64,000 bases of DNA, taken from the NCBI GenBank assembly GCA_036489315.1, contig DASXFZ010000026.1:1-64000 (forward strand), written 5' to 3'. The stretch comes from Candidatus Cybelea sp. (GTDB lineage Bacteria > Vulcanimicrobiota > Vulcanimicrobiia > Vulcanimicrobiales > Vulcanimicrobiaceae). This document shows positions 1-64,000 of the stretch, piece by piece. How positions within the stretch are numbered: the stretch's first letter is position 1; every line of letters starts with the position of its first letter. The notes under the pieces are model-generated. The model was not told where the DNA came from. It searched no databases and was given only the letters and a program-made list of their open reading frames with translations. Made by a program: the position numbers and the translations under genes.

Positions 1-2
1 AC

Positions 3-215
3 ACGCAGTACGAGTTTGGCAGCATACTGAAGTTCGTTGAGGAGACGTTTGCGCTCGGCAGCCTGGGAACCACCGACGTAAGGGCAGCGAGCATCGCCGA
101 TTGCTTTAAGTTCGCCTCGAGGCCAATGGACTTCATACCAATCCGGACGAAACTTTCTGCGGAGTATTTCGAACGGCTTCCGATCAGCGATGAGCCCGCG
201 GACGACGACCGGTAG
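3..215 (+). CDS. C-terminal end of a phosphoesterase (acid phosphatase / phospholipase C-like), cut by the window edge
   Basis: An open frame enters from the left edge and stops at TAG 213-215, giving about 70 residues. It contains QYEFGSILKFVE followed by LGSLGTTDVRA, the typical C-terminal segment of PF04185-type phosphoesterases, which in the second gene of this window reads HVQYETASVLRF at the equivalent place. The active-site N-terminal half lies outside the window. This is the third member of the family seen here, beside the copies at 1.7 and 35.6 kb, and it converges on the sedolisin gene that follows. Confidence 0.75.
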   Translation, partial: TQYEFGSILKFVEETFALGSLGTTDVRAASIADCFKFASRPMDFIPIRTKLSAEYFERLPISDEPADDDR

Positions 216-217
216 AA

Positions 218-249
218 AACGGGGCGGACGCGTGCGCGCCCACCCCGTT
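218..249. terminator. Hairpin between convergent genes, likely bidirectional terminator
   Basis: AACGGGG at 218-224 pairs with CCCCGTT at 243-249, with further GC pairs inside. It lies between the stop of the phosphoesterase fragment and the stop of the convergent sedolisin gene. The T-tract is weak on both sides, so the terminator role is inferred from position. Confidence 0.45.
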
Positions 250-272
250 CTAGCCTTGGCTTAAAACCGGAT

Positions 273-1538
273 TTAGTAGGCTCTGTCGGTCTTGGGGGTT
301 CCCCAGCCGCCCGGACCCGAGTACTGTCCGAACTGGTTGGTGCCGGCCATGCAGAGATAGCTTCCGCTGCAGCTGCCGTCCGAGCCGCTGGTGATCTTGT
401 GAAGGTCCTTTTTGAGCGCCCTCTTCTTGAGCTGCCAGAAGCTCTCGCCGGCATTGAGCTTGGCGCTGTTGCCCTTGAGCGCGACGATGCCGGCGGTGAA
501 CGGCGAAGCGACGCTGGTTCCGCAAACCGGCGTCCAGGTGCTGTACTCGCTAATGTAGACTGCGACGCCGGGGCTGCATCCCGACTCCGAGGAGATATCG
601 GAATCGGTCCGGCTGGTGCAGCTTGGGTCGTGCTGCCACGAGGGCTTGGAGACGCCTGGGCTTCCGACGATGCTCGAGCTGGCGCAGCCGGCGCCGGCGT
701 CGTTCCAGACGCTTTCGGTAAACTTGTTACCGCTCACTTCGAGCTGCGTACCTCCGACGGCGATCACGCTGTCGAGCACCGACGGGCCGCCGATCTCGTT
801 GTAGGCCTCGTCACCCGAGGACGCGAGATACGTGATGCCGGGCGAGTTGAAGAAGTTGGTGAAGCTCGAATCGCCACAATTCCAGCTGCCGTAGCAGATC
901 CAGCTGTTGCTGAGAATGGTCGCACCGAGCGTGACCGCTTCTTTTTCCGCCTGTTCGAAATCGCTGATGCCGTCATTGGCCTCCATCAGCATAACGGTGC
1001 ACTTCGGGCAAGAGGCGGAGATCATCTCGATATCCAGGGCCGATTCAACGCACCAGTCGTAGTTTTCGCAACTGGGAGGATAGTTGCTCTGCTGGCCGTT
1101 CTCGTTGTACTTCATTAGGGTACCGGCGGGCAGCCCAAAGGTGCTGCGATACGTCGCGAAGTCGGTCGCGGCGTTGGCGAGATCGCCGGCCTCGATCACC
1201 GCGATCTTGGTGCCGGCTCCGTTCTTGAGCTGTTTCGTGAGCTTGTAGGCAGACTCGAGTTGTTGAGCGGTGAATCCGCAGGTTGACGACGGCGAGCAGG
1301 CCGGCGAAATACCGTTGTGGAGAACCTCGAGCGCCAAGCACGTCGGTTTCCCGGCGACTTGCGGGCAGGTCGCCTTCGCGAGGTGCATCCGCTGCCACTG
1401 TGGGGCGACTTTGTTGACGAGGGTAGCGGCTTGCGAACCGCCGGATGTTGCCGGCACGTTCGACGTTCCGCCCGCGCTACAGGCGGAAACTGCGAGCGCC
1501 GCAGCGATCGGCGCAAAAATTTTTAACGATCGAATCAC
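273..1538 (-). CDS. Sedolisin-type (S53) serine-carboxyl peptidase lipoprotein
   Basis: The 421-residue product starts with a lipoprotein signal whose lipobox VSAC puts the acylated cysteine at residue 20, so it is probably anchored on the outside of the membrane. The E165-S-A-L-D169 motif matches the Glu/Asp pair of S53 peptidases, and GTSVASP places the catalytic serine at 342. S53 enzymes are usually acid endopeptidases. The pro-kumamolisin activation domain seen in the 37.2 kb paralogue is missing or very reduced: only about 85 residues precede the first catalytic-fold segment. It has at least 12 cysteines, more than usual, suggesting disulfides. The GTG start follows AAGGAG at a short spacing. 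It is divergent from the phosphoesterase at 1721, sharing a 182-nt upstream region. Confidence 0.85.
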   Translation of the reverse strand: MIRSLKIFAPIAAALAVSACSAGGTSNVPATSGGSQAATLVNKVAPQWQRMHLAKATCPQVAGKPTCLALEVLHNGISPACSPSSTCGFTAQQLESAYKLTKQLKNGAGTKIAVIEAGDLANAATDFATYRSTFGLPAGTLMKYNENGQQSNYPPSCENYDWCVESALDIEMISASCPKCTVMLMEANDGISDFEQAEKEAVTLGATILSNSWICYGSWNCGDSSFTNFFNSPGITYLASSGDEAYNEIGGPSVLDSVIAVGGTQLEVSGNKFTESVWNDAGAGCASSSIVGSPGVSKPSWQHDPSCTSRTDSDISSESGCSPGVAVYISEYSTWTPVCGTSVASPFTAGIVALKGNSAKLNAGESFWQLKKRALKKDLHKITSGSDGSCSGSYLCMAGTNQFGQYSGPGGWGTPKTDRAY

Positions 1539-1706
1539 AGAAGCTCCTTATTATGCAAAATGTGAGGGTCCGTCTGGGGAGGTTCCTATTCAGGAGCGGT
1601 TGCTCTGCTGACCTGCTCCTCGCTCCCTTGCCTCCCCGTCTTTTCTGATAGCGACGGGCTCCGAGCTGCGCTGTTGGAGGAAGGCATCTCAAGGCGCGGC
1701 ATCTCC

Positions 1707-1712
1707 GGGAGG
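1707..1712 (+). promoter_or_regulatory. Ribosome-binding site GGGAGG choosing the GTG start at 1721
   Basis: GGGAGG lies eight bases before the GTG at 1721. The more upstream GTG at 1712 overlaps this site and has no Shine-Dalgarno of its own, so the later start is preferred. Confidence 0.55.
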
Positions 1713-1720
1713 TGCGGCCC

Positions 1721-3046
1721 GTGGTTCGGCTTGCGGCTTTGGCTGCGTCCCTTGCGTGGGCGGCGTGTTCGTCGAACGCCGCTTTCCCGGCGCTTCCCTC
1801 CGCGCGAAGCACTGATTTCGTTCAAGCGGCGAACGCTACCGGAAAAATACGCCACGTCGTGTGGATCGTACAGGAGAATCGCAGCTTCAACGACTTGTTC
1901 GAAGGGTACCCGGGCGCGAGAACGTCGACAACGGGCAAGGACTCACACGGAGACACGATTACGTTGCACCCGGTCCCCCTTACGACGGTCTATGAGATCG
2001 ACCATTCGGCGTTCGCGATGTTCAGCGCGTGCGATGGTAAGGGAGAGCTTCCCGGGACGAAGTGCCGCATGGACGGATTCGACCTCGAGCGCGAGTACGG
2101 ATCTCTCGACGGCCAATACGCCTACGTGCCGCGCTCCGAGACGAAGCCATATTGGGCTATGGCACACGAGTGGGCGCTGGCCGATAAGATGTTTGCCTCA
2201 CAACTCGATGAGAGTTTCGTCGCGCATCAATACATTATCGCGGCGCAGGCCGACTCGAGCGTCGACGTGCCGATGGCCTCGCTTTGGGGCTGCGGCGGTC
2301 CAAAATCCGAGAAGGTCGAGACCATCAACTCACAACGCAAGTATAGCGGGGTGCAGCGGCCTTGCTTCGACTATACGACGCTTGGCGACGAGTTGGACAA
2401 AGCCGGGCTGACGTGGCGGTTCTACACGTGCCGCTATCGGAAGCCGCTCAGCGGGTATTGGTCCGGATACCAGGCGGTGCGCCACATTTTCCACGGCCCC
2501 GATTGGAAGACCAACATCCTCACGCCGCAAAAGAAGTTCTTGAGCGACGTGCGAAGCGGAAAGCTTGCGAGCATGACGTGGATAACGCCGCTCTGCCCCG
2601 ACTCCGATCACCCGTTGTGCGGCGGCGGCTTCGGCCCGTCGTGGGTGTCATCGGTCGTCAATGCCGTGGGCGAGAGCAAGTTTTGGAGTACGACCGCGAT
2701 TTTCGTGCAGTGGGACGATTGGGGCGGGTGGTACGATCCGGTGCCGCCTCCTTTTAGGGACTACGACGGGCTTGGATTTCGCGTGCCGCTGATCGTGATC
2801 TCGCCGTATGCCAAGCAGAACTACGTTTCCCACGTGCAGTATGAAACGGCCAGCGTCCTGCGCTTCACCGAGGACGTTTTTGCTTTGCAGCAGCTCGCCG
2901 CGTCGGATACGCGCGCGAGTTCGCCGGCCGGGGACTGCTTCGATTTCACGCAAATGCCGCGCAAGTTCGTTCCGATTCAAGCGCCGCACGGCGAGTCGTT
3001 CTTTCTGCACCAAGCCGCCGATCCACGGATTCCCGACGAAGAGTAA
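1721..3046 (+). CDS. PLC/acid-phosphatase-type phosphoesterase lipoprotein
   Basis: The product (441 residues from the GTG at 1721) begins with a lipoprotein signal ending in WAAC. HVVWIVQENRSF near residues 45-56 is the hallmark of the PF04185 phosphoesterase family, which includes bacterial phospholipase C and acid phosphatase AcpA. The second family signature, WDDWGGWYDPV, is also present. The expected role is cleavage of phosphate esters outside the cytoplasm; the substrate cannot be read from the sequence. A longer form starting at GTG 1712 is possible. It is divergent from the sedolisin at 273-1538, the same pairing as at 35.6-38.8 kb. Confidence 0.85.
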   Translation: MVRLAALAASLAWAACSSNAAFPALPSARSTDFVQAANATGKIRHVVWIVQENRSFNDLFEGYPGARTSTTGKDSHGDTITLHPVPLTTVYEIDHSAFAMFSACDGKGELPGTKCRMDGFDLEREYGSLDGQYAYVPRSETKPYWAMAHEWALADKMFASQLDESFVAHQYIIAAQADSSVDVPMASLWGCGGPKSEKVETINSQRKYSGVQRPCFDYTTLGDELDKAGLTWRFYTCRYRKPLSGYWSGYQAVRHIFHGPDWKTNILTPQKKFLSDVRSGKLASMTWITPLCPDSDHPLCGGGFGPSWVSSVVNAVGESKFWSTTAIFVQWDDWGGWYDPVPPPFRDYDGLGFRVPLIVISPYAKQNYVSHVQYETASVLRFTEDVFALQQLAASDTRASSPAGDCFDFTQMPRKFVPIQAPHGESFFLHQAADPRIPDEE

Positions 3047-3151
3047 GCGGAATCGCGACCCTCGCGCAAATGAAGTTGCAAGGTCGGCGGCACCACTCCG
3101 ATAAAGAAGCGTAGCCAGCGATCGTTTCTACTTGTAAGGGAGCAACCTAAA

Positions 3152-4174
3152 ATGAACACGACCAGTTTCATGAAATACGCCGGCGCCGTTGGTGCGCTTG
3201 CGATATGCGCGGCGTGCGGCGGCGGCTCGTCGGTCGCGCCGTCAAGTGCCGCGCTCAGTGGCGCACACATCGGCCGAACGGCCTCCGTGAACGGCCGGCT
3301 GGTGACGGCAGCGCACCCGAATCGGGGTGCAATGCAGCGTTTCCCGGCGATCGTTCCCGACCAAGCGGCGAAGAAGAAGTCGAAGTACTTCGAGTACGTC
3401 ATCAACTTTTACGGCAGCTTCGCCAGCATCTTCAACTATCCGAAGAACACTAATCAAATCGGTACGATCAATGACGTCGGCGGCCAGGGGTGTACGAACG
3501 TTCTCTACGGCTACGGCAAGAAAATCTTCTGGATCGTTGCCGCCTTTAACCAGATAACGGAGTACCAGGTCCCCCAGAAGCCCTTAAAGACGCTCTCTGT
3601 TTCCGACGGCAGCATGCCTTCGAGCTGCGCCATGAATACCAGCGGCGACCTTGCCGTCGGGATCTTGGACGGGCCGTCTGAGGGCGACATCGTCCTCTAC
3701 AAGGGCGCGAAGGGCGCCGGCAAGTTCATAAAGACGCCGTTGGCCGAAGAGTTCTTCGACGGCTACGACAACAAAGGGAATCTCTTCTTCGACGGCTTTA
3801 CCGGCAGCGGTGCCTTTCAGCTCGACGAGCTCCCGAAGGGCAGCAAGACGGCCAAAACGATCGTGACGACCAACACGATCTCGTTTCCCGGCTCCGTGCA
3901 GTGGGACGGCAAGTACATGACCGTCTTCGATCAGGAAGCAAACAACCTGTACCAGTACTCGATCGGTGGAACGACGGCGACGCTGAAGGGCACCGTATCC
4001 TTCTCGGGTTCCAGCGACTGCGCGCAGACCTGGATTGCGACGGGCGTCGTCTACTGCGGGGACGCAGGTAACGACAACGGCTCGGTCTTCAAATATCCGG
4101 CCGGCGGTTCGCAGCTCGCGGTCTTTACGGGGAGTTTCGACGAACCCCTCGGCGTGGTGGCTGCGAAGAAATAA
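3152..4174 (+). CDS. Secreted propeller-like lipoprotein, paralogue 1 of 3
   Basis: This 340-residue protein has a lipoprotein signal (CAAC, acylated cysteine about residue 22) and then a Gly/Tyr/Asp-rich body with short repeated strands such as YDNKGNLFFDG, VQWDGKYM and VFKYPAGGS. These repeats suggest a beta-propeller of the NHL/YVTN or SMP-30 kind, but I see no catalytic motif and cannot name the family. It shares YDNKGN-, VQWDG- and YPAGG-like segments with the genes at 4783 and 5993. The start is supported by AAGGGAG ten bases upstream of ATG. It is probably surface-exposed, function unknown. Confidence 0.7.
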   Translation: MNTTSFMKYAGAVGALAICAACGGGSSVAPSSAALSGAHIGRTASVNGRLVTAAHPNRGAMQRFPAIVPDQAAKKKSKYFEYVINFYGSFASIFNYPKNTNQIGTINDVGGQGCTNVLYGYGKKIFWIVAAFNQITEYQVPQKPLKTLSVSDGSMPSSCAMNTSGDLAVGILDGPSEGDIVLYKGAKGAGKFIKTPLAEEFFDGYDNKGNLFFDGFTGSGAFQLDELPKGSKTAKTIVTTNTISFPGSVQWDGKYMTVFDQEANNLYQYSIGGTTATLKGTVSFSGSSDCAQTWIATGVVYCGDAGNDNGSVFKYPAGGSQLAVFTGSFDEPLGVVAAKK

Positions 4175-4264
4175 CCTCTCGGGATGTGTCCGGCACACGG
4201 CAGCTCGCTTGTTTTCCCAGCGGCGAGTTGCCGACAGCCCGTAACCCCGCGCCAAAACGCTCGA

Positions 4265-4341
4265 TGGTGGGCCGTCCAGGGATCGAACCTGGGACCTCAT
4301 GCTTATCAAGCATGCGCTCTAACCAGCTGAGCTAACGGCCC
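4265..4341 (-). tRNA. tRNA-Ile(GAT)
   Basis: On the minus strand a 7-bp acceptor stem GGGCCGT/ACGGCCC, a D-arm with AGCTCAGCTGG, an anticodon stem CATGC/GCATG with loop TTGATAA (anticodon GAT) and a T-arm with TTCGATC are all present. The discriminator base is A and CCA is encoded (4265-4267). It stands alone, with no rRNA genes around it. Confidence 0.97.
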
Positions 4342-4389
4342 GAGACAAAGTGAGAGTATAGCATCCGGCGCAAGGGTCCTCTAGTCACC

Positions 4390-4523
4390 GTTCGACGCGC
4401 TCAGGACGACGTGCCCTTGGACGCGCTCAGGACGAAGTGCCCTTGGACGCGCTCAGGACGACGTGCCCTTGGACGCGCCCAGGATCACGCGCCCTCGACG
4501 CGCTCAGGCCCTTCGACGTGCCC
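4390..4523. repeat. Imperfect 26-bp tandem repeat related to dispersed TTCGAC...CTCAGGA repeats
   Basis: About four and a half units of a 26-bp motif (core TTGGACGCGCTCAGGACGA) run head to tail and decay toward the right end. The core resembles the repeat CCTTCGACAAGCTCAGGATG found at 7.1, 13.7 and 23.2 kb in this window. The array lies just upstream (5' side) of tRNA-Ile. Confidence 0.75.
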
Positions 4524-4534
4524 ACGCTGCTGTA

Positions 4535-4702
4535 CTAATCTACAATGCTCAAGGCTTGGCCCTGGAGATTAACGGTCAGCTTGTATTCACCGAAATCGAA
4601 ACTCTCTAGCCGCTCCTTGCCCTTCGGATATCGCCATGCGCTTAGCTCACGCGCAAGGTGAAGATTCGGTAGCCGAAAATCCAACCGGCCGCTGCGCTTC
4701 AT
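4535..4702 (-). CDS. Possible small hypothetical protein (55 aa)
   Basis: ATG at 4702 to TAG at 4535 encodes a charged 55-residue peptide ending in GQALSIVD, with FGEYKLTVNL in its second half. The composition looks protein-like and the frame stays open well upstream of the ATG, so it may be the 3' remnant of a longer gene. There is no clear ribosome-binding site and I do not recognise a family. Confidence 0.25.
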   Translation of the reverse strand: MKRSGRLDFRLPNLHLARELSAWRYPKGKERLESFDFGEYKLTVNLQGQALSIVD

Positions 4703-4782
4703 AGTGGCCGGGGTTTGTCCGAAGCAAAGCCGAAACGACGAAAGGGCACACTGGCGTTCGCGGAGCAGAAGAGCATAGAGAA

Positions 4783-5841
4783 TTGAAAAAAGTTGGGCTG
4801 ATGCGATACGGGTTAACTAGCTGCGTAGCGGGAGCATTGTTAGCGTCATGCGGCGGCTCGCAGCTGCCGACAGGCGCGCCTGGCGCGATGCCGCAAGCGT
4901 GGACTCCCGCGGCGCACGGCGATCGTGGTACGTCATGGATGCTGCCGGAAGCGAAGACTCACGACTTACTTTATGTCTCGACCGATAACGAACCCAACGC
5001 GTCGGTTAACGTTTACGAGCTTCCAAATGAGAAGCTAGTTGGAACGCTAACTGGCTTTCTCCACGCCGTGGGTGGCCAGTGCGTTGACTCTGCGAGCGAC
5101 GTGTTCATCGGTTCATGGCCGGACGGCTCCTACGGATCGGGTACAATCTACGAGTACGCACACGGAGGCACCAGCCCCATCGCCACGCTTGATGCTCCGG
5201 GCCCCGTCTACAACTGTTCCGTCGATCAGACAACCGGAAATCTAGCCGTCGTTGGTCCCAACCTGAATAATCCGCACGCCAATTATGGCTCGCTCGCGAT
5301 CTATATCGGCGCGAAAGGAACTCCGAAGGTCTTCTACAGTTCAACGTTCTCGATGAACGGATGCAGTTATGATGACAAGGGGAACCTCTATCTCTCAGTT
5401 TATAGCGTCCGAGCGGAAGAATACGGACTGGCTCGCTTAGCAACCGGCAGCAGTTCAATAAAAGCGATCGATCTCGAGACTCCAGTCTATGCCGGCATGT
5501 ATTTTAATCCATCCGTCAGATGGAATGGCAGGCACATGACGGTATCATCGTTTCCAGCGAACGATGAACGGGGGGAAAGTGGGCCCATCTCGGTATACCA
5601 GTTGAAATTCTCAGGAGCGCACGCGGCCGTGATCGCCACGACGCGATTGAACAGCCCGAAGAACTTCAACCGTAGTCCGTACTGGATTGCGGGAAAGTAC
5701 GCAGCCGGCATCTACAACTATCGAGGTTATGGCCGCGTCGGCCTGTGGTCCTACCCACAGGGTGGCACGCCTGTCCGCGGCGTTAAAGTGACTGACGCGG
5801 GAACACTTCCGGGCCTAACCATCAGCGTCGCACCGCACTAG
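4783..5841 (+). CDS. Secreted propeller-like lipoprotein, paralogue 2 of 3
   Basis: This 352-residue lipoprotein starts at TTG 4783; ATG 4801 is an alternative but leaves a very short signal. LLASC gives the lipobox. The body has repeated segments such as YDDKGNLYLS, VRWNGRHM and WSYPQGGTPV, which match the neighbouring paralogues at 3152 and 5993 and suggest a beta-propeller. No catalytic residues were recognised. The local base composition is lower in GC than the rest of the window, which may reflect relaxed selection or a different origin. Confidence 0.65.
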   Translation: MKKVGLMRYGLTSCVAGALLASCGGSQLPTGAPGAMPQAWTPAAHGDRGTSWMLPEAKTHDLLYVSTDNEPNASVNVYELPNEKLVGTLTGFLHAVGGQCVDSASDVFIGSWPDGSYGSGTIYEYAHGGTSPIATLDAPGPVYNCSVDQTTGNLAVVGPNLNNPHANYGSLAIYIGAKGTPKVFYSSTFSMNGCSYDDKGNLYLSVYSVRAEEYGLARLATGSSSIKAIDLETPVYAGMYFNPSVRWNGRHMTVSSFPANDERGESGPISVYQLKFSGAHAAVIATTRLNSPKNFNRSPYWIAGKYAAGIYNYRGYGRVGLWSYPQGGTPVRGVKVTDAGTLPGLTISVAPH

Positions 5842-5992
5842 CGTCACGCCGTAGCCTTCCACCGCACCGCCTGTTGCACGGCTTCGCGATCGCGGGGTCG
5901 TGTTTGCTTTTTCCGGCAGCCGAGGCAGCTTTGTAGACCGCGCCGAAATGGTTAGGATCGCCGGTCCATTCTTGACTGCGAGAGGATTAGTA

Positions 5993-6973
5993 ATGGTGGT
6001 TTTACGTTTAGGCGGCTGCGCGCTAACGAGCTGCGCCGCGGCGGCGATGCTTGCAGGGTGCGGAGGACCGCACGCTCAGAGCGTTGTGCCGGCTACCGCG
6101 CCGGCTCTCGTTTCGTGGATGGCGTCCCGCGGGGTCGGGCGTAATTTACTCTATGTTTCCAACGGAGCGAGTAACATCGGGGTCGTCCTCGTGTACACGT
6201 ATCCAGGAGGCAAGCCGGTCGGCAGCTTGGCGAGCTTCGAAGGCGCTCAGGGCTTATGCGCCGACCAGGCGGGCGATATCTTCGTGCCGTTTTTCGGCCT
6301 CTTTGGCGGAGTATACGAGTTTGCGCATGGCGGCGCCTCACCAATCGCGAGCCTCAGTAACCAATATGGCTACGAAATCGGTTGCTCCTCCAGCCCGACC
6401 ACGGGCAAACTCGCAGTCATCGGCGGCTACAACGCCGCTTATGTCACGATTTATACATATAAAGCCAAGGGAGGCGGCTGGAAAACCGGTAAGAGCTACG
6501 CAGATCCGGCCCTCTCGCATGCAAGCTTCTGCGGCTACGATAATCAGGGCGATTTCTTCGTCGATGGCACGACTTCTAGTGGTGGCTTTGCGCTCACCGA
6601 GCTTCCCACTGGCGGCAACGCGTTCACAACCGTCACGCTGTCGCAAAGCATTAAAGCGGCGGGTGGAGTGCAATGGGACGGTTCCCACCTGGCCATTGGG
6701 GATACGGGCGTTTCACCATCGGTGATCTATCAGTTCGACGTCAGCGGAAGCAACGGGACGAAGGTTGGCTCGACAACGCTGGGCGGCTCGGAGACGGTGG
6801 AGCAATTTTGGATCCAGGGCGGGAGACTGATTGCCCCGGATTCAGCGCGATCGTGCGGCCAGAGCCAGAAGGGGTGCGTCGTGCTCTACCGCTACCCCGC
6901 CGGCGGCTCTCCCATTACAAGGATTGCTCTTGCCGGCGCGTTCGGGGCGACAGTTAGCCTAGCGCCGAAATAG
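5993..6973 (+). CDS. Secreted propeller-like lipoprotein, paralogue 3 of 3
   Basis: ATG at 5993 follows AGAGGA and gives a 326-residue lipoprotein with the lipobox LAGC. In-frame codons run further up to 5900 but would bury the signal peptide behind a charged extension, so the later start is preferred. The mature protein repeats the family pattern: YVSNGASN, YTYPGGKPVG, YDNQGDFFVDG, VQWDGSHL and YRYPAGGSPI. It is the third tandem copy, 151 bases after the second. Predicted role is extracytoplasmic and unknown. Confidence 0.7.
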   Translation: MVVLRLGGCALTSCAAAAMLAGCGGPHAQSVVPATAPALVSWMASRGVGRNLLYVSNGASNIGVVLVYTYPGGKPVGSLASFEGAQGLCADQAGDIFVPFFGLFGGVYEFAHGGASPIASLSNQYGYEIGCSSSPTTGKLAVIGGYNAAYVTIYTYKAKGGGWKTGKSYADPALSHASFCGYDNQGDFFVDGTTSSGGFALTELPTGGNAFTTVTLSQSIKAAGGVQWDGSHLAIGDTGVSPSVIYQFDVSGSNGTKVGSTTLGGSETVEQFWIQGGRLIAPDSARSCGQSQKGCVVLYRYPAGGSPITRIALAGAFGATVSLAPK

Positions 6974-7418
6974 GCGCCGCGCCTCATGCATGGCTTCGCG
7001 ATCGCGAGGCCACCTTTCGTTCGTTCCCACCAACAATGCGATGAAGGTCGAGTGCGTTGGCTCGCAGATCCGCGCGTCGGCTTCGGGTGAGGGCACGGCC
7101 CACTACGCGTTGCTCAGCCCTTCGACACCCTTCGACAAGCTCTGAGGGACCCTCACCTCGGCACGTGGCCCACGCTCAGGACTCCGAGCGTCGCCAAACG
7201 AGCGCTCGCTCGCAGAACTTCTTGAAGACCTCCCCGACCTATGGCCCAAGGCCACCGTTGAGCTGCAACAGGAGCTCGCCGCTTTTGGCGCCGTGCTTGC
7301 GGAAAGCCCAGCATTTGGCGGACTTTGTGCCGACCCATCCAGCCGCGGCCGACTTGCGTTTTGTCGTGTCGCAAGCGTGCGCAAAACAGAAGACGAGATC
7401 ACCAAGAAATGGATCTCT
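6974..7418. other. Intergenic stretch with repeat pieces and a gene fragment
   Basis: This 445-base gap contains a degenerate TTCGAC repeat near 7117-7156 and then an open stretch that looks like a start-less gene fragment. Nothing else was recognised; no promoter is needed here because both flanking genes end in the gap. Confidence 0.55.
7117..7156. repeat. Degenerate copy of the TTCGACAAGCTCAGGRTGAC dispersed repeat
   Basis: CCCTTCGACA occurs twice in tandem here, followed by AGCTCTGAGGG, a one-base-altered form of the repeat core seen at 13739 and 23209. It is intergenic. Confidence 0.6.
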
Positions 7419-7427
7419 CTAGTCTAG
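7146..7427 (+). pseudogene. Start-less open fragment, possible gene remnant
   Basis: A frame opens after TGA 7143-7145 and stops at TAG 7425-7427. From about 7188 it reads like a helical protein (LAELLEDLPDLW, ELQQELAAFG, EDEITKKW) but contains no ATG, GTG or TTG start codon. It runs out of the dispersed repeat, so the repeat may have replaced the true 5' end. The last nine bases overlap the end of the convergent transglycosylase gene. The family is unrecognised. Confidence 0.3.
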
Positions 7428-7817
7428 CGCCCCCATGTCACCCATGTCACCCATGTCACCCTTGTCACCCTTGTCACCCTTGTAGGCGGAGAGCGCCTCG
7501 CGGACGTTGCCGCCGTAGCGCTTGAGGAGCCCCGAGAGCATTCCGGCGGCATAATCCGCGTTGCTGCCCGGGTCCATCGCCGCGGGGGTCGCGGCGAACG
7601 GGTGCCAACGATCGTCGATTTGGAAGACCCCGCGGCCGTGGCCGCCGTCGCCGACGACGTTGCGCCCGGAGTTCGCGCCGGGCCCTCCCGTCTCTTGGGC
7701 GGCAACGGCGGCCAGCAGGTTTGGATCGAGGCCGTTTTGCCGGGCGGCCCGGGCGATCTGGGGAGCGTAGGCAACGCCGTTTTCCGCAAGCCGGGAAGCG
7801 ATTGGATCGATGCTCAT
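7419..7817 (-). CDS. Lytic transglycosylase / lysozyme-like protein with (K/M)GD repeat tail
   Basis: ATG at 7817 follows GGAG nine bases upstream and gives 132 residues. AAVAAQETGG places a catalytic-type glutamate at 42, and GRGVFQIDDRWHPFA followed by NADYAAGML fits the lysozyme/SLT fold, so peptidoglycan cleavage is likely. No signal peptide is visible, so export may be non-classical, or the protein may act on lysis or with a secretion apparatus. The C-terminus is a short collagen-like tail of KGD and MGD triplets encoded by six 9-bp repeats. The open frame runs further upstream, but that part is antisense to yceD and rpmF. Confidence 0.75.
   Translation of the reverse strand: MSIDPIASRLAENGVAYAPQIARAARQNGLDPNLLAAVAAQETGGPGANSGRNVVGDGGHGRGVFQIDDRWHPFAATPAAMDPGSNADYAAGMLSGLLKRYGGNVREALSAYKGDKGDKGDMGDMGDMGALD
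7432..7485. repeat. Six 9-bp direct repeats at the 3' end of the transglycosylase gene
   Basis: Three copies of CCCATGTCA are followed by two of CCCTTGTCA and one CCCTTGTAG. Each unit is nine bases, so copy-number change would add or remove three residues (KGD or MGD) without a frameshift. Confidence 0.95.
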
Positions 7818-7940
7818 GACAACCGCTCCATCCCCCGCGTGATGCGTTTGACAAGGCAGCAGCGCGGGTTTTAGAATGGCTAGGTCGTAGCGGGCCCTGC
7901 CTGGTTGGGTGGGGCTTCGTGCTGCGACGGCAACTCTTCT

Positions 7941-8405
7941 ATGGATCGTTCGCACAGAGTCGACATCAGCGGGCTGCTCGGCGGGGGTCGCCAGCTCATG
8001 GCGATCGACGACGAGGTGCCGATCGAGCCGTTCGAGGGACTCGCGTTTCCGGAGCCGGTCCGAATCGCGCTGGAACTGCGCCAGGCCGATGGTATGCTCG
8101 CCATCGAGGGAAGCGTCGACGCGCGGGTGCGCGGCAGCTGCGACGCCTGCCTCGAAGCCGTGGACCTGCGGGTTCACGTCGACGTCGACGAGCGCCTCGA
8201 CCCGACGCACGGCCGCGAAGAAGATCCCTTCGGCGACAGCAACGTCTTGACGGGGCAGCGTCTCGACGTGGCCGATCTGGCCCAACAGATCGTGCTCAGC
8301 GCGCTGCCGCTCGGCCTGCGGTGCAAGGAAGATTGCGCAGGCCTGTGCGGGGTTTGCGGGGCGAATAGGAATATGGGCGAATGCTCGTGCGACGTCGAGC
8401 AATGA
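7941..8405 (+). CDS. yceD: YceD/DUF177 family protein (23S rRNA accumulation)
   Basis: The 154-residue product has the DUF177 layout: an N-terminal strand-rich half, CDACLE, and the C-terminal cysteine cluster CKEDCAGLCGVCGANRN. It stands immediately before rpmF, the position conserved across bacteria, where the protein is linked to 23S rRNA accumulation. ATG 7941 is chosen because the family begins close to it; the in-frame extension upstream is not conserved-looking. It heads the operon yceD-rpmF-fabH-fabD-fabG-acpP-ffh. Confidence 0.9.
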   Translation: MDRSHRVDISGLLGGGRQLMAIDDEVPIEPFEGLAFPEPVRIALELRQADGMLAIEGSVDARVRGSCDACLEAVDLRVHVDVDERLDPTHGREEDPFGDSNVLTGQRLDVADLAQQIVLSALPLGLRCKEDCAGLCGVCGANRNMGECSCDVEQ

Positions 8406-8424
8406 CTTTATCGATCGGAGAATT

Positions 8425-8619
8425 ATGGCGAATCTAAAATGGAAGACGCCGCGCAGCAAGACGCGCAGCCGGCGGGCGGCAAACTGGAAGCTCGGCCCGG
8501 TGACGACCGTCCAATGCCCGCAGTGTCACCAGCCGAAGCGGCCGCATTTCGCGTGCGAAAACTGCGGCACGTATAAGGGCCGTCAGGCCATCAAGGTAAC
8601 CGAAGAGTCCGCCGGTTAG
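8425..8619 (+). CDS. rpmF: 50S ribosomal protein bL32
   Basis: The 64-residue basic protein begins MANLKWKTPRSKTR and carries the CPQC...CENC zinc-ribbon type found in bL32. It lies 19 bases after yceD with GGAG in front of the ATG, and 35 bases before fabH. It is a structural protein of the large ribosomal subunit. Confidence 0.97.
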   Translation: MANLKWKTPRSKTRSRRAANWKLGPVTTVQCPQCHQPKRPHFACENCGTYKGRQAIKVTEESAG

Positions 8620-8654
8620 CGCGGGTGGTTTCCAGAACCGGCCGGTCCGCATAG

Positions 8655-9644
8655 GTGTCCTTGTGCGGTGTGAAAATCGTCGGCGTCGGCCACTATGCGC
8701 CGGCCCGAGTCGTCTCCAATCACGAGTTAGAGGCTTGGCTCGACACCTCGGACGAGTGGATCACCTCGCGGACCGGAATGAAGCGGCGCCATTGGACCTC
8801 AGATGACGAGGGGACCAGCGACCTAGCCTCCGCGGCCGCGCAAGCGGCGCTCGTTCACGCCGATCTGCGCGCCGCCGACGTCGACTGCTTCATCGTCGCC
8901 ACCGTTACGCCGGACTACTACTTTCCGGCGACCGCGTGTCTGGTCGCCTCGCGCCTGGGGGTCAGCGAGAAGGCGGCTTTCGACATCTCCATCGCCTGCA
9001 GCGGCTTCATTTACGGACTAACCGTCGGCTCGGGGCTGATTCGATCGGGCGTCTACCGCCGGGTGATGGTCATCGGCGCCGAATCGCTCTCGAAGATTCT
9101 CGACAAACAGGATCGCTCGACCGCGATTCTCTTCGGCGACGGCGCGGGCGCCGTGATCCTCGAAAGCTCGCAAGATGATTCGTTTCTCGCCTCCGATCTG
9201 GGAGCCGACGGCAGCCGGCCGGAGCTGCTCTTCGCGCACGGCAGCGGTTTTCGCAAACCGCTCGATCATGACGCCCTCGATGCGAAGGTGCATCTCATTC
9301 ACATGGCGGGCCCCGAAACGTTCAGGCTCGCGGTGACCAAGATGGTGGAATCGACCGACGCCGTTTTGCTCAAAGCAAACCTGAGCAAATCGGACGTCTC
9401 GTTTTTGATTCCGCACCAGGCGAACAAACGCATCATCGACGCGACTGCGCGCTACTTGAATCTGCCCGACGATAAAGTCGTCGTGAACATCGCCGAGTAC
9501 GGCAATACCTCGGCGGCCTCGATTCCCATGGCGCTCTCCGAGGCCGTTCGGGCCGGGCGCGTGAAGCCCGGCGACGTGGTCGTCTTCGTGGCCTTCGGCG
9601 GCGGCCTCTCCTGGGGCGCGGTTGCTTGGAAATGGGCGGCTTAG
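8655..9644 (+). CDS. fabH: Beta-ketoacyl-ACP synthase III
   Basis: FabH condenses acetyl-CoA (or a branched primer) with malonyl-ACP to start fatty acid synthesis. The 329 residues include the catalytic triad of the family: Cys115 in ACSGF, His254 in PHQANKR and Asn284 in YGNTSAAS. The start is GTG 8655 after an AGG-containing stretch; TTG 8661 is an alternative. It is followed by fabD with an overlap. The usual plsX between rpmF and fabH is absent here. Confidence 0.96.
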   Translation: MSLCGVKIVGVGHYAPARVVSNHELEAWLDTSDEWITSRTGMKRRHWTSDDEGTSDLASAAAQAALVHADLRAADVDCFIVATVTPDYYFPATACLVASRLGVSEKAAFDISIACSGFIYGLTVGSGLIRSGVYRRVMVIGAESLSKILDKQDRSTAILFGDGAGAVILESSQDDSFLASDLGADGSRPELLFAHGSGFRKPLDHDALDAKVHLIHMAGPETFRLAVTKMVESTDAVLLKANLSKSDVSFLIPHQANKRIIDATARYLNLPDDKVVVNIAEYGNTSAASIPMALSEAVRAGRVKPGDVVVFVAFGGGLSWGAVAWKWAA

Positions 9645-10597
9645 TGCGCTACGCGGCGGTCTTTCCCGGCCAAGGCTCGCAGGGCGTGGGCATGGGCTGC
9701 GACGCTGCGGCGACCTCGCCCGCGGCGCGCGCGCTGTTCGAACGCGCGGCCGGCGTGCTTGGGTACGATCTGCTGACGCTGCAGCGCGTCGGCCCCGAAG
9801 ATCGCCTGCGCGAGACCGAGTACAGTCAGCCGGCGATCTTCGTGACCAATCTCGCGCTCTACGAAGCCGTGCGCAGCGAGGTTCGGCCGGTCGTCACCGC
9901 CGGCCACTCTTTCGGCGAGATCTGCAGTTTGGTGATCGCCCGTTCGCTGGAATTTGACGAAGGGCTGCGCATCGTCAACGAGCGCGCGCAGGCGATGCAG
10001 GCGGCCGCAGCCCGCAAGCGCGGCGGGATGGCGGCGGTACTCGGATTGCCGGCCGAGCAGATCCGTGCGGTGCTCGAGCGGCTCGCCGCCGAAAACGTCG
10101 GCCAGGTCGCGATGGCCAACTTCAATTCGCCGACGCAGATCGTCATCAGCGGCGACGCAGCCGCCGTCGTGGCGGCGACGCAGCCGATGCTCGACGCCGG
10201 CGCGAAGCGCGTCATTCCGCTCAACGTCTCGGGCGCGTGGCACAGCGTGCTGATGGAGCCAGCGGTCGAGCGGCTCTCGGCTGCGGTGGAGCAGAGCCGC
10301 TTTCGCCTGCCGGAGTTCGACGTGATATCCAACGTCGACGGGCGCGTCTATCGCGACGTCCAAACGATCAAAGAGAACCTGGTCCGGTCGATCGTCGAGG
10401 AAGTGCGCTGGCACGATACCGCCGAGCGCATTTTAACCTACGAGCTGGATCGCGTCGTGGAATTCGGCGCGAGCAACGTGCTCGGCGCGTTGATGCGGCG
10501 GATGCCTAATAGCCCGCAGGTCAGCGTCGTCAGCGACAGCTCGGGTGTCGAGAAGCTTCGCGCCGAGCTGCAGCGCGCGACGGGAGCCACCGTTTGA
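9632..10597 (+). CDS. fabD: Malonyl-CoA:ACP transacylase
   Basis: FabD moves malonyl groups from CoA to ACP. The product begins shortly before YAAVFPGQGSQ and has the nucleophile motif GHSFGE (Ser93 from this start) and GAWHS with the partner histidine. ATG 9632 overlaps the end of fabH by 13 bases; TTG 9626 and GTG 9644 (overlapping the fabH stop) are other in-frame options. The overlap indicates translational coupling in the fatty acid operon. Confidence 0.94.
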   Translation: MGGLVRYAAVFPGQGSQGVGMGCDAAATSPAARALFERAAGVLGYDLLTLQRVGPEDRLRETEYSQPAIFVTNLALYEAVRSEVRPVVTAGHSFGEICSLVIARSLEFDEGLRIVNERAQAMQAAAARKRGGMAAVLGLPAEQIRAVLERLAAENVGQVAMANFNSPTQIVISGDAAAVVAATQPMLDAGAKRVIPLNVSGAWHSVLMEPAVERLSAAVEQSRFRLPEFDVISNVDGRVYRDVQTIKENLVRSIVEEVRWHDTAERILTYELDRVVEFGASNVLGALMRRMPNSPQVSVVSDSSGVEKLRAELQRATGATV

Positions 10598-11340
10598 TCC
10601 TCACCGGGAAGACGGCGATCATTACCGGCGCGAGCCGCGGGATCGGCCGCGCAATCGCCGTCGAGTTCGCGCGCGGCGGCGCCGACGTCGCGCTGGTCGG
10701 CCGCGATATCGAAGCACTCAACGAGAGCGCGGCCGCCTGCGCGAACGCGCGTGCCGGCGCGACCGCCGAAGTCTATCTCGCAGACGTCACCGACCAAGCG
10801 GCGATGGAACGGATTGTCGGAGAGGTCGTCGAACGCTTCGGCCGCCTCGACTGCGCGATCGCCAACGCCGGGCAGTCCATCGACTCGCTGCTCATGCGCC
10901 TCAAACGCGAAACGATCGATCATCTGCTCGACGTCAACTTGAAGTCGGCGTTCTATCTCTGCGCCGCCGCGTCACGGCCGATGATGAAGCGGCGTGCCGG
11001 CTCGATCGTGCTGATGACCAGCATCGTCGGCATGACCGGGAACGCCGGCCAGGCGGCGTACGCCGCCTCAAAGGCCGGGCTCATCGCCCTGTGCAAATCG
11101 CTGGCGAAGGAGTTGGGTTCGAGGAATATAAGAGTCAACGCCGTCGCGCCGGGCCTGATCGAGACCGCGATGACCGAGAAGATGCCCGGCGCCGCAAGGG
11201 AATTTTTGATAAAGCAAGCTGCTCTCGGCCGCGCCGGGAAGCCGGAGGATGTGAGTGGAGCGGTCGCGTTTCTCTGCTCGGATGCTGCCGGCTACATCAC
11301 CGGACAAACGCTCGTAATCGACGGCGGAGTCCTGATGTGA
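10594..11340 (+). CDS. fabG: 3-oxoacyl-ACP reductase
   Basis: FabG is the NADPH-dependent ketoacyl reductase of fatty acid elongation. The 248-residue SDR has TGASRGIG at the cofactor site, NAG near residue 91, and the catalytic Ser143, Tyr156 and Lys160 (YAASK). The TTG start overlaps the fabD stop (TTGA), so it is probably translated by re-initiation. It is followed by acpP. Confidence 0.95.
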   Translation: MILTGKTAIITGASRGIGRAIAVEFARGGADVALVGRDIEALNESAAACANARAGATAEVYLADVTDQAAMERIVGEVVERFGRLDCAIANAGQSIDSLLMRLKRETIDHLLDVNLKSAFYLCAAASRPMMKRRAGSIVLMTSIVGMTGNAGQAAYAASKAGLIALCKSLAKELGSRNIRVNAVAPGLIETAMTEKMPGAAREFLIKQAALGRAGKPEDVSGAVAFLCSDAAGYITGQTLVIDGGVLM

Positions 11341-11370
11341 TCCCAATTACATACTTAATAAGGAGACGAG

Positions 11371-11622
11371 ATGTCCACCACCTTCGATAAAGTGAAGAAG
11401 ATCATCGTCGAACAGCTCGGCGTCGACGAGTCGGAAGTGACGCCCGAAGCGTCGATTACCGACGATCTCGGTGCCGATTCTCTCGACCAAGTCGAGCTGG
11501 TGATGGCGTTCGAGACCGAGTTCAACATCGACATTCCCGACGAGGAAGCGGAGAAGATCAAAACCGTAGGCGATGCGGTCAAGCGCATCGACGAGACGAC
11601 GACGGGTCCCGCGGCCTCGTAA
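11371..11622 (+). CDS. acpP: Acyl carrier protein
   Basis: The 83-residue acidic protein carries the phosphopantetheine attachment motif [10 protein letters not shown] with Ser37. It shuttles the growing acyl chain for FabH, FabD and FabG encoded just upstream. A strong AAGGAG stands before the ATG, in line with high expression. The C-terminal tail TTTGPAAS is slightly longer than usual. Confidence 0.97.
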
Positions 11623-11628
11623 CCCTCG

Positions 11629-12966
<1,338 letters not shown>

Positions 12967-12984
12967 CGAAAGCAAAAAGAGAGA

Positions 12985-13275
12985 ATGGTACGTATTCGTC
13001 TGCGCCGCATGGGCGCGAAAAAACAGCCCACCTACCGTTTCGTGGTCGCCGACGCGCGGGCGCCGCGCGACGGGCGTTTTATTGAGATTCTCGGACACTA
13101 CAATCCGCGGACGGAGCCGCGGACCGTCGAAGTCGACGAAGCCAAAGTGCGCGAATGGCTCGCAAAAGGCGCTCAGCCGTCCGAAACGGTTCGCCGCCTC
13201 TTTGCCGAAAAAGGACTCGTGGAGCGCGGGCCGATTCCGGAGACCAAACGGCAGCCCAAGAGCAAGGCCTCGTGA
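12985..13275 (+). CDS. rpsP: 30S ribosomal protein bS16
   Basis: [18 protein letters not shown] and [13 protein letters not shown] are the signature segments of bS16. The 96-residue protein has AGAGAG-type Shine-Dalgarno just before ATG. Its TGA overlaps the GTG start of the KH protein. The order ffh-rpsP-KH-rimM is the common bacterial arrangement. Confidence 0.97.
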
Positions 13276-13760
13276 GCTCGTTCGACGACGAGTTCGGCCT
13301 CTTCAGCGAGTCGGTCGCCGATGAGGTCGAGCGCCAGCCGTCGCGCCGCGTAAGCTCTCAGCCGCAGCAGGCCCCGCCGCCGGTTGGATCGCAGCCGGCG
13401 ATGTCGCGCCCCTCGCGGCCGCAGCCCCGGCGCGAACGCCGGCCGAGCCGCCCTTCCAACGATCCGTGGGCCGGCCACCGTCGCGCCAGCGAGCTGCTGC
13501 AGTTTCTCGCGCGCAAACTCGTCGCGAATCCCGACGACGTCACCGTCGAGCTCTTCGTCGACGAGCGTGCGCAGCCGGTGATCGAGCTGATCGTCAACCC
13601 GGACGACCTCGGCAAAGTGATCGGTCGAAGCGGACGCGTCGCACACGCGCTGCGCACGATCGTTCGCGCGACTGCAGAAGGTCGCGTCGCGGTCGATATT
13701 CTCGATACGGAAGAGGCTGCCGGAGGCCCCGAGGATGACCCTTCGACAAGCTCAGGATGA
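13272..13760 (+). CDS. khpA: KH-domain RNA-binding protein (KhpA-type) with disordered N-terminal extension
   Basis: GTG 13272 overlaps the rpsP stop (GTGA). The C-terminal 80 residues form a single KH domain with [13 protein letters not shown], the GxxG loop that binds RNA. KhpA proteins are usually about 75-80 residues; this one has about 80 extra N-terminal residues rich in Pro, Arg, Gln and Ser, probably unstructured. The last residues (DDPSTSSG) are encoded by a dispersed repeat that also forms the start of rimM, so the natural C-terminus may have been replaced. Confidence 0.88.
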
Positions 13761-14280
13761 CGGCGCTGCGCCTAGGGTGACGGCGGACGCTCAGAATGAC
13801 ATAGAAGTCGGAAGGATCGCTGGATTGTTCGGCGTCCGCGGCGAGCTCAAGTGCGACCCGACCAGCGCGGGTCGCACTGTCTTTGTACCGGGCGCCGTGC
13901 TGCGTTGCGAACGCGGCGATTCCTCGAGCTCGATTCGACTGAGTGCGGTTCGCGCGCACCAGAGGCGGCTGCTGGTGCGCATCGAGGGCGTCGGCGATGC
14001 GACCGCCGCGCACGCGTACGTCGGCGCGGTGCTCTACGCCCCGCGCGAGAGCGCCGATCTCGCCGCCGGCGAGTATTTGGACGCCGATCTGATCGGCTGC
14101 CCCGTCGTCTCTGCAAGCGGCACGCCGTACGGTACCGTCGAACGCGTCGAGCACTATCCCGCGAGCGACATGCTCGTCGTCGACGGGCACTTCGTGCCGA
14201 TGGTCGCCGCCATCGTCTTGCAGGTCGACCTCGCAGCGAAGCGCATCGTCATCGACCCGCCCGAAGGTTTGTTCGGCTAG
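13735..14280 (+). CDS. rimM: 16S rRNA maturation factor RimM
   Basis: From IEVGRIAGLFGVRGELKC onward the 181-residue product matches RimM, which assists 30S head assembly by binding uS19; the C-terminal PRC-barrel part includes YPASDMLVVDG and DPPEGLFG. The first 15-20 residues (MTLRQAQDD...) are translated from the dispersed repeat and are not RimM-like. The start could be ATG 13735, overlapping the KH gene by 26 bases, or GTG 13777, which removes most of the repeat-derived part. trmD, normally next, is absent; a convergent gene ends four bases inside rimM. Confidence 0.92.
   Translation: MTLRQAQDDGAAPRVTADAQNDIEVGRIAGLFGVRGELKCDPTSAGRTVFVPGAVLRCERGDSSSSIRLSAVRAHQRRLLVRIEGVGDATAAHAYVGAVLYAPRESADLAAGEYLDADLIGCPVVSASGTPYGTVERVEHYPASDMLVVDGHFVPMVAAIVLQVDLAAKRIVIDPPEGLFG
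13739..13802. repeat. Two copies of the dispersed TTCGACAAGCTCAGGATGAC repeat inside the KH/rimM junction
   Basis: CCCTTCGACAAGCTCAGGATGAC (written here as two parts: CCCTTCGACAAG and CTCAGGATGAC) is followed by a diverged copy GGGTGACGGCGGACGCTCAGAATGAC-like segment. It encodes the C-terminus of the KH protein in one frame and the N-terminus of RimM in another. Confidence 0.8.
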
Positions 14281-15299
14281 CTGTTGTCGGGGTGCGCGAT
14301 CGCGTACGCGGCGACCGCGGCGTCGACGGCCGCTTTGTACGAGCCGCCCTTGCCGATCTGATGATCGAGCGGGGCGCCGAAGCAAGTGTAGATCGTCAGG
14401 TCCAGCGTGTACTGCATCTTATGGTGCGCGCCGCGGCCGGCCTGCAGCGTTCCGGCGGCGACGGTGTTGTCGCGGTTCGGCCCGCAGATCGTTTCGGTCG
14501 ATTGCGCGGGCACGCTCGTTACGGTCGTCATCTTCGCGTTGTAGAAGTGACCGAGCGCGTAGAAGAGTTCGTTGGTCGCACCGGCGAGATCCGTGGATGA
14601 GAACGCGCTGGCCGCGATAACCGGGGCGACGATCACGCCGCGCGACGGTTTGGTCGTCGGCGCGGGCGAGGGTCCGCCGCGCGCGCCTTTGTGCTTGAAG
14701 ACCGAGTCGACGATGCTGCCGATACCCGAGATCGGAACCTTGGCGCCGTTGGTTGAGGTCGGCGCGGGCGTGTTCGAAGGTTGCGTCTCGACGTTCTGCG
14801 TCTCGCGACCGGTAAAGGCGAGGATTTGCTCGCGCGCGAGCAGCGACTGGGAAGCGACGTCGGCGACGTTCGAGACCTGCCCCGTCTGCGAGAAGAGGAT
14901 CACGCCGCTATCGACGCTCACGACCTGCTCGACGACGGCTGCCGAGTCGCCGACCGGCGTGACGTAGCCGCTGATGTAGAAGTCGGCTTTTTGCGAGCGC
15001 GCGTAGTCGAGAAAGTTCGTGCGCTTGACGCCTTCCGGAATCGCCGGGATCTCGAGGCCGCCCGCGGACGCCATCTCCTGGGCGGAGATCTGGGCGATCG
15101 CGATGCCGATCTTCGGGTCGGCGCCGGTCTGCACGTCGAAGGGGTAGATCAAGATGACCGGCACCTGGCTCAGCCGAGGAGCCGGGGGAGCGGACGCTGA
15201 CGACGAGGGCGACGGGGAGGGCGAGGGTGCCGGGGACGGGTGCGGCGGCGCCGCCGCCACCAGCAGCACGAGCGACAAAAATAGCACAGTCCGCTTCAT
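14277..15299 (-). CDS. Secreted hypothetical protein with Pro/Ser-rich linker
   Basis: ATG 15299 gives 340 residues with a signal peptide (MKRTVLFLSLVLLVAAAPP) followed by a Pro-Ser linker. The domain that follows, containing VILIYPFDVQTG, IGIAIAQISAQEMA and KADFYISGYVTPVGD, resembles the periplasmic CsgG/LpoB-like or TolB N-terminal fold by pattern only. A second half begins after a Thr/Pro/Ser linker. I cannot assign a function. Its stop overlaps the convergent rimM stop by four bases. The yihY gene lies just upstream on the same strand. Confidence 0.65.
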   Translation of the reverse strand: MKRTVLFLSLVLLVAAAPPHPSPAPSPSPSPSSSASAPPAPRLSQVPVILIYPFDVQTGADPKIGIAIAQISAQEMASAGGLEIPAIPEGVKRTNFLDYARSQKADFYISGYVTPVGDSAAVVEQVVSVDSGVILFSQTGQVSNVADVASQSLLAREQILAFTGRETQNVETQPSNTPAPTSTNGAKVPISGIGSIVDSVFKHKGARGGPSPAPTTKPSRGVIVAPVIAASAFSSTDLAGATNELFYALGHFYNAKMTTVTSVPAQSTETICGPNRDNTVAAGTLQAGRGAHHKMQYTLDLTIYTCFGAPLDHQIGKGGSYKAAVDAAVAAYAIAHPDNS

Positions 15300-15309
15300 C
15301 ATGAAGGCG

Positions 15310-16122
15310 CTACTCTTCGCGGAGCACGCTCCGATACCCGGTCGAGAGCGTGATGCTGTACTCGGCGCCGAAGAGAAAGATCGAGCCGATGCAATAAAAC
15401 CAGAGCAGCAGTACGAGCGGGGCCGAGAGTGCACCATAAATTCGCGTGAAGTCGACGTGCGTTACGTAGGCCGCGAACGCGTACTGCACCACCGGCCACG
15501 CGATCGCCACGATGGCCGCGCCGCGCGACGCGAAGGCCCACGATATCGGGCGATTCGGCAGCAGGCGGTAGAGGAGCACCGCGACGATGTAGACCAGCGC
15601 GATCGAGATGAGGTAGGCGAGGATATGCGTGATGCGCTGCGGATCGTGAATGCCCGCGACGCGAAAGGTCACGGCAAGCACGACCGGCAGCGCGGTTGCG
15701 ATCAACAGCAGCACCGCGGTCGCCGGCAGCATCACGACCGAGAGCAGCAGATTGTGCACGAGCGGGCGCGACTTGGGAACGTTGAGTGCGCGGTCGAGCG
15801 CGTAGGCGAGCCCCATGAAGAGATTCTTGCCCGACCAGAGCAGAAAGAGAAACGCGATGATGCTCGAGATGCCGCGCCCGTAGATGTACGTCTGGAGGTT
15901 CTCGGAGATGTAATCCCGGAGGGTCGGCGCCAGCGTGCCGACGAGCATCAGCAAACGTCGCTCGGGATTGGGATAGACCAGCGTCGCGGCGCTGAGCGCC
16001 AGCACCATCAACGGAAAGATCGCAAAGAGCGCGTTGAACGCGACGGATTGCGCGTGGAAGGCGCAGCCGTCACGCGAGAAGCGAATCCCGGCTTCACGAA
16101 AGGCGGAGAAGAGTCGCCGCAT
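15310..16122 (-). CDS. YihY/BrkB-family inner membrane protein
   Basis: This 270-residue protein has about six hydrophobic helices and the family's N-terminal pattern AFNALFAIFPLMVLALS, then LLPNRPISW and a final helix with LLLWFYCIGSIFLFGAEY. The YihY/BrkB family is widespread in bacteria; its role is not established and the older RNase BN name is not valid. ATG 16122 is chosen over upstream in-frame codons because the family begins close to this residue. It is transcribed with the secreted protein downstream. Confidence 0.88.
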   Translation of the reverse strand: MRRLFSAFREAGIRFSRDGCAFHAQSVAFNALFAIFPLMVLALSAATLVYPNPERRLLMLVGTLAPTLRDYISENLQTYIYGRGISSIIAFLFLLWSGKNLFMGLAYALDRALNVPKSRPLVHNLLLSVVMLPATAVLLLIATALPVVLAVTFRVAGIHDPQRITHILAYLISIALVYIVAVLLYRLLPNRPISWAFASRGAAIVAIAWPVVQYAFAAYVTHVDFTRIYGALSAPLVLLLWFYCIGSIFLFGAEYSITLSTGYRSVLREE

Positions 16123-16145
16123 CGCAGGCGGTATATCGTTGCAAC

Positions 16146-16664
16146 GTGCCGCTATTCCCACCGGAAGCTCCGGTAACGATCCTACTCAACGGCCACCCGC
16201 TCCCGAGCTACGTCGCGGCGTACGTGACGGACGGCCGCGTCCTCGCCCCGGCCGATCCGCTCCTGACGCGGCTGGCCGACCGGATGTGGATCGAGGACGG
16301 TACGCTGGTCGTCGAGCGCGGTACGACGCGCATCCGCGTGCCGCTGGAGCGGCGCGTGACCGACCGGCTCGACGGAGCCTACGTCGCCGTCGGCCCGGTG
16401 CTGCGCGCCTTCGGCGCAAGCCTGAGCTTCGACCGCAAAGATCATCGGCTGCTCGTCCGTTTGCCGCCCCAGGAGAGCATCGTGACGCCGACGCCCTTCA
16501 ATGCGGCGTTGCCGTCGGTTGCGCCGTCAGCGGTATTCACACCGGAACCGCCGGTGACGCCTCGTCCGGTATGGACCGGCTCCCCGCTTCCGCGGCGAAC
16601 GCCGCTGCCGTTTTCGTCGCCGAATCCGGGACGATCACGACCTTCCCTGCACCGCCGCGGTTAA
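16146..16664 (+). CDS. Copper amine oxidase N-terminal-like domain protein
   Basis: GTG 16146 encodes 172 residues. ILLNGHPLPSYVAAYVTDGRVLAPADPLL resembles the stalk-type domain found at the N-terminus of copper amine oxidases and in many secreted proteins; only this domain is present, so no oxidase activity is implied. The rest is a Pro/Thr/Ser-rich tail. There is no clear signal peptide from this start. Its last 128 bases overlap the convergent oxidoreductase gene, so either tail could be shorter than drawn. Confidence 0.55.
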   Translation: MPLFPPEAPVTILLNGHPLPSYVAAYVTDGRVLAPADPLLTRLADRMWIEDGTLVVERGTTRIRVPLERRVTDRLDGAYVAVGPVLRAFGASLSFDRKDHRLLVRLPPQESIVTPTPFNAALPSVAPSAVFTPEPPVTPRPVWTGSPLPRRTPLPFSSPNPGRSRPSLHRRG

Positions 16665-17595
16665 CGCGCTCGTAGGCTTCGCGCGCGTTCGAGAGCGGAA
16701 TACGCGCGGCAATTGGCGGCGGGTCGATCGCGCCCGATTCGAAGAGCGGCCCGAACTTGCCGTACATCCGTGCGATCTGGTGCAAGTCGAACGCGGCCGT
16801 ATTGATGCCGTACAATCGGAGGCGCCGACGGTAAAAGGTCAACAGGTCGAGCGGAGTCTCCCGGCCGCCGAGCACCGCGTAGATCGCCATTCGCCCCCCC
16901 TCTGCTAAGGAGGCTGCGAGCTCGGGAAAGACCGACGCGCCAATGCCGTTGAGCGCAACGTCGGCTCCCCGGCCCCCCGTTAGCTCCTTCACGGCGTTGG
17001 GCACGTCGTCGAGATCGGATCGCAGCACCGCTTCGGCGGCCAGCCCGTCGCGCGATGCGGTTGAGCTTTTGGAACGAACCAGGGCGATCGCCTTGCCGCC
17101 GAGCGCGTGAACCAGGGCAATCGCCGCTCTGCCCACCGCACCGGCCGCGCCGGCGACGATTGCCCACTCGCCCGCGGAGAACCCCGCCGCGTCGACGAGT
17201 GCGCTCCACGCGGTGACGAAGGGCACGCCGGCCACGGCGGCCTGCTCAGGCGAAAGGTGCGCGGGACGCGCGATGACGGCATTCTCCGGGAGGACCATGT
17301 GCTCGGCGTGCGATCCATCGGCGGTCATTCCCAGCACTCCGCCGCCCGAGCCCCAGACCCGCATTCCGATGTATTTCGGATCGCCGTCGATCACGCGTCC
17401 GGCAAAGTCTCGGCCGGGCGTGCGGGGCAGAGTCACCTGCGGGAAGCGTCCGAGCGCGACGGCGATATCGCTGGGGTTAACGCCCGCCGCCTCGATTTCG
17501 ATGCGGACCGATTGCGGCGGCAGCGCGACGTCGGCGATCTCTTCGATCCGCAAATCGGCGAGCGAGCCGAAGGCTTCAACGCGCAGCGCTTTCAC
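16537..17595 (-). CDS. Zinc-independent MDR-type quinone oxidoreductase
   Basis: The 352-residue protein follows the quinone-oxidoreductase pattern: VNPSDIAVALG, GRDFAGRVIDGD, the nucleotide-binding GAAGAVGRAA and GGRGADVALNGIG. The zinc ligands of alcohol dehydrogenases are absent. It probably reduces an enone or quinone with NADPH. The natural fold ends near GKVVIVPDS; the last 27 residues are a tail that overlaps the opposite-strand gene. It overlaps the methyltransferase upstream by four bases (ATGA), in the operon DoxX-dehydrogenase-methyltransferase-oxidoreductase. Confidence 0.85.
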   Translation of the reverse strand: MKALRVEAFGSLADLRIEEIADVALPPQSVRIEIEAAGVNPSDIAVALGRFPQVTLPRTPGRDFAGRVIDGDPKYIGMRVWGSGGGVLGMTADGSHAEHMVLPENAVIARPAHLSPEQAAVAGVPFVTAWSALVDAAGFSAGEWAIVAGAAGAVGRAAIALVHALGGKAIALVRSKSSTASRDGLAAEAVLRSDLDDVPNAVKELTGGRGADVALNGIGASVFPELAASLAEGGRMAIYAVLGGRETPLDLLTFYRRRLRLYGINTAAFDLHQIARMYGKFGPLFESGAIDPPPIAARIPLSNAREAYERVNRGGAGKVVIVPDSATKTAAAFAAEAGSRSIPDEASPAVPV

Positions 17596-18419
17596 GCGCG
17601 CTCGGTTGCGGGCACGCGCGCGGCCACGACCGGAACCATCCAGACCGCGTACCCCGCGGGATCGCGAATGTTGCCGATCATCTGATTGAAGTATTCGACG
17701 GCCAGCTCAGTGCTCACCGCGGTTGCCTCGCCGATCGCCTCGGCGTACCCATCGCGCCACGCTTCGATGATTGCGGCGAAGGTCTCGCGCGGGACGCGCA
17801 GCGTATCGACGACGACGTAGTCGATCGCGATCTCCTGCAGCCCGAGCGCCGCGAGCATGCCGTAGATGTTGCGGCCGATGAAAAGGTCGGTGTTGCCCTC
17901 GAGTTCCATCGTGGGGGGAACTTCGTGCCAGAAATCGCGCGGATCGAGACGGCCTCGCTGGAAATGCAGCATCCCGTAGTCCTCGGGAATCAGGTGAAGG
18001 TGGCCGCCGGGGCGCGTCACGCGCACGAGTTCGGCCAGTACTCGTTCGACCTGCGGAATCGAATGGAGCACGTGCCGGCAAAGCGTCAGGTCGAAGCTGG
18101 CGTCATCGGCGTTGAGCGCAAAGATGCTTTGATGCTCGAAGGTTAGCCGGGGCGCGAGGCCGCCGTATCGTTCGCGGGCGCGATCCAAGTGCTCGTTGAG
18201 GATGTCGACGGCTAAAACGCTCGCGTCGGGAAAGAGCGTCGCGACGCGCGACGAGATCTCGCCCGTGCCGCACCCGGCGTCGAGGATGCGCGCCTCGGGC
18301 GGCAGCGCGTATCGCTGCACGAGCGCGACCTCTTGGGGCCAGATAGCGCGCGCCTGTGCGTCGAGGTTGCGGACCATCGACTCGTCCGCCATCTGCGCCG
18401 CCTGAGGGTTGAGATCCAT
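17592..18419 (-). CDS. Class I SAM-dependent methyltransferase
   Basis: This 275-residue protein has motif I ILDAGCGTGEIS, an acidic VLAVDI strand end, and the post-motif LTLCRHVLHSI and VTRPGGHLHLIPEDYG. It is a small-molecule methyltransferase of the UbiE/type-11 kind; the substrate is unknown. Start and stop overlaps with both neighbours (1 and 4 bases) indicate coupled translation. Confidence 0.88.
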   Translation of the reverse strand: MDLNPQAAQMADESMVRNLDAQARAIWPQEVALVQRYALPPEARILDAGCGTGEISSRVATLFPDASVLAVDILNEHLDRARERYGGLAPRLTFEHQSIFALNADDASFDLTLCRHVLHSIPQVERVLAELVRVTRPGGHLHLIPEDYGMLHFQRGRLDPRDFWHEVPPTMELEGNTDLFIGRNIYGMLAALGLQEIAIDYVVVDTLRVPRETFAAIIEAWRDGYAEAIGEATAVSTELAVEYFNQMIGNIRDPAGYAVWMVPVVAARVPATERA

Positions 18420-19261
18420 CAGCGTTTTGCAACGGCCGAGAGATCGCGATCGCCCAAGCCGCGATCGGAGACGTTGCGCAGCAACGCTTCGACTGCGTCG
18501 ACGACCGGCAGACGCTCGTGTTTTGCCGCCCCTTGCATGAGGATCGCGTCTTTACGCGCCATGTCGACGCTCCACATCGGATCGTAGTTGCCCTCGACCA
18601 TGCGTTTTCCGCGTCCGTGAATTTGTCCGCTGGGGTCGTAAAAATCGAAGAGCTCGAAGGCCTGTTCTCTCGTTAGTCCTTGCTCTTCGCCCATCCGCAG
18701 CATGTCGTTGAGGCCGCCGACGACCGTCAGGATCATCGCATTGCCCATCAGCTTGTAGACCGCGGCGAGGTCGGGCCGTTCGCCGAGATAGCGTAAGTCG
18801 CTGCACATGCCCGCGAGCGGCTCGCGCAGCCGTGCAAAGAGTGAGGCATCCCCCGAAGCCAGCATCACGCCCTTCGAATCGAGCGCCATCGGCGGCCCCA
18901 TGAAGACCGGTGCGTGCAGCAGCGAGCGCCCCGACGCACTCAACCGTTCGACGCGTTCGGCAACGCGCTGCGGCAAAACGGTCGTGTGATCGACGATCGG
19001 CACGCCGGCAGAAATTCCCGGCAGCGCCGCCTCGAGCACCGCGTCGACGCTCACATCGTCGTTCAAGCAAAAGTGCACGCGCTGCGCGCCTCTGGCTGCT
19101 TCGACCGGATCGCTGAAGGCCGTCGCGCCCTCGGCTTCCAACGCCGTCGCCTTTGCCGCCGTTCGGCTCCAGACGCGCACCGGGATGCCGCGCCGCCGCA
19201 TGCTGCGAACCATCGCCGAGCCGAGCATGCCGGCGCCATAGAACGCGACCGTCTCCATCAT
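18419..19261 (-). CDS. NAD(P)-dependent 3-hydroxyisobutyrate dehydrogenase-family protein
   Basis: The product (280 residues) begins with a Rossmann motif FYGAGMLGSAM, has the hinge HAPVFMGPPMAL and the KLMGNAM region that carries the catalytic lysine of beta-hydroxyacid dehydrogenases. The exact substrate cannot be told; imine reductases share this fold. It overlaps DoxX by four bases upstream. Confidence 0.85.
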   Translation of the reverse strand: MMETVAFYGAGMLGSAMVRSMRRRGIPVRVWSRTAAKATALEAEGATAFSDPVEAARGAQRVHFCLNDDVSVDAVLEAALPGISAGVPIVDHTTVLPQRVAERVERLSASGRSLLHAPVFMGPPMALDSKGVMLASGDASLFARLREPLAGMCSDLRYLGERPDLAAVYKLMGNAMILTVVGGLNDMLRMGEEQGLTREQAFELFDFYDPSGQIHGRGKRMVEGNYDPMWSVDMARKDAILMQGAAKHERLPVVDAVEALLRNVSDRGLGDRDLSAVAKR

Positions 19262-19752
19262 GCTTTCACCGGACGGCGCGCGAGCAGATTGAGCAGCGCG
19301 ACGATCGCCGCGGCGGCGAAGGCAAACCAGACCTGCTCGGGTTGGGTGAGAAACGTCAGATTCAGCGCGTTGTCCAGCGAGTACGCGCCGTTGCCGCCGA
19401 ACGCGATCGCGAGCGCGCCGGCGACGTAGGCGGCATTGAGTTCCCAGCCGCCCTTACTGATGAAGAAGCCTTTCGTGATGTGCACCGCGCCGACGGCGAC
19501 GATCATCACGAGGACGATGAGCACCGGCCCGAGTGCACCGCCCAGGCCCAGGAGCGTGAGCAGGCCGCCGCCGGTCTCTCCGAGGGCGGCCATCCATGCA
19601 AAAATGATTCCTGGACGAAAACCGAGGCTTTCGAACGTGCCGGCCGTTCCGCGAATTCCCGGACCGCCGAACCAGCCGAAGAGCTTCTGGGCTCCGTGAG
19701 CGGCAACCGCCAAACCCACGATCACCCGAACGATCAGAAATGCGATGTCCAT
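19258..19752 (-). CDS. DoxX-family membrane protein
   Basis: The 164 residues form four hydrophobic helices with the family pattern RVIVGLAVAAHGAQKLFGWFGG and the loop TAGTFESLGF. DoxX-family proteins are linked to redox or thiol homeostasis in some bacteria, but the role here is not known. It is the first gene of the four-gene minus-strand operon. Confidence 0.9.
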   Translation of the reverse strand: MDIAFLIVRVIVGLAVAAHGAQKLFGWFGGPGIRGTAGTFESLGFRPGIIFAWMAALGETGGGLLTLLGLGGALGPVLIVLVMIVAVGAVHITKGFFISKGGWELNAAYVAGALAIAFGGNGAYSLDNALNLTFLTQPEQVWFAFAAAAIVALLNLLARRPVKA

Positions 19753-19814
19753 GCTTCCTTCCTCTCCGGGTTTACGTCGCGATAAACCCGCCCGCGAAGG
19801 CGGAGGTTTACGGG

Positions 19815-20825
19815 TTAGCGATCTCCCTTGCCGACCAGTTCCCGGGCGAGGACGAAGTGAATGCCGGAGGCTTCCAGCTGCGGCAGGAGCGCCTCGACGG
19901 CGGCCAGCGTCGTCGGTTTCGGATGCCCGATCGCGATCGCGCTGCCGGTCTCGCGCGCGATGCGCGCGGCTTCGAGAAGCTGCGCCTCGCTATACGCGAC
20001 GTCGGCACGATTATCAAGAAAGACGTTGCGCGCCGCCGTCGGGACGCCCATCTCGCGGGCGGTCGACTCGCCGACCGACGCCGCGTTCGTGCGGGAATCG
20101 ATGAAGAAGAGTCCGTGCTGCGAGAGCACGCCGATGACGTCGTGCATCACGCGCGGATCCGCGGAGGCTTTGCTCCCTTCGTGATTGTTGACGCCGCCGG
20201 CGAGCGGAACTTGCGCGAGATCATCTTGAACCTGCGCGACGATCTGCGCGTCGCTCATCTCGGTCGTCACCTCGCCGGGGCCCGGGTTCATCCCCGAGAG
20301 CGTCTCCATCGGCAGATGAAGCATTACGCCTTTGCCGGCAGCGGCGGCCTCGTGCGAGATCAGATCGCCGTATCGCACGTGCGGTAAGACGGAGAGGGTT
20401 ACGGGAACGTTGAGCGCGACGAAGCCGCGTTCGGTCCGCAGCCACTGCCCGCAGTCGTCGACGATCAATGCGAGCTGCGGCCCGTTTGGATTCTCGCTGA
20501 CCGACGGCTGCGGCGCGGGAGCCAGCGATGCTTCGGGTGACGGTGAAGCCGTCGCTGCGAGCGGCGATTCGCTGGGCGATTCGGCCGGCGAAAGCGTCGG
20601 CTCGGCCGCCGGCTCCTCGGTGGCTTCCTCGCTAGGTGCCTCGGAAGGCTCCGGCGTGACGATCTCGGCGACGTGGCGCGGCTGAACCGGGCCCTTCGGA
20701 CGAAGTAACTGCCAACCGGCAAAAGCGGCGAAGAGTACGAGCGCGATAAGCGCGACGCTGCGACCCGCACGCGAGCCGGGGCGACGTTTTGATTTCCTGG
20801 GCACCGGCTGAACTTCTTTCGGCAA
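19815..20825 (-). CDS. Divergent polysaccharide deacetylase (YibQ-type) with membrane anchor
   Basis: The 336-residue protein has a basic N-terminus, one transmembrane helix, a roughly 70-residue Pro/Ser/Glu linker and then a PF04748-type domain. Family motifs are [32 protein letters not shown] and GHPKP. The domain probably acts on envelope carbohydrate outside the membrane. The linker would carry it across the periplasmic space. It is divergent from the SDR gene at 20866 with a 40-base gap. Confidence 0.88.
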
Positions 20826-20865
20826 TCCAGGATATCACCCTCGGCAAGCTGTAGCATTGCGAGCT

Positions 20866-21630
20866 ATGCACTTACAAGGACGCACTTTTTTGGTCAGCGG
20901 CGGAAGTTCCGGTCTGGGAGCCGCTTGCGTTACCGAGTTCGCCGGAGCCGGCGCCAACGTCGTGATCGGCGATATCAGCGAACGCGGCGAAGAGCTCGCC
21001 CGCGAGCTCGGCGGTAACGTACGCTTCGTGAAGACCGACGTTACCGATTCGGCTCAGGTTCAGAACGCGGTCGATACGGCCGCGCGCGAGTTCGGCGGGC
21101 TCAACGGCGCGATCTGCTGCGCCGGCATCGCGACGGCCGAGCGCGTGATTGGACGCGAAGGCCCGCTGCCGCTCGAACGCTTCACCAAAGTTATCACCGT
21201 CAATCTGATCGGAACGTTCAACGTCATCCGTCTGACGGGAGCGAAGATGATCGAATTTCCGGTCGAACCGGGGGAGGATCGCGGCGTCATCATCTGCACG
21301 GCCTCGGTTGCCGCGTACGACGGCCAGATCGGACAGGCCGCCTATGCGGCCTCAAAGGGCGGAATCGTTGGGCTCACCCTGCCGGTCGCGCGCGAGTTCG
21401 CGCAGCATCAAATTCGCGTCTGCAGCATCGCCCCGGGGATCTTCGATACGCCGCTGCTCGCCGGGCTGCCCGAAGCCGCGCGTGAGTCGCTCGGGAAGCA
21501 GGTTCCGTTCCCGTCGCGCCTGGGACGGCCGGCTGAATACGCGCACCTTGCCCGGCACATCGCGGAGAATCAAATGCTTAACGGTGAAGTGATTCGCCTG
21601 GACGGCGCGATCAGGATGGCGCCGCGCTGA
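20866..21630 (+). CDS. Short-chain dehydrogenase, 3-hydroxyacyl-CoA dehydrogenase type 2-like
   Basis: ATG 20866 gives 254 residues. [11 protein letters not shown] is the NAD site, [22 protein letters not shown] carries the catalytic Ser, Tyr and Lys, and the overall pattern ([19 protein letters not shown]) fits the HSD10-like group that oxidises 3-hydroxyacyl-CoA. An upstream in-frame TTG at 20857 is less likely. The following secreted protein starts eight bases after the stop. Confidence 0.87.
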
Positions 21631-21637
21631 GCGTTTC

Positions 21638-22534
21638 GTGAAAACCGTACTCTGCGCCGGGCTGATGCTGCTCGGCCTCTCGCTCGCGTTCGTTCCGTCG
21701 CACGCGGTCGCCGTCTCGCCGGCGACGCGCGCCACACCGATTCCGCTACCCTCTCCGGATCGGCTGCTCTATGAGATTCGCCGGCAATTCCGCTCGCATC
21801 GGCCGCCGCCGGTGTACATCACGTACACGCTGATCCGCAAGCAAACGCTCGACGACGGCTATCCCGATCTGCTCAACAGTTACACCTATCACATCTGGTG
21901 CCGGACGACCGATCGTGCCGCCCTGGGGCGGCGCGTCTACCACGGCTCGTCGCGCGGCACGCTCGAGTTTCTCCGGCCGTCCTTTAACGAGCCGTGGGAT
22001 CCGGGGCCGCCGACCGCCGATCTCTTCGAACCTGCGCCCGTCCATCCGCACACGAACCCTCGCGAGTTCGTGCCGACGCCCGAGCCGACGGGCAGCCTGC
22101 CGCCGCTCATCGCAGTCGTTACGGTCTTGGGTGAGTTCGATTATCGCGTGACCCGGATCGCCAACGAGGGCGACGAGATCCACGTAAGCCTTCAGGCGCG
22201 CCGGGACCCCGACCGCAATCGCTTGCGCGAACTCTACGTCGACGCAAAGACGCTGGAGCTGCGCGAAGTCGTCGCGACCGACAAGCTCTACGACGAGGGC
22301 TCCGACAAAAAGGTCTATCCGATGCTCTTCACGGTGACGCTCACCTGGATGCACAACATGCCGATCGTGACGCACATCCACGGTACGCCGACCTATCAGC
22401 AGGACGCCGATTATCTTGGGCGCGACGCGACCGTCGACTACGACTTTACGGACATTACGTTCCCAGACGCGTTACCCGCCTGGTACTTCGATCCGCGCTC
22501 GTACGCCCAGCACGGGGACGACGCGCCGAGCTAA
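21638..22534 (+). CDS. Secreted hypothetical protein
   Basis: The GTG at 21638 starts a 298-residue protein with a signal peptide (VLCAGLMLLGLSLAF, cleavage near SHAVA). The body has YITYTLIRKQ, LRELYVDAKTLELREV and a Tyr/Asp-rich C-terminus, which gives the look of an outer-membrane-associated lipid-binding or LolA-like sandwich by pattern. I do not recognise the family. It is probably co-transcribed with the SDR gene. Confidence 0.6.
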   Translation: MKTVLCAGLMLLGLSLAFVPSHAVAVSPATRATPIPLPSPDRLLYEIRRQFRSHRPPPVYITYTLIRKQTLDDGYPDLLNSYTYHIWCRTTDRAALGRRVYHGSSRGTLEFLRPSFNEPWDPGPPTADLFEPAPVHPHTNPREFVPTPEPTGSLPPLIAVVTVLGEFDYRVTRIANEGDEIHVSLQARRDPDRNRLRELYVDAKTLELREVVATDKLYDEGSDKKVYPMLFTVTLTWMHNMPIVTHIHGTPTYQQDADYLGRDATVDYDFTDITFPDALPAWYFDPRSYAQHGDDAPS

Positions 22535-22540
22535 GTTCGG

Positions 22541-23176
22541 CTAACTCGGATCCGGCGCGTTGGGTTTGACGAGCTGCGGATAATCCTGGCGCAGGACCTT
22601 GAGTTTCGGAAGGTCGTTGACGACGATATACGGATTCTGCGGATTGTGCAGCGCGTAGTCCTGATGGTACGCCTCGGCCGGATAGAATCCGCGTAAGGGA
22701 GCCACGATCGTTACGATGCGCGACGGATAGGCGTGCGTCTGGTCCAAGTGCGCGATCGCCGCGACCGCCGTACCGTGCTGCTGCGCGGTCGTGTAGAAGA
22801 TCTCGGAGCGATACTGCGTGCCTTGGTCGGGGCCTTGGCGATTGAGCTCCGTCGGATCGTGCGCAACCTTGAAATAGACGTCGAGCAGCGACTTGAACGA
22901 GATCTTCGCCGGGTCGTAGGTGATCTCGACCGACTCCGCGTGGCCGGTCGCACCGGTGCTCACCGTCTCGTACTGCGCTGTAGAGGCTTCGCCCCCCGCG
23001 TAACCGGCAACGACGCGATCGACGCCTTTGAGTTGCCCGAAGACGAGCTGCATGCCCCAGAAGCAGCCGCCGGCGAGTACGACGCGCTGGTCGTTCGACG
23101 GCGCCGCCGCCGGAGCGGGGGCGGACGCGGCGATGAGAAGTCCGAGAAGAAGTACGGCGCTAAGAAGACGCTTCAT
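22541..23176 (-). CDS. msrA: Peptide methionine sulfoxide reductase A, exported
   Basis: MsrA repairs S-methionine sulfoxide. GGCFWG places the catalytic Cys38, and GYAGG, YRSEIFY and EAYHQDY are family motifs. A signal peptide precedes the domain, so it acts outside the cytoplasm. Cys38 is the only cysteine in the 211 residues, so the usual resolving cysteines are missing; recycling must use another thiol. It is 47 bases downstream of the S9 peptidase gene on the same strand, with a dispersed repeat between. Confidence 0.93.
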   Translation of the reverse strand: MKRLLSAVLLLGLLIAASAPAPAAAPSNDQRVVLAGGCFWGMQLVFGQLKGVDRVVAGYAGGEASTAQYETVSTGATGHAESVEITYDPAKISFKSLLDVYFKVAHDPTELNRQGPDQGTQYRSEIFYTTAQQHGTAVAAIAHLDQTHAYPSRIVTIVAPLRGFYPAEAYHQDYALHNPQNPYIVVNDLPKLKVLRQDYPQLVKPNAPDPS

Positions 23177-23203
23177 ATCCTCTTAAACGCCGAAACCGGG
23201 GAA

Positions 23204-23234
23204 TTGGATGACCCTTCGACACTCAGGGTGACAC
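23204..23234. repeat. Dispersed TTCGAC...CTCAGGGTGAC repeat overlapping the S9 peptidase stop
   Basis: GACCCTTCGACACTCAGGGTGACA is a shortened form of the repeat at 13739. On the minus strand it encodes the last residues TVSP and the TGA stop of the S9 peptidase. Confidence 0.7.
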
Positions 23235-25139
23235 CGTGAGGTATTTGGCGAGCCAGTCGAGCCACAGCTTCGTCAGCTCGGCCGACTGCCGCGGGCCGTC
23301 GGGCCCGTGCGTGCTCGCCGGGAAGACGGCAAAGCGAACCGGCACATGGTTCTCCGTGAGGGCGTGAAAGAGCGCGTACGCCTGCGTAATCGGGACGACG
23401 GGATCTTGCGTCGTGCCCCAGATCAGCGTCGGCGTCGTTATCTGCGCGTAGTACGTGATCGGCGAGTTCTCACGGTAGATGCGTTGCCCGTCATCGGTCC
23501 AGGGTGAGGCACCGAGCGGATAGCGATCCTGCACGTTGGACGTCGAGAGGTTGTATTCGTCGAACTCGCTATTTACCGCCGCGCCGGAGATCGCCGCGCG
23601 CCAGAAGTGTTCGTGCCCGATCAGCCACGACGTCAGCTCTCCGCCGTACGACCAGCCGGAGACCGCGACGCGCGTGGAGTCTACCTCAGGGCGTTGTTCG
23701 AGCGCCGTCAAACCGGCGAGAATGTCGGAGCTCGGGCCGGCGACGGTGTCGTGCACGATCGCCGTCATGTAGGCGTTGCCGAGGTTGTCGCTGCCGCGGT
23801 AATTCGGCTGGAAGACGACGTAGCCGCGCGAAGCGATCATCTGCGCGAGCGGCCACTGCTCCCAAACGAAATCCCGCGAGTTCGAGAGCCCGGGCCCCCC
23901 GTGAATCAGCAGTACGATCGGATACTTCCGGCCCGGTGCGGCGTTGGGCGGATCGGTCACGACCCCGCCTTCGGCGAATCCGCCCGGGCCCGTCCAGCGA
24001 AGCTCGCTCATCGGCCCGGTGGCGACGCCGGCGAGAAAGTCGTTGTAATGCGTCACGCGGCGCGGGCGATTCGATCCCGTGCGCAGCGTGTAGAGCTCGC
24101 GCGCGCTCGCCGGCGTCGTTGCAATGAACGCGATCGTTCCGTCGTGCGCGACGCTCGCCGCCGCGCCGCCGTCGAAGGTGCTGCTCGAGTAGGGATCGCA
24201 GATCGGATGGATCTCGCCCAAGGGGATCGGGCTTGTGCTGCCGTCAGGCTTGGCGATGAAGAAGAGATTGCGCGTTTCGCTGGCCGCGCAGAGCAAGAGG
24301 CGGCCGTCGGGAAGCCAGAGCGAAGCGGCGATGTTGCGGTCGAGGCCGCCGGCGAAGGCGTCGTCGCGATCGCCGGTGCGGATGCGCACGGTCGTTTCGG
24401 CATTGAAGTCGCCGCCGTGCGGATACCAATAGGCCAGGCGCGAGCCGTCGGGTGAATACGATGGGCTCAGCTCGAAGGCGGCGTGCCCGGTGAGCTTGCG
24501 CATCGCGCCGCCGTGCGCGTCGATCTCCCAGAGCGTCGAGTACTCGTCGTCGCCGCTGAACGTGTTCGCGACGCGCGTGATGACGATCGAGCGGCCGTCG
24601 TGCGTCCAGGCGATCTGCGGCGAGAAGATCCCGCCGGGATCGGTCGGGGCGATCGTCCACGAGCCGCCGGTAAGCCGGCGCGCCGACCCGCCATTCGCCG
24701 AGACGATCCAGAGATGTTCGGGCGGCGTCAGCGCGGTTGCCGTGTAGTCGTTGTCGCCCGCATAGAAGAAGGGGGCGTCGTCGTGCTGATCGGCGGCGAC
24801 GAAGGCGAGCTCCCGGCCGTCCGGGCTCCAGGCCTCATCGACGACGTCACCCTTGGCGTTGCTGAGCTGTCGCGAGCGGGCGCCTTCGCGGACGAAGAGC
24901 TGGTGCTCCTCGCCGGAGCCCTGCGCGAGGTAGGCCAGCCGCGCGCCGTTGGGCGACCAGCGTGGAACCGCGACCTCCTTACCTCGCAGGATCGTGCGGG
25001 TTTTGTTCGCGGGCAGGTCGAGGACGGCTAAACTATTGACGTAGGCGTCGTGTTTAACGTCTTGCGTGATGACGATGAAGGCGACGCGCCGAGCGTCGGG
25101 TGAGATCGCCGGCCCTTCCAGGTCGACGAGCCGGCCCAT
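23223..25139 (-). CDS. S9 family (DPP IV / acylaminoacyl-type) serine peptidase
   Basis: The N-terminal two-thirds is a WD40-like beta-propeller (repeated WSPDG-, YSPDG- and LPDG-type strands). The C-terminal alpha/beta hydrolase has GWSYGG with the nucleophile serine, DPVVP with the aspartate and STHGPDG with the histidine, all in the expected order. It probably cleaves short peptides outside the cytoplasm. The frame stays open upstream of ATG 25139 to about 25232 and encodes an obvious signal peptide (GVLLALAFLLAALRPADA), but that extension has no ATG, GTG or TTG; CTG 25226 is the only plausible start. The last residues come from a dispersed repeat. Confidence 0.9.
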   Translation of the reverse strand: MGRLVDLEGPAISPDARRVAFIVITQDVKHDAYVNSLAVLDLPANKTRTILRGKEVAVPRWSPNGARLAYLAQGSGEEHQLFVREGARSRQLSNAKGDVVDEAWSPDGRELAFVAADQHDDAPFFYAGDNDYTATALTPPEHLWIVSANGGSARRLTGGSWTIAPTDPGGIFSPQIAWTHDGRSIVITRVANTFSGDDEYSTLWEIDAHGGAMRKLTGHAAFELSPSYSPDGSRLAYWYPHGGDFNAETTVRIRTGDRDDAFAGGLDRNIAASLWLPDGRLLLCAASETRNLFFIAKPDGSTSPIPLGEIHPICDPYSSSTFDGGAAASVAHDGTIAFIATTPASARELYTLRTGSNRPRRVTHYNDFLAGVATGPMSELRWTGPGGFAEGGVVTDPPNAAPGRKYPIVLLIHGGPGLSNSRDFVWEQWPLAQMIASRGYVVFQPNYRGSDNLGNAYMTAIVHDTVAGPSSDILAGLTALEQRPEVDSTRVAVSGWSYGGELTSWLIGHEHFWRAAISGAAVNSEFDEYNLSTSNVQDRYPLGASPWTDDGQRIYRENSPITYYAQITTPTLIWGTTQDPVVPITQAYALFHALTENHVPVRFAVFPASTHGPDGPRQSAELTKLWLDWLAKYLTVSP

Positions 25140-25232
25140 GTCGGCGAAGGTGAGGACGGGCAGCGCGGCATCGGCCGGCCGCAGAGCGGCCAGCAGAAAA
25201 GCCAGCGCGAGCAGGACGCCGCGCAGGTTACG

Positions 25233-25517
25233 TCACGTCCGCTTACGCAAACCGAGCAGCCCCAGCAGCCCGAGAATTCCGATCAAACCCCAGTCCCCGC
25301 CGCTACTGCTGGAAGAAACGACTTCGGTCTCGCCCGGCGTCTCACCGGGATTTGGGCTCTCGAACGGGCTGGCACTCTCTTCGGGGTTCTCCGTGGCTAA
25401 GGGATTAACCGTCGCCGACGGCACCGTCGATGCTTGGTCCATCTGCGCGTCCGCTACGCGCGGCACGAATGCTATTCCGAGTGAGAGCAGGGCAAATAGT
25501 GCGATGCTGTTTCTCAT
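25233..25517 (-). CDS. Small secreted WGxxGxxG-type C-terminal-anchor protein
   Basis: The 94-residue protein starts at ATG 25517 after GGGGGAAG. It has a signal peptide (ALFALLSLGIAFVP, cleavage near ADA), a Pro/Ser/Thr/Glu-rich middle and a C-terminus GGDWGLIGILGLLGL ending LRKRT. This glycine-tryptophan motif plus hydrophobic stretch and basic end is the WGxxGxxG-CTERM type, which may be a membrane or sorting anchor. It ends directly before the S9 peptidase frame on the same strand. Confidence 0.75.
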   Translation of the reverse strand: MRNSIALFALLSLGIAFVPRVADAQMDQASTVPSATVNPLATENPEESASPFESPNPGETPGETEVVSSSSSGGDWGLIGILGLLGLLGLRKRT

Positions 25518-25597
25518 AAGACTTCTTCCCCCGCATATCGAGCAGCCGCACCGGTCTATCCCGGAGCGCGGCGGCCCATGTGGAATAGATTGCTCGG

Positions 25598-28500
25598 ATG
25601 CGTGAGTTTTTCCACCCACTGGTGCAAGAGTGGTTCGACGCGGCCTTCACCGCGCCGACCGAGCCTCAAACCCGCGGCTGGCCGGCCATCCGCGCCGGCG
25701 GCGACGTCTTAATTTCCGCGCCGACCGGCTCGGGTAAGACGCTCTCGGCCTTCACGCTCTGCCTCGACGATCTCGTCCGCCGAGCGGTCGCCGGAACGTT
25801 GCCCGAGCAAACGCTCGTCGTCTACGTTTCTCCCCTGAAGGCCTTGACCAACGACGTCCGCGAGAACCTCGAGAAGCCGCTTAGCGCGTTGACGATGCTG
25901 GCGATCGAGCGCGGCATAGGAATGGCGCCGATTCGCACGGCCGTACGCACCGGCGATACGACGCCGGCGCAACGCCAGGGCATGCTGCGCAAGCCTCCGC
26001 ACGTGCTGGTGACGACACCGGAATCGCTCTTCATCCTGTTGACCGCTGAAAAATCGCGCGCGCTCTTCGCAAGCGTGAAGACCGTCATCGTCGACGAAAT
26101 TCACGCCATGGCGGCCGACAAGCGCGGCTCGCATCTGGCGCTGACGCTCGCACGGCTGGATTACCTGGTCGAACAGAGCGGCGCGCGCAAGCCGCAACGC
26201 ATCGGACTCTCGGCGACGGTGCGGCCGCTCGAAGACGTCGCCCGGTTCCTGAGCGATCGAACGACGACGGTCGACGTCGGACACCGCCGCGAGATGGAGC
26301 TGCGCATCGAAGTCCCCAGCGACGAGCTCGGTCCGGTCGCGAGCAAAGAGATGTGGGGCGAGATCTACGATCGCGTCGCCGAGCAGATCCGCGCGCATCG
26401 CACGACGCTGATCTTCGTGGGCACCCGCCGGATGAGCGAACGCGTCGCCTTCGCGCTCAACGAGCGTCTCGGGGAAGGCTTCGTGATGCCGCACCACGGC
26501 AGCTTGGCGCGAGAACTTCGCTTCGACGTGGAGCAGCGTCTGCGCGACGGTCAGCTGCGAGCCGTCGTCGCCACCGCATCGCTCGAGCTCGGGATCGACA
26601 TCGGCTCGGTCGACCTGGTCGTGCAGCTCGGCTCGCCGCGAGCGATCGCGGTTGCGCTGCAGCGCGTCGGGCGCTCCGGCCACTGGGTGGGCGCGTTGCC
26701 CAAAGGCATCTTCTACGTCACGACGCGCGACGAACTGATCGAGTGCGCGGCGCTCGTGCGCGGGATTCGCGCCGGCGCGCTCGACGCGCTCGAGATCCCG
26801 AAAGCGCCGCTCGATATCCTCGCGCAGCAGATCGTCGCCTCGTGCGCGCAGCACGAATGGGATGTCGACACGCTCTACGCGGTCGTACGCGGCACCTTCG
26901 CCTATCGCGCGCTCGAGCGCAGCGACTTCGATGCGGTCGTCACGATGCTCGCCGACGGCATCGCGACCTCGCGCGGGCGCAGCGGAACCTTTTTGCACTA
27001 CGATCGCGTCAACGGCAAGCTCCGAGCGCGCCGCGGCGCGCGGCTGGCCGCGATCACGAGCGGCGGTGCAATTCCCGATACCGCGAACTTCAACGTCATC
27101 GTCGAGCCCGAAGGGCACGTGATCGGTTCGCTCGACGAGGATTTTGCCGTCGAAAGCATGGCCGGCGATATCTTCCTGCTGGGCACGAACTCGTGGAAGA
27201 TCCGGCGCGTCGAGGCCGGCGTCGTTCGCGTCGAGGATGCGCACGGCGCGCCCCCCTCGATCCCGTTCTGGAACGGCGAAGGGCGAGGACGCACGATCGA
27301 GCTGTCGCGCGAGGTCTGCGCCGTACGCGTCGCGATCGACCAGCGCCCCGACGAAGCGGCGATCGCGTGGCTGCAGGAAGAGTGCGCGCTGGATTCGGCC
27401 GGCGCCGAACAGGCCGTAGCGTACGTGCGCGCCGGCAAGAAAATTCTGGGCGTCGTGCCGACGGACCGCACGCTGGTTGCAGAGCGCTTCTTCGACGAGG
27501 GCGGCGGGATGCAGCTGATCCTGCACACGCCCTTCGGCGCGCGCATCAACCGCGCGTGGGGGCTCGCGCTGCGCAAAAAGTTCTGCCGTTCCTTCAACCT
27601 CGAGCTGCAGGCGGCCGCGACCGACAACGGCATCGTGCTCTCGCTGACCGATCAGCACGCGTTCCCGCTCGACGCCGTCTTCGAGTTCGTTCGTTCGGCC
27701 AGCGCCGAGCAGACGCTCACCCAAGCCTTGCTTCCGGCGCCGATGTTTGCCGCGCGCTGGCGCTGGAACGCCACGCGGGCGCTCGCGATCCTGCGCTTCA
27801 GCGGCGGGCGCAGAGTGCCGCCGCAGCTGATCCGCATGCGCGCCGACGATCTGGTGGCGGCGGTCTTCCCCGATCAAGCCGCCTGTCCCGAAAACCTCAC
27901 CGGGCCGATCCGCATTCCCGACCACGTGCTCGTGCGCGAGACGCTCTCGAACTGTCTGCACGAAGCGATGGATCTCGATGGCTTCATCGCCATCCTGCGC
28001 GAGATCGAGGCCGGCTCACTGCAGACCGTGGCAATCGATACGCCGGAACCCTCGGTCTTCTGTCACGAGATCCTCAACGCCAATCCCTTCGCCTACCTCG
28101 ACGACGCCCCGCTGGAAGAGCGGCGGGCGCGCGCGGTGCAGCTGCGCCGCACGATGCGCGACGACGTCGACGGCGCCGGCATCTTGGATGCAGCGGCGAT
28201 CGCGCAGGTTGCCGAGGAATCGTGGCCGGTCGTGCGCGACGCCGACGAGCTGCACGACGCGCTCTCGACGCTGATCGTCATGCCGCCCGAGCCGCAATGG
28301 AAGGCCTGGTACGAGGAGCTCGTTGCGCAGCGGCGCGCGATGACCGTCGCCGGATTCTGGACCTGTGCCGAGCGGCTCGACCTTGCGCGGGCTGCCTACG
28401 AAACGCGCAGTGAAAACCGCGAGGAGGCGGTCACCGAGATTCTGCGCGGCTGGTTAGAATCGAGCGGCCCGATGACGGTCGCGCAGATGGCATCGCGTTT

Positions 28501-29647
28501 GCAGATCGACGGCGCGGCGATCGAGGCGGCGCTGCTGCGCCTCGAAGCGCAAGGCCAGGTGCTGCACGGACGATTCCGCAGTTCGACGCCGGACGAGCAG
28601 TGGTGCAATCGCCGCGTGCTGGCGCGCATCCACCGGCTCACCGTCGGGCGCTTGCGGCGCGAGATCGAGCCGGTTACCGCCGCGCAGTACATGGCGTTTT
28701 TGCAGCGCTGGCAGCACGTCGCGGCAAGCTCGCGGCTGCACGGCATCGACGGAACGCTGCAGATCGTGCGCCAGCTCGAGGGCTACGAAATTCCCACGGT
28801 CGCGTGGGAGGGGCAGATTCTCCCGGCGCGCGTCGCCGGCTACAAGCCCGAGTTTCTCGACCGGCTCTGCTACTCGGGCGACGTGATGTGGGGGCGCCTC
28901 TCTGCGCATCCCGCGCTCGAACCGCGCGAGGTTGAAAATTCCCGCCGCGTGCGGCCGACGCGGCTCGCGCCGATCTCGCTCTTCCTGCGCGCGAACGCGC
29001 AAGAGCTGATCGTTCGCCGCAAGGATCCCGGCGACGCGCTCTCGCACGCCGCGCGCGAAATTCTGGCGACGGTCGAAGAGCTGCGCGCGCCGTTTTTTGC
29101 CGAGATCGTTCGCGCAACCAAACGTCTGCCCAGCGAGGTCGAGGAGGCGCTCTGGCAGCTCGTCGCCGCCGGATTGATCACCGCCGACGGCTTCGACGCG
29201 CTGCGTTCGCTCAGCGATGCGAAACGCCGGCTCGGCGAACGGGGGCTGCGCGCGCGGCCGCGATCTTCGAGCGGCCGCTGGACGCCTTTGCAGGCCGCGA
29301 CCCCCCGGATCGACGTCGAAGGCTTCGCACGCCGGCTGCTCGCGCGCTGGGGCGTCGTCTTTCGCGACGTGATCGCCCGCGAGTCCCTCGCGCCGCGATG
29401 GCGCGAGCTTTTACTCGTGCTGCGCCGGATGGAGGCGCGCGGCGAGATTCGCGGCGGGCGGTTCGTCGCCGGTTTCGTCGGCGAACAGTTTGCGCTGCCC
29501 GAAGCCGTCGACGCGTTACGCGCGGTGCGCCGGACCGGCGAGAGCGCGCAGATCCGCGTCGGCGCTTACGATCCGCTGAGCCTTGCGGGAATCATCGTGC
29601 CGGCCGAAGAGAGTCAGCACTTCGTGCCGGTCGCCTTACCCGGATAG
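25598..29647 (+). CDS. lhr: Lhr-family superfamily 2 DNA helicase
   Basis: The 1349-residue protein has the helicase core of Lhr: Walker A APTGSGKT (41-48), SPLKAL, TTPESL, DEIH (166-169), SATV and GRSGHW in motif VI, then the DEAD/H-associated and winged-helix parts and a long C-terminal extension. Lhr proteins unwind branched DNA and DNA:RNA hybrids and are linked to repair in mycobacteria and archaea. Length is between Lhr-core (about 900) and E. coli Lhr (1538). It stands as a single-gene unit; its 3' end overlaps the convergent lipoprotein gene by 34 bases. Confidence 0.95.
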   Translation: MREFFHPLVQEWFDAAFTAPTEPQTRGWPAIRAGGDVLISAPTGSGKTLSAFTLCLDDLVRRAVAGTLPEQTLVVYVSPLKALTNDVRENLEKPLSALTMLAIERGIGMAPIRTAVRTGDTTPAQRQGMLRKPPHVLVTTPESLFILLTAEKSRALFASVKTVIVDEIHAMAADKRGSHLALTLARLDYLVEQSGARKPQRIGLSATVRPLEDVARFLSDRTTTVDVGHRREMELRIEVPSDELGPVASKEMWGEIYDRVAEQIRAHRTTLIFVGTRRMSERVAFALNERLGEGFVMPHHGSLARELRFDVEQRLRDGQLRAVVATASLELGIDIGSVDLVVQLGSPRAIAVALQRVGRSGHWVGALPKGIFYVTTRDELIECAALVRGIRAGALDALEIPKAPLDILAQQIVASCAQHEWDVDTLYAVVRGTFAYRALERSDFDAVVTMLADGIATSRGRSGTFLHYDRVNGKLRARRGARLAAITSGGAIPDTANFNVIVEPEGHVIGSLDEDFAVESMAGDIFLLGTNSWKIRRVEAGVVRVEDAHGAPPSIPFWNGEGRGRTIELSREVCAVRVAIDQRPDEAAIAWLQEECALDSAGAEQAVAYVRAGKKILGVVPTDRTLVAERFFDEGGGMQLILHTPFGARINRAWGLALRKKFCRSFNLELQAAATDNGIVLSLTDQHAFPLDAVFEFVRSASAEQTLTQALLPAPMFAARWRWNATRALAILRFSGGRRVPPQLIRMRADDLVAAVFPDQAACPENLTGPIRIPDHVLVRETLSNCLHEAMDLDGFIAILREIEAGSLQTVAIDTPEPSVFCHEILNANPFAYLDDAPLEERRARAVQLRRTMRDDVDGAGILDAAAIAQVAEESWPVVRDADELHDALSTLIVMPPEPQWKAWYEELVAQRRAMTVAGFWTCAERLDLARAAYETRSENREEAVTEILRGWLESSGPMTVAQMASRLQIDGAAIEAALLRLEAQGQVLHGRFRSSTPDEQWCNRRVLARIHRLTVGRLRREIEPVTAAQYMAFLQRWQHVAASSRLHGIDGTLQIVRQLEGYEIPTVAWEGQILPARVAGYKPEFLDRLCYSGDVMWGRLSAHPALEPREVENSRRVRPTRLAPISLFLRANAQELIVRRKDPGDALSHAAREILATVEELRAPFFAEIVRATKRLPSEVEEALWQLVAAGLITADGFDALRSLSDAKRRLGERGLRARPRSSSGRWTPLQAATPRIDVEGFARRLLARWGVVFRDVIARESLAPRWRELLLVLRRMEARGEIRGGRFVAGFVGEQFALPEAVDALRAVRRTGESAQIRVGAYDPLSLAGIIVPAEESQHFVPVALPG

Positions 29648-30258
29648 ATCTCGACGACGGCGGTCGCCGCGCCGGGAATCTGCACGCCTCTAAGCAGGGT
29701 TCCGACCCCGCCGATAACCCCGCCGTATTTGCCTTTGCTCGCTTTGGCATAGCAGGGGCCGAAGTTGAACGGGATACGATAGATTACGGCCTGACCGTAA
29801 ACGGTGTAAGGTTTGTGGGGATCGATCTGCTTGCCGGTGAGTCCGCCGCCGGCCTCGACGTTGTTGCCGAACGACGTGCCGCCTTGTATCGCGAGCTGCA
29901 TGTAGAAGATCGGCATACCGCTGCCGAGGCTCGGCATGTGATCGTAGTTGGTCGTGCTGCTCGTCAGCTCGAGCTTCACCGATGGATTCGCCGGCGGGTA
30001 CTTAATCGTTCCGCCAAAGCCGCCAAATGCCGGGACGCACAACGAACCGCCTTTGGTCGAAAGGGTCTGCGTCAGCGAAGCGTACTCTTTGGTGGTCTTC
30101 TGCCCCTTACAGTCTGGGGGAACGAGGTCGGGTGTGACGGCAGTTTGGCCGAGCGCGCCTGCCGGCAAAAGCGCGGAACCGTGCTGCGCGCACGCCGCGA
30201 GCGCAATCAACGCTACGGCAGCCGACGAACCGCGCAAGCAGCAACGAAGAAACGACAT
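29614..30258 (-). CDS. Secreted hypothetical lipoprotein, paralogue A
   Basis: The 214-residue lipoprotein has the lipobox LAAC and a body with GGSLCVPAFGGFGGTIKYP, YTVYGQAV and FGPCYAKASKGKYGG. It is clearly related to the neighbour at 30323, with the same order of segments (SLC-FGGFGG, strands, YGQ, PCY, final EIYPG). No domain is recognised. It lies 64 bases downstream of that paralogue, probably in the same transcript as the BNR protein. Confidence 0.7.
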   Translation of the reverse strand: MSFLRCCLRGSSAAVALIALAACAQHGSALLPAGALGQTAVTPDLVPPDCKGQKTTKEYASLTQTLSTKGGSLCVPAFGGFGGTIKYPPANPSVKLELTSSTTNYDHMPSLGSGMPIFYMQLAIQGGTSFGNNVEAGGGLTGKQIDPHKPYTVYGQAVIYRIPFNFGPCYAKASKGKYGGVIGGVGTLLRGVQIPGAATAVVEIYPGKATGTKC

Positions 30259-30322
30259 CAGATAAGATCCTTTCGCCGGCGAGGTGCGCTACGGTTTCGC
30301 CGGGGATCGGAGGGAACCTCGG

Positions 30323-30988
30323 TTAGCCCGAGGTTCCCTCGCATTCTTGCGAGACTTGCGCGCCCGGATAGATCTCGATAACGCCAAAGCCGTTGCCGGT
30401 AACGATCGCGTTGTCGAAGAGCGCGCCGATGTTGGGCAGCAGCCCGCCGTTCGCGCCGCTCGTGGCGACGCTGTAACAAGGCGTGAACATGAAGACCAGA
30501 TGGCCGACCGCGACCTGGCCGAAGGCCGTATAGGACTGGCCGGGAGTGAACTTGTTGCTTTCCAGGCCGCCCTTGGCCGCGACGGTCGCACCGAAGCGCG
30601 TGTTGTCGTGGAAGTGCAGATTCAAATAGAGCAGCACCGCGCCGGAACCGAACTCGGGCTGGTTGTAAAGGTTCGTTATGGTAAGGCGATTCGTCAGCTT
30701 GACCGATCGGTCGACGCTCGGATACTCTAACGAGCCCCCAAAGCCGCGAAACCGTCCGATGCACAGTGCGCCGCCGTGCACTTTAAGATTAGTGAACGTC
30801 TGAACGTAGCCTTTGCGCCGGTCTTGCCCCGGGCAGGTTGGCAGCCTGCCGGCCGCAGGCCGTGGCGGCGATACACTTCGTATTCCCGAAACCGCCGTGC
30901 TGCCGGGCGCCGGAAGCGTATCGCCGCTTCGCGCACAACCGGCAACCAGCATTGCAACGGCAATTGCGTAAATATAAAAGCTCCTCAA
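30323..30988 (-). CDS. Secreted hypothetical lipoprotein, paralogue B
   Basis: The TTG at 30988 overlaps the stop of the BNR-propeller gene (TTGA), so translation is coupled to it. The 221 residues have the lipobox VAGC, then ALCIGRFRGFGGSLEYP, YTAFGQVAVG, TPCYSVATSG and VIEIYPGAQ, matching paralogue A segment by segment. AAAGGA about eleven bases upstream supports the TTG. Function unknown, predicted outside the cytoplasm. Confidence 0.72.
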   Translation of the reverse strand: MRSFYIYAIAVAMLVAGCARSGDTLPAPGSTAVSGIRSVSPPRPAAGRLPTCPGQDRRKGYVQTFTNLKVHGGALCIGRFRGFGGSLEYPSVDRSVKLTNRLTITNLYNQPEFGSGAVLLYLNLHFHDNTRFGATVAAKGGLESNKFTPGQSYTAFGQVAVGHLVFMFTPCYSVATSGANGGLLPNIGALFDNAIVTGNGFGVIEIYPGAQVSQECEGTSG

Positions 30989-33900
30989 TGCGCACCCATT
31001 CCTTTCAAACGCGCCTCTCCGGCGGTGGCGAGCGCCGATAGGTCGCGATATGTGTCGTACTCCGCTGCCGTCGGTTTCGCGTATGAGTTTTCAAGCGAAT
31101 TGAGAAGGAAGGCAAGCTGCTCGCGTATTCTCGTCCCGTGCATTACGTCGGCTTCGCTGGAGTGATTGTCCATCGCCAGCAATTGCGCAACTTCGTCGTT
31201 CACGGCTGCAGATACTTCCGTACGCGCAGTGAGTGCCGACGCTACCGTGCGATCGAGTCGGTCGATTGTTGCGACGATCTGCTGCTCGAGTGCAAGGCGC
31301 GCTTGAAGATCGTTGATCGTCGCGTGAATCCGCGGGTCGAGTCGCACGCTGACCGGCGCGCGCAACGTTTGAGCGCCGTAGTGCAGCACGGCGGTGTAGG
31401 ACCCCGGCAGGATCGTGGGACCGTCGGCGTTGTCGGGCCAGTCGTCGGTGAAGTCGGGGCGCCAGCCCGGCACGTCGTACGCGGGCGGGTAGTGCATATC
31501 CCATTGAAATAAATTGATGCCCGAAGCGGCGACGGTTATTCGTTCGATGGCCCGCGCTCGCGATTGGTTGGCGTCGAGGTTATCCTCTTGCTCGGGCGTG
31601 AGCTTGCGCTCGTGCGGATTCTTGGGATGCAGCGCGAAGCTGCGAACCGTCGCGCCGTTGGCGTCGAGGAAGCTGAGCGTTAGCGGGGTCGTTCCGTTAT
31701 AACCCGCAGGCACGTTGAAGTACACCGCCGTTCCATATGCGGGATTTTCGCCGAACTCGGGGATTCCGCTGGCGCCGCCGTAGGCATTCGAAAGCCACGA
31801 CGCTGCGGGCGTAAAGAGCTGGAGGTTTGTAACGGACTGCGACGGCTCGTGCGCGAGCTGCCGCAGCAGCGTGACGTTATCAAGAATCCAAAAGGCGCGC
31901 CCGTGCGTCGCGGCCACGAGCTCGTCCTGGCGCACGTCGACGGCGAGGTCGCGCACCTGAACGCCGGGCAGATTCAGCGTGAGCGGCTGCCAGCTTTGGC
32001 CGCCGTTGAGGCTGACGTACGCCGTGCTGCGCGTCCCCGCAAAGAGCAGGCGCGGCTCGAGCGGATCCTGACGGACGAGGAAGACGTATTGGTCGGCCGG
32101 CAGTCCGCCGGTCAACGGCGTCCAATGCGCGCCGTAGTCTTCGGTTTCGTAAACGTAGGGATGGAAGTCGTCCCACATGTAGCGCGACGCAGTAAGATAC
32201 GCCGTGCCCTTTTGCGTGTGCGAAGGCTCGATCGAGCTGATCTGCGCCCACTGCGGAAGATCCGGCGGAGTCACGAGCTTCCAGTTGCCGCCGTAATCGG
32301 TCGTCACGTGTACGAGACCATCGGCAGAGCCCGCCCAGATAATGTTCGCATCGAGCGGCGAGACCGCAAGCGACGCGATATCGGGGAACGTTTCGGCGCC
32401 GGTCTGATCGAGGAAGATCGGCCCGCCGGTTGGGCCTTCGGTCGACGGATCGTTGCGGGTGAGATCTGGGCTGAGGATCTTCCACGTCTGCCCGTGATCG
32501 AGGCTGGAGAAGACGACTTGCCCTGCGACGAGCAGCTCGTGCGGATCGGCGGGTGAGAAGAAGATGGGGTGCGTCCAGCCGAAGCGGAACTTCGTCTGAG
32601 CCGACGAGGCGCCGGCCATGTAGCGCGGCCACGGGCTGACATTCTTCTCGTCGCCGGTGATGCGGTTGAAGCGCACGAACGAGCTGTAATAGCCGCTTCC
32701 GTACGTGACTTGCGGATCGCCCGGTTCGGGCGCTACGAAGGTGCTCTCGCCGAGCGCGACGGTGTGCCATTCACCAGGGCCGATGCCGGGCCCGACCGCG
32801 GCGCTGGGGCCTTCGAAGGCGCCTTCGTCCTGCGAGGCGCCGAAGACGTGGAACGGAAACTGATCGTCGAGCGCGACGTGGTAGAACTGTCCCGTCGGCT
32901 GGTTGTGTTCGCTGCTCCAGTTCGCGCCGCCGTCGACGGAGACGGTACCGCCGCCGTCGTTGCCGACCAGCAGCGTCGCCGGCCGCCGCGGATCGATCCA
33001 GATGATGTGATTGTCGCCGTGCGGCATATCGATGTTGGAGAAGGTTTTGCCGCCGTCTTTGGTTTTGTAGACGCCGTCGACTTCCGGCGCGTAGGCGACT
33101 TGCGGATTGGTGGGGTCGGCGTAAATCGCGGTGTAATAGAAGGCCCGCTGGCGCAGCTTCATCTCCGAGTTCGTGCGCCGCCAGGTCGCGCCGCCGTCGT
33201 TGGAGCGGAAGATACCGCCGTCGAGATCCTGCACGGTCGCATAGACGACGCGCGGGTTGCTCTGCGCCACCGAGACGCCGATCTTACCGAGCGTACCCGT
33301 TGCAAAACCGCGATTGGAGGAGATCTTCGTCCAGTGCGCGCCCGCGTCGGTCGTCTTGTAGAGCCCGCTTCCGGGGCCGCCGCTGGTCAGCTTCCAGGGG
33401 ACGCGCTGCGCTTGCCACATCGCCGCGTAGACGACCGCGGGATTGCGTGAGTCCATCGCCATATCGGCGCCGCCGGTTTTCTCGTCTACATAGAACACCT
33501 TTTTCCACGACTTCCCGCCGTTGGTCGTCTTGAAGATGCCGCGCTCGGCGTTCGGGCGAAAGACGTGGCCCATCGAGGCCGCATAGACGATGTTGGGGTC
33601 GCGCGGGTCGATGAGGAGCTTGGCGATCATGTGCGTGTCACGCAGCCCCGCGTACGACCAGTTCTTGCCGCCATCGGTCGTCTTGTAGACGCCGTCGCCG
33701 CTGTCGAAATCGCCGCGGATATCGGACTCGCCGGTGCCGGCATAGATCACGCTGCTGTTGGACGGCGCGACCGCGAGCGCGCCGATCGCGGTCGCGATGC
33801 CCGGCAGCTTCCCGTCGGTGATGTTCGTCCAACTCAAGCCGAAGTCGGTGCTCTTCCAAACGCCGCCCTCGACGCCGCCCATGTAGAAGATGTCCTTGCC

Positions 33901-34068
33901 CGGGACGCCGTCGACGGCAACGGAGCGGCCGCCGATGTACGGGCCGATGCTGCGCCAGGTGAGCTTGCCCATCAACTGCGCGGCCGGAGTCTTCGACTCT
34001 GCGGCGTTGACGGCGGAAGGTGCGATGCAAATGAAGGCCGCGAGTGCGGCAAGTTGCAGACGTCTCAT
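30985..34068 (-). CDS. Exported BNR/sortilin-type beta-propeller protein (glycosyl hydrolase-like)
   Basis: A signal peptide (LAALAAFICIAPSAVNA) is followed by many repeats of the type GVYKTTDGGKNWSYAG and GIFKTTNGGKSWKKV, the Asp-box (SxDxGxTW-like) blades of BNR/Vps10 sortilin propellers. The C-terminal part has a Fn3-like sandwich and an alpha-helical end. Proteins of about 1000 residues with this layout are common in Acidobacteria and Gemmatimonadota and are often named sialidase or glycosyl hydrolase, but no sialidase Arg triad is evident. ATG 34068 is preferred over TTG 34074. It is coupled to the two lipoproteins downstream. Confidence 0.85.
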   Translation of the reverse strand: MRRLQLAALAAFICIAPSAVNAAESKTPAAQLMGKLTWRSIGPYIGGRSVAVDGVPGKDIFYMGGVEGGVWKSTDFGLSWTNITDGKLPGIATAIGALAVAPSNSSVIYAGTGESDIRGDFDSGDGVYKTTDGGKNWSYAGLRDTHMIAKLLIDPRDPNIVYAASMGHVFRPNAERGIFKTTNGGKSWKKVFYVDEKTGGADMAMDSRNPAVVYAAMWQAQRVPWKLTSGGPGSGLYKTTDAGAHWTKISSNRGFATGTLGKIGVSVAQSNPRVVYATVQDLDGGIFRSNDGGATWRRTNSEMKLRQRAFYYTAIYADPTNPQVAYAPEVDGVYKTKDGGKTFSNIDMPHGDNHIIWIDPRRPATLLVGNDGGGTVSVDGGANWSSEHNQPTGQFYHVALDDQFPFHVFGASQDEGAFEGPSAAVGPGIGPGEWHTVALGESTFVAPEPGDPQVTYGSGYYSSFVRFNRITGDEKNVSPWPRYMAGASSAQTKFRFGWTHPIFFSPADPHELLVAGQVVFSSLDHGQTWKILSPDLTRNDPSTEGPTGGPIFLDQTGAETFPDIASLAVSPLDANIIWAGSADGLVHVTTDYGGNWKLVTPPDLPQWAQISSIEPSHTQKGTAYLTASRYMWDDFHPYVYETEDYGAHWTPLTGGLPADQYVFLVRQDPLEPRLLFAGTRSTAYVSLNGGQSWQPLTLNLPGVQVRDLAVDVRQDELVAATHGRAFWILDNVTLLRQLAHEPSQSVTNLQLFTPAASWLSNAYGGASGIPEFGENPAYGTAVYFNVPAGYNGTTPLTLSFLDANGATVRSFALHPKNPHERKLTPEQEDNLDANQSRARAIERITVAASGINLFQWDMHYPPAYDVPGWRPDFTDDWPDNADGPTILPGSYTAVLHYGAQTLRAPVSVRLDPRIHATINDLQARLALEQQIVATIDRLDRTVASALTARTEVSAAVNDEVAQLLAMDNHSSEADVMHGTRIREQLAFLLNSLENSYAKPTAAEYDTYRDLSALATAGEARLKGMGAH

Positions 34069-34114
34069 TTGCAACGCGTCGTTCGACGCGGCCTCGACGG
34101 ACTCCTAAGATGTT

Positions 34115-34513
34115 TTACAGCGTCGAATCGACGCGCGCGCCGACATCGAGGCTGTAGCAGTACCGTCCCGCGGGATGATGCCAGGACGACGGCGCCATCA
34201 TGCCGGTACTCGGCGTCGGAAGCGCGAACGTGCCGCAAAGTTGGTAGCGCTCGCTTGTTAAACGGCGATATTCGTAGGGTTTTCCGGTTGCCGGATCGCG
34301 TAGCGGCGAGTCGTAGGCTGCCGGCAGCAGTTTCCCCGCATCGGTGTAATCGTCGTGCAGCCCCGCCGCGATGGTACCGAGATCCGCGACGCGCTTGCGA
34401 TCGAGCGCTTCGGCGCGCGCCCGGCTCGGCGGCCCGATCGAAACGAACGCAGCCGCAACGACGGCGATGACGATCGCAACCGCCGCGGCCGCGATGAGGC
34501 GCGACGCCGTCAC
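34115..34513 (-). CDS. Small membrane-anchored hypothetical protein
   Basis: The GTG at 34513 overlaps the stop of the DUF5671 gene (GTGA), giving 132 residues: one N-terminal transmembrane helix (LIAAAAVAIVIAVVAAAFV) and a soluble domain with RVADLGTIAAGLHDDY, DPATGKPYEYRRL and RYQLCGTF. The last pattern resembles the C-terminal part of pseudopilin-like proteins and a partner often next to DUF5671 proteins. Function unknown. Confidence 0.7.
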   Translation of the reverse strand: MTASRLIAAAAVAIVIAVVAAAFVSIGPPSRARAEALDRKRVADLGTIAAGLHDDYTDAGKLLPAAYDSPLRDPATGKPYEYRRLTSERYQLCGTFALPTPSTGMMAPSSWHHPAGRYCYSLDVGARVDSTL

Positions 34514-35151
34514 GGGTTGCGCTGTTTGGGCGGATCGATCGTCAGCAGATAGTAGGCGAAGATCCCGCCGCCGATCAGGAACAAGGCCAGCGTATCGAGG
34601 ATGAAGTGCGCGGTAAGATGCCCGAGAATCCAGGCCTGAATCGTCAGCGCCGCGTCGATGAGGATCGTGATGGCCGAGAGGACGAGCGCGATATAGGTCA
34701 GCCAGCGCCGGATCGGCGAGTAGTACAGCTCGGGCCGCCGCGTGAGCTCGCGCTGGATCAGCGCGTGGATGACGACGAAGACCGGAAACGTGACCACGAT
34801 GATCGCGATCTGCCAGGCGATGTCTTCGCGCAGCGACGAAGCCGTTGACACCGAGAGCTCGTCGGGGAACCATCGCTTCACCAGATCGTCCCAGATCTGC
34901 CAGAGGGCGACCGTCCAGAAACCCAGCGTGATGAAGTTGAGCAGGTAGAGAAACGCATCGCGCGCGTTCTCGACCGAACCCGGGCGGCTCGGGATCGGGA
35001 CCTTCAACGCGTCGGCGTAGTAGTCGGAGAGGGCGCGGTAGATGCGCCGTTCCGACCAGCCGTTCTGGCGCAGCACGCCGACGAGCGACTCGTCGGGAAC
35101 GCCGTGTTCTTTGGCCTTACGCAGAAAGGGAAGAAGTATATCGTCGGCCAT
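34510..35151 (-). CDS. DUF5671-type membrane protein
   Basis: The 213-residue protein begins with a short helical cytoplasmic segment (VPDESLVGVLRQNGWSE) and then four transmembrane helices. NARDAFLYLLNFITLGFW and SPIRRWLTYIALVLSAITIL fit the DUF5671 pattern. No role is known for this family. It is the third gene of the phosphoesterase operon; gaps and overlaps with neighbours are 2 to 4 bases. Confidence 0.8.
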   Translation of the reverse strand: MADDILLPFLRKAKEHGVPDESLVGVLRQNGWSERRIYRALSDYYADALKVPIPSRPGSVENARDAFLYLLNFITLGFWTVALWQIWDDLVKRWFPDELSVSTASSLREDIAWQIAIIVVTFPVFVVIHALIQRELTRRPELYYSPIRRWLTYIALVLSAITILIDAALTIQAWILGHLTAHFILDTLALFLIGGGIFAYYLLTIDPPKQRNP

Positions 35152-35153
35152 GC

Positions 35154-35627
35154 TTATCGCCCCGAGTCCAGTGCGGCCGGCATGCCGTCATGGATGCACT
35201 TGCCGTAGCCCGCGATCGCCTCGTCGCTGTTGAGATCGACGTACTTCTCGCACGAGCGCCCGAGCGCGAGGATCGCCGGATACGTGCGCAGCCGGTCGTT
35301 CAGGCGCTGGTGTGAAACGCGAGCGGCGAAGCACGCGCGCAGTCCGGATACGTCGTAGGCCGGCGTCGGGACGGGCATCAAATCTTTCGAGCCGGCGAAG
35401 GCGCGACGTTGGGTTAGCGCCGCGCCGGTCTGCTTCACGTACATCCGGGCGTAACAGGTGTTGATGGCGAGCACGTGCTTGAGAACGTCGTCGTCGCTTG
35501 CGGTTTTACCACCGCAGGCGGCAACCGTGGCATTGACGAGCGCGAGGCCGAGGGCTCGGACTTTCACGCCGGTGAGGTTTCGCAGCGGCCAAGCGAGCGC
35601 CTTTCGCAGCGGTGCGATCGTCTTCAT
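35154..35627 (-). CDS. Hypothetical protein in the phosphoesterase operon
   Basis: The ATG overlaps the stop of the phosphoesterase (ATGA), so it is probably translated with it. The 157 residues have a basic, weakly hydrophobic start, then a helical body with five cysteines ([32 protein letters not shown]). This spacing suggests disulfides and an exported small helical protein, but I recognise no family. Confidence 0.6.
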
Positions 35628-37066
35628 GGCGGGCCGGTATAGCCGGGCTTGTAGGGCGGCCCGACACCGCCCGGGAGAATCAGCGGCGGCCGCGGCGGCG
35701 CCGCAAAATCGAAATCCGAACGCAGATCGCCGAGCCCGGGCGCGTTTTCAGCGATGCTCGCGCGCGGATCGGGCCGGTGGTCGCGCGCGGGATCGATGCG
35801 TTGCCCATTGAGAAAATCGTCTTCGATGAACTTGACGTAGGCGTCGTGACTGAGCGTCTGGTGATCGATGTAGCCATGGCGCGCGTAGGCGCTGATTACG
35901 AGGCCCGGCACGCGCAAGCCGTAGCCGAAATAGTTGACGTTGGGCGGCGCGACGTGGTCGTAGAAGCCGCCCCAGTCGTCCCAGCTCAGAAAGATCGCCG
36001 TCGAATCCCAGTAGCGGCTCCGCATGACGGCGTCGATCAGCCCGACGACGTAGGCTTGCCCCGTGCTGACCAGCCCGGGCGGGTGTTCGCTGTAGCGATT
36101 TGAGGGCGTGAGCCAAACGACGCTCGGCAGCGTACCCTCGCGAAGATCGCGGAAGAAGAACGAGGTGTCTTTCACGTTGCCGGTCTCGCCGTCTTGTTTG
36201 ACGTCGGTAAACGACGGCAGCGGATTCCAGATACCCGGCGTACGCGCGCTCTGCGGTCGCAGGCTGCAGCTGCTCTGATCGTTGATGCAATCGGGCTCGA
36301 AGCCGTCCATGACGTAGTACGCCCACGAGACGTGGTGCGCGTGGAGCAGATACGTGAGATCGGTCCACGGATAGTCGGGCCGCCCCCGACGCTGCGGATC
36401 CTTCGCGGTGAAGAGATCGCGTGGAAAGTCGTCGTCGTTGAAATAGGTGCGTTCGGGCTTGCAGCTGGCCGGGTCGCCGATCTTCGCGCAGCTGCCGGCC
36501 CATTCCGAAACCATGTAAAGATGCGCGGGAAGGCTCCACGAGCGAACCGGTTCGAACATCCGATCCTGCAGAACGAAGCCGTGCGCATACGCCCAATAGT
36601 CGGGCAGCTCGGCCTGTGTGTGATAGCCCATCACGCTGCGCTCGTGACCCTTGACGGCGCAGGTCGGAATATCGGTTGGGCAGCCGCCGGTGCGATTGGC
36701 CGCGCGCATGACGGCGATGAAGCCGTCCATCTTCCCTCCGTCGATCGCCAGATCCGCGGCTTTCGCGCCGTGGGGACCGCCGGTATTTTCGTCGGTGCTG
36801 TCGTGATACGGGCGCACGCACGCGGTCTTCGAATCGGGAATGCAGACCTGCGGGAGGCCGTCGCGCATCGGAATGCCGTCGGCGCCGGGATAGGTGCCGA
36901 AATAACTATCGAAGGAGCGGTTCTCCTGCATGACGATCACGACGTGTTCGATCTTATGAATACCGCCGTCTGGGGAGATGGCCCGCGCTGCGGCCCCGAT
37001 GGCCGCAACGTCGCCCGTGAGGAGCAGGGCGAGCACGGCGACGCACGGCAGCGCCCGGCGAAGCAT
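35624..37066 (-). CDS. PLC/acid-phosphatase-type phosphoesterase, secreted
   Basis: ATG 37066 gives 480 residues with a signal peptide ([16 protein letters not shown]). [17 protein letters not shown] (residues about 41-57) is the active-site signature of PF04185, and [14 protein letters not shown] is the second signature. Compared with the 1.7 kb copy it has the more canonical FDSYFG. The family covers phospholipase C and acid phosphatase; the substrate is not resolved. It heads a four-gene operon and is divergent from the sedolisin at 37153 with 86 bases between starts. Confidence 0.9.
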
Positions 37067-37152
37067 GAAAGCCGCGGTTCGCAATCGAAAGGCAGAATCC
37101 CCAGGCAAGCGATTCAAAAAAACACGACTGTTAAAAGTAAGGAGCACGCAGG

Positions 37153-38838
37153 ATGCGTTTCCCAGTATCTACTTGTCGGGCCCTGGGTTTTGCCGCAGTG
37201 ACCGCCATTCTCGCGGCTTGCTCGAGTGCCGGAACAAGTTTAGCACCATCCGCTGGTTCGACGCAGATGCAGGACCTCGGACGCGCAACCGACACGACGC
37301 GCGTTAACCTCGCCGTCGTTCTCAACTACCACAACGAAGCCAAACTGGATCGGCTCATCGAGGCCCAGGGTACGCCGGGCTCGGGGAGTTTCCATCACTT
37401 CTTGACGCCGCAGCAGTTTGCGCGCGCGTTCGGTCCGACACAAGCGGACTACGACGCGACGCTCGAGCAGCTGCGCGACGCCGGCTTCACAATTACGCAC
37501 ACCTTCACGAACCGAACAACGATCGATGCGAGCGCCCCGGCCCCAGCGGCCGAACGGCTGTTCTCGACGGAGATTCACGTCGTTCGCCGCGCCGACGGTC
37601 AGACGCGGTACATGAACGTTCGTCCGGAGACGATTCCGGCAAACCTCGCCCGCACGGTCTACGCGGTCGTCGGACTCGACAGCGCGCACTCGCTGCGTCC
37701 GCAGTACGTGTTCAAGCCGGGGCATCACATCGTGCCGGCCGGTCAGGTACGGCGCCAGAGCAAGCCGCCGCTCTTTGGGCCCGACTCGGGCTACGGACCG
37801 GGGGTTTATCGCGTCGCGTACGGCGTCCCGAAGAAGTTGACCGGGACGGGCCGCGCGACGGCGTTCGTCGGAGACGCAGACTTCCTCGATTCCGACGTCA
37901 GCGCATATCTCTCGTACTTCCAAGTCAATCGCACGGGCCCGGCGACGACGCGCGTGCTCGTTGACGGCGGCCCGCCGCCGGGGCTCTCCGGCGACTCGGT
38001 CGAGGCGACGCTCGATGTCGAGACGCTCGTCTCGATCGCTCCGGGCACGGCGATCTATGCATACGAGGCCCCGCAGGCCTCCGATCTGCGCTACTTCACC
38101 GACATGTACACCCAGATCGTGCAAGACAACATCGCCGATACGGTCAACACGAGCTACAGCGAGTGTGAAACCGCCTTCATCCCGTCGTTCCCGAAGGCGG
38201 CCGACCAAATCTTCAAGCAGGGCGCGGCGCTCGGCATCACCTTCCATTCATCGACGGGTGACGACGGCACGCAGACCTATGGGTGCAACGGCAGCCAGCC
38301 GACCGTGGGAACGCCGGCGGACGCGCGTCATCAAGTTGCGATCGGCGGAACGACCATGGACGTCGATCACACGACCGGAAAAGAGACGAGCGAAGTCGGC
38401 TGGAGCGATTTCACCGGCGCCACCGGCGGCGGTGTCTCGATCGTCATGCGCCTGCCGAAATATCAGAAGGGCATCACGAACGTCATCAAGAGCGGACGCA
38501 ACCTGCCCGACATCTCGTTCGACGCCAGCCCCTTGACGGGCGAATCGTTCTACTTCGACGGCTCCTTCCAAGGGCCGATCGGCGGGACGTCGCTCGCATC
38601 GCCGATCTTCGGAGCGGGCCTCACCATCATGGATCAGATGGTGAACTCGCGCGCCGGCAACTTCGACCCGAACCTCTACGCGCTGTGGACGAAGAACGGC
38701 TACGGCGCGGGCAAGAAGGTCTACCTGCGCGACATCACCTCCGGTTCGATCGGAGCGTATAGCGCTGGGCCCGGTTACGATCAGATGACCGGCATCGGCG
38801 CGATGGTCTTCGGCAACTTCGGCAAACTGCTGAAGTAA
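37153..38838 (+). CDS. Sedolisin-type (S53) peptidase with pro-domain, lipoprotein signal
   Basis: The 561-residue protein has a lipobox LAAC (Cys23), a pro-kumamolisin activation domain at about 50-180 ([30 protein letters not shown]), and a peptidase domain with E284-A-T-L-D288 and the nucleophile serine at 480 in GGTSLASP. These are the Glu/Asp/Ser residues of S53 acid proteases, which remove their own pro-domain at low pH. The lipobox makes the pro-form membrane-anchored and would release the mature enzyme after cleavage. It is divergent from the phosphoesterase. Confidence 0.92.
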
Positions 38839-38859
38839 CGCCGACGCACCGAGCGGAGC

Positions 38860-38892
38860 AAAAGGGGGGCGACCCGTTCGCTCCCCTTTTCT
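38860..38892 (+). terminator. Rho-independent terminator after the sedolisin
   Basis: AAAAGGGGGGCGA (38860-38872) pairs with TCGCTCCCCTTTT (38878-38890) around a five-base loop, 22 bases after the sedolisin stop. The T-run is part of the stem. Confidence 0.85.
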
Positions 38893-38916
38893 ATGTATGT
38901 TGCTTCGGGAGCTGTG

Positions 38917-39119
38917 TCAGCCGCCGTGCTCTTTCCCTTTTACCTCGCGCACTTCTTCGGCTAACTGCATTGCGTACGGATCGCCGGCAGCGATGCCGCG
39001 AGAGCTCAACGCTCCCCCCATTTGCGTATTCCGGCTTCGATACGATCGGATAGAGCGATGGCTTCAGCAACGGAACGAGGCCGTTCGCTGGTCCACGATT
39101 CGCTGTTGCTTAGCGTCAT
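38917..39119 (-). pseudogene. Small gene split by a one-base deletion in a G run
   Basis: ATG 39119 opens a frame that stops at 39006 after RIEAGIRKWGER, and a second frame from 39021 to 38917 continues with ALSSRGIAAG, AMQLAEEVREVKGK. Adding one G to the six-G run (C run 39014-39019 on the plus strand) joins them into one 67-residue helical protein. Both halves look like real protein. The lesion is either a mutation or a sequencing error in a homopolymer. I recognise no family. Confidence 0.5.
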
Positions 39120-39237
39120 CTTCAATGCGATGGTCGCAGAGGAAGTGCAGGCGGTTCTCCGGCGGCACCTCGGTAAAAGAAGGGGAAAATGGCGGACGAT
39201 GCCCGACCCGCTCTGATGGGAAGACGGCGCGGGTCAT
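39064..39237 (-). CDS. Doubtful 57-residue ORF
   Basis: ATG 39237 to TGA 39064 encodes 57 residues with PPENRLHFLCDHRIEDD and KQQRIVDQRT. It starts two bases after the left copy of a 16-bp direct repeat and overlaps the split gene by 56 bases in another frame. Protein-like composition is the only support; it may be an accident of high GC. Confidence 0.25.
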   Translation of the reverse strand: MTRAVFPSERVGHRPPFSPSFTEVPPENRLHFLCDHRIEDDAKQQRIVDQRTASFRC

Positions 39238-39239
39238 AA

Positions 39240-39255
39240 AGTCACCAGGGCGCGT
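39240..39255. repeat. Left copy of a 16-bp direct repeat
   Basis: AGTCACCAGGGCGCGT here matches AGTCACCAGGGCACGT at 39729-39744 with one difference. The two copies enclose the DUF6968-like gene. Confidence 0.8.
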
Positions 39256-39291
39256 GGCGGTTCAATTCGCCCGCCGGCTGTCTGGCTTCGG

Positions 39292-39734
39292 TTAAGTTGT
39301 TTTGGCCTGTCGCTTTTTGAGCCGGCTTTCATTGCCCCGGCGCATCTCCAGTTCAAACCGCCCGATAGCGGAGTCAAGCGCTTCGCACAACTGCGTATTA
39401 AGAGCGACGCGAAGACCATCGCGTACGGAAGCCCGTCATCGCCGTCATCGGAGCCGGCCCAAGAAAGCCTATTTCGATATACCCGAAGTTGGTTTTGAAT
39501 CGCTGCAATCGTCATCAGCAGCGCTTGGAGCGTATCGACGCCCAACGCGCGACCAACCTTGGGTTCTTCTAGGCCACGGATCTCGTACTGACACACGTAG
39601 TCTCTGCTAGATCGGTAGGGCTGCCAAATTCGAACCGAAACGGGCCGCTTACCATCGAGCCTGAGCACACGCGAGGCAACGATCGGGCGATCCCGATGTG
39701 GCTCGCTCACGATCAAACGCACGCGTGTAGTCAC
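39292..39734 (-). CDS. DUF6968-like protein with probable frameshift
   Basis: GTG 39734 starts a frame with RVLRLDGKRPVSVRIWQP, CQYEIRGL and GVDTLQALLMTIAAIQNQL, the pattern of the DUF6968 family (unknown role, about 110-150 residues). After GDDGLP near 39440 the frame continues with an unconvincing basic sequence to 39234. A second frame, open 39435-39292, reads ALNTQLCEALDSAIGRFELEMRR and ends KRQAKTT, which looks like the true helical C-terminus. A single indel close to 39415-39445 would join them. It lies ten bases after nrdJ on the same strand, and its start is inside a direct repeat. Confidence 0.6.
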
Positions 39735-39744
39735 CAGGGCACGT
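39729..39744. repeat. Right copy of the 16-bp direct repeat, touching the nrdJ stop
   Basis: AGTCACCAGGGCACGT abuts the nrdJ TAA (39745-39747) and contains the GTG start codon of the DUF6968-like gene on the minus strand. Confidence 0.8.
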
Positions 39745-42700
39745 TTAGCTACAGCCTGAGGTCGCTCCGCACGAGTCGCACTTTTCGCAGGCGCCGTTCC
39801 GCACCATCGTTAGCTGACCGCATTCCGAGCACGCATTGCCGGTGTATCCTTTGGCTTTGGACGCGTTGATCGCTTCGGTACGTGCGAGCAGGGCGACGGC
39901 CGTCCCACCCGCTCCTCCGGGGTTCGTCGCAACAATCGACGGAGAAGCGGGTGACGGCTCTTGCCCAGGATGGAGATGGGTGCTGACTGGATGGAGCATT
40001 TCCACAACACCCGCGGGTAGGACGTTGACCCCTCCCTCTTCCTCGGCTATGTAGTCGTCCTGGACCTCGGGACCCATGGCATCCATTTGCATGGACGGCT
40101 GTACGTGCGCGAGATCGTAGCGTCCGAGATAGCTCACTGCGAGCTCGCGGAAGATATAGTCCAAAATCGATGTCGCCATCTTGATATGATCGTGGCCGAC
40201 GACGGGGCCATTGGGCTCGAACCGCGTGAAGGTGAAGGCTTCGACGAACTCCTCGAGCGGCACACCGTGCTGTAAGCCAAGCGAAATCGCGATCGCGAAG
40301 TTGTTCATCAAGGAGCGGAAGGCCGCGCCCTCCTTATGCATGTCGATGAAGATCTCGCCGAGCTGTCCGCCTTCATACTCGCCCGTACGCAGGTAGACTT
40401 TATGGCCGGCGATCGTCGCCTTTTGCGTGTAACCGCTGCGGCGCTGCGGCATCGGCCGGCGCTTGGCGATGTACCGGTAGACGAGTCGTTCCGCGATCTG
40501 CATCGGCGTAGCGAACGGCTGCGGCGTTTGTGCGGCGCCCGATTCTTCCTGACTCGTATCGCCGCCGAAATCGTAGCTCGCGGCGAGAGGCTGCGAGAGC
40601 TTCGACCCGTCGCGATAGATCGCGAGCGCTTTGATCATGCGCTCCCACGAGTATCGATAGGCCTCTTTCACTTCGGCAATTGTTGCAGTTTGCGGAAAAT
40701 TGACGGTTTTTGAAATTGCTCCGGAAACAAATGGTTGCGCAGCGGCCATCATGTCGACATGTGCGAGCGGACGAATGTACCGTTCGCCGAACTTGCCGCA
40801 CGGCGTCGCGCAGTCGAAAACGGCAAGATGCTCGTTGTTGAGATCGGGCGCGCCCTCGACCGTCATCCGGCCGCAGATGTGCGCAGACGCCTCCTCGATC
40901 TGTTGCGTGGTAAAGCCGAGCCCATCGCGCAGCAACGAGAAGCTCCAATCGTTGAGCTGCTCTTCAGTTAAGCCGAGCCGCTCCTTGCAGAAGTCTTCGC
41001 CGAGCACGAACTTGTTGAAGACGAACGGCAGTTCGAAGGCGCTTGGCAGCCCAGCCTCAAGCTTTGCGATCGCCGCTTCGTCGAAGCCTTTGGCCTTGAG
41101 CGTCGCGCGATTGATGTGCGGCGCCCCTTCGAGTGTGCCGGTGCCTTTAGCGTAGTTCTCGATCGCCTCGATCTGCTCTTTCGAGTAGCCGAGCTTATGC
41201 AGCGCCGCATCGACGGACTGGTTGACGATCTTGAAGTAGCCGCCGCCGGCAAGTTTTTTGAACTTGACGAGCGCGAAGTCGGGCTCGATGCCGGTCGTAT
41301 CGCAGTCCATCACGAGCCCAATTGTGTTGTGCGAGACGAAGCCGTTTGCAAAGTAGGTGACGTTGGCCGGCACCGAGAGGTCGAAGGTGAACTGCTCGCC
41401 GCCGTCCTCGTTCGTAGCGACGTCGTCGTAGAAGAACTCGAGCGCGCTCTTGAGCTCGTCGCTGCCGGTGCGCTCCAGCAGCTCGCAGGCTGCGGTGCGG
41501 CTGATGGCACCCGCGTGACGGTAGCCGTACAGCGTCGTGCGCGGGTAGAGTTCGCTCGAATGCGGCACGAGCGTCCGCAGCACGTCCTTGCGAAGGAAGA
41601 CGCGGTCGCCCTTGGTTCCTTGCCACGTTTCGGAGGGCCGCATCGCGCCGAGTTTGCGCTCGCCCATGAAACCGACGAGCTGCTGGAACTTGCGCGCGTG
41701 TTCGGCGTTGCGAACCCGCAGGACGTAAAGATCGGAGGCGCTCCAGCCCGTCTTATCGGTGCGCGTGCGCGTGGGAATGCCGAGCGTCAGCAGCACCGTG
41801 CGCACGTCGTCGATGAGGCTCTCGTTGGCCGTCGAGAAGTGGACTGAACCGTTGATCAGCGTCGCGTCGGCTTCGAAGAGGCCGCGCACGAAGGCCACAT
41901 AGATTGCGGGATCATTCGAGGCGAGGATCGCGTCGGGTACGTGCGAGACGTAGCTCTTGCCGCGCACGTCGGTCGACGGGTGATGTTTGGCGAAGCCGCA
42001 GGCTTGCCACCACATTGCGAGCGGCACCGAGTGCAGGCCGATTTCGAACGAGCCCGGCTTGTCGGTGACGGTTGCCTCGACGCCGAAGAGCTGCCGCGCG
42101 AGCGCGACGAGCCGGTGACGCACGTCGGGATCGTCTTGCGAGACCGTGAGCCGCAGACCCCGCGCGTTCAGCGTGCCGCTGCCCATGAAGTACCCAACGA
42201 GCTCGGCGAGGTCCGACGTTAGGTTTGCAGGCGTCGTCGTCGTGAAGTCGGCGTTCCAGTGCTGCTCGCCCAGCGGCGGCAGCGTGACGCTCTGCGGCTG
42301 CCCGGCGAAGCCGCCCATTGAGAGCGCGACCGTATCGCCCGCGGCGACTTCGGCAAGGCGCTTCCAGGCGAGCTCGCCCGATTCGCGATCGACGACCTTG
42401 ACGCGATGCTCCGGCGTGCCCTGAATCGTGTACCCGCCGGCCGTCTTGATGCGGCGCGTCGGCGAGATGCCGTTGACAAAGAATTTGGTCGCGCGCTGCT
42501 CGCCGTCGTCGGTGAGCACGCGCACGTCGATATCTTGCCACTTGCTGCCGTCGACGTCGCCGAGCCGGCGCAGCCGCGTCAGGCCGCGGTCGGTCGAGAC
42601 CAGCGAGTTGCCCGTGAGGCATCCCGTCGGCGCGATCACGACGGTTTGCGCGTTACGGAAGCCGGCGACCTCACCGATGGAGAGCGCATCGTCCCACATC

Positions 42701-45700
42701 TTGCGCGCCAGCGCCCACGTCGCTTGCGTAAAGAGCGTCGGCGCGTGCGTGACCGGCGTCACCGTCAGTCCTTCGTACTCGCTGGATTCGGCGGCACGCG
42801 CGGCTCTGCGGTGATTGCGAATTACGCGCAGCATTGGCTCGCGGTTTGCTTCAAATCGGGCAAACGAACCGAGCTGCTGCGCCATCTCCGCCGAGGTGCG
42901 ATACGCGGCGCCGGTCATCAGCGACGTGATGGCACCGCACCAGCCGAAGCCTTCTTCCGAATCGTACGGCAAGCCCATACGCATCAGTAATGTGCCTAAA
43001 TTCGCATAGCCGAGGCCGAGCGTGCGATAGCCGTGATTCTTCTCGGCGATTTTGCGCGACGGCATCTGCCCCATCGTCACCGAGATCTCGAGCGTCGTCG
43101 TCCAAATGCGAGCCGCTTCGGCGAACCGTTTCGAGTCGAAGTTACCGTCATCGTTGAGGAATTTAACGAGGTTTAGGCTCGCGAGATTGCAGTTGTGGGC
43201 GATGAGGCCTTCGGCGATCACTGAGTGCGTCACGGGTTCGGTAATATCGTAAACCGTGGCGACCCCATCGGCAACGACGGAGGCGACCCTCGGAGCGCGC
43301 GGGTTCTTGAGCTGCGCGGTAAAAGGCGACTCGCAGAGTTCCTGGGCAACGCGCTCCTTGTCAGCGGAACACGGGAAGCCGACGAGCGACACGAACTTGC
43401 GCGACTGCTGATTGTAAAGGCGAAGCTGACCCTGCGGGTTCTTCCGCCCGGCGGGATGCATCCACGATATCCGCGACGTCATGCCGAGATCGGAGAGCAG
43501 CAGCTGAACGGAGCGCAGCAGTGTCGGCGAGGAAGACGCGAGCATCACTTCCTTCTCGGCCGCTTTGCCGTTCTTGCGGATACATCCGTCGGCCGAGAAG
43601 AGGCCCTGAAGGTATGCAACCTTGAGATCTTCCGGCACGCCGTGGATCGCCGTCGGCACGTCTTTGTACAGAGCCGTCGCTTGTTTAAAACCGTAACGCT
43701 GCTGTAAATAGGAAACCAGCGACGCTTGCGACGCACCGGTCTGCATCACGCCGTTGCTCTGCGTGGAGACCCGGCTCGCCCGGACCATCGATGGCGCGCT
43801 GGAGGAACCTACCGCAGCGGCTTTGAGCTCGTTGAGCTGCGAGGTCATGAACTCGGCGGTACGCTGCTCGCGCGGACCGAAGACGAGCGCGACCGTGTCC
43901 TTATTGAAGACGCCGTCGCCCGTCAGCCATCCGAGCATCTGCCACCGCTTGACGTCGGCCGGATCGGACGCGAAAGATACGGGATTACCGGTCTCGCGGA
44001 TCTCGACCCGATCTTCGAGCGGAACGAGCTCGTCCAGGCGCTTCCAAGCACCTTCAAGGGTAAGGAATTTGTGATCGCCCGTCGCGCGGATCTCGCGGCC
44101 GTCGGCGAGTTTCATGCGATAGACTTGCCGTTCGCCGACCTTGGTGATGTAGGCCGGGCGATGGGCGCTCAAACGCCGGTGATCTTGCTCCGAGTGAATA
44201 TCGGTCGTAACGAGGACGCGCTGCCCGCTCTCTTGGCGTTCGAAGAGCTCTTCGACGGTTCGTAATCCGTCAGGCGTGCTGATGCGCGTCTCCGGCGCAA
44301 AGCACGCCGTATCATCGATGAAAACGTACTCGGAGCAGTTATGGACCTTCAAGCCATTTGCTACGAAGTGCTGCGTGTCGGGCTCGGTTAAATCGAAGAC
44401 GTCAGCGATGCCGGACGCCTCAAGCGAATGAAAGTCATCGGAGAGCGATACGCCAGGCCGTAACCCTGCATCGAACCCACCCGAGATTTGAAGCTGGTCG
44501 CCCGAAAGTTCGGACTTAATTGCAAACGAGAGCAACAGCAGCTGCAGCTGCTTGAGCAGTTCCGCAGAGCACGAGTGCAGGACGCTCGACGCCGCGCCGC
44601 TTTCGCCGAGCACAATCTCAGAGTTGACCGTTAGGAGTCCCCTGATGAGCTCTGCGGCCGACTTACGCTCGAGGGCGAAGACAGTGGGACTGAAAGCCTT
44701 AATCGAAGCATTTTCGTCACGCACGACGTAGGCTGCGACGTCAGGCCGGGTCGCCTCGACATCTCGACGGCGTGACGTTAAACGCGAGCCTGAAAGCGCC
44801 GGCTGCCTAACCGGGGCGACGGTCGCGCAGCACTCGCCGATGGCGAATCCGATTTCGAAGGCAACGCGCTCATCGAGGGTGACGGTGCCGAAGCCGGAGC
44901 CGCTGAGGACGAGGCGATCGCCTTCGCGCAGCTCGCCGGCGGGAACGTCGCCTCGATTCTCGGTCCAAACCTTATGATCGGCGGTGAGCTTGAGTTCGTA
45001 TCCGGCTTTCGTGCGAAGACGATAGACCGGCTTGGTTCCCGTGGGGAAAATCTTGCTGACGAAGTGCGGTCGGCCGTCGCCGCCGATGACGAACGCCGCC
45101 TTTCCGACCAGATCTTCAATGCGAGCCGGACCGTCGGCCATCGCGACCAGCGTATCGCCGGTAACGCATGGATTTGTTGCGTTGATGCGATCGTCGTTCG
45201 AACACGTATGCCACTCTTGAATCGTATCGTCGTACTGCAGGCCGGGGTCGGCGCACTGCCACGCGGCGACGGCGATCTCTTCCCAGAGGTCTCGCGCTTT
45301 GATGCGCTTGACGATGTCGCCGGTCGTGCGGGATGTCAGCAGCCAGTCGGCGTCGCGCTCGAGCGCGTCGAAGAAGCCGTTGCTCAGGCGGACCGAGTTG
45401 TTGGAGTTCTGCCCCGAGACGGTAACGTAGGCTTCGGAATCCCACGCGGTGTCGTACTGCTCGACCTCCAACCGCGTGTAGCCCTGGCGCGCGTAGTCGA
45501 GCGCGTTCTGCGCCGCGCCCGAGGGAATGCCGGCGTTAATTGCATCGCGAATCGCGTGGCGCAGCGACGCGTTGAGCGCCGGATCGAGGCGCGCGGATTC
45601 GGGGACGCGCGTGTCGTGCGCGGCCGTAACGATCGCGTTGAGGTTGCGTTCGAAAATGCGCGCGCCGATGACGAGATCGGCGACCTTGCGCTCTTCGCGG

Positions 45701-46590
45701 ACCTTCCAGTTGACGAACTCTTCGATATCGGGGTGATCGGCGTTGAGCACCACCATCTTGGCCGCGCGGCGCGTGGTGCCGCCCGATTTGATGGCACCCG
45801 CCGCACGATCGAAAACTTTGAGGAACGACATCAAGCCGCTCGACGTGCCGCCGCCGGTAAGCTTCTCGCCAGCCGCGCGCAGCTTCGAGAAGTTTGCGCC
45901 GCTGCCGCTGCCGCCCTTAAAGATACGCGCCTCGCGCATCACGCCGTCGAAGATGCCGCCTTCGTTGACGAGGTCGTCCTCGATGCCGAGAATGAAGCAC
46001 GCGCTGACCTGCGGGTGCGTAAACGTATCGGCGGAGGGTTTGGGCAGCTGATTGCCGGCGTCGACGTACCAATGCCCTTGCGCCGGCCCGGAGATGCCGT
46101 ACGCCCAGTGCAGCCCCGTGTTGAACCACTGCGGCGAGTTCGGGGCGCCGATCTGGCGCGCCAGCATCGCGCACATCTCGTCGTAGTAGATCTGCGCGTC
46201 GTTTTCCGTGTCGAAGTAGCCGTGCTTCCAGCCCCAGTAGGTCCAGCAGCCGGCCATCCGGCTAAAAACCTGACGAGCATCGCGCTCCGGGCCGAACTGG
46301 TCGTCCCGGGAAAGCGTATCGAGGGCGGTGCCGTCGGCGACCGAGCGCGAAAGCCACCCCGGCACGCCGTCTTCCTCGACGCGCACCGTATGCTTGGGCA
46401 CCCCAGCCTTGCGGCAGTACTTCTGAGCGAGCACGTCCACCGCGACCTGGCTCCATGCGGCCGGAACCATGACATCTTTGGCCTCAAAGATCACCGAGCC
46501 GTCAGGATTGACGATCTTGGAGGTCCGCGGCTCAAAAATGACGCCCGCATAAGGGTCGCCGGGGGCGGAGTAAGTGCGCGAAAACTTCAT
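39745..46590 (-). CDS. nrdJ: Adenosylcobalamin-dependent (class II) ribonucleotide reductase with three inteins
   Basis: The 2281-codon frame encodes about 1201 extein residues interrupted by three inteins. The enzyme makes deoxyribonucleotides using a B12-derived radical. The exteins carry VSACFILG (Cys198, redox cysteine), [20 protein letters not shown] (thiyl cysteine and second redox cysteine eleven residues apart after splicing), [21 protein letters not shown], and a C-terminal zinc/thiol segment CSECG...[11 protein letters not shown] follows GAGGAG six bases upstream. Inteins lie before Cys752, Cys1134 and Thr1756. No nrdA/nrdB or nrdD is seen in the window. The promoter region has candidate NrdR boxes. 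Confidence 0.97.
41326..42621 (-). mobile_element. Intein 3 of NrdJ (432 aa)
   Basis: The intein covers residues 1324-1755 of the precursor. It starts with Cys1324 ([10 protein letters not shown], block A), has GTPEH with His1395 (block B), and ends FANGFVSHN before Thr1756, so Thr is the +1 nucleophile. A LAGLIDADG endonuclease is inserted: LVGYFMGSG has Ser where the first acid should be, while GLFEADA keeps the second. Splicing residues are all present; the endonuclease is probably impaired. Confidence 0.93.
43192..44304 (-). mobile_element. Intein 2 of NrdJ (371 aa) with intact-looking LAGLIDADG motifs
   Basis: The intein covers residues 763-1133. Cys763 ([10 protein letters not shown]), ATGDHKF with His840, and GLIAHN before Cys1134 are the splicing blocks. 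LGWLTGDG (886-893) and LQGLFSADG (994-1002) are the two LAGLIDADG helices, both with the catalytic Asp-Gly. It can therefore be an active homing endonuclease. Insertion is exactly before the redox cysteine of DDTA-CNLASLN. Confidence 0.95.
44338..45168 (-). mobile_element. Intein 1 of NrdJ (277 aa) with decayed endonuclease
   Basis: The intein covers residues 475-751. Cys475 ([10 protein letters not shown]), LTADHKV with His539, and [10 protein letters not shown] before Cys752 are the splicing blocks. Only remnants of a LAGLIDADG domain remain ([19 protein letters not shown]) without the acidic residues, so it is close to a mini-intein. Insertion is directly before the cysteine of NP-CSEY, the expected thiyl-radical residue. 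Confidence 0.94.
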
Positions 46591-46662
46591 ACGTGGCTCC
46601 TCGATTCTTCCTCGATGATATCGAACACGCGTTCGAACGAAATGGCTTCGCGTCGCGCGGGT

Positions 46663-46710
46663 TGGTTACCTATTGTGGCATATCGAGCTAGAAACCACAA
46701 GATATGGTGG
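46663..46710 (-). promoter_or_regulatory. Candidate tandem NrdR boxes overlapping an nrdJ promoter
   Basis: CCACAAGATATGGTGG (46695-46710) fits 12 of 16 positions of the NrdR box ACACWATATATWGTGT as I remember it, and TGGTTACCTATTGTGG (46663-46678) fits 9, mostly in one half. They are 32 bp apart start to start, the phase seen in known NrdR operators. On the minus strand TTGTGG (46695-46700) and CACAAT (46672-46677) with a 17-bp spacer could be -35 and -10 elements inside the boxes, so NrdR binding would block the promoter. Confidence 0.4.
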
Positions 46711-46801
46711 TCGTCGGTGAAATCCTTGTGCAGGCGCTGTGGTTAGACTCGGCTTCCTGTGGACAGGGAGCGCGCTAAGCGGGCGAGCATGAGGACCGCA
46801 T

Positions 46802-47329
46802 GTGGAGAGTCCCGAGGATACCGGGGATAACCCCTGCAAAACGCCTGCCATGTTCGGCCCCGACCGCTTTGCCCCGCGACTGTACGACGTGCCTCACGAG
46901 GAGCTGGAGGCAGCGGGCATCCGCGGCCTGATCGTCGACCTCGATAATACGCTGCTGGGCTTTCGGGAGACCGAGCTCGGCCACGAGCACGTCTCGTGGG
47001 TCGCCCGGGCGCACGACCGCGGATTCCGCATCGTCATGCTCTCGAACAACTTTTCGGAGCGGGTGACTGGGCTGGCGGCGCGCCTTCAGGTCGAATGTAT
47101 TCCCAATGCGCTCAAACCGCTGCCGTTCGGCTTCCTGCGCGCCAAGCGCCGTCTGCAGATGAGCCGGCACGAGATCGCCGTCGTCGGGGATCAGCTCTTC
47201 ACCGACGTCCTGGGCGGTAAGCTTTGCGGCCTCTACACGATCCTCACCGAGCCGATCGAGCTCAAGGACTTTGCGGTGACACGCGTCTTCCGTTACTTCG
47301 AGCGCATCATGCTGCGGGGCCGGCGATGA
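46802..47329 (+). CDS. yqeG: YqeG-family HAD-type phosphatase
   Basis: The 175-residue product has the HAD motif LIVDLDNTLLGF, SNNF and VVGDQLFTDVLGG, and the YqeG-specific NALKPLPFGFLRAKRRL. YqeG proteins are small HAD phosphatases of unsettled substrate, related to PGP phosphatase. GTG 46802 has GAGG eight bases upstream; ATG 46850 is an alternative closer to the usual family length. The stop overlaps aroE (ATGA). Confidence 0.88.
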   Translation: MESPEDTGDNPCKTPAMFGPDRFAPRLYDVPHEELEAAGIRGLIVDLDNTLLGFRETELGHEHVSWVARAHDRGFRIVMLSNNFSERVTGLAARLQVECIPNALKPLPFGFLRAKRRLQMSRHEIAVVGDQLFTDVLGGKLCGLYTILTEPIELKDFAVTRVFRYFERIMLRGRR

Positions 47330-48066
47330 TGAAGCTCGCACTCATCGGCGATCCGGTCGAGCATAGCGCCAGCCCCTCGCTGCAGCGCGGCTTCCTTGAA
47401 GAGGCCGGCATCGACGGCGATTATCTGGCCATTCGCGTGCCGTCGGGCGAGGGCGGGCGCACGATCCGGCGCCTCCGCGAAGACGGCTTCACCGGCTGCA
47501 ACATCACCTATCCGCTCAAAGAAGAAGCCTTCGAAGCCTGCGAGGCGCTCACCGACGAAGGGCGGCGCGCCCAAGCCGTCAACACAATTTTCTTCGGTCA
47601 TCAGACGCTCGGCACGATCACCGACGGCATCGGTGCGCGCACCGCGATCGAGGCGCTGCTCGACGAGCCGGTCGCGCTCAAACGAATCGGCGTGCTCGGT
47701 TACGGCGCGAGCGCGCGAGCGATTCTTGCCGAGCTGCACGACACCGACGCCTACACGTTCGTTTGGGGCCGCGATGCCGATCGGGTGAGCGCCGCGTGCA
47801 ATATCTTCGAAGCGCGTCCCTGGCCGCCGGAGAATCCGCCTGAAATCGTCGTGAGCACGCTGCCGCCCGAAGCGCGCCTGCCCGAAGAGCTCGTGGCGCA
47901 GCTGCGCGCTGCCGATCTCGTGATGGATGCAAACTACGGGTCGCGCGCGAACTTGGGGCGCCAGCTCGGCCGGGAAGTCGTCTCCGGCGACGCGATGCTC
48001 GAGGCGCAAGCGCGCGCGAGCTTCGATTTCTGGCTCGCGCATTTGGATCGCGTTTCCAATACCTAG
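47326..48066 (+). CDS. aroE: Shikimate dehydrogenase
   Basis: AroE reduces 3-dehydroshikimate with NADPH in aromatic amino acid synthesis. SASPSLQRG binds the substrate, Lys65 in NITYPLKEEAF and Asp100 in ITDGIG are the catalytic pair, Asn86 is in AVNTIF, and GYGASARAIL is the cofactor loop. The 246-residue length is slightly short for the family. It overlaps yqeG by four bases; aroQ for the preceding step is far away at 62.7 kb. Confidence 0.92.
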   Translation: MMKLALIGDPVEHSASPSLQRGFLEEAGIDGDYLAIRVPSGEGGRTIRRLREDGFTGCNITYPLKEEAFEACEALTDEGRRAQAVNTIFFGHQTLGTITDGIGARTAIEALLDEPVALKRIGVLGYGASARAILAELHDTDAYTFVWGRDADRVSAACNIFEARPWPPENPPEIVVSTLPPEARLPEELVAQLRAADLVMDANYGSRANLGRQLGREVVSGDAMLEAQARASFDFWLAHLDRVSNT

Positions 48067-48074
48067 CCGCCAGC

Positions 48075-48701
48075 GTGTACGTACCGCCGCTCTTTGAGGT
48101 TACCGATCGGCATTGGATGCTCGACCTCATCGAACGCTATCCGTTCGGGATGCTCGTGACCGCCGATGCGGAGTATCCGCGCGTTTCGCACTTGCCGCTG
48201 ATCGCACAAGAACGAGGCGGCGAGCTGTGGATCGTCGGACACGTCGCCCGCGCGAATCCCCATGCGCAGTCGATTCGCGACGGCGTGCCGGCGACGATCG
48301 TCTTCGAGGGAGCGCACGCATACATTTCGGCGGCGTGGTACGAAGCGCCATACGAAACCGTCCCTACGTGGAACTACAGCGCGGTGCACGCAAACGGGCG
48401 GCTTGCGGGGTTCGACGCGTGGACGGCCGTGAGGCTCCTAAGCGAGAAGATGGAGCGCGGAAGGCCGGATCCCTGGGAGCCGTCGCGGCTGACCGTCGAT
48501 TATCGAGAGAGCCAGCTGCGGGGAATCGTGGCGTTCGAGTTACGCGCCGCGAAGATTTACGCGAAGGCGAAGTTGAGTCAGAATCGCACGCTGGCGGACC
48601 GGCTTCGCGTTATCGAAAACCTTGAAGCTTCAGAGAATCAAGTCGACCGCGATTGCGCTGTGGAGATGATTCGCACCTTGCCCCGCCCCAGGCCGGCTTA
48701 G
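48075..48701 (+). CDS. PaiB-family FMN-binding protein
   Basis: The 208-residue product begins MYVPPLFEV and has PFGMLVTADAEYPRVSHLPL, WYEAPYETVPTWNYSAVHANG and LRGIVAFELR, the PaiB (FMN-binding negative transcriptional regulator) pattern with the split-barrel flavin fold. PaiB in Bacillus is involved in control of protease and sporulation genes; a role here is inference. It starts at GTG, eight bases after aroE. Confidence 0.88.
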   Translation: MYVPPLFEVTDRHWMLDLIERYPFGMLVTADAEYPRVSHLPLIAQERGGELWIVGHVARANPHAQSIRDGVPATIVFEGAHAYISAAWYEAPYETVPTWNYSAVHANGRLAGFDAWTAVRLLSEKMERGRPDPWEPSRLTVDYRESQLRGIVAFELRAAKIYAKAKLSQNRTLADRLRVIENLEASENQVDRDCAVEMIRTLPRPRPA

Positions 48702-48738
48702 CGTACGACCGCGAGCTCCTCGCAATCATCGCACAATC

Positions 48739-49110
48739 ATGATCGATGCTTTTCTCGCTTGCCAACTCTTCGTGGTGCTGTTCGTCGCTCTGCACGACTG
48801 GATACCGCTGGGAAGGCTGAACAACCTCAAAGCGGTCCATTCGGCGGACCCAAGGTCAAAACTCGTGCGAGTAACCGTGTTAAGCACATTGCCGTTTGCA
48901 ATAGGCTTCGTCGGAAGCGCCTATTATGCTTCGACGCACCTTCCCATGTGGCTGGTGTGGTTGCTTTGGATCACCTACGGTGGAGCGACGTACGGCGTGC
49001 TCCGTACCTGGTACGTACCGTACCTGCTCGTTCCCGAGCCGGCGCGCGCGGCGCGCTATCAGTTAATGTTCGCGAACACCCACACCACGTCGTGTTTCAC
49101 GCTGTCTTGA
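48739..49110 (+). CDS. Membrane protein of unknown function, probably frameshifted at its 3' end
   Basis: The 123 residues contain three hydrophobic helices and WLVWLLWITYGGATYGVLRTWYVPYLL. After QLMFANTH the frame runs into TTSCFTLS and stops. In the -1 frame the sequence continues HHVVFHAVLIATVVLLVSL to TGA 49161-49163, a clean fourth helix. One missing base near 49083 explains this. The intact gene would end at 49163. No family name is offered. Confidence 0.6.
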   Translation: MIDAFLACQLFVVLFVALHDWIPLGRLNNLKAVHSADPRSKLVRVTVLSTLPFAIGFVGSAYYASTHLPMWLVWLLWITYGGATYGVLRTWYVPYLLVPEPARAARYQLMFANTHTTSCFTLS

Positions 49111-49299
49111 TTGCGACCGTGGTGCTGCTCGTAAGTCTAACCTACACGCGGATTTTTGGCTGATGCGCGTTCCTTCAAAAGGGTTCGTGCTCCGGCAGCC
49201 CCTGCGGTGCGAAGGCGGTATCTTTGGCGATGAATAGCGTCACAGCACATCCGAAGAGCGCGTTTAGAGAATAAGAACCGGAAACCGGCGAGGTGCCCT

Positions 49300-50607
49300 A
49301 TGCTACGCCTTTCATGTGCTATTCTCGCTGCTCTTGCGATCGTCGCTCCCGTCGAGCTTACTGCCGATCCAGCCGAACGAACGAGCACGGTTGCCGAACG
49401 CCGGCTGATCAATCTCACCGTCTATAACGGCGGAACGGCGCTTATCCGCGATCGCCGGGTCGTACGGCTGGAACCGGAGCTTAACGGTCTCGCCTGGCGC
49501 GACGTTAGCGCGGATATGGATGCCACCTCCGCGCTGCTCGAGCCCGTCGGCGGCAGCGATACGATCGCGGTGCGGGAGCAGAACTTCGACTACGACCTTG
49601 TGAGTTCCGAAGCGCTGCTGCGAAAGTACGTCGGGCGCGACGTAACGGTCGTCCACGAACCGCGCTTCGCCGGCGACCGTGAGACACGCGAGACGGCACG
49701 TATTTTGAGCGTCGATGACGGAATCGTTCTGCAGTATCACAGTGGAATCGAAACGGGACTTCGCGGCCACATCCTGTTCCCGGTAGCGGTGAACGGCTTT
49801 CGCGACCGCCCGACCCTGGTGATCGATCTCGATAGCTCGCAAGACGCCTCCGAGACGCTCGACTTGAGTTATCTCACGCGTGGCATGAGCTGGAGGGCAG
49901 ACTACGTCGGCGTGGTCTCGGCCGACCAAACGCGCCTGTCGCTTAACGGCCTGGTAACGCTTTCCAATACCAGCGGCGAATCGTATGAGGACGCGCATTT
50001 GCAGCTGGTCGCCGGAAACGTCAACATCGTAGAACCTCCGGAAGTGGTCGATCGCGCCCTGCGCACGATCGGACGCGTTACAACCAACGCGGGTGCAAAT
50101 GTCGAACAAGAAAATTACTTCGAATACCACCTTTACACGCTCGCTCGGCCAACCACGGTCCTCAACGATCAGACGAAGCAGCTCACGCTGCTAAACGCCC
50201 GAGGTATTCCGATCCGCGAAAGCCTCGAGCTGCGCGGGTCGCCCGACTATTACCGCAGCGCCGAGCCCGATATCGGCGACCGGCTCCCGGTCGGCGCATA
50301 CCTCACGTTTGAAAATCGAGGCGGCGACCTCGGGATCCCACTGCCCGGCGGCGTTGTCCGACTCTACAAAAACGACTCGCATAAGCAACTGCAGTTTCTC
50401 GGCTCCGACTCGATCGATCACACGCCGCGTAACGAGAGGGTGCGCCTGCACGTCGGCGATGCCTTTGACGTCACCGCGCGCAAGAAGCAGACGGACTTCC
50501 ACTTCCTCTCGCCGTGTCGTACGTCGAGCTCGTATCGAATCGTCCTCGCAAATGCGAAGAGCACTGCCCAGAACGTGCTCCTCGTCGAACCGATTCCCAG
50601 CCAATGA
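49300..50607 (+). CDS. DUF4139-type secreted protein, interrupted by TGA
   Basis: ATG 49300 starts a 435-residue product with a signal peptide. The body is rich in beta-strands and matches DUF4139 proteins: LTVYNGGTALIRDRR, YLTRGMSWRADYVGVV, TLSNTSGESYEDAHLQLVAG and FENRGGDLGIPLPGGVVRLY. These are secreted or surface proteins of unknown role. The stop TGA 50605-50607 falls where the family has a conserved Trp (..LPGDW-I), and the same frame continues with the missing C-terminal strands to 50736. Confidence 0.82.
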   Translation: MLRLSCAILAALAIVAPVELTADPAERTSTVAERRLINLTVYNGGTALIRDRRVVRLEPELNGLAWRDVSADMDATSALLEPVGGSDTIAVREQNFDYDLVSSEALLRKYVGRDVTVVHEPRFAGDRETRETARILSVDDGIVLQYHSGIETGLRGHILFPVAVNGFRDRPTLVIDLDSSQDASETLDLSYLTRGMSWRADYVGVVSADQTRLSLNGLVTLSNTSGESYEDAHLQLVAGNVNIVEPPEVVDRALRTIGRVTTNAGANVEQENYFEYHLYTLARPTTVLNDQTKQLTLLNARGIPIRESLELRGSPDYYRSAEPDIGDRLPVGAYLTFENRGGDLGIPLPGGVVRLYKNDSHKQLQFLGSDSIDHTPRNERVRLHVGDAFDVTARKKQTDFHFLSPCRTSSSYRIVLANAKSTAQNVLLVEPIPSQ

Positions 50608-50736
50608 CAGATCACCCAGGAGAACATGCCGTACGTAAAATCATCCGCTTCGACCGCGAGCTGGAATCTGCGCGTCCCGGCCGACGGGCAATCGACGCTG
50701 ACGTATACGGCAGATGTTAGTTGGTGCTTCGACTAA
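50608..50736 (+). pseudogene. Detached C-terminus of the DUF4139 gene behind an in-frame TGA
   Basis: In the same frame as the upstream gene, codons after TGA read QITQENMPYVKSSAS, WNLRVPADGQSTLTYTADV and end at TAA 50734-50736. This is the usual last strand pair of DUF4139. TGG to TGA would be a single-base nonsense change. Other genes here use TGG for Trp and TGA as stop, so a recoded code is unlikely. Confidence 0.7.
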
Positions 50737-50748
50737 AGCGGGGCACCC

Positions 50749-50839
50749 TGGCGGAGAGGGAGGGATTCGAACCCTCGAGAGGCTCAACACCTCTGCTCGC
50801 TTTCCAAGCGAGTGCCTTCAACCGCTCGACCACCTCTCC
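50749..50839 (-). tRNA. tRNA-Ser(GGA)
   Basis: On the minus strand the acceptor stem GGAGAGG/CCTCTCC, the anticodon stem CTCGC/GCGAG with loop TTGGAAA (anticodon GGA), a long variable arm (AGAGGTGTTGAGCCTCT) and TTCGAATC in the T-loop are seen. The discriminator is G and CCA is encoded. Confidence 0.97.
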
Positions 50840-50885
50840 AGGGCTAAATGCGGTTGGCGCTCGCCTAGCGAACTCCTCGGCGGGA

Positions 50886-51503
50886 ATGCTCTTGACGCTG
50901 ATTCGGCACGGGCCGACCGAGTGGAACGCATCGCGGCGTTTTCAAGGAAGGACGAACGTTCCGCTTTCACCGACGGGCCGCGCGCACGCACTCGCCGCTG
51001 CCGATGCGCTGAAATCGAAGCGGATCGACCGGATCTATTCGAGCGATCTCCAGCGTGCGTTCGAGACGGCGCAGATCGTCGGAGAACCGCACGACGCGGA
51101 GATCCTTACCGACGAACGCTTGCGCGAGTTCGATTTCGGTGCGTGGGAAGGCTTGACGTGGGTCGAGATCGTCGCGCGCAATCCGCATCTATACGGCCTG
51201 GGCTCGACCGCCGCGAAACACTACACGCCCGAAGGCGGCGAATCGTTTGAAGACGTCTGCGTGCGCGTTGGTTCCTTTCTCGACGATCTGGGGGCGCAGC
51301 GGCTCGAGCGAGCCGTCGTGGTGACGCATGCGGGGCCGCTGCACGCGATGTTTACGGTGCTTAAGCTTTCCGAATCGGCAGCCGGCGGCGAGCATCTTTC
51401 GCTGAGCTTCGCGCCGGGCAGCATCTCGCAGCTGCGAGTCGAGGGCGGAGAAGCGAAGATCCTGCGCGTCAACGATCGACGTCATATCCATGCGGAGGAT
51501 TGA
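50886..51503 (+). CDS. Histidine phosphatase (phosphoglycerate mutase-like / CobC-like)
   Basis: ATG 50886 gives 205 residues beginning LTLIRHGPTEWN, with the phospho-accepting His8 in RHG, and VVVTHAGPLHA with the second catalytic His. Broad-specificity phosphatases and alpha-ribazole phosphatase CobC share this pattern; the B12 link to nrdJ is tempting but not proven. The frame is open further upstream only because it crosses the tRNA-Ser gene. It overlaps the next gene by 14 bases. Confidence 0.88.
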   Translation: MLLTLIRHGPTEWNASRRFQGRTNVPLSPTGRAHALAAADALKSKRIDRIYSSDLQRAFETAQIVGEPHDAEILTDERLREFDFGAWEGLTWVEIVARNPHLYGLGSTAAKHYTPEGGESFEDVCVRVGSFLDDLGAQRLERAVVVTHAGPLHAMFTVLKLSESAAGGEHLSLSFAPGSISQLRVEGGEAKILRVNDRRHIHAED

Positions 51504-52098
51504 CGGCCGTTGGGCGCTCCTGCTCGGCCTCGCGGTCACGGCGCAGGCGCCGCCGCAGCGAACGCCGACGCCGCCGCACTTTACGATCCCTCACGCGTTT
51601 ACGCCGCGGCTGCTGCGCGTACCGAATAATCTGCTGACGAATCCCGGCTTCGAGACGGGGAACGTCGACGGCGGATGGTATCAGTGCGGCAGCGCGCCGG
51701 TGTACGTAACGCGACAGCACCCGTTTCGCGGCCGCTACGACGAATATTCCGGGACGCGCACGGGCACGGGCGAACCCGCGGGCGATTCGGGCGTCTGCCA
51801 GCAGGTGACGATCCCGGCCAATGCCGTGCTGACGGCGCACCTCTATCAGCTCAGCGACGAGCGCGACACGGCGTACGCGTTTCAAGAGGCCGATCTGCTC
51901 GACAACGGCGGGAACGTCATCGTCAATCTCTACCGCTCCTCGAATCACGCGAATGCCTGGATCCGCGGCAATTGGAACCTCGGCGCCTATGCGGGCCGCG
52001 CCGGCTGGCTCTACTTCGGCGTACACGGGGACGGCGACCCCAAGCACTCGACGCAGCAGTTCGTCGACGAAGTAACTTTAGGCCCGCGGCGCGAATAG
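51490..52098 (+). CDS. Secreted protein with carbohydrate-binding-like sandwich
   Basis: The 202-residue protein has a short signal-like start (ALLLGLAVTAQA), then LLTNPGFETGNVDG, VCQQVTIPANAVLTAHLYQ and STQQFVDEVTL. The NPGFE opening and this jelly-roll spacing occur in CBM4/9-like domains, so sugar or surface binding is possible. No catalytic residue is visible. It overlaps the phosphatase upstream and lies eight bases before a small membrane protein. Confidence 0.65.
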   Translation: MRRIDGRWALLLGLAVTAQAPPQRTPTPPHFTIPHAFTPRLLRVPNNLLTNPGFETGNVDGGWYQCGSAPVYVTRQHPFRGRYDEYSGTRTGTGEPAGDSGVCQQVTIPANAVLTAHLYQLSDERDTAYAFQEADLLDNGGNVIVNLYRSSNHANAWIRGNWNLGAYAGRAGWLYFGVHGDGDPKHSTQQFVDEVTLGPRRE

Positions 52099-52106
52099 TA
52101 GGGGGT

Positions 52107-52301
52107 ATGCAGTCGCGCAAAATGATGTGGGTCGGTGTGGGAATCGGCGTCGTGGGCTTGGCCGCCGCATTGACCTACGCGATCTTCCGGTTGGCCTCCG
52201 ACGAGTCACGCGAGGACCCGACGACGCAACGCATCCAAGAGCTGATCGACGAAGCGAACTCTCTGTTGAAGGCGCTTGACGAACAGCGACACAGCGCCTA
52301 A
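52107..52301 (+). CDS. Small single-pass membrane protein
   Basis: ATG 52107 after GGGGG gives 64 residues: a transmembrane helix (MWVGVGIGVVGLAAALTYAIF) and a charged helix with TQRIQELIDEANSLLKAL, probably a coiled coil. It resembles YtxH-like small proteins in layout only. Its end overlaps the start of the methyltransferase by 26 bases. Confidence 0.6.
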   Translation: MQSRKMMWVGVGIGVVGLAAALTYAIFRLASDESREDPTTQRIQELIDEANSLLKALDEQRHSA

Positions 52302-53667
52302 CGACGGCTCCGGCCTGCAGGCCGGCGACGAACTGGAGATCGAATTCACGGACGTACTCGCCAACGGCCAAGGGGTGGGCCGCGCGGAGGCGCTCGTCGT
52401 TTTCTGCTTTGGTCCGCTGGCGGGCGAGCGGGCGCGGGTTCGCATCGAGACGCGCAAGCGCAGCTACGCGGTCGCCGAAATGCTCGAGCTGCTGCGCGAG
52501 TCGCCGGATCGCGCGACGCCCTTCTGCTCGGTCTTCGGAACCTGCGGCGGCTGCCAGCTCCAGCATCTCGCCTACGGCGCGCAGCTGAAGTGGAAGCAGG
52601 GCGTCGTGCGCAACGCGTTGATGCGGATCGGCGGCCTCGGTGAAGTCTCGGTCGGCGAAACGATCGGAATGGAGCGACCGCGCGCCTACCGTAACAAAAT
52701 GGCCCTGGTTGTCGAGCATCGCGATGCGCAGCCGACGCTGGGCTTCTATCGCCAGCGCTCGCACGACATCGTGCCGATCGACGCGTGTCCGATCGTTACA
52801 CCGAGGCTCGACACGCTGCTTGCTGAGCTCCTGCGGGCGCGAACGCGAGCCGCCGGCGCCGCCGTGCTTCGCCCGGCTCGCCACCTCGTGGCGCGAGCGT
52901 CGCGCTCCGCCGATCGCGCGGTTCTTAGCGTAACGACCGCGCGGCCGATCGACGACGGCGAGCAGGTCGCCGCAAAGCTCTTACCCGATTTGCCGTCGGC
53001 CGCAGGACTGAGCAACTCGTACGACCCGCGCAGCGGCAACGCCATCCTCGGGCGCCACCATCGCTATCTCGCCGGCGCGACGGAGGTCGAAGAAACGGCG
53101 GGCGGCGTGCGCTACCGGATTTCGGCCGGCTCGTTCTTTCAGATCAACGTCGAGATACTCGAGCGCATCTTCGCCTTCATGACGCCGTGGCTCGCGCGGC
53201 CGGGACGCATCGTCGACCTCTACTGCGGCGCGGGGACGTTCGCGCTCTTTTTCGCGCGCCACGGCTGGCAGGTTTACGGCATCGAAGAGAGCCCTCGCGC
53301 GATCGCCGAAGCCAATGCCAACGCGCGGCTCAACGCCCTCTCCGAGCGCGCCCGCTTCGAAACCGGGCGCGTTGAAGAACTGACCCGGGCGCCGCGCGTT
53401 GCGAAGATCCTGCGCGAGGCCGATGCCGTTTTTCTCGACCCGCCGCGGAAAGGCAGCGAAGAGGCCGTCCTGCGCGCGATTGCCGACGCTCGCGTGGGAA
53501 AGGTGTGGTACCTTTCGTGCGACGCGGCGACGCTGGCGCGGGATTTGAAGTTCCTGGCAGCCAAAGGCTACCGGCTCGACGACGTGCAGCCATTTGATAT
53601 GTTTCCGCAGACCGGGCACGTCGAGACGCTGGTCCGCTTGGAGCACTCTGAGGTTTCTCGAACTTGA
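52276..53667 (+). CDS. 23S rRNA/tRNA m5U methyltransferase (TrmA/RlmC/RlmD family)
   Basis: The 463-residue protein starts with a TRAM domain (EIEFTDVLANGQGVGR). Cys84, Cys90, Cys93 and Cys171 form the [4Fe-4S] site of the RlmD group. SAM-binding IVDLYCGAGTFAL and the catalytic LSCDAATLARD complete the set. It methylates U to m5U in rRNA or tRNA; the exact site is not resolved. Start is TTG 52276; the TGA overlaps the TTG of gatC. Confidence 0.9.
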   Translation: MTNSDTAPNDGSGLQAGDELEIEFTDVLANGQGVGRAEALVVFCFGPLAGERARVRIETRKRSYAVAEMLELLRESPDRATPFCSVFGTCGGCQLQHLAYGAQLKWKQGVVRNALMRIGGLGEVSVGETIGMERPRAYRNKMALVVEHRDAQPTLGFYRQRSHDIVPIDACPIVTPRLDTLLAELLRARTRAAGAAVLRPARHLVARASRSADRAVLSVTTARPIDDGEQVAAKLLPDLPSAAGLSNSYDPRSGNAILGRHHRYLAGATEVEETAGGVRYRISAGSFFQINVEILERIFAFMTPWLARPGRIVDLYCGAGTFALFFARHGWQVYGIEESPRAIAEANANARLNALSERARFETGRVEELTRAPRVAKILREADAVFLDPPRKGSEEAVLRAIADARVGKVWYLSCDAATLARDLKFLAAKGYRLDDVQPFDMFPQTGHVETLVRLEHSEVSRT

Positions 53668-53954
53668 CACCCGATACGATCGACATCCGCTACGTCGCAA
53701 AACTCGCGCGCATCGCCCTGACCGACGAAGAGATCGAGCGCTTCTCCAAAGAGCTCGCGGAGTTGCTCGGCCACGTCAACGCGCTCTCGGAGCTCGATAC
53801 GGCGAGCGTTCCGGCGACCGCGCAAGTCGTCGAATCTCGCAACGTCGGGCGTGAAGATACGGTTCGTCCCTGCCTCGACCGCGAGGTCGTCCTCAGTGCC
53901 GCGCCGCAGCGGCAGGGCGGTTTCTTCCGCGTGCCCCGCATCCTCGCGGAGTAA
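53664..53954 (+). CDS. gatC: Aspartyl/glutamyl-tRNA amidotransferase subunit C
   Basis: GatC stabilises the GatA-GatB contact in the amidotransferase that makes Gln-tRNA or Asn-tRNA. VAKLARIALTDEEIERFSKEL is the family start and RQGGFFRVPRILAE its end. The TTG start overlaps the methyltransferase stop; gatA follows after six bases. Confidence 0.94.
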   Translation: MTPDTIDIRYVAKLARIALTDEEIERFSKELAELLGHVNALSELDTASVPATAQVVESRNVGREDTVRPCLDREVVLSAAPQRQGGFFRVPRILAE

Positions 53955-53960
53955 GGCGGA

Positions 53961-55454
53961 ATGACGATGGAAGCAACGATCGCGCGCAGCGCCGCCGAGA
54001 TCGCGCGCGACGTCAATGCCCGCACTACCAGCGCCGCCGAGGTGACGGCCGCGACGCTGGCGCACGCGGAGGCCGTCGAAGGCGAGGTTGGATCGTATCT
54101 GACGCTGCTGCGCGACGTCGCCGAGTCTCACGCCCGTCACGTCGACGAGCGCGTGCGCAACGGCGCGCACCTGCCGCTCGCCGGCGTACCGATCGCGGTA
54201 AAAGACAACATGTGCCTCGAGAACACGCGCACGACGTGCGGCAGCAAAATTCTCGAGCACTGGATTGCGCCGTACACGGCGACCGCCGTCGCACGCATGC
54301 TCGAGGCCGGCGCGGTGCCGATCGGCAAAGCGAACTGCGACGAGTTCGCGATGGGCAGCTCCTGCGAAAACTCGGCGCTCGGCGTCACCCGCAATCCCTA
54401 CGATCTCACGTGCGTCCCCGGGGGATCGAGCGGCGGCTCCGCCGCGGCGGTCGCGGCTTACGAAGCGGCGATCGGTCTGGGCAGCGATACCGGCGGCTCG
54501 ATTCGCGAACCCGGCGCGTTCTGCAATCTCATCGGCTTCAAACCAACGTACGGACGCATCTCGCGCTACGGGCTGATTGCCTTTGCCTCGAGCCTCGATC
54601 AGATCGGTCCGCTCACGCGCACCGTGGAGGATGCGGCGTTCGCCTACGACGCAATGGCCGGCTACGACGTGATGGATGCGACCTCGATCGATCGTCCGGT
54701 CGAGCCGGCGGCTTCGGGACTACGCGAGGACCTCTCCGGCCTGCGCATCGGCCTGGTGCGCGAGTTCGATACGAAGGTTTTGGGCGAGGAGAGCGACGCG
54801 CTCTATCGCAACGCCTACCGCGATCTCGAACGCCTGGGTGCCGAGCTGGTCGAAGTCTCGCTGCCGACGGCTGACTACGGCTTGGCGACCTACTATCTGA
54901 TCGCGCCCGCGGAGTGTTCCTCGAATCTCGCGCGCTTCGACGGCGTGCGCTACGGCCTGCGGGTCGAGGGCGAGGACGTGCGCTCGATGTACGACAAGAC
55001 GCGCGCCGCCGGGTTCGGCCCGGAGGTGAAGCGGCGCATCCTCATCGGCACGCACGCACTTTCGAGCGGCTACTACGACGCGTACTACGTTCGCGCCCAG
55101 AAGGCGCGCACGCTGATCGCGCGCGATTTCGCGGCCGCCTTTGCCGGCTGCGATCTGATCGCGTGCCCGGCGGCGAGCTGTCCGGCGTTCGAGTTCAACG
55201 CCAAGAGCGATCCCTACAGCATGTATCTGATGGACTACTACACGATTCCGATGTCGCTGGCCGGCTTGCCGGCGCTCTCGGTGCCGTGCGGCTGGGTCAT
55301 GCCCGAGGGCGCGAGCCGCCCGATGCCGATCGGCCTGCAGCTTGCGGCGCCGCTCTTTGCCGAGCGGCTGCTGCTGGGCGCCGCCCATGCGTACGAGCGC
55401 GCGACCAATCACGCGCTGGCGCACAAGCCGGAGCTTGCAGGAGTGCGAGCGTGA
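53961..55454 (+). CDS. gatA: Aspartyl/glutamyl-tRNA amidotransferase subunit A
   Basis: GatA is the amidase that releases ammonia from glutamine. The catalytic Lys81 (IAVKDN), cis-Ser156 (PGGSSGGS) and nucleophile Ser180 (SDTGGSIR) are present in the usual spacing. The product is 497 residues. Its TGA overlaps the GTG start of gatB. Confidence 0.96.
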   Translation: MTMEATIARSAAEIARDVNARTTSAAEVTAATLAHAEAVEGEVGSYLTLLRDVAESHARHVDERVRNGAHLPLAGVPIAVKDNMCLENTRTTCGSKILEHWIAPYTATAVARMLEAGAVPIGKANCDEFAMGSSCENSALGVTRNPYDLTCVPGGSSGGSAAAVAAYEAAIGLGSDTGGSIREPGAFCNLIGFKPTYGRISRYGLIAFASSLDQIGPLTRTVEDAAFAYDAMAGYDVMDATSIDRPVEPAASGLREDLSGLRIGLVREFDTKVLGEESDALYRNAYRDLERLGAELVEVSLPTADYGLATYYLIAPAECSSNLARFDGVRYGLRVEGEDVRSMYDKTRAAGFGPEVKRRILIGTHALSSGYYDAYYVRAQKARTLIARDFAAAFAGCDLIACPAASCPAFEFNAKSDPYSMYLMDYYTIPMSLAGLPALSVPCGWVMPEGASRPMPIGLQLAAPLFAERLLLGAAHAYERATNHALAHKPELAGVRA

Positions 55455-56905
55455 CGCAGTACGAAGCGGTCATCGGCGTGGAGTGTCACGTCGAGCTCAA
55501 GACGCAGACCAAGATGTTCTGCGGCTGCCTCAACGAGTTCGGCGGCGAGCCGAACACGAAGACGTGCCCGGTCTGTTTGGGAATGCCCGGCGCGCTGCCG
55601 GTGCCCAACGAACAGGCACTCACGCACATCGTTCGGACGGGGCTCGCCTTCGGCGCCGAGATTCCGGTGTTTTCGAAGTTCGATCGCAAGAACTACTTTT
55701 ATCCCGACATGCCCAAGGATTACCAAATTTCCCAGTACGACATGCCGCTGACCGTCGGCGGCGAGGTGATGTACTGGCTCGATGACGGCTCGCTGAAAAG
55801 CTGCCGCCTCACGCGCATCCACCTGGAAGAAGACACCGGCAAATCGACGCACGCCGGTTCGGGCGACGGCCGCATCGCCGGCAGCTCGTACTCATTGCTC
55901 GATTTCAATCGCGCCGGCGTTCCGTTGATGGAGTGCGTCTCCGAACCCGAGCTGCACAGCGCGCGCGACGCCGTCGCCTACCTCGAGTCGCTGCGCCGGA
56001 CGCTGCTGGCGCTCGGCGTGAGCGACGTGAAGATGGAGGAAGGCTCGCTGCGCTGCGATGCCAACGTTTCCGTGCGTCCGGCCGGCTCCGATCGGCTCGG
56101 CACGAAGACCGAGATCAAGAACATGAACTCGTTCCGTTCCGTCGAGCGCGCGATCGAGAGCGAGATCGCGCGGCAGATCGCGTTGCTCGCGGGCGGCGGG
56201 CGAATCGTTCAGGAGACGCGCGGCTGGGACGAGCTCAAGGGCGTCACGCATTCGATGCGCAGCAAGGAAGAAGCGCACGACTACCGTTACTTTCCCGATC
56301 CCGACCTCGTGCCGCTGGAGATTCCACGCGAGCTCGTCGACCGGCTGCAGGCCGCACTCCCGGCGATGCCGTGGCGCCGCTTCGAGCGGTACACCAAGGA
56401 GTACGGCCTCGCCGTCAACGCCGCGACCCAGCTGATCGATAATCTCTCGCTCGCGCAGTATTTCGACGACGTCGTCGCGCGTAGCCGCAATCCGCAGCAG
56501 TCGAGCAACTTCGTGCTCGGCGAGCTCTCGCGCTTGGCCAACGAGACCGGCGTTGCGGTCGCCGATTCGAAGGTCGACGTCGGGCATCTCGCCGAGCTGA
56601 TCGAGCTCGTCGAGGGCAAGAAGATCAACTCGAAGATCGCTAAGGACCTGCTCGTGCGCATGTGGGACGGCGCCGGTTCACCCACGGCGCTCGTCGAGCG
56701 CGAAGGCTTGGCGCAGACCAGCGACCCGGCCGCGATCGAGCGATTCGTCGACGAGGTGCTGGCCGCCAACGAAAAGGTCGTCGCCGATTACAAAGCCGGC
56801 AAAACCAACGTGCTCGGCTTTCTCGTCGGCCAGGTGATGAAGGCCTCGCGCGGCAAGGCCGATCCGGCCCTGGCCAACGAGCTGGTAAAGACGAAGCTCG
56901 CGTAG
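55451..56905 (+). CDS. gatB: Aspartyl/glutamyl-tRNA amidotransferase subunit B
   Basis: GatB activates the misacylated tRNA. GTG 55451 gives 484 residues beginning QYEAVIGVECHVELKT, with CPVCLGMPG, KNYFYPDMPKDYQISQYD and a C-terminal YqeY-like helical domain ending KADPALANELV. The zinc cysteines are CGC...CPVC. Upstream in-frame codons are antisense-like extensions over gatA and are left out. Confidence 0.96.
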   Translation: MTQYEAVIGVECHVELKTQTKMFCGCLNEFGGEPNTKTCPVCLGMPGALPVPNEQALTHIVRTGLAFGAEIPVFSKFDRKNYFYPDMPKDYQISQYDMPLTVGGEVMYWLDDGSLKSCRLTRIHLEEDTGKSTHAGSGDGRIAGSSYSLLDFNRAGVPLMECVSEPELHSARDAVAYLESLRRTLLALGVSDVKMEEGSLRCDANVSVRPAGSDRLGTKTEIKNMNSFRSVERAIESEIARQIALLAGGGRIVQETRGWDELKGVTHSMRSKEEAHDYRYFPDPDLVPLEIPRELVDRLQAALPAMPWRRFERYTKEYGLAVNAATQLIDNLSLAQYFDDVVARSRNPQQSSNFVLGELSRLANETGVAVADSKVDVGHLAELIELVEGKKINSKIAKDLLVRMWDGAGSPTALVEREGLAQTSDPAAIERFVDEVLAANEKVVADYKAGKTNVLGFLVGQVMKASRGKADPALANELVKTKLA

Positions 56906-56918
56906 CCCGCCGATTCCG

Positions 56919-59264
56919 ATGAGCCTCGCAGATGCTCGCACCCTCGACGCGCTCGACTTCGCGCGAGTGCGCGAGCGTGTCGTCTCCGCGACGCGGACGC
57001 AGCGCGGTCGTGCGTTGGCCAACGATCTGCTGCCCGATGCGGATTTTGCGATCGTGCGCCGGGAGCAGCTGCGCACCGAAGCGATGCGCTCGCTCGCGGC
57101 GAGCGCCGACGTCACGATCATGCCGGCGATCGACACGGCGCCCTACACCGAAGCCGCGCAGGTCGGCCGAACGCTCGCCGCGGCGGAGCTGCGTTCGGTC
57201 GGCGATGCGCTGGCAGCGGCCGCCGCCGCGCACAAGGCGGTGCGCGAGCATCCGGACTTAGCCTCGGTCGTCGCGCCCTACACGCCGTTGCGCGAGCTGG
57301 CGCATTCGCTCGTCGACGCGATCGACGAACGCGGCACGGTTCTGGATCGTGCATCGCATGCGCTGGGGCGGATCCGGCGCAGCCTCGTTGCGGCGCAAGG
57401 CGAGGCGCGCGATCGCATCTCTTCGATCCTCAACGGCGCCAAGTACGCCAAAGCGATTCAGGACCGCGTGGTCACGATTCGCAACGGGCGCTTCGTCATT
57501 CCGATTAAGGCGGAGTTTGCCGGCAGCCTGCCCAGCATCGTGCACGATACCAGCTCGAGCGGCCAGACGCTCTTCGTCGAGCCGCTGTCGGCGCTCGACA
57601 GCAACAACCGCGTGCGCACGCTGCAGATCGAAGAGGAGCGCGAGGTGCAGCGCGTTCTGCAGGTACTCTCCGCGCAAGTCGGCGCACGCGCGGCCGAGGT
57701 CGAGGCGAACGTCGAAGTGCTCGCAACGCTCGATCTGCTCGCGGCGAAGGCCGAACTGGCGCGCCGCGGCGGCGGCGTGATGCCCGAGCTGAGCGACGAG
57801 CCGAGTTTGATCGTCGACAATGGCCGGCACCCTTTGCTCGATTCGCGTGCGGTGCCGCAGTCGCTGCGGCTCGACGACGCGACGCGGCTGCTGGTGATCA
57901 GCGGCCCGAACATGGGAGGCAAGACCGTCGCGCTGAAGATGGCCGGGCTCTACGTCGTCATGGCGTATTGCGGACTGCAGCTGCCGGCCGGCGGGGCGAC
58001 GTGCATCGGGCGCTTCGAGCGCGTGGTCGCCGATATCGGCGACGAGCAGTCGCTGGCGGCCAACGCGTCGACCTTCTCCGCGCACTTACAGCGCATGCGC
58101 GAGATCCTCGAAGATGCCGGCTCGCGCACCTTGGCGATCGTCGATGAAATCGGCGGCGGCACCGAACCCGCGGCGGGCACGGCGCTCGCGGTCGCGATGC
58201 TCGAACGGCTGCTGGCATGCGGCGCGAAAGCGATCGTTTCGACGCACTCCACGGAGCTCAAGCTTTTCGCGCACTCCACGCCCGGCGTCGCCAACGCGAG
58301 CGTTCGCTTCGACTCGACAACCTTTCAGCCAACCTTCGAGCTCGACATCGGCGCGCCGGGGCAGTCGCTGGCGTTTCCGCTCGCGACGCGTCTGGGTCTT
58401 TCCGAGGCAATCGTCGCGCGCGCGACCGAGTTGATGGAGGATCGCGAGCGCGATTACGAAGCGGCGCTTGCCGAGCTTTCGCTGCGCAACAGCGAGCTGC
58501 GGGAGTCGCGAACGCGCTTGGAGGGCGAACGCCGAGCGGTCGCCGTGCAGGGCGAGTCGCTGCGGCACGATCGGGACGAGCTCGATGCGCAGCGGCGCCG
58601 CTTCGGCGCGAACGCCGAAGAGCGTTTGGCGCAGGGTCTGCGCGATTTCACCCGCGAGCTGCAGCGGCGCGCCGACGAATCGTCAGAACACGGTGCGCGA
58701 CGGCGCGCGCGCGTGACGCCGGGGCAGACGGCGGCGCTGGCTCAAACGATCGAAGCGATCCGTCAGGATCTCGGCATCCGCCCCGAAGCGCAGCGCGCGC
58801 AGGACGATCAAACCTTTGCGCTCGGCGATCGCGTGCGGATTCGCTCGCTCGATCAAGAAGCCGTCGTTTCGGAGGACTGGGACGAAAGGTTGCTCGTTTC
58901 GATCGGTTCAATGAAGATGATGGTGGAGAAAAGCGATGTCACGCGTTTGGGGGCGCCTCCCAAACGCGCGCGGTCGAGCGCCGTCACCGCCGATACGCGG
59001 ATGGCGGCGGCTGGTAGAAGCGTCGCGTCGCTCGACGTACGGGGAAAGCGTTACGCCGAAGCCGAGCCGCTGGTCGAACGCTGGATCGACGATGCGCTGC
59101 TTGCGGGTAACCTCGAGTTGCGGCTGATTCACGGTAAGGGAACCGGCATGTTGGGGCGCGGCCTGCAGGAGTATCTTCGCGGTCATGCGGCGGTGACGAG
59201 CTACCGCTACGGTAACGAAGAGGAGGGATCCAGCGGCGTGACGATCCTGGAGCTGCGCGGGTGA
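56919..59264 (+). CDS. mutS2: MutS2 family protein with Smr nuclease domain
   Basis: The 781-residue protein has the MutS2 core, Walker A SGPNMGGKT, the acidic LAIVDEIGGG and TSTHS-like signature, a long coiled coil, and a C-terminal Smr domain (LDVRGKRYAEA, LIHGKGTGMLG). MutS2 acts on branched DNA and stalled or collided ribosomes, not in mismatch repair. The stop overlaps the GTG of tyrS. Confidence 0.95.
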   Translation: MSLADARTLDALDFARVRERVVSATRTQRGRALANDLLPDADFAIVRREQLRTEAMRSLAASADVTIMPAIDTAPYTEAAQVGRTLAAAELRSVGDALAAAAAAHKAVREHPDLASVVAPYTPLRELAHSLVDAIDERGTVLDRASHALGRIRRSLVAAQGEARDRISSILNGAKYAKAIQDRVVTIRNGRFVIPIKAEFAGSLPSIVHDTSSSGQTLFVEPLSALDSNNRVRTLQIEEEREVQRVLQVLSAQVGARAAEVEANVEVLATLDLLAAKAELARRGGGVMPELSDEPSLIVDNGRHPLLDSRAVPQSLRLDDATRLLVISGPNMGGKTVALKMAGLYVVMAYCGLQLPAGGATCIGRFERVVADIGDEQSLAANASTFSAHLQRMREILEDAGSRTLAIVDEIGGGTEPAAGTALAVAMLERLLACGAKAIVSTHSTELKLFAHSTPGVANASVRFDSTTFQPTFELDIGAPGQSLAFPLATRLGLSEAIVARATELMEDRERDYEAALAELSLRNSELRESRTRLEGERRAVAVQGESLRHDRDELDAQRRRFGANAEERLAQGLRDFTRELQRRADESSEHGARRRARVTPGQTAALAQTIEAIRQDLGIRPEAQRAQDDQTFALGDRVRIRSLDQEAVVSEDWDERLLVSIGSMKMMVEKSDVTRLGAPPKRARSSAVTADTRMAAAGRSVASLDVRGKRYAEAEPLVERWIDDALLAGNLELRLIHGKGTGMLGRGLQEYLRGHAAVTSYRYGNEEEGSSGVTILELRG

Positions 59265-60442
59265 CGGCGGCCGAACTGCTCGACGGTTTCGATCACGTCG
59301 AGACCGTTGCCGATTTCGAGCAACGGCTCAAGCTGGGGCGTCCGCTTCGGGTCAAGCTGGGAATCGACCCGACGAGCCCCGATCTTCACCTCGGCTTTAT
59401 GGTGGTTCTGAATCAGCTGCAGCGCTTCGCGCAAGCGGGGCACCATGTGACGCTGATCATCGGCGATTTCACCGCGCGCATCGGGGATCCGAGCGGACGA
59501 AACGTCACGCGTCCGCAGCTTTCGCAAGAAGAGATCGAGGCGAACATGCAGACCTACACCGAGCAGGCCGGCAAGGTGCTCGATCTGGAGCGCATCGAGA
59601 TTCGCTACAACTCCGAATGGCTCGACAAGCTCGGCTTCAGCGATCTGGTGAAGCTGCTGGCGAAGGCGACCATCGCGCAAATGCTCGAGCGCAACGACTT
59701 TCACGAGCGTTTCGAGGCCGGCGCGCCGATCTCGCTGCACGAGCTGCTCTATCCGGTGGCGCAGGCCTATGATTCGGTGGCGATCGAAGCCGATGTGGAG
59801 CTCGGCGGGACGGATCAACTCTTCAACCTGCTTCTCGGCCGCCACTTTCAGCGCGAGTTCGGGCAGCTGCCGCAGATTTGCGCGACCGTGCCGCTGCTCG
59901 TTGGCCTCGACGGCGAGAAGAAGATGAGCAAGTCACTCGGCAACTACGTCGGCGTCGGGGAATCTGCGACCGAGCAGTTTGGGAAGCTGATGAGAATCTC
60001 CGACGAGCTGCTTCCGGCATACGCGCGGTACGCGGCGTTCCGCTCCTCGGGAGATTCGGCTAAGCTCGACGACGACATCGCCGCCGGGCGCGTGAAAGCG
60101 ATGGATGAGAAGAAGCGGCTTGCGGAAGAAATTGTGGCGCGCTATCACGGTGCGGGTGAGGCTGCGGCAGCGCGCGATTTCTTCGAGCGCACCGTCCAGC
60201 GCAAAGAGATTCCAACGGAGAACCTGCCGGAGATCGAGCTGGGCGATTGCAAGCGCGTCAGCGAACTTCTCGTCAAGGCGGGTTTTGCCGAAAGCAAACG
60301 CGCCGCCGAACGATTGATTTCCGGCGGCGGCGTGAAGATCGACGGCGAACCGGTGAAAGAAGCGAATCAGCCGTGGAATACTACCGAGCCGGCCGTCTTG
60401 TCGGTAGGCTCCCGCAGGTTCGTCCGCATTCTGCGCTCTTAG
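59261..60442 (+). CDS. tyrS: Tyrosyl-tRNA synthetase
   Basis: The 393 residues contain the class I HIGH-type motif HLGF (43-46), KMSKS at 221-225, and a C-terminal S4 RNA-binding domain (ERLISGGGVKIDG). It charges tRNA-Tyr. GTG 59261 overlaps the mutS2 stop by four bases. It ends the operon; a hairpin with a T-run lies about 50 bases downstream. Confidence 0.96.
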   Translation: MTAAELLDGFDHVETVADFEQRLKLGRPLRVKLGIDPTSPDLHLGFMVVLNQLQRFAQAGHHVTLIIGDFTARIGDPSGRNVTRPQLSQEEIEANMQTYTEQAGKVLDLERIEIRYNSEWLDKLGFSDLVKLLAKATIAQMLERNDFHERFEAGAPISLHELLYPVAQAYDSVAIEADVELGGTDQLFNLLLGRHFQREFGQLPQICATVPLLVGLDGEKKMSKSLGNYVGVGESATEQFGKLMRISDELLPAYARYAAFRSSGDSAKLDDDIAAGRVKAMDEKKRLAEEIVARYHGAGEAAAARDFFERTVQRKEIPTENLPEIELGDCKRVSELLVKAGFAESKRAAERLISGGGVKIDGEPVKEANQPWNTTEPAVLSVGSRRFVRILRS

Positions 60443-60489
60443 GGAGGCGCAAACGGCCTAACCCGTGGGCCGAGCGGCCGAACAGGCGC

Positions 60490-60529
60490 GAGGGCCTTTT
60501 GCTCAAAAAGGCGCTCGATAAGGGTTTTT
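60490..60529 (+). terminator. Hairpin with T-run between tyrS and the GloVer lipoprotein
   Basis: GAGGGCCTTTT (60490-60500) pairs with AAAAAGGCGCTC (60505-60516) and TTTTT follows at 60525-60529. It can end tyrS transcription. Upstream, 60454-60479 has CGGCC...GGCCG...CGGCC segments that can pair in two ways, so a switch-like leader is possible. Confidence 0.5.
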
Positions 60530-60582
60530 CGGAGGTAAGGCCGCGCAAATGAAGGATGTTCTCCCGAAAGGGAGGGCCACTT

Positions 60583-61767
60583 ATGAAGCCGGTTGCTGCT
60601 GTATTTTTTTTGATTGCGCTCGCCGCGTGTTCGCGACCGTCCACGCCGGCGCTAATTCCTGACGCACCGGCGAGCGCGGGCGCCGCAAGAACCAGCGCCG
60701 GTTTTAGCACGCTCGTGCAGTTTAAAGGAAGCAATGGCTGTACTCCGATCGGCGGACTCGTCGCTGCGGGAACGACGCTGTACGGAACCACGACCTGCGG
60801 CGGGGCGCACCATAAAGGAAACATATTCCGGGTCGATATCAGCGGAAAGAAGTTTCACGTCGTGCGTGATTTCGGCAGGGCCGAGCAAGGAACGAGTTCA
60901 ACGCTGCTGCTTGTCGGGCGCACGCTTTACGGGACGGCATCGCAAGGCGGGCCCAAGGGCTACGGCAGCGTCTATAGCATCGGTCTAAACGGCAAGGTGA
61001 ACTGGGTCAAGGGTTTCACCGAGGCGGCACACCCCTATGGCGGATTAACGGAACTCAACGGTGAGTTCTATGGAACGACTGTCAACGGCGGCGGTTTCGG
61101 GTCCTGCGGAGTCTTAGGGTGTGGCACCGTATTCAAAACCGGACCGTCCGGGGAACCAACGACCATCTATAGCTTCGGGCACACGGCCATCGGCCCAGCC
61201 AATCCCTATGGGCGCCTCTCCGTTTACGACGGCGCGCTTTACGGCACGACGAAGCTTGGCGGCCTGTATAACACGGGCACGGTCTTTCGCGTGACCACCA
61301 GCGGCCAAGAGGGCATGGTCTTCGGCTTTGGCGATTACAACGGCGGGGTGTCGCCGTCCGGCGCTCTGGCGATCGTTAAGGGCCCTCGCTTCTACGGAAC
61401 GACCGAAACGGGCGGCAAGTTCCGGCAGGGGAGTGTTTATCGTGACCCTGGGTATGGACGGCCCTGGGGATATAGCTTCGGTGCGTCGTCGAACGATGGG
61501 GCGCAGCCTGAAGGGGGTGTCATCCGTATGGGAGGTGCCGTCTACGGCACCACTTCGGCGGGCGGCGACGCCGGTTGTGGAACGATTTTCGAGATTACCG
61601 GTAAACGGGCTGCGTCGATTGTGGAGCGGGTACTCCATCGCTTTGCGGGGAGTGCCGACGGCTGTCATCCGATGTCGGAGCTGACGCCGGTAAATGGGGT
61701 TCTTTACGGCACGACCTCGAGCGGCGGCGCGAACAACGGCGGCACGGTTTTTGCACTGAAACCATAA
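60583..61767 (+). CDS. GloVer-repeat lipoprotein
   Basis: ATG 60583 after AGGGAGG gives 394 residues with a lipobox LAAC. The body consists of seven or more repeats of the type LYGTTxxGGxxxxGTVF, the choice-of-anchor tandem repeat named GloVer, which folds as a propeller-like surface protein. Upstream in-frame ATG 60556 would add nine residues before the signal. Role is unknown; binding or adhesion is likely. Confidence 0.85.
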   Translation: MKPVAAVFFLIALAACSRPSTPALIPDAPASAGAARTSAGFSTLVQFKGSNGCTPIGGLVAAGTTLYGTTTCGGAHHKGNIFRVDISGKKFHVVRDFGRAEQGTSSTLLLVGRTLYGTASQGGPKGYGSVYSIGLNGKVNWVKGFTEAAHPYGGLTELNGEFYGTTVNGGGFGSCGVLGCGTVFKTGPSGEPTTIYSFGHTAIGPANPYGRLSVYDGALYGTTKLGGLYNTGTVFRVTTSGQEGMVFGFGDYNGGVSPSGALAIVKGPRFYGTTETGGKFRQGSVYRDPGYGRPWGYSFGASSNDGAQPEGGVIRMGGAVYGTTSAGGDAGCGTIFEITGKRAASIVERVLHRFAGSADGCHPMSELTPVNGVLYGTTSSGGANNGGTVFALKP

Positions 61768-61787
61768 GCTCGCTGTAGGGCGGCAGC

Positions 61788-62672
61788 TCATGACACTCGA
61801 GCGGACAGCTCCCTTACCTCATCCGCGGTAAACACGTATTCGGTTTTGCAGTATTCGCAGGTGGCTTCGGTGAGGTCGCGTTCGCGGGTGAGAGCGAGCA
61901 GTTCGTCGGCGCCCAGGCCGAGCAGCACCGCTTCGACCTTCGCGCGAGTGCAGCGGCACGCGAAGCGCACATCGAGCGGGCGGATGGCGCGCAGTTCCGT
62001 GTCGCCGGCGATCGAACGCAGCAGCGCCTCGGCATCGGCGCCCTGCGAAATTTGCTGCGTGACCGGCGGCATCGCGACGGCGCGTGCTTCGAGCGCCGCG
62101 AGCAGCTTTTCGTCGGCACCGGGCAGCGCTTGCGCGATAATACCGCCGGCGGCAATGACGCCGTTGGGATTCGCCAGCACGCCCAGCGCGACGATGCTGG
62201 GAATCTGTTCGGATTGCGCGAGGTAGGCGGCTAGATCTTCGGCGATCTCGCCGCTTGCCAGCGGAACGACGCCGACGTACGGCTGCCCGACATCGGTCGA
62301 GCGCGTCACTTGAAGGGAACCTTTCCCAACCGCGCCCGCAACGTTGAACTTGCCGCGCTCGTCGACGGGAAGCTCTACTTGCCCGTTGCGCGCGTAGCCG
62401 CGCGCGCCGATCGTCTGTTCGTCGAGAAACCATGCGTCGGCCGCAATATTCCCGAGCGGCCCGTCGCCGGCGATCTGCAGCGAAATTCGCTCGTTGCCCT
62501 TGAGATTGGCGGCCAGAAGCGCGGCGCCGGTTGCTAATCGCCCGACCGCGGCCGTGGCCGTCGGCCAAAGGTCGTGCCGATCGCGGATCTCGCCGACGAG
62601 ACCGGTCGTAATGGCGGCGGTGATCGCGATGCCGGCGTCGACCGCGGAGGCGGCGAGGATTCTGTCGGGCAT
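61788..62672 (-). CDS. hslO: Hsp33 redox-regulated chaperone
   Basis: Hsp33 protects proteins during oxidative stress when its zinc site is oxidised. The 294 residues have LKGNERISLQIAGDGPLG, the linker region, and the C-terminal zinc cysteines CRC and CEYC. The gene is divergent from aroQ, with 52 bases between starts. Confidence 0.95.
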   Translation of the reverse strand: MPDRILAASAVDAGIAITAAITTGLVGEIRDRHDLWPTATAAVGRLATGAALLAANLKGNERISLQIAGDGPLGNIAADAWFLDEQTIGARGYARNGQVELPVDERGKFNVAGAVGKGSLQVTRSTDVGQPYVGVVPLASGEIAEDLAAYLAQSEQIPSIVALGVLANPNGVIAAGGIIAQALPGADEKLLAALEARAVAMPPVTQQISQGADAEALLRSIAGDTELRAIRPLDVRFACRCTRAKVEAVLLGLGADELLALTRERDLTEATCEYCKTEYVFTADEVRELSARVS

Positions 62673-62724
62673 GAGCGCCTCTGGGGCAAAGGCTCGCGCT
62701 TTTCCTCCAAAGAAGGGCCCAACG

Positions 62725-63159
62725 ATGCGCGTTTTGGTTTTACACGGGCCAAATCTGGATCTGCTCGGCGAGCGAGAGCCGGAGCTCTACGGAACGCAAA
62801 CACTCGAGGAACTCAACGGCGCGATTCTTCTGGCCGCGAAGGAGTTCCATTTCGAGGTTCGCTGCGAGCAGTACAACGGCGAAGGCCGCCTGATCGACGC
62901 GCTGCACGCCGCTCGCAAAACCGATGCCGGCGTCGTCATCAACCCCGGCGCCTACGCGCACTATTCGTACGCGATCGCCGACGCGATCGCCGCGATCCGC
63001 ATCCCCGTCGTCGAAGTGCACCTGTCGAACGTCGCCGCCCGAGAGGAATTTCGCCGAACGAGCGTGACGGCGGCAGCCTGCCGGGGAGTCGTGACCGGCC
63101 TCGGCGCGGCCGGCTACATCCTCGCGCTGCGCGCGCTCGCGGAAATTCTCGCCGCCTGA
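62725..63159 (+). CDS. aroQ: 3-dehydroquinate dehydratase, type II
   Basis: AroQ makes 3-dehydroshikimate, the AroE substrate. ATG 62725 follows AAGGG. VLVLHGPNLDLLGEREPELYG includes catalytic Tyr22, NPGAYAHYSYAI binds substrate, and EVHLSN carries the histidine. The 144 residues match the family length. An open frame upstream is antisense to hslO and is left out. Confidence 0.95.
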   Translation: MRVLVLHGPNLDLLGEREPELYGTQTLEELNGAILLAAKEFHFEVRCEQYNGEGRLIDALHAARKTDAGVVINPGAYAHYSYAIADAIAAIRIPVVEVHLSNVAAREEFRRTSVTAAACRGVVTGLGAAGYILALRALAEILAA

Positions 63160-63207
63160 AGGCAGCCGAGCCACGCTGTTGAACGATTGCTCCTCTCCGA
63201 GCCGAGT

Positions 63208-63212
63208 AGGAG
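63208..63212 (+). promoter_or_regulatory. Ribosome-binding site AGGAG choosing the TTG start of the HU gene
   Basis: AGGAG lies eight bases before TTG 63221, where the protein would begin MTKADVVD as in typical HU. The upstream TTG 63179 has no such site. Confidence 0.6.
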
Positions 63213-63220
63213 ATGCGACG

Positions 63221-63535
63221 TTGACAAAAGCAGATGTCGTCGACGCCGTCGCCATAGAGGCTGAGCTCTCCAGGCGAAAGGCTGGCGAAATAGTAGACTT
63301 GATCCTCAACGAGATCAAGGGAGCGCTCCTGAAAGGCGACCGCGTCGCGCTAAATCCTTTCGGGAGCTTCGTCGTGCGCTCGCGCAAGGCTCGTGCCGGA
63401 CGCAATCCGAAAACCGGAGAGCCGATTAACATCCCGTCACGAAAGGTTCCGGCCTTCGTCGCCGGAAAATCGCTCAAGGACGCGATCGGCGGCAACCGCT
63501 CGCGCAGGAAGCGGAAAAAAGCCAACGGGCTGTAG
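63221..63535 (+). CDS. HU/IHF-family DNA-binding protein
   Basis: From TTG 63221 the product has 104 residues. TKADVVDAV, GDRVALNPFGSFVVRSRKARAGRNPKTGE and IPSRKVPAFVAGKSLKDAI are the HU/IHF core and DNA-clamping arms. A basic tail (RSRRKRKK) is longer than in E. coli HU. It organises the nucleoid. The last three codons and the TAG stop form the 5' end of tRNA-Pro. Confidence 0.92.
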   Translation: MTKADVVDAVAIEAELSRRKAGEIVDLILNEIKGALLKGDRVALNPFGSFVVRSRKARAGRNPKTGEPINIPSRKVPAFVAGKSLKDAIGGNRSRRKRKKANGL

Positions 63536-63600
63536 CGAAGCTTGGTTATCGCGCTAGTCTGGGGGACTAGAGATCGCTGGTTCGAATCCAGTCAGCCCGA
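63526..63600 (+). tRNA. tRNA-Pro(GGG)
   Basis: CGGGCTG (63526-63532) pairs with CAGCCCG (63593-63599) as the acceptor stem. The D-arm is GCGAAGCTTGGTTATCGC, the anticodon stem CTAGT/ACTAG has the loop CTGGGGG with anticodon GGG, and TTCGAATC is the T-loop. Discriminator A; CCA is not encoded. Ten bases overlap the end of the HU gene on the same strand. Confidence 0.95.
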
Positions 63601-63609
63601 GATTAATCC

Positions 63610-63646
63610 GGCCAGAACTTTAGACGAGTTTTGGCCGTTTCTATTT
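63610..63646 (+). terminator. Hairpin downstream of tRNA-Pro
   Basis: GGCCAGAAC (63610-63618) pairs with GTTTTGGCC (63628-63636) with one G-T pair, followed by GTTTCTATTT. It is placed to end the joint HU/tRNA transcript. Confidence 0.5.
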
Positions 63647-63691
63647 AAGCGGTAAGGGGTTCGCACGCCGGCCCGCCCGAAGGCCCATTGT

Positions 63692-63991
63692 ATGAAGATC
63701 GGGACCCTCGAGATGAAGATCGCGCGCGTTGAGGGATTTCAAGTGAGGATTCGCACGTCGGACGGCCGCGATATTCGCTCGGACCGCGAAGGGATGCCGC
63801 CCTGGCCCTATGAAAAGGCCGCGCGCGACCGCTGGTCGGTCGCTCGCGACCGCTGGTCGGTCGCTCGCTGGAAGCAAGAGCGCTTTGTTAGCCTCTATCC
63901 GGGATTTGGTGTAGACGTGCTCGATGGCGATGGAACGCCCGTCGAGTTCGGGCAAACGCTGCTGGAGAGCGTTCGCGAAAGTTATGATTGA
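63692..63991 (+). CDS. Small hypothetical protein with a 21-bp internal duplication
   Basis: ATG 63692 gives 99 residues: MKIGTLEMKIARVEGFQVRIRTSDGRDIR, then two exact copies of RDRWSVA and a C-terminal YPGFGVDVLDGDGTPV. The frame ends at TGA 63989-63991. The composition is protein-like, but I recognise no family. The duplication is in frame. Confidence 0.6.
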   Translation: MKIGTLEMKIARVEGFQVRIRTSDGRDIRSDREGMPPWPYEKAARDRWSVARDRWSVARWKQERFVSLYPGFGVDVLDGDGTPVEFGQTLLESVRESYD

Positions 63992-64000
63992 CCCAGGTCA

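Follow-up and report, generated by a model that had tools for sequence, protein, structure and literature searches.

RNase P cuts before the 5′ end of tRNAs, and where a tRNA follows a protein-coding gene on one RNA, the position of that cut relative to the stop codon decides what is left of the message. In mitochondrial tRNA punctuation, a terminal U or UA is completed to UAA by polyadenylation. Escherichia coli carries an mRNA-tRNA operon, secG-leuU (reportedly described by Mohanty and Kushner in 2008), in which the secG stop reportedly lies upstream of leuU and cutting leaves an intact open reading frame (ORF). In Alphaproteobacteria, Gammaproteobacteria, and Nitrospirae, the gene for tRNA-Sec (selC) is nested in or partly overlaps selB, an arrangement presented as the first case of a tRNA nested within an ORF of bacteria by Mukai (2021; PMC8124441), where overlapping mitochondrial tRNAs are also mentioned. 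Here, we describe a gene for an HU-family DNA-binding protein that ends inside tRNA-Pro(GGG), together with its relatives and with other gene/tRNA pairs of the same kind.

Anatomy of the HU/tRNA-Pro(GGG) junction

The window, that is, the whole stretch of DNA analyzed (64,000 nucleotides), runs from base 1 to base 64000 of C26, a contig in a draft genome of 3.09 Mb (G000). The family to which this genome belongs is probably part of Vulcanimicrobiota (formerly Eremiobacterota), a phylum whose first isolate is reported to be Vulcanimicrobium alpinus (PMC9758169). The junction and its surroundings contained the following features:

62725..63159, + strand, aroQ, type II 3-dehydroquinase, upstream gene of the putative unit (Pfam DHquinase_II, 187 bits; ORF and stop)
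63160..63220, + strand, aroQ-HU spacer, containing the HU ribosome-binding site AGGAG (63208-63212)
63221..63535, + strand, HU-family DNA-binding protein gene, 104 codons, TTG start, TAG stop (63533-63535)
63526..63535, + strand, HU/tRNA overlap, 10 bases, tRNA nucleotides 1-10
63526..63600, + strand, tRNA-Pro(GGG), CCA not encoded (ARAGORN; RF00005, 62.7 bits; cloverleaf fold)
63609..63637, + strand, intrinsic-terminator-like stem, then TTTCTATTTA, 8 nt after the tRNA

The HU product was matched to PF00216 at 104.4 bits (Pfam search; residues 1-89 against profile positions 1-89 of 90), and the match across nearly the whole profile assigns it to the HU/IHF family. The tRNA has a cloverleaf, a GGG anticodon, and a perfect 7-bp acceptor stem (CGGGCTG/CAGCCCG) pairing from 63526; it is the single tRNA-Pro(GGG) in the genome, alongside tRNA-Pro with TGG and CGG anticodons. 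A sequence-only reading of this DNA had proposed that HU ends with the first ten bases of the tRNA on the same strand, and the ORF and ARAGORN coordinates confirmed this, with the ORF stop lying inside the tRNA. In HU, the shared bases correspond to the final base of AAC followed by GGG CTG TAG, and the TAG is U8-A9-G10 of the tRNA; tRNA-Pro(GGG) thus supplies HU's stop codon. The same reading had placed the stop in the acceptor and the start of the D-arm, of which the D-arm part stood and the acceptor part did not: the TAG consists of the U8-A9 linker and G10 (the first D-stem base), and the 5′ acceptor strand forms the last sense codons. Farther downstream, a 20-odd-base unit, GACCGCTGGTCGGTCGCTCGC, occurs twice in tandem (window positions 63820-63870) inside the ORF that follows the tRNA.

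The position of the stop requires no special cause, because TAG occupies positions 8-10 in 24 of the 47 tRNAs of the genome (ARAGORN), and an ORF that runs into such a tRNA must end at this triplet whenever it is in the one frame, of three, that reads it. The feature that calls for explanation is a real gene abutting a tRNA without a spacer, rather than the stop itself.

Distribution of the overlap and selection on it

Eighteen genomes of the genus were searched for tRNA-Pro(GGG) and HU. The tRNA was present in 17, with 75/75 bases identical in all 17, and was not found in the 18th. HU lay directly before it in 11 of the 17, and six of these 11 had the ten-base overlap (G000, G007, G008, G009, G013, and G014); the other five were non-overlapping, with HU-tRNA gaps of 0 nt (G003), 1 nt (G002), 2 nt (G015 and G017), and 16 nt (G010). 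The HU body between aroQ and the tRNA was lost in the remaining 6/17 (G001, G004, G005, G006, G012, and G016), leaving an aroQ-to-tRNA distance of 31-90 nt. These HU-deleted loci (L167, L168, L170, L176, L177, and L182) reflect deletions that were at least partly independent. A more distant HU paralogue was found in all 17 genus genomes with an HU match, and G011 had no HU match, neither of the tRNA-linked kind nor to the distant paralogue. In the remnants of G006 and G016, the HU tail is still in frame to the U8-A9-G10 stop (AARKVPAFVAEESLGEEKTNGL and AARKVPAVVAEKPLKAKKSNGL), and the G005 remnant retains the HU tail residues SNGL; these remnants suggest that the overlap predates the deletions that produced them.

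The family-wide comparison drew on 84 HU loci. tRNA-Pro was downstream in the fetched stretch at 63 and within 150 nt at 49; at the 21 loci without it, the stretch covered only 0.45-1.5 kb past HU, so that linkage farther away would be missed. Among the 49 loci with the closer linkage, the 38 belonging to other genera had HU-tRNA gaps of 4-132 nt (median, 57 nt) and no overlap (0/38). None of six HU loci from another family of the class had tRNA-Pro, and a plasmid search returned nothing but tRNA matches. A scan of genome contigs gave 80 loci, most of them HU from other phyla. The spacers of two other-genus loci (L018 and L021, in G027 and G028) carry TGCTATGAT and then a hairpin immediately upstream of the tRNA, a pair that may constitute a promoter for the tRNA and a structured leader.

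The sequence-only reading had named conservation in relatives as a check on the overlap, and a sequencing error hiding a different HU stop as a way in which it could fail; the same ten-base state recurs in five further species of this genus, which supports the overlap and speaks against such an error. We regard it as highly improbable that HU's real stop is masked by a frameshift error or by misplacement of the tRNA 5′ end, given that the six species reach the overlap with different tails (KANGL, KVSGL, KSNGL, and KSHGL) and that the acceptor stem pairs perfectly from its first base. Such an error is conceivable in G003, in which an A-run differs by one A from that of the sisters G009 and G014 and the stop consequently falls just before the tRNA.

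Among the six overlapping species, pS was 0.58, with the overlap still present. HU pN/pS was 0.198 in these species (15 pairs) versus 0.249 in the five others (10 pairs), and aroQ pN/pS was 0.251 and 0.263, respectively; HU is therefore under purifying selection with and without the overlap. The 17 codons that precede the tRNA offer each overlapping species 5-10 single-base substitutions by which HU would terminate sooner, which makes escape from the overlap easy. Purifying selection combined with easy but unfixed escapes indicates that the overlap is tolerated. The sequence-only reading had seen in the overlap a conflict or coupling between making the protein and making the tRNA. Neither a conflict of any consequence nor a selected coupling finds support, in view of the HU pN/pS of 0.198 in overlapping species, the unfixed early-stop changes, the 5/11 HU-bearing members without overlap, and the similar overlaps in unrelated gene/tRNA pairs (below).

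The overlap label required at least three changes on well-supported branches (aroQ tree and concatenated tree). When remnants were scored as overlapping, the fewest changes were 5, and the fewest HU losses were 4 (concatenated tree). The aroQ tree was weak and the concatenated tree only slightly better; with 5 starred branches of 17, the latter gives a poorly resolved sequence of events.

Transcription and predicted fate of the transcript

Neither strand of 62650-63750 yielded a promoter-like site in a scan for sigma-70-type sites. Two terminator-like stems were found in the region versus 1.4 expected from shuffles, a result that is weak alone, and terminator-like stems after the tRNA showed no enrichment in the genus (3/17 members versus 110/680 shuffled). 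A block, GGGAGGA...TGCGTATAyC, was seen in some form between aroQ and HU in 10 of the 12 genus spacers (alignment, by eye) and was absent from those of G000 and G002; we read it as a candidate promoter common to HU and the tRNA. G005 keeps the block upstream of the tRNA despite the HU deletion, as would be predicted for a promoter that drives the tRNA as well, and in G000, where it is missing, the unit would depend on the aroQ promoter. From the gene order, the lack of a spacer, the lack of a promoter-like site within 62650-63750, and the terminator-like stem after the tRNA, we infer a joint transcript, with aroQ, HU, and tRNA-Pro(GGG) forming one transcription unit. Given this anatomy, RNase P cleavage would remove the HU stop from the transcript.

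Alternatively, tRNA-Pro could be transcribed separately from a promoter inside HU, in which case most of the tRNA would not derive from HU mRNA and the stop would rarely be removed. We consider this unlikely: the scan, which covers sites of the sigma-70 type, found no candidate there, and transcripts from upstream would still run through because a terminator could not fit ahead of the tRNA. It draws some support from the TGCTATGAT motif in the HU-tRNA spacers of G027 and G028, which resembles a promoter −10 element (by eye), and from five of the six HU-deleted species, in which aroQ and the tRNA are 31-61 nt apart and HU sequence is scarce or absent.

The explanation that we favor, and judge to be probable, is erosion of the spacer in a compact mRNA-tRNA operon, the overlap being tolerated rather than a dedicated regulatory device. 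In an ancestor of the genus, the HU-tRNA spacer (about 57 nt in other genera) would have eroded with loss of HU's own stop, and the HU frame would then have extended into the tRNA to end on the built-in U8-A9-G10; the final state is the observed sequence, and the order of the steps is our reconstruction. Each transcript would serve first as an HU messenger, until cut. A ribosome terminating at nucleotides 8-10 would hold the 5′ half of the tRNA unfolded, so that termination and RNase P cleavage would be mutually exclusive at that moment, and early rounds of translation may end before the tRNA is complete. In a folding model, tRNA-Pro folded as a cloverleaf in context, and the energy went from −39.2 to −28.8 kcal/mol when tRNA nucleotides 1-22 were held open (the 22-nt ribosome footprint being an assumption of the model); at this cost of about 10 kcal/mol, translation of the HU 3′ end and tRNA folding should be mutually exclusive. 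Once the ribosomes are gone and the tRNA has folded, RNase P would cut at 63525/63526, freeing the tRNA and leaving a nonstop HU mRNA ending in ...GCC AA, and ribosomes remaining on it would be rescued by tmRNA/SmpB. Trans-translation is described as acting on truncated mRNAs without a stop (PMC3929946), and the genome encodes both tmRNA (129 bits, Rfam) and SmpB (191 bits). The tmRNA locus (L081; G000:C10:74821-75175) has an Rfam match and no ARAGORN call and is possibly a divergent tmRNA.

Other gene/tRNA overlaps and comparison with known systems

Overlaps of enolase with tRNA-Met(CAT) were found at 5 of 30 enolase loci of the family. The enolase ORF enters the tRNA by 21 nt in G000, with TAG at tRNA positions 19-21, and by ten in G005, G013, G023, and G064, with TAG at tRNA-Met positions 8-10; the G023 contig ends inside tRNA-Met, which ARAGORN therefore does not call, and that overlap was identified by eye. 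The G000 overlap is at L061 (G000:C58; tRNA-Met at 47835-47906), and the relatives' loci are L262, L265, L274, and L275.

A survey of junctions covered 181 tRNAs in four genomes (47, 45, 45, and 44), using between-genome BLASTP hits over 60 bits, curated by eye. Rows that translate a tRNA (tRNA-Phe, tRNA-Asp, tRNA-Lys, and tRNA-Gly), shadow second frames at tRNA-Arg and tRNA-Ile, and two unclear tRNA-Met rows (L297 in G013 and L321 in G010) were left out. At 24 junctions, a conserved gene ended within 60 nt before, or inside, a tRNA, and six of these overlapped: HU/Pro and enolase/Met in both G000 and G013, rpmG/Trp in G013, and HNH-like/Gln in G025. None of the seven junctions surveyed in G010 overlapped. 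The G013 rpmG-like ORF overlaps tRNA-Trp by 2 nt (L302; tRNA at 2438), its stop being a T followed by the AG that forms the first two bases of the tRNA, and the G025 HNH-like ORF overlaps tRNA-Gln(CTG) by 15 nt (L336), with TAA at tRNA positions 13-15; the rpmG and HNH-like labels come from peptides read by eye, with no family search.

Several further long ORFs entering tRNAs in G000 were rejected as genes. A 463-amino-acid (aa) ORF that enters tRNA-Leu(TAG), with the anticodon as its stop, and ORFs of 135, 129, 125, 97, 95, and 88 aa (seven in total) had no Pfam match, and a 109-aa ORF entering tRNA-Gly was rejected by eye, as it partly translates the preceding tRNA gene.

A wider interpretation would be that tRNAs in this family donate stop codons to housekeeping genes (HU, enolase, and rpmG), with each RNA acting as either messenger or tRNA precursor and RNase P as the timer that ends messenger life and sends the last ribosomes to tmRNA; we hold this to be distinctly unlikely. 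It is also quite improbable, in our judgment, that HU protein and tRNA-Pro are alternative products of one RNA under an evolved switch, with RNase P setting the number of HU translations or HU translation delaying the tRNA. Five of the 11 HU-bearing genus members lack the overlap, at least three label changes are forced by supported branches, HU is deleted in six members, the eno and rpmG pairs overlap tRNAs likewise, and we know of no role or functional link of HU with tRNA-Pro. In favor of such a switch are a geometry that makes the two uses of each RNA mutually exclusive (−39.2 to −28.8 kcal/mol in the model), the persistence of the overlap in six species at pS 0.58 and in deleted remnants, and the fact that the same hypothesis has been put forward for selB/tRNA-Sec (PMC8124441).

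The locus offers a natural case in which tRNA maturation should destroy the stop of the preceding housekeeping gene, in bacteria whose genomes measure about 2-4 Mb. As a test system, it would show cleanly in which sequence a single RNA is translated, folds into its tRNA, and is cut by RNase P, and also how much nonstop mRNA cells tolerate. For annotation, it carries a warning that gene callers forbidding overlap between coding sequences and tRNAs would trim or drop such genes. Searches of open-licence papers turned up no account in which HU, enolase, or rpmG overlaps a tRNA.

Like secG-leuU, the HU locus has a protein gene followed by a tRNA on what would be one transcript, a tRNA 5′ end made by RNase P, and a terminator (here a terminator-like stem) after the tRNA; unlike secG-leuU, cutting here would remove the stop of the protein gene. 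As in mitochondrial punctuation, excision of the tRNA would take the stop from the preceding mRNA, but adding A to the cut end ...GCC AA gives AAA (Lys) and no stop, unlike the poly(A) completion of mitochondria. With selB/selC, as described in PMC8124441, the locus shares a same-strand tRNA over the 3′ end of the upstream ORF, a stop inside the tRNA (at nucleotides 46-48 in Dyella/Luteibacter), variation of the trait between close relatives, and a nonstop mRNA from processing, which is proposed there too. It differs in that the overlap is 10 nt and ends on U8-A9-G10, compared with about 48-96 nt in selB/selC, and in that SelB binds its overlapping tRNA, a role that HU is not known to have toward tRNA-Pro and that a general class of such overlaps would not require. 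In addition, several unrelated gene/tRNA pairs overlap in this bacterial family. The HU case is a variant on selB/selC, with a short overlap, a U8-A9-G10 stop, housekeeping genes, and several pairs in one family.
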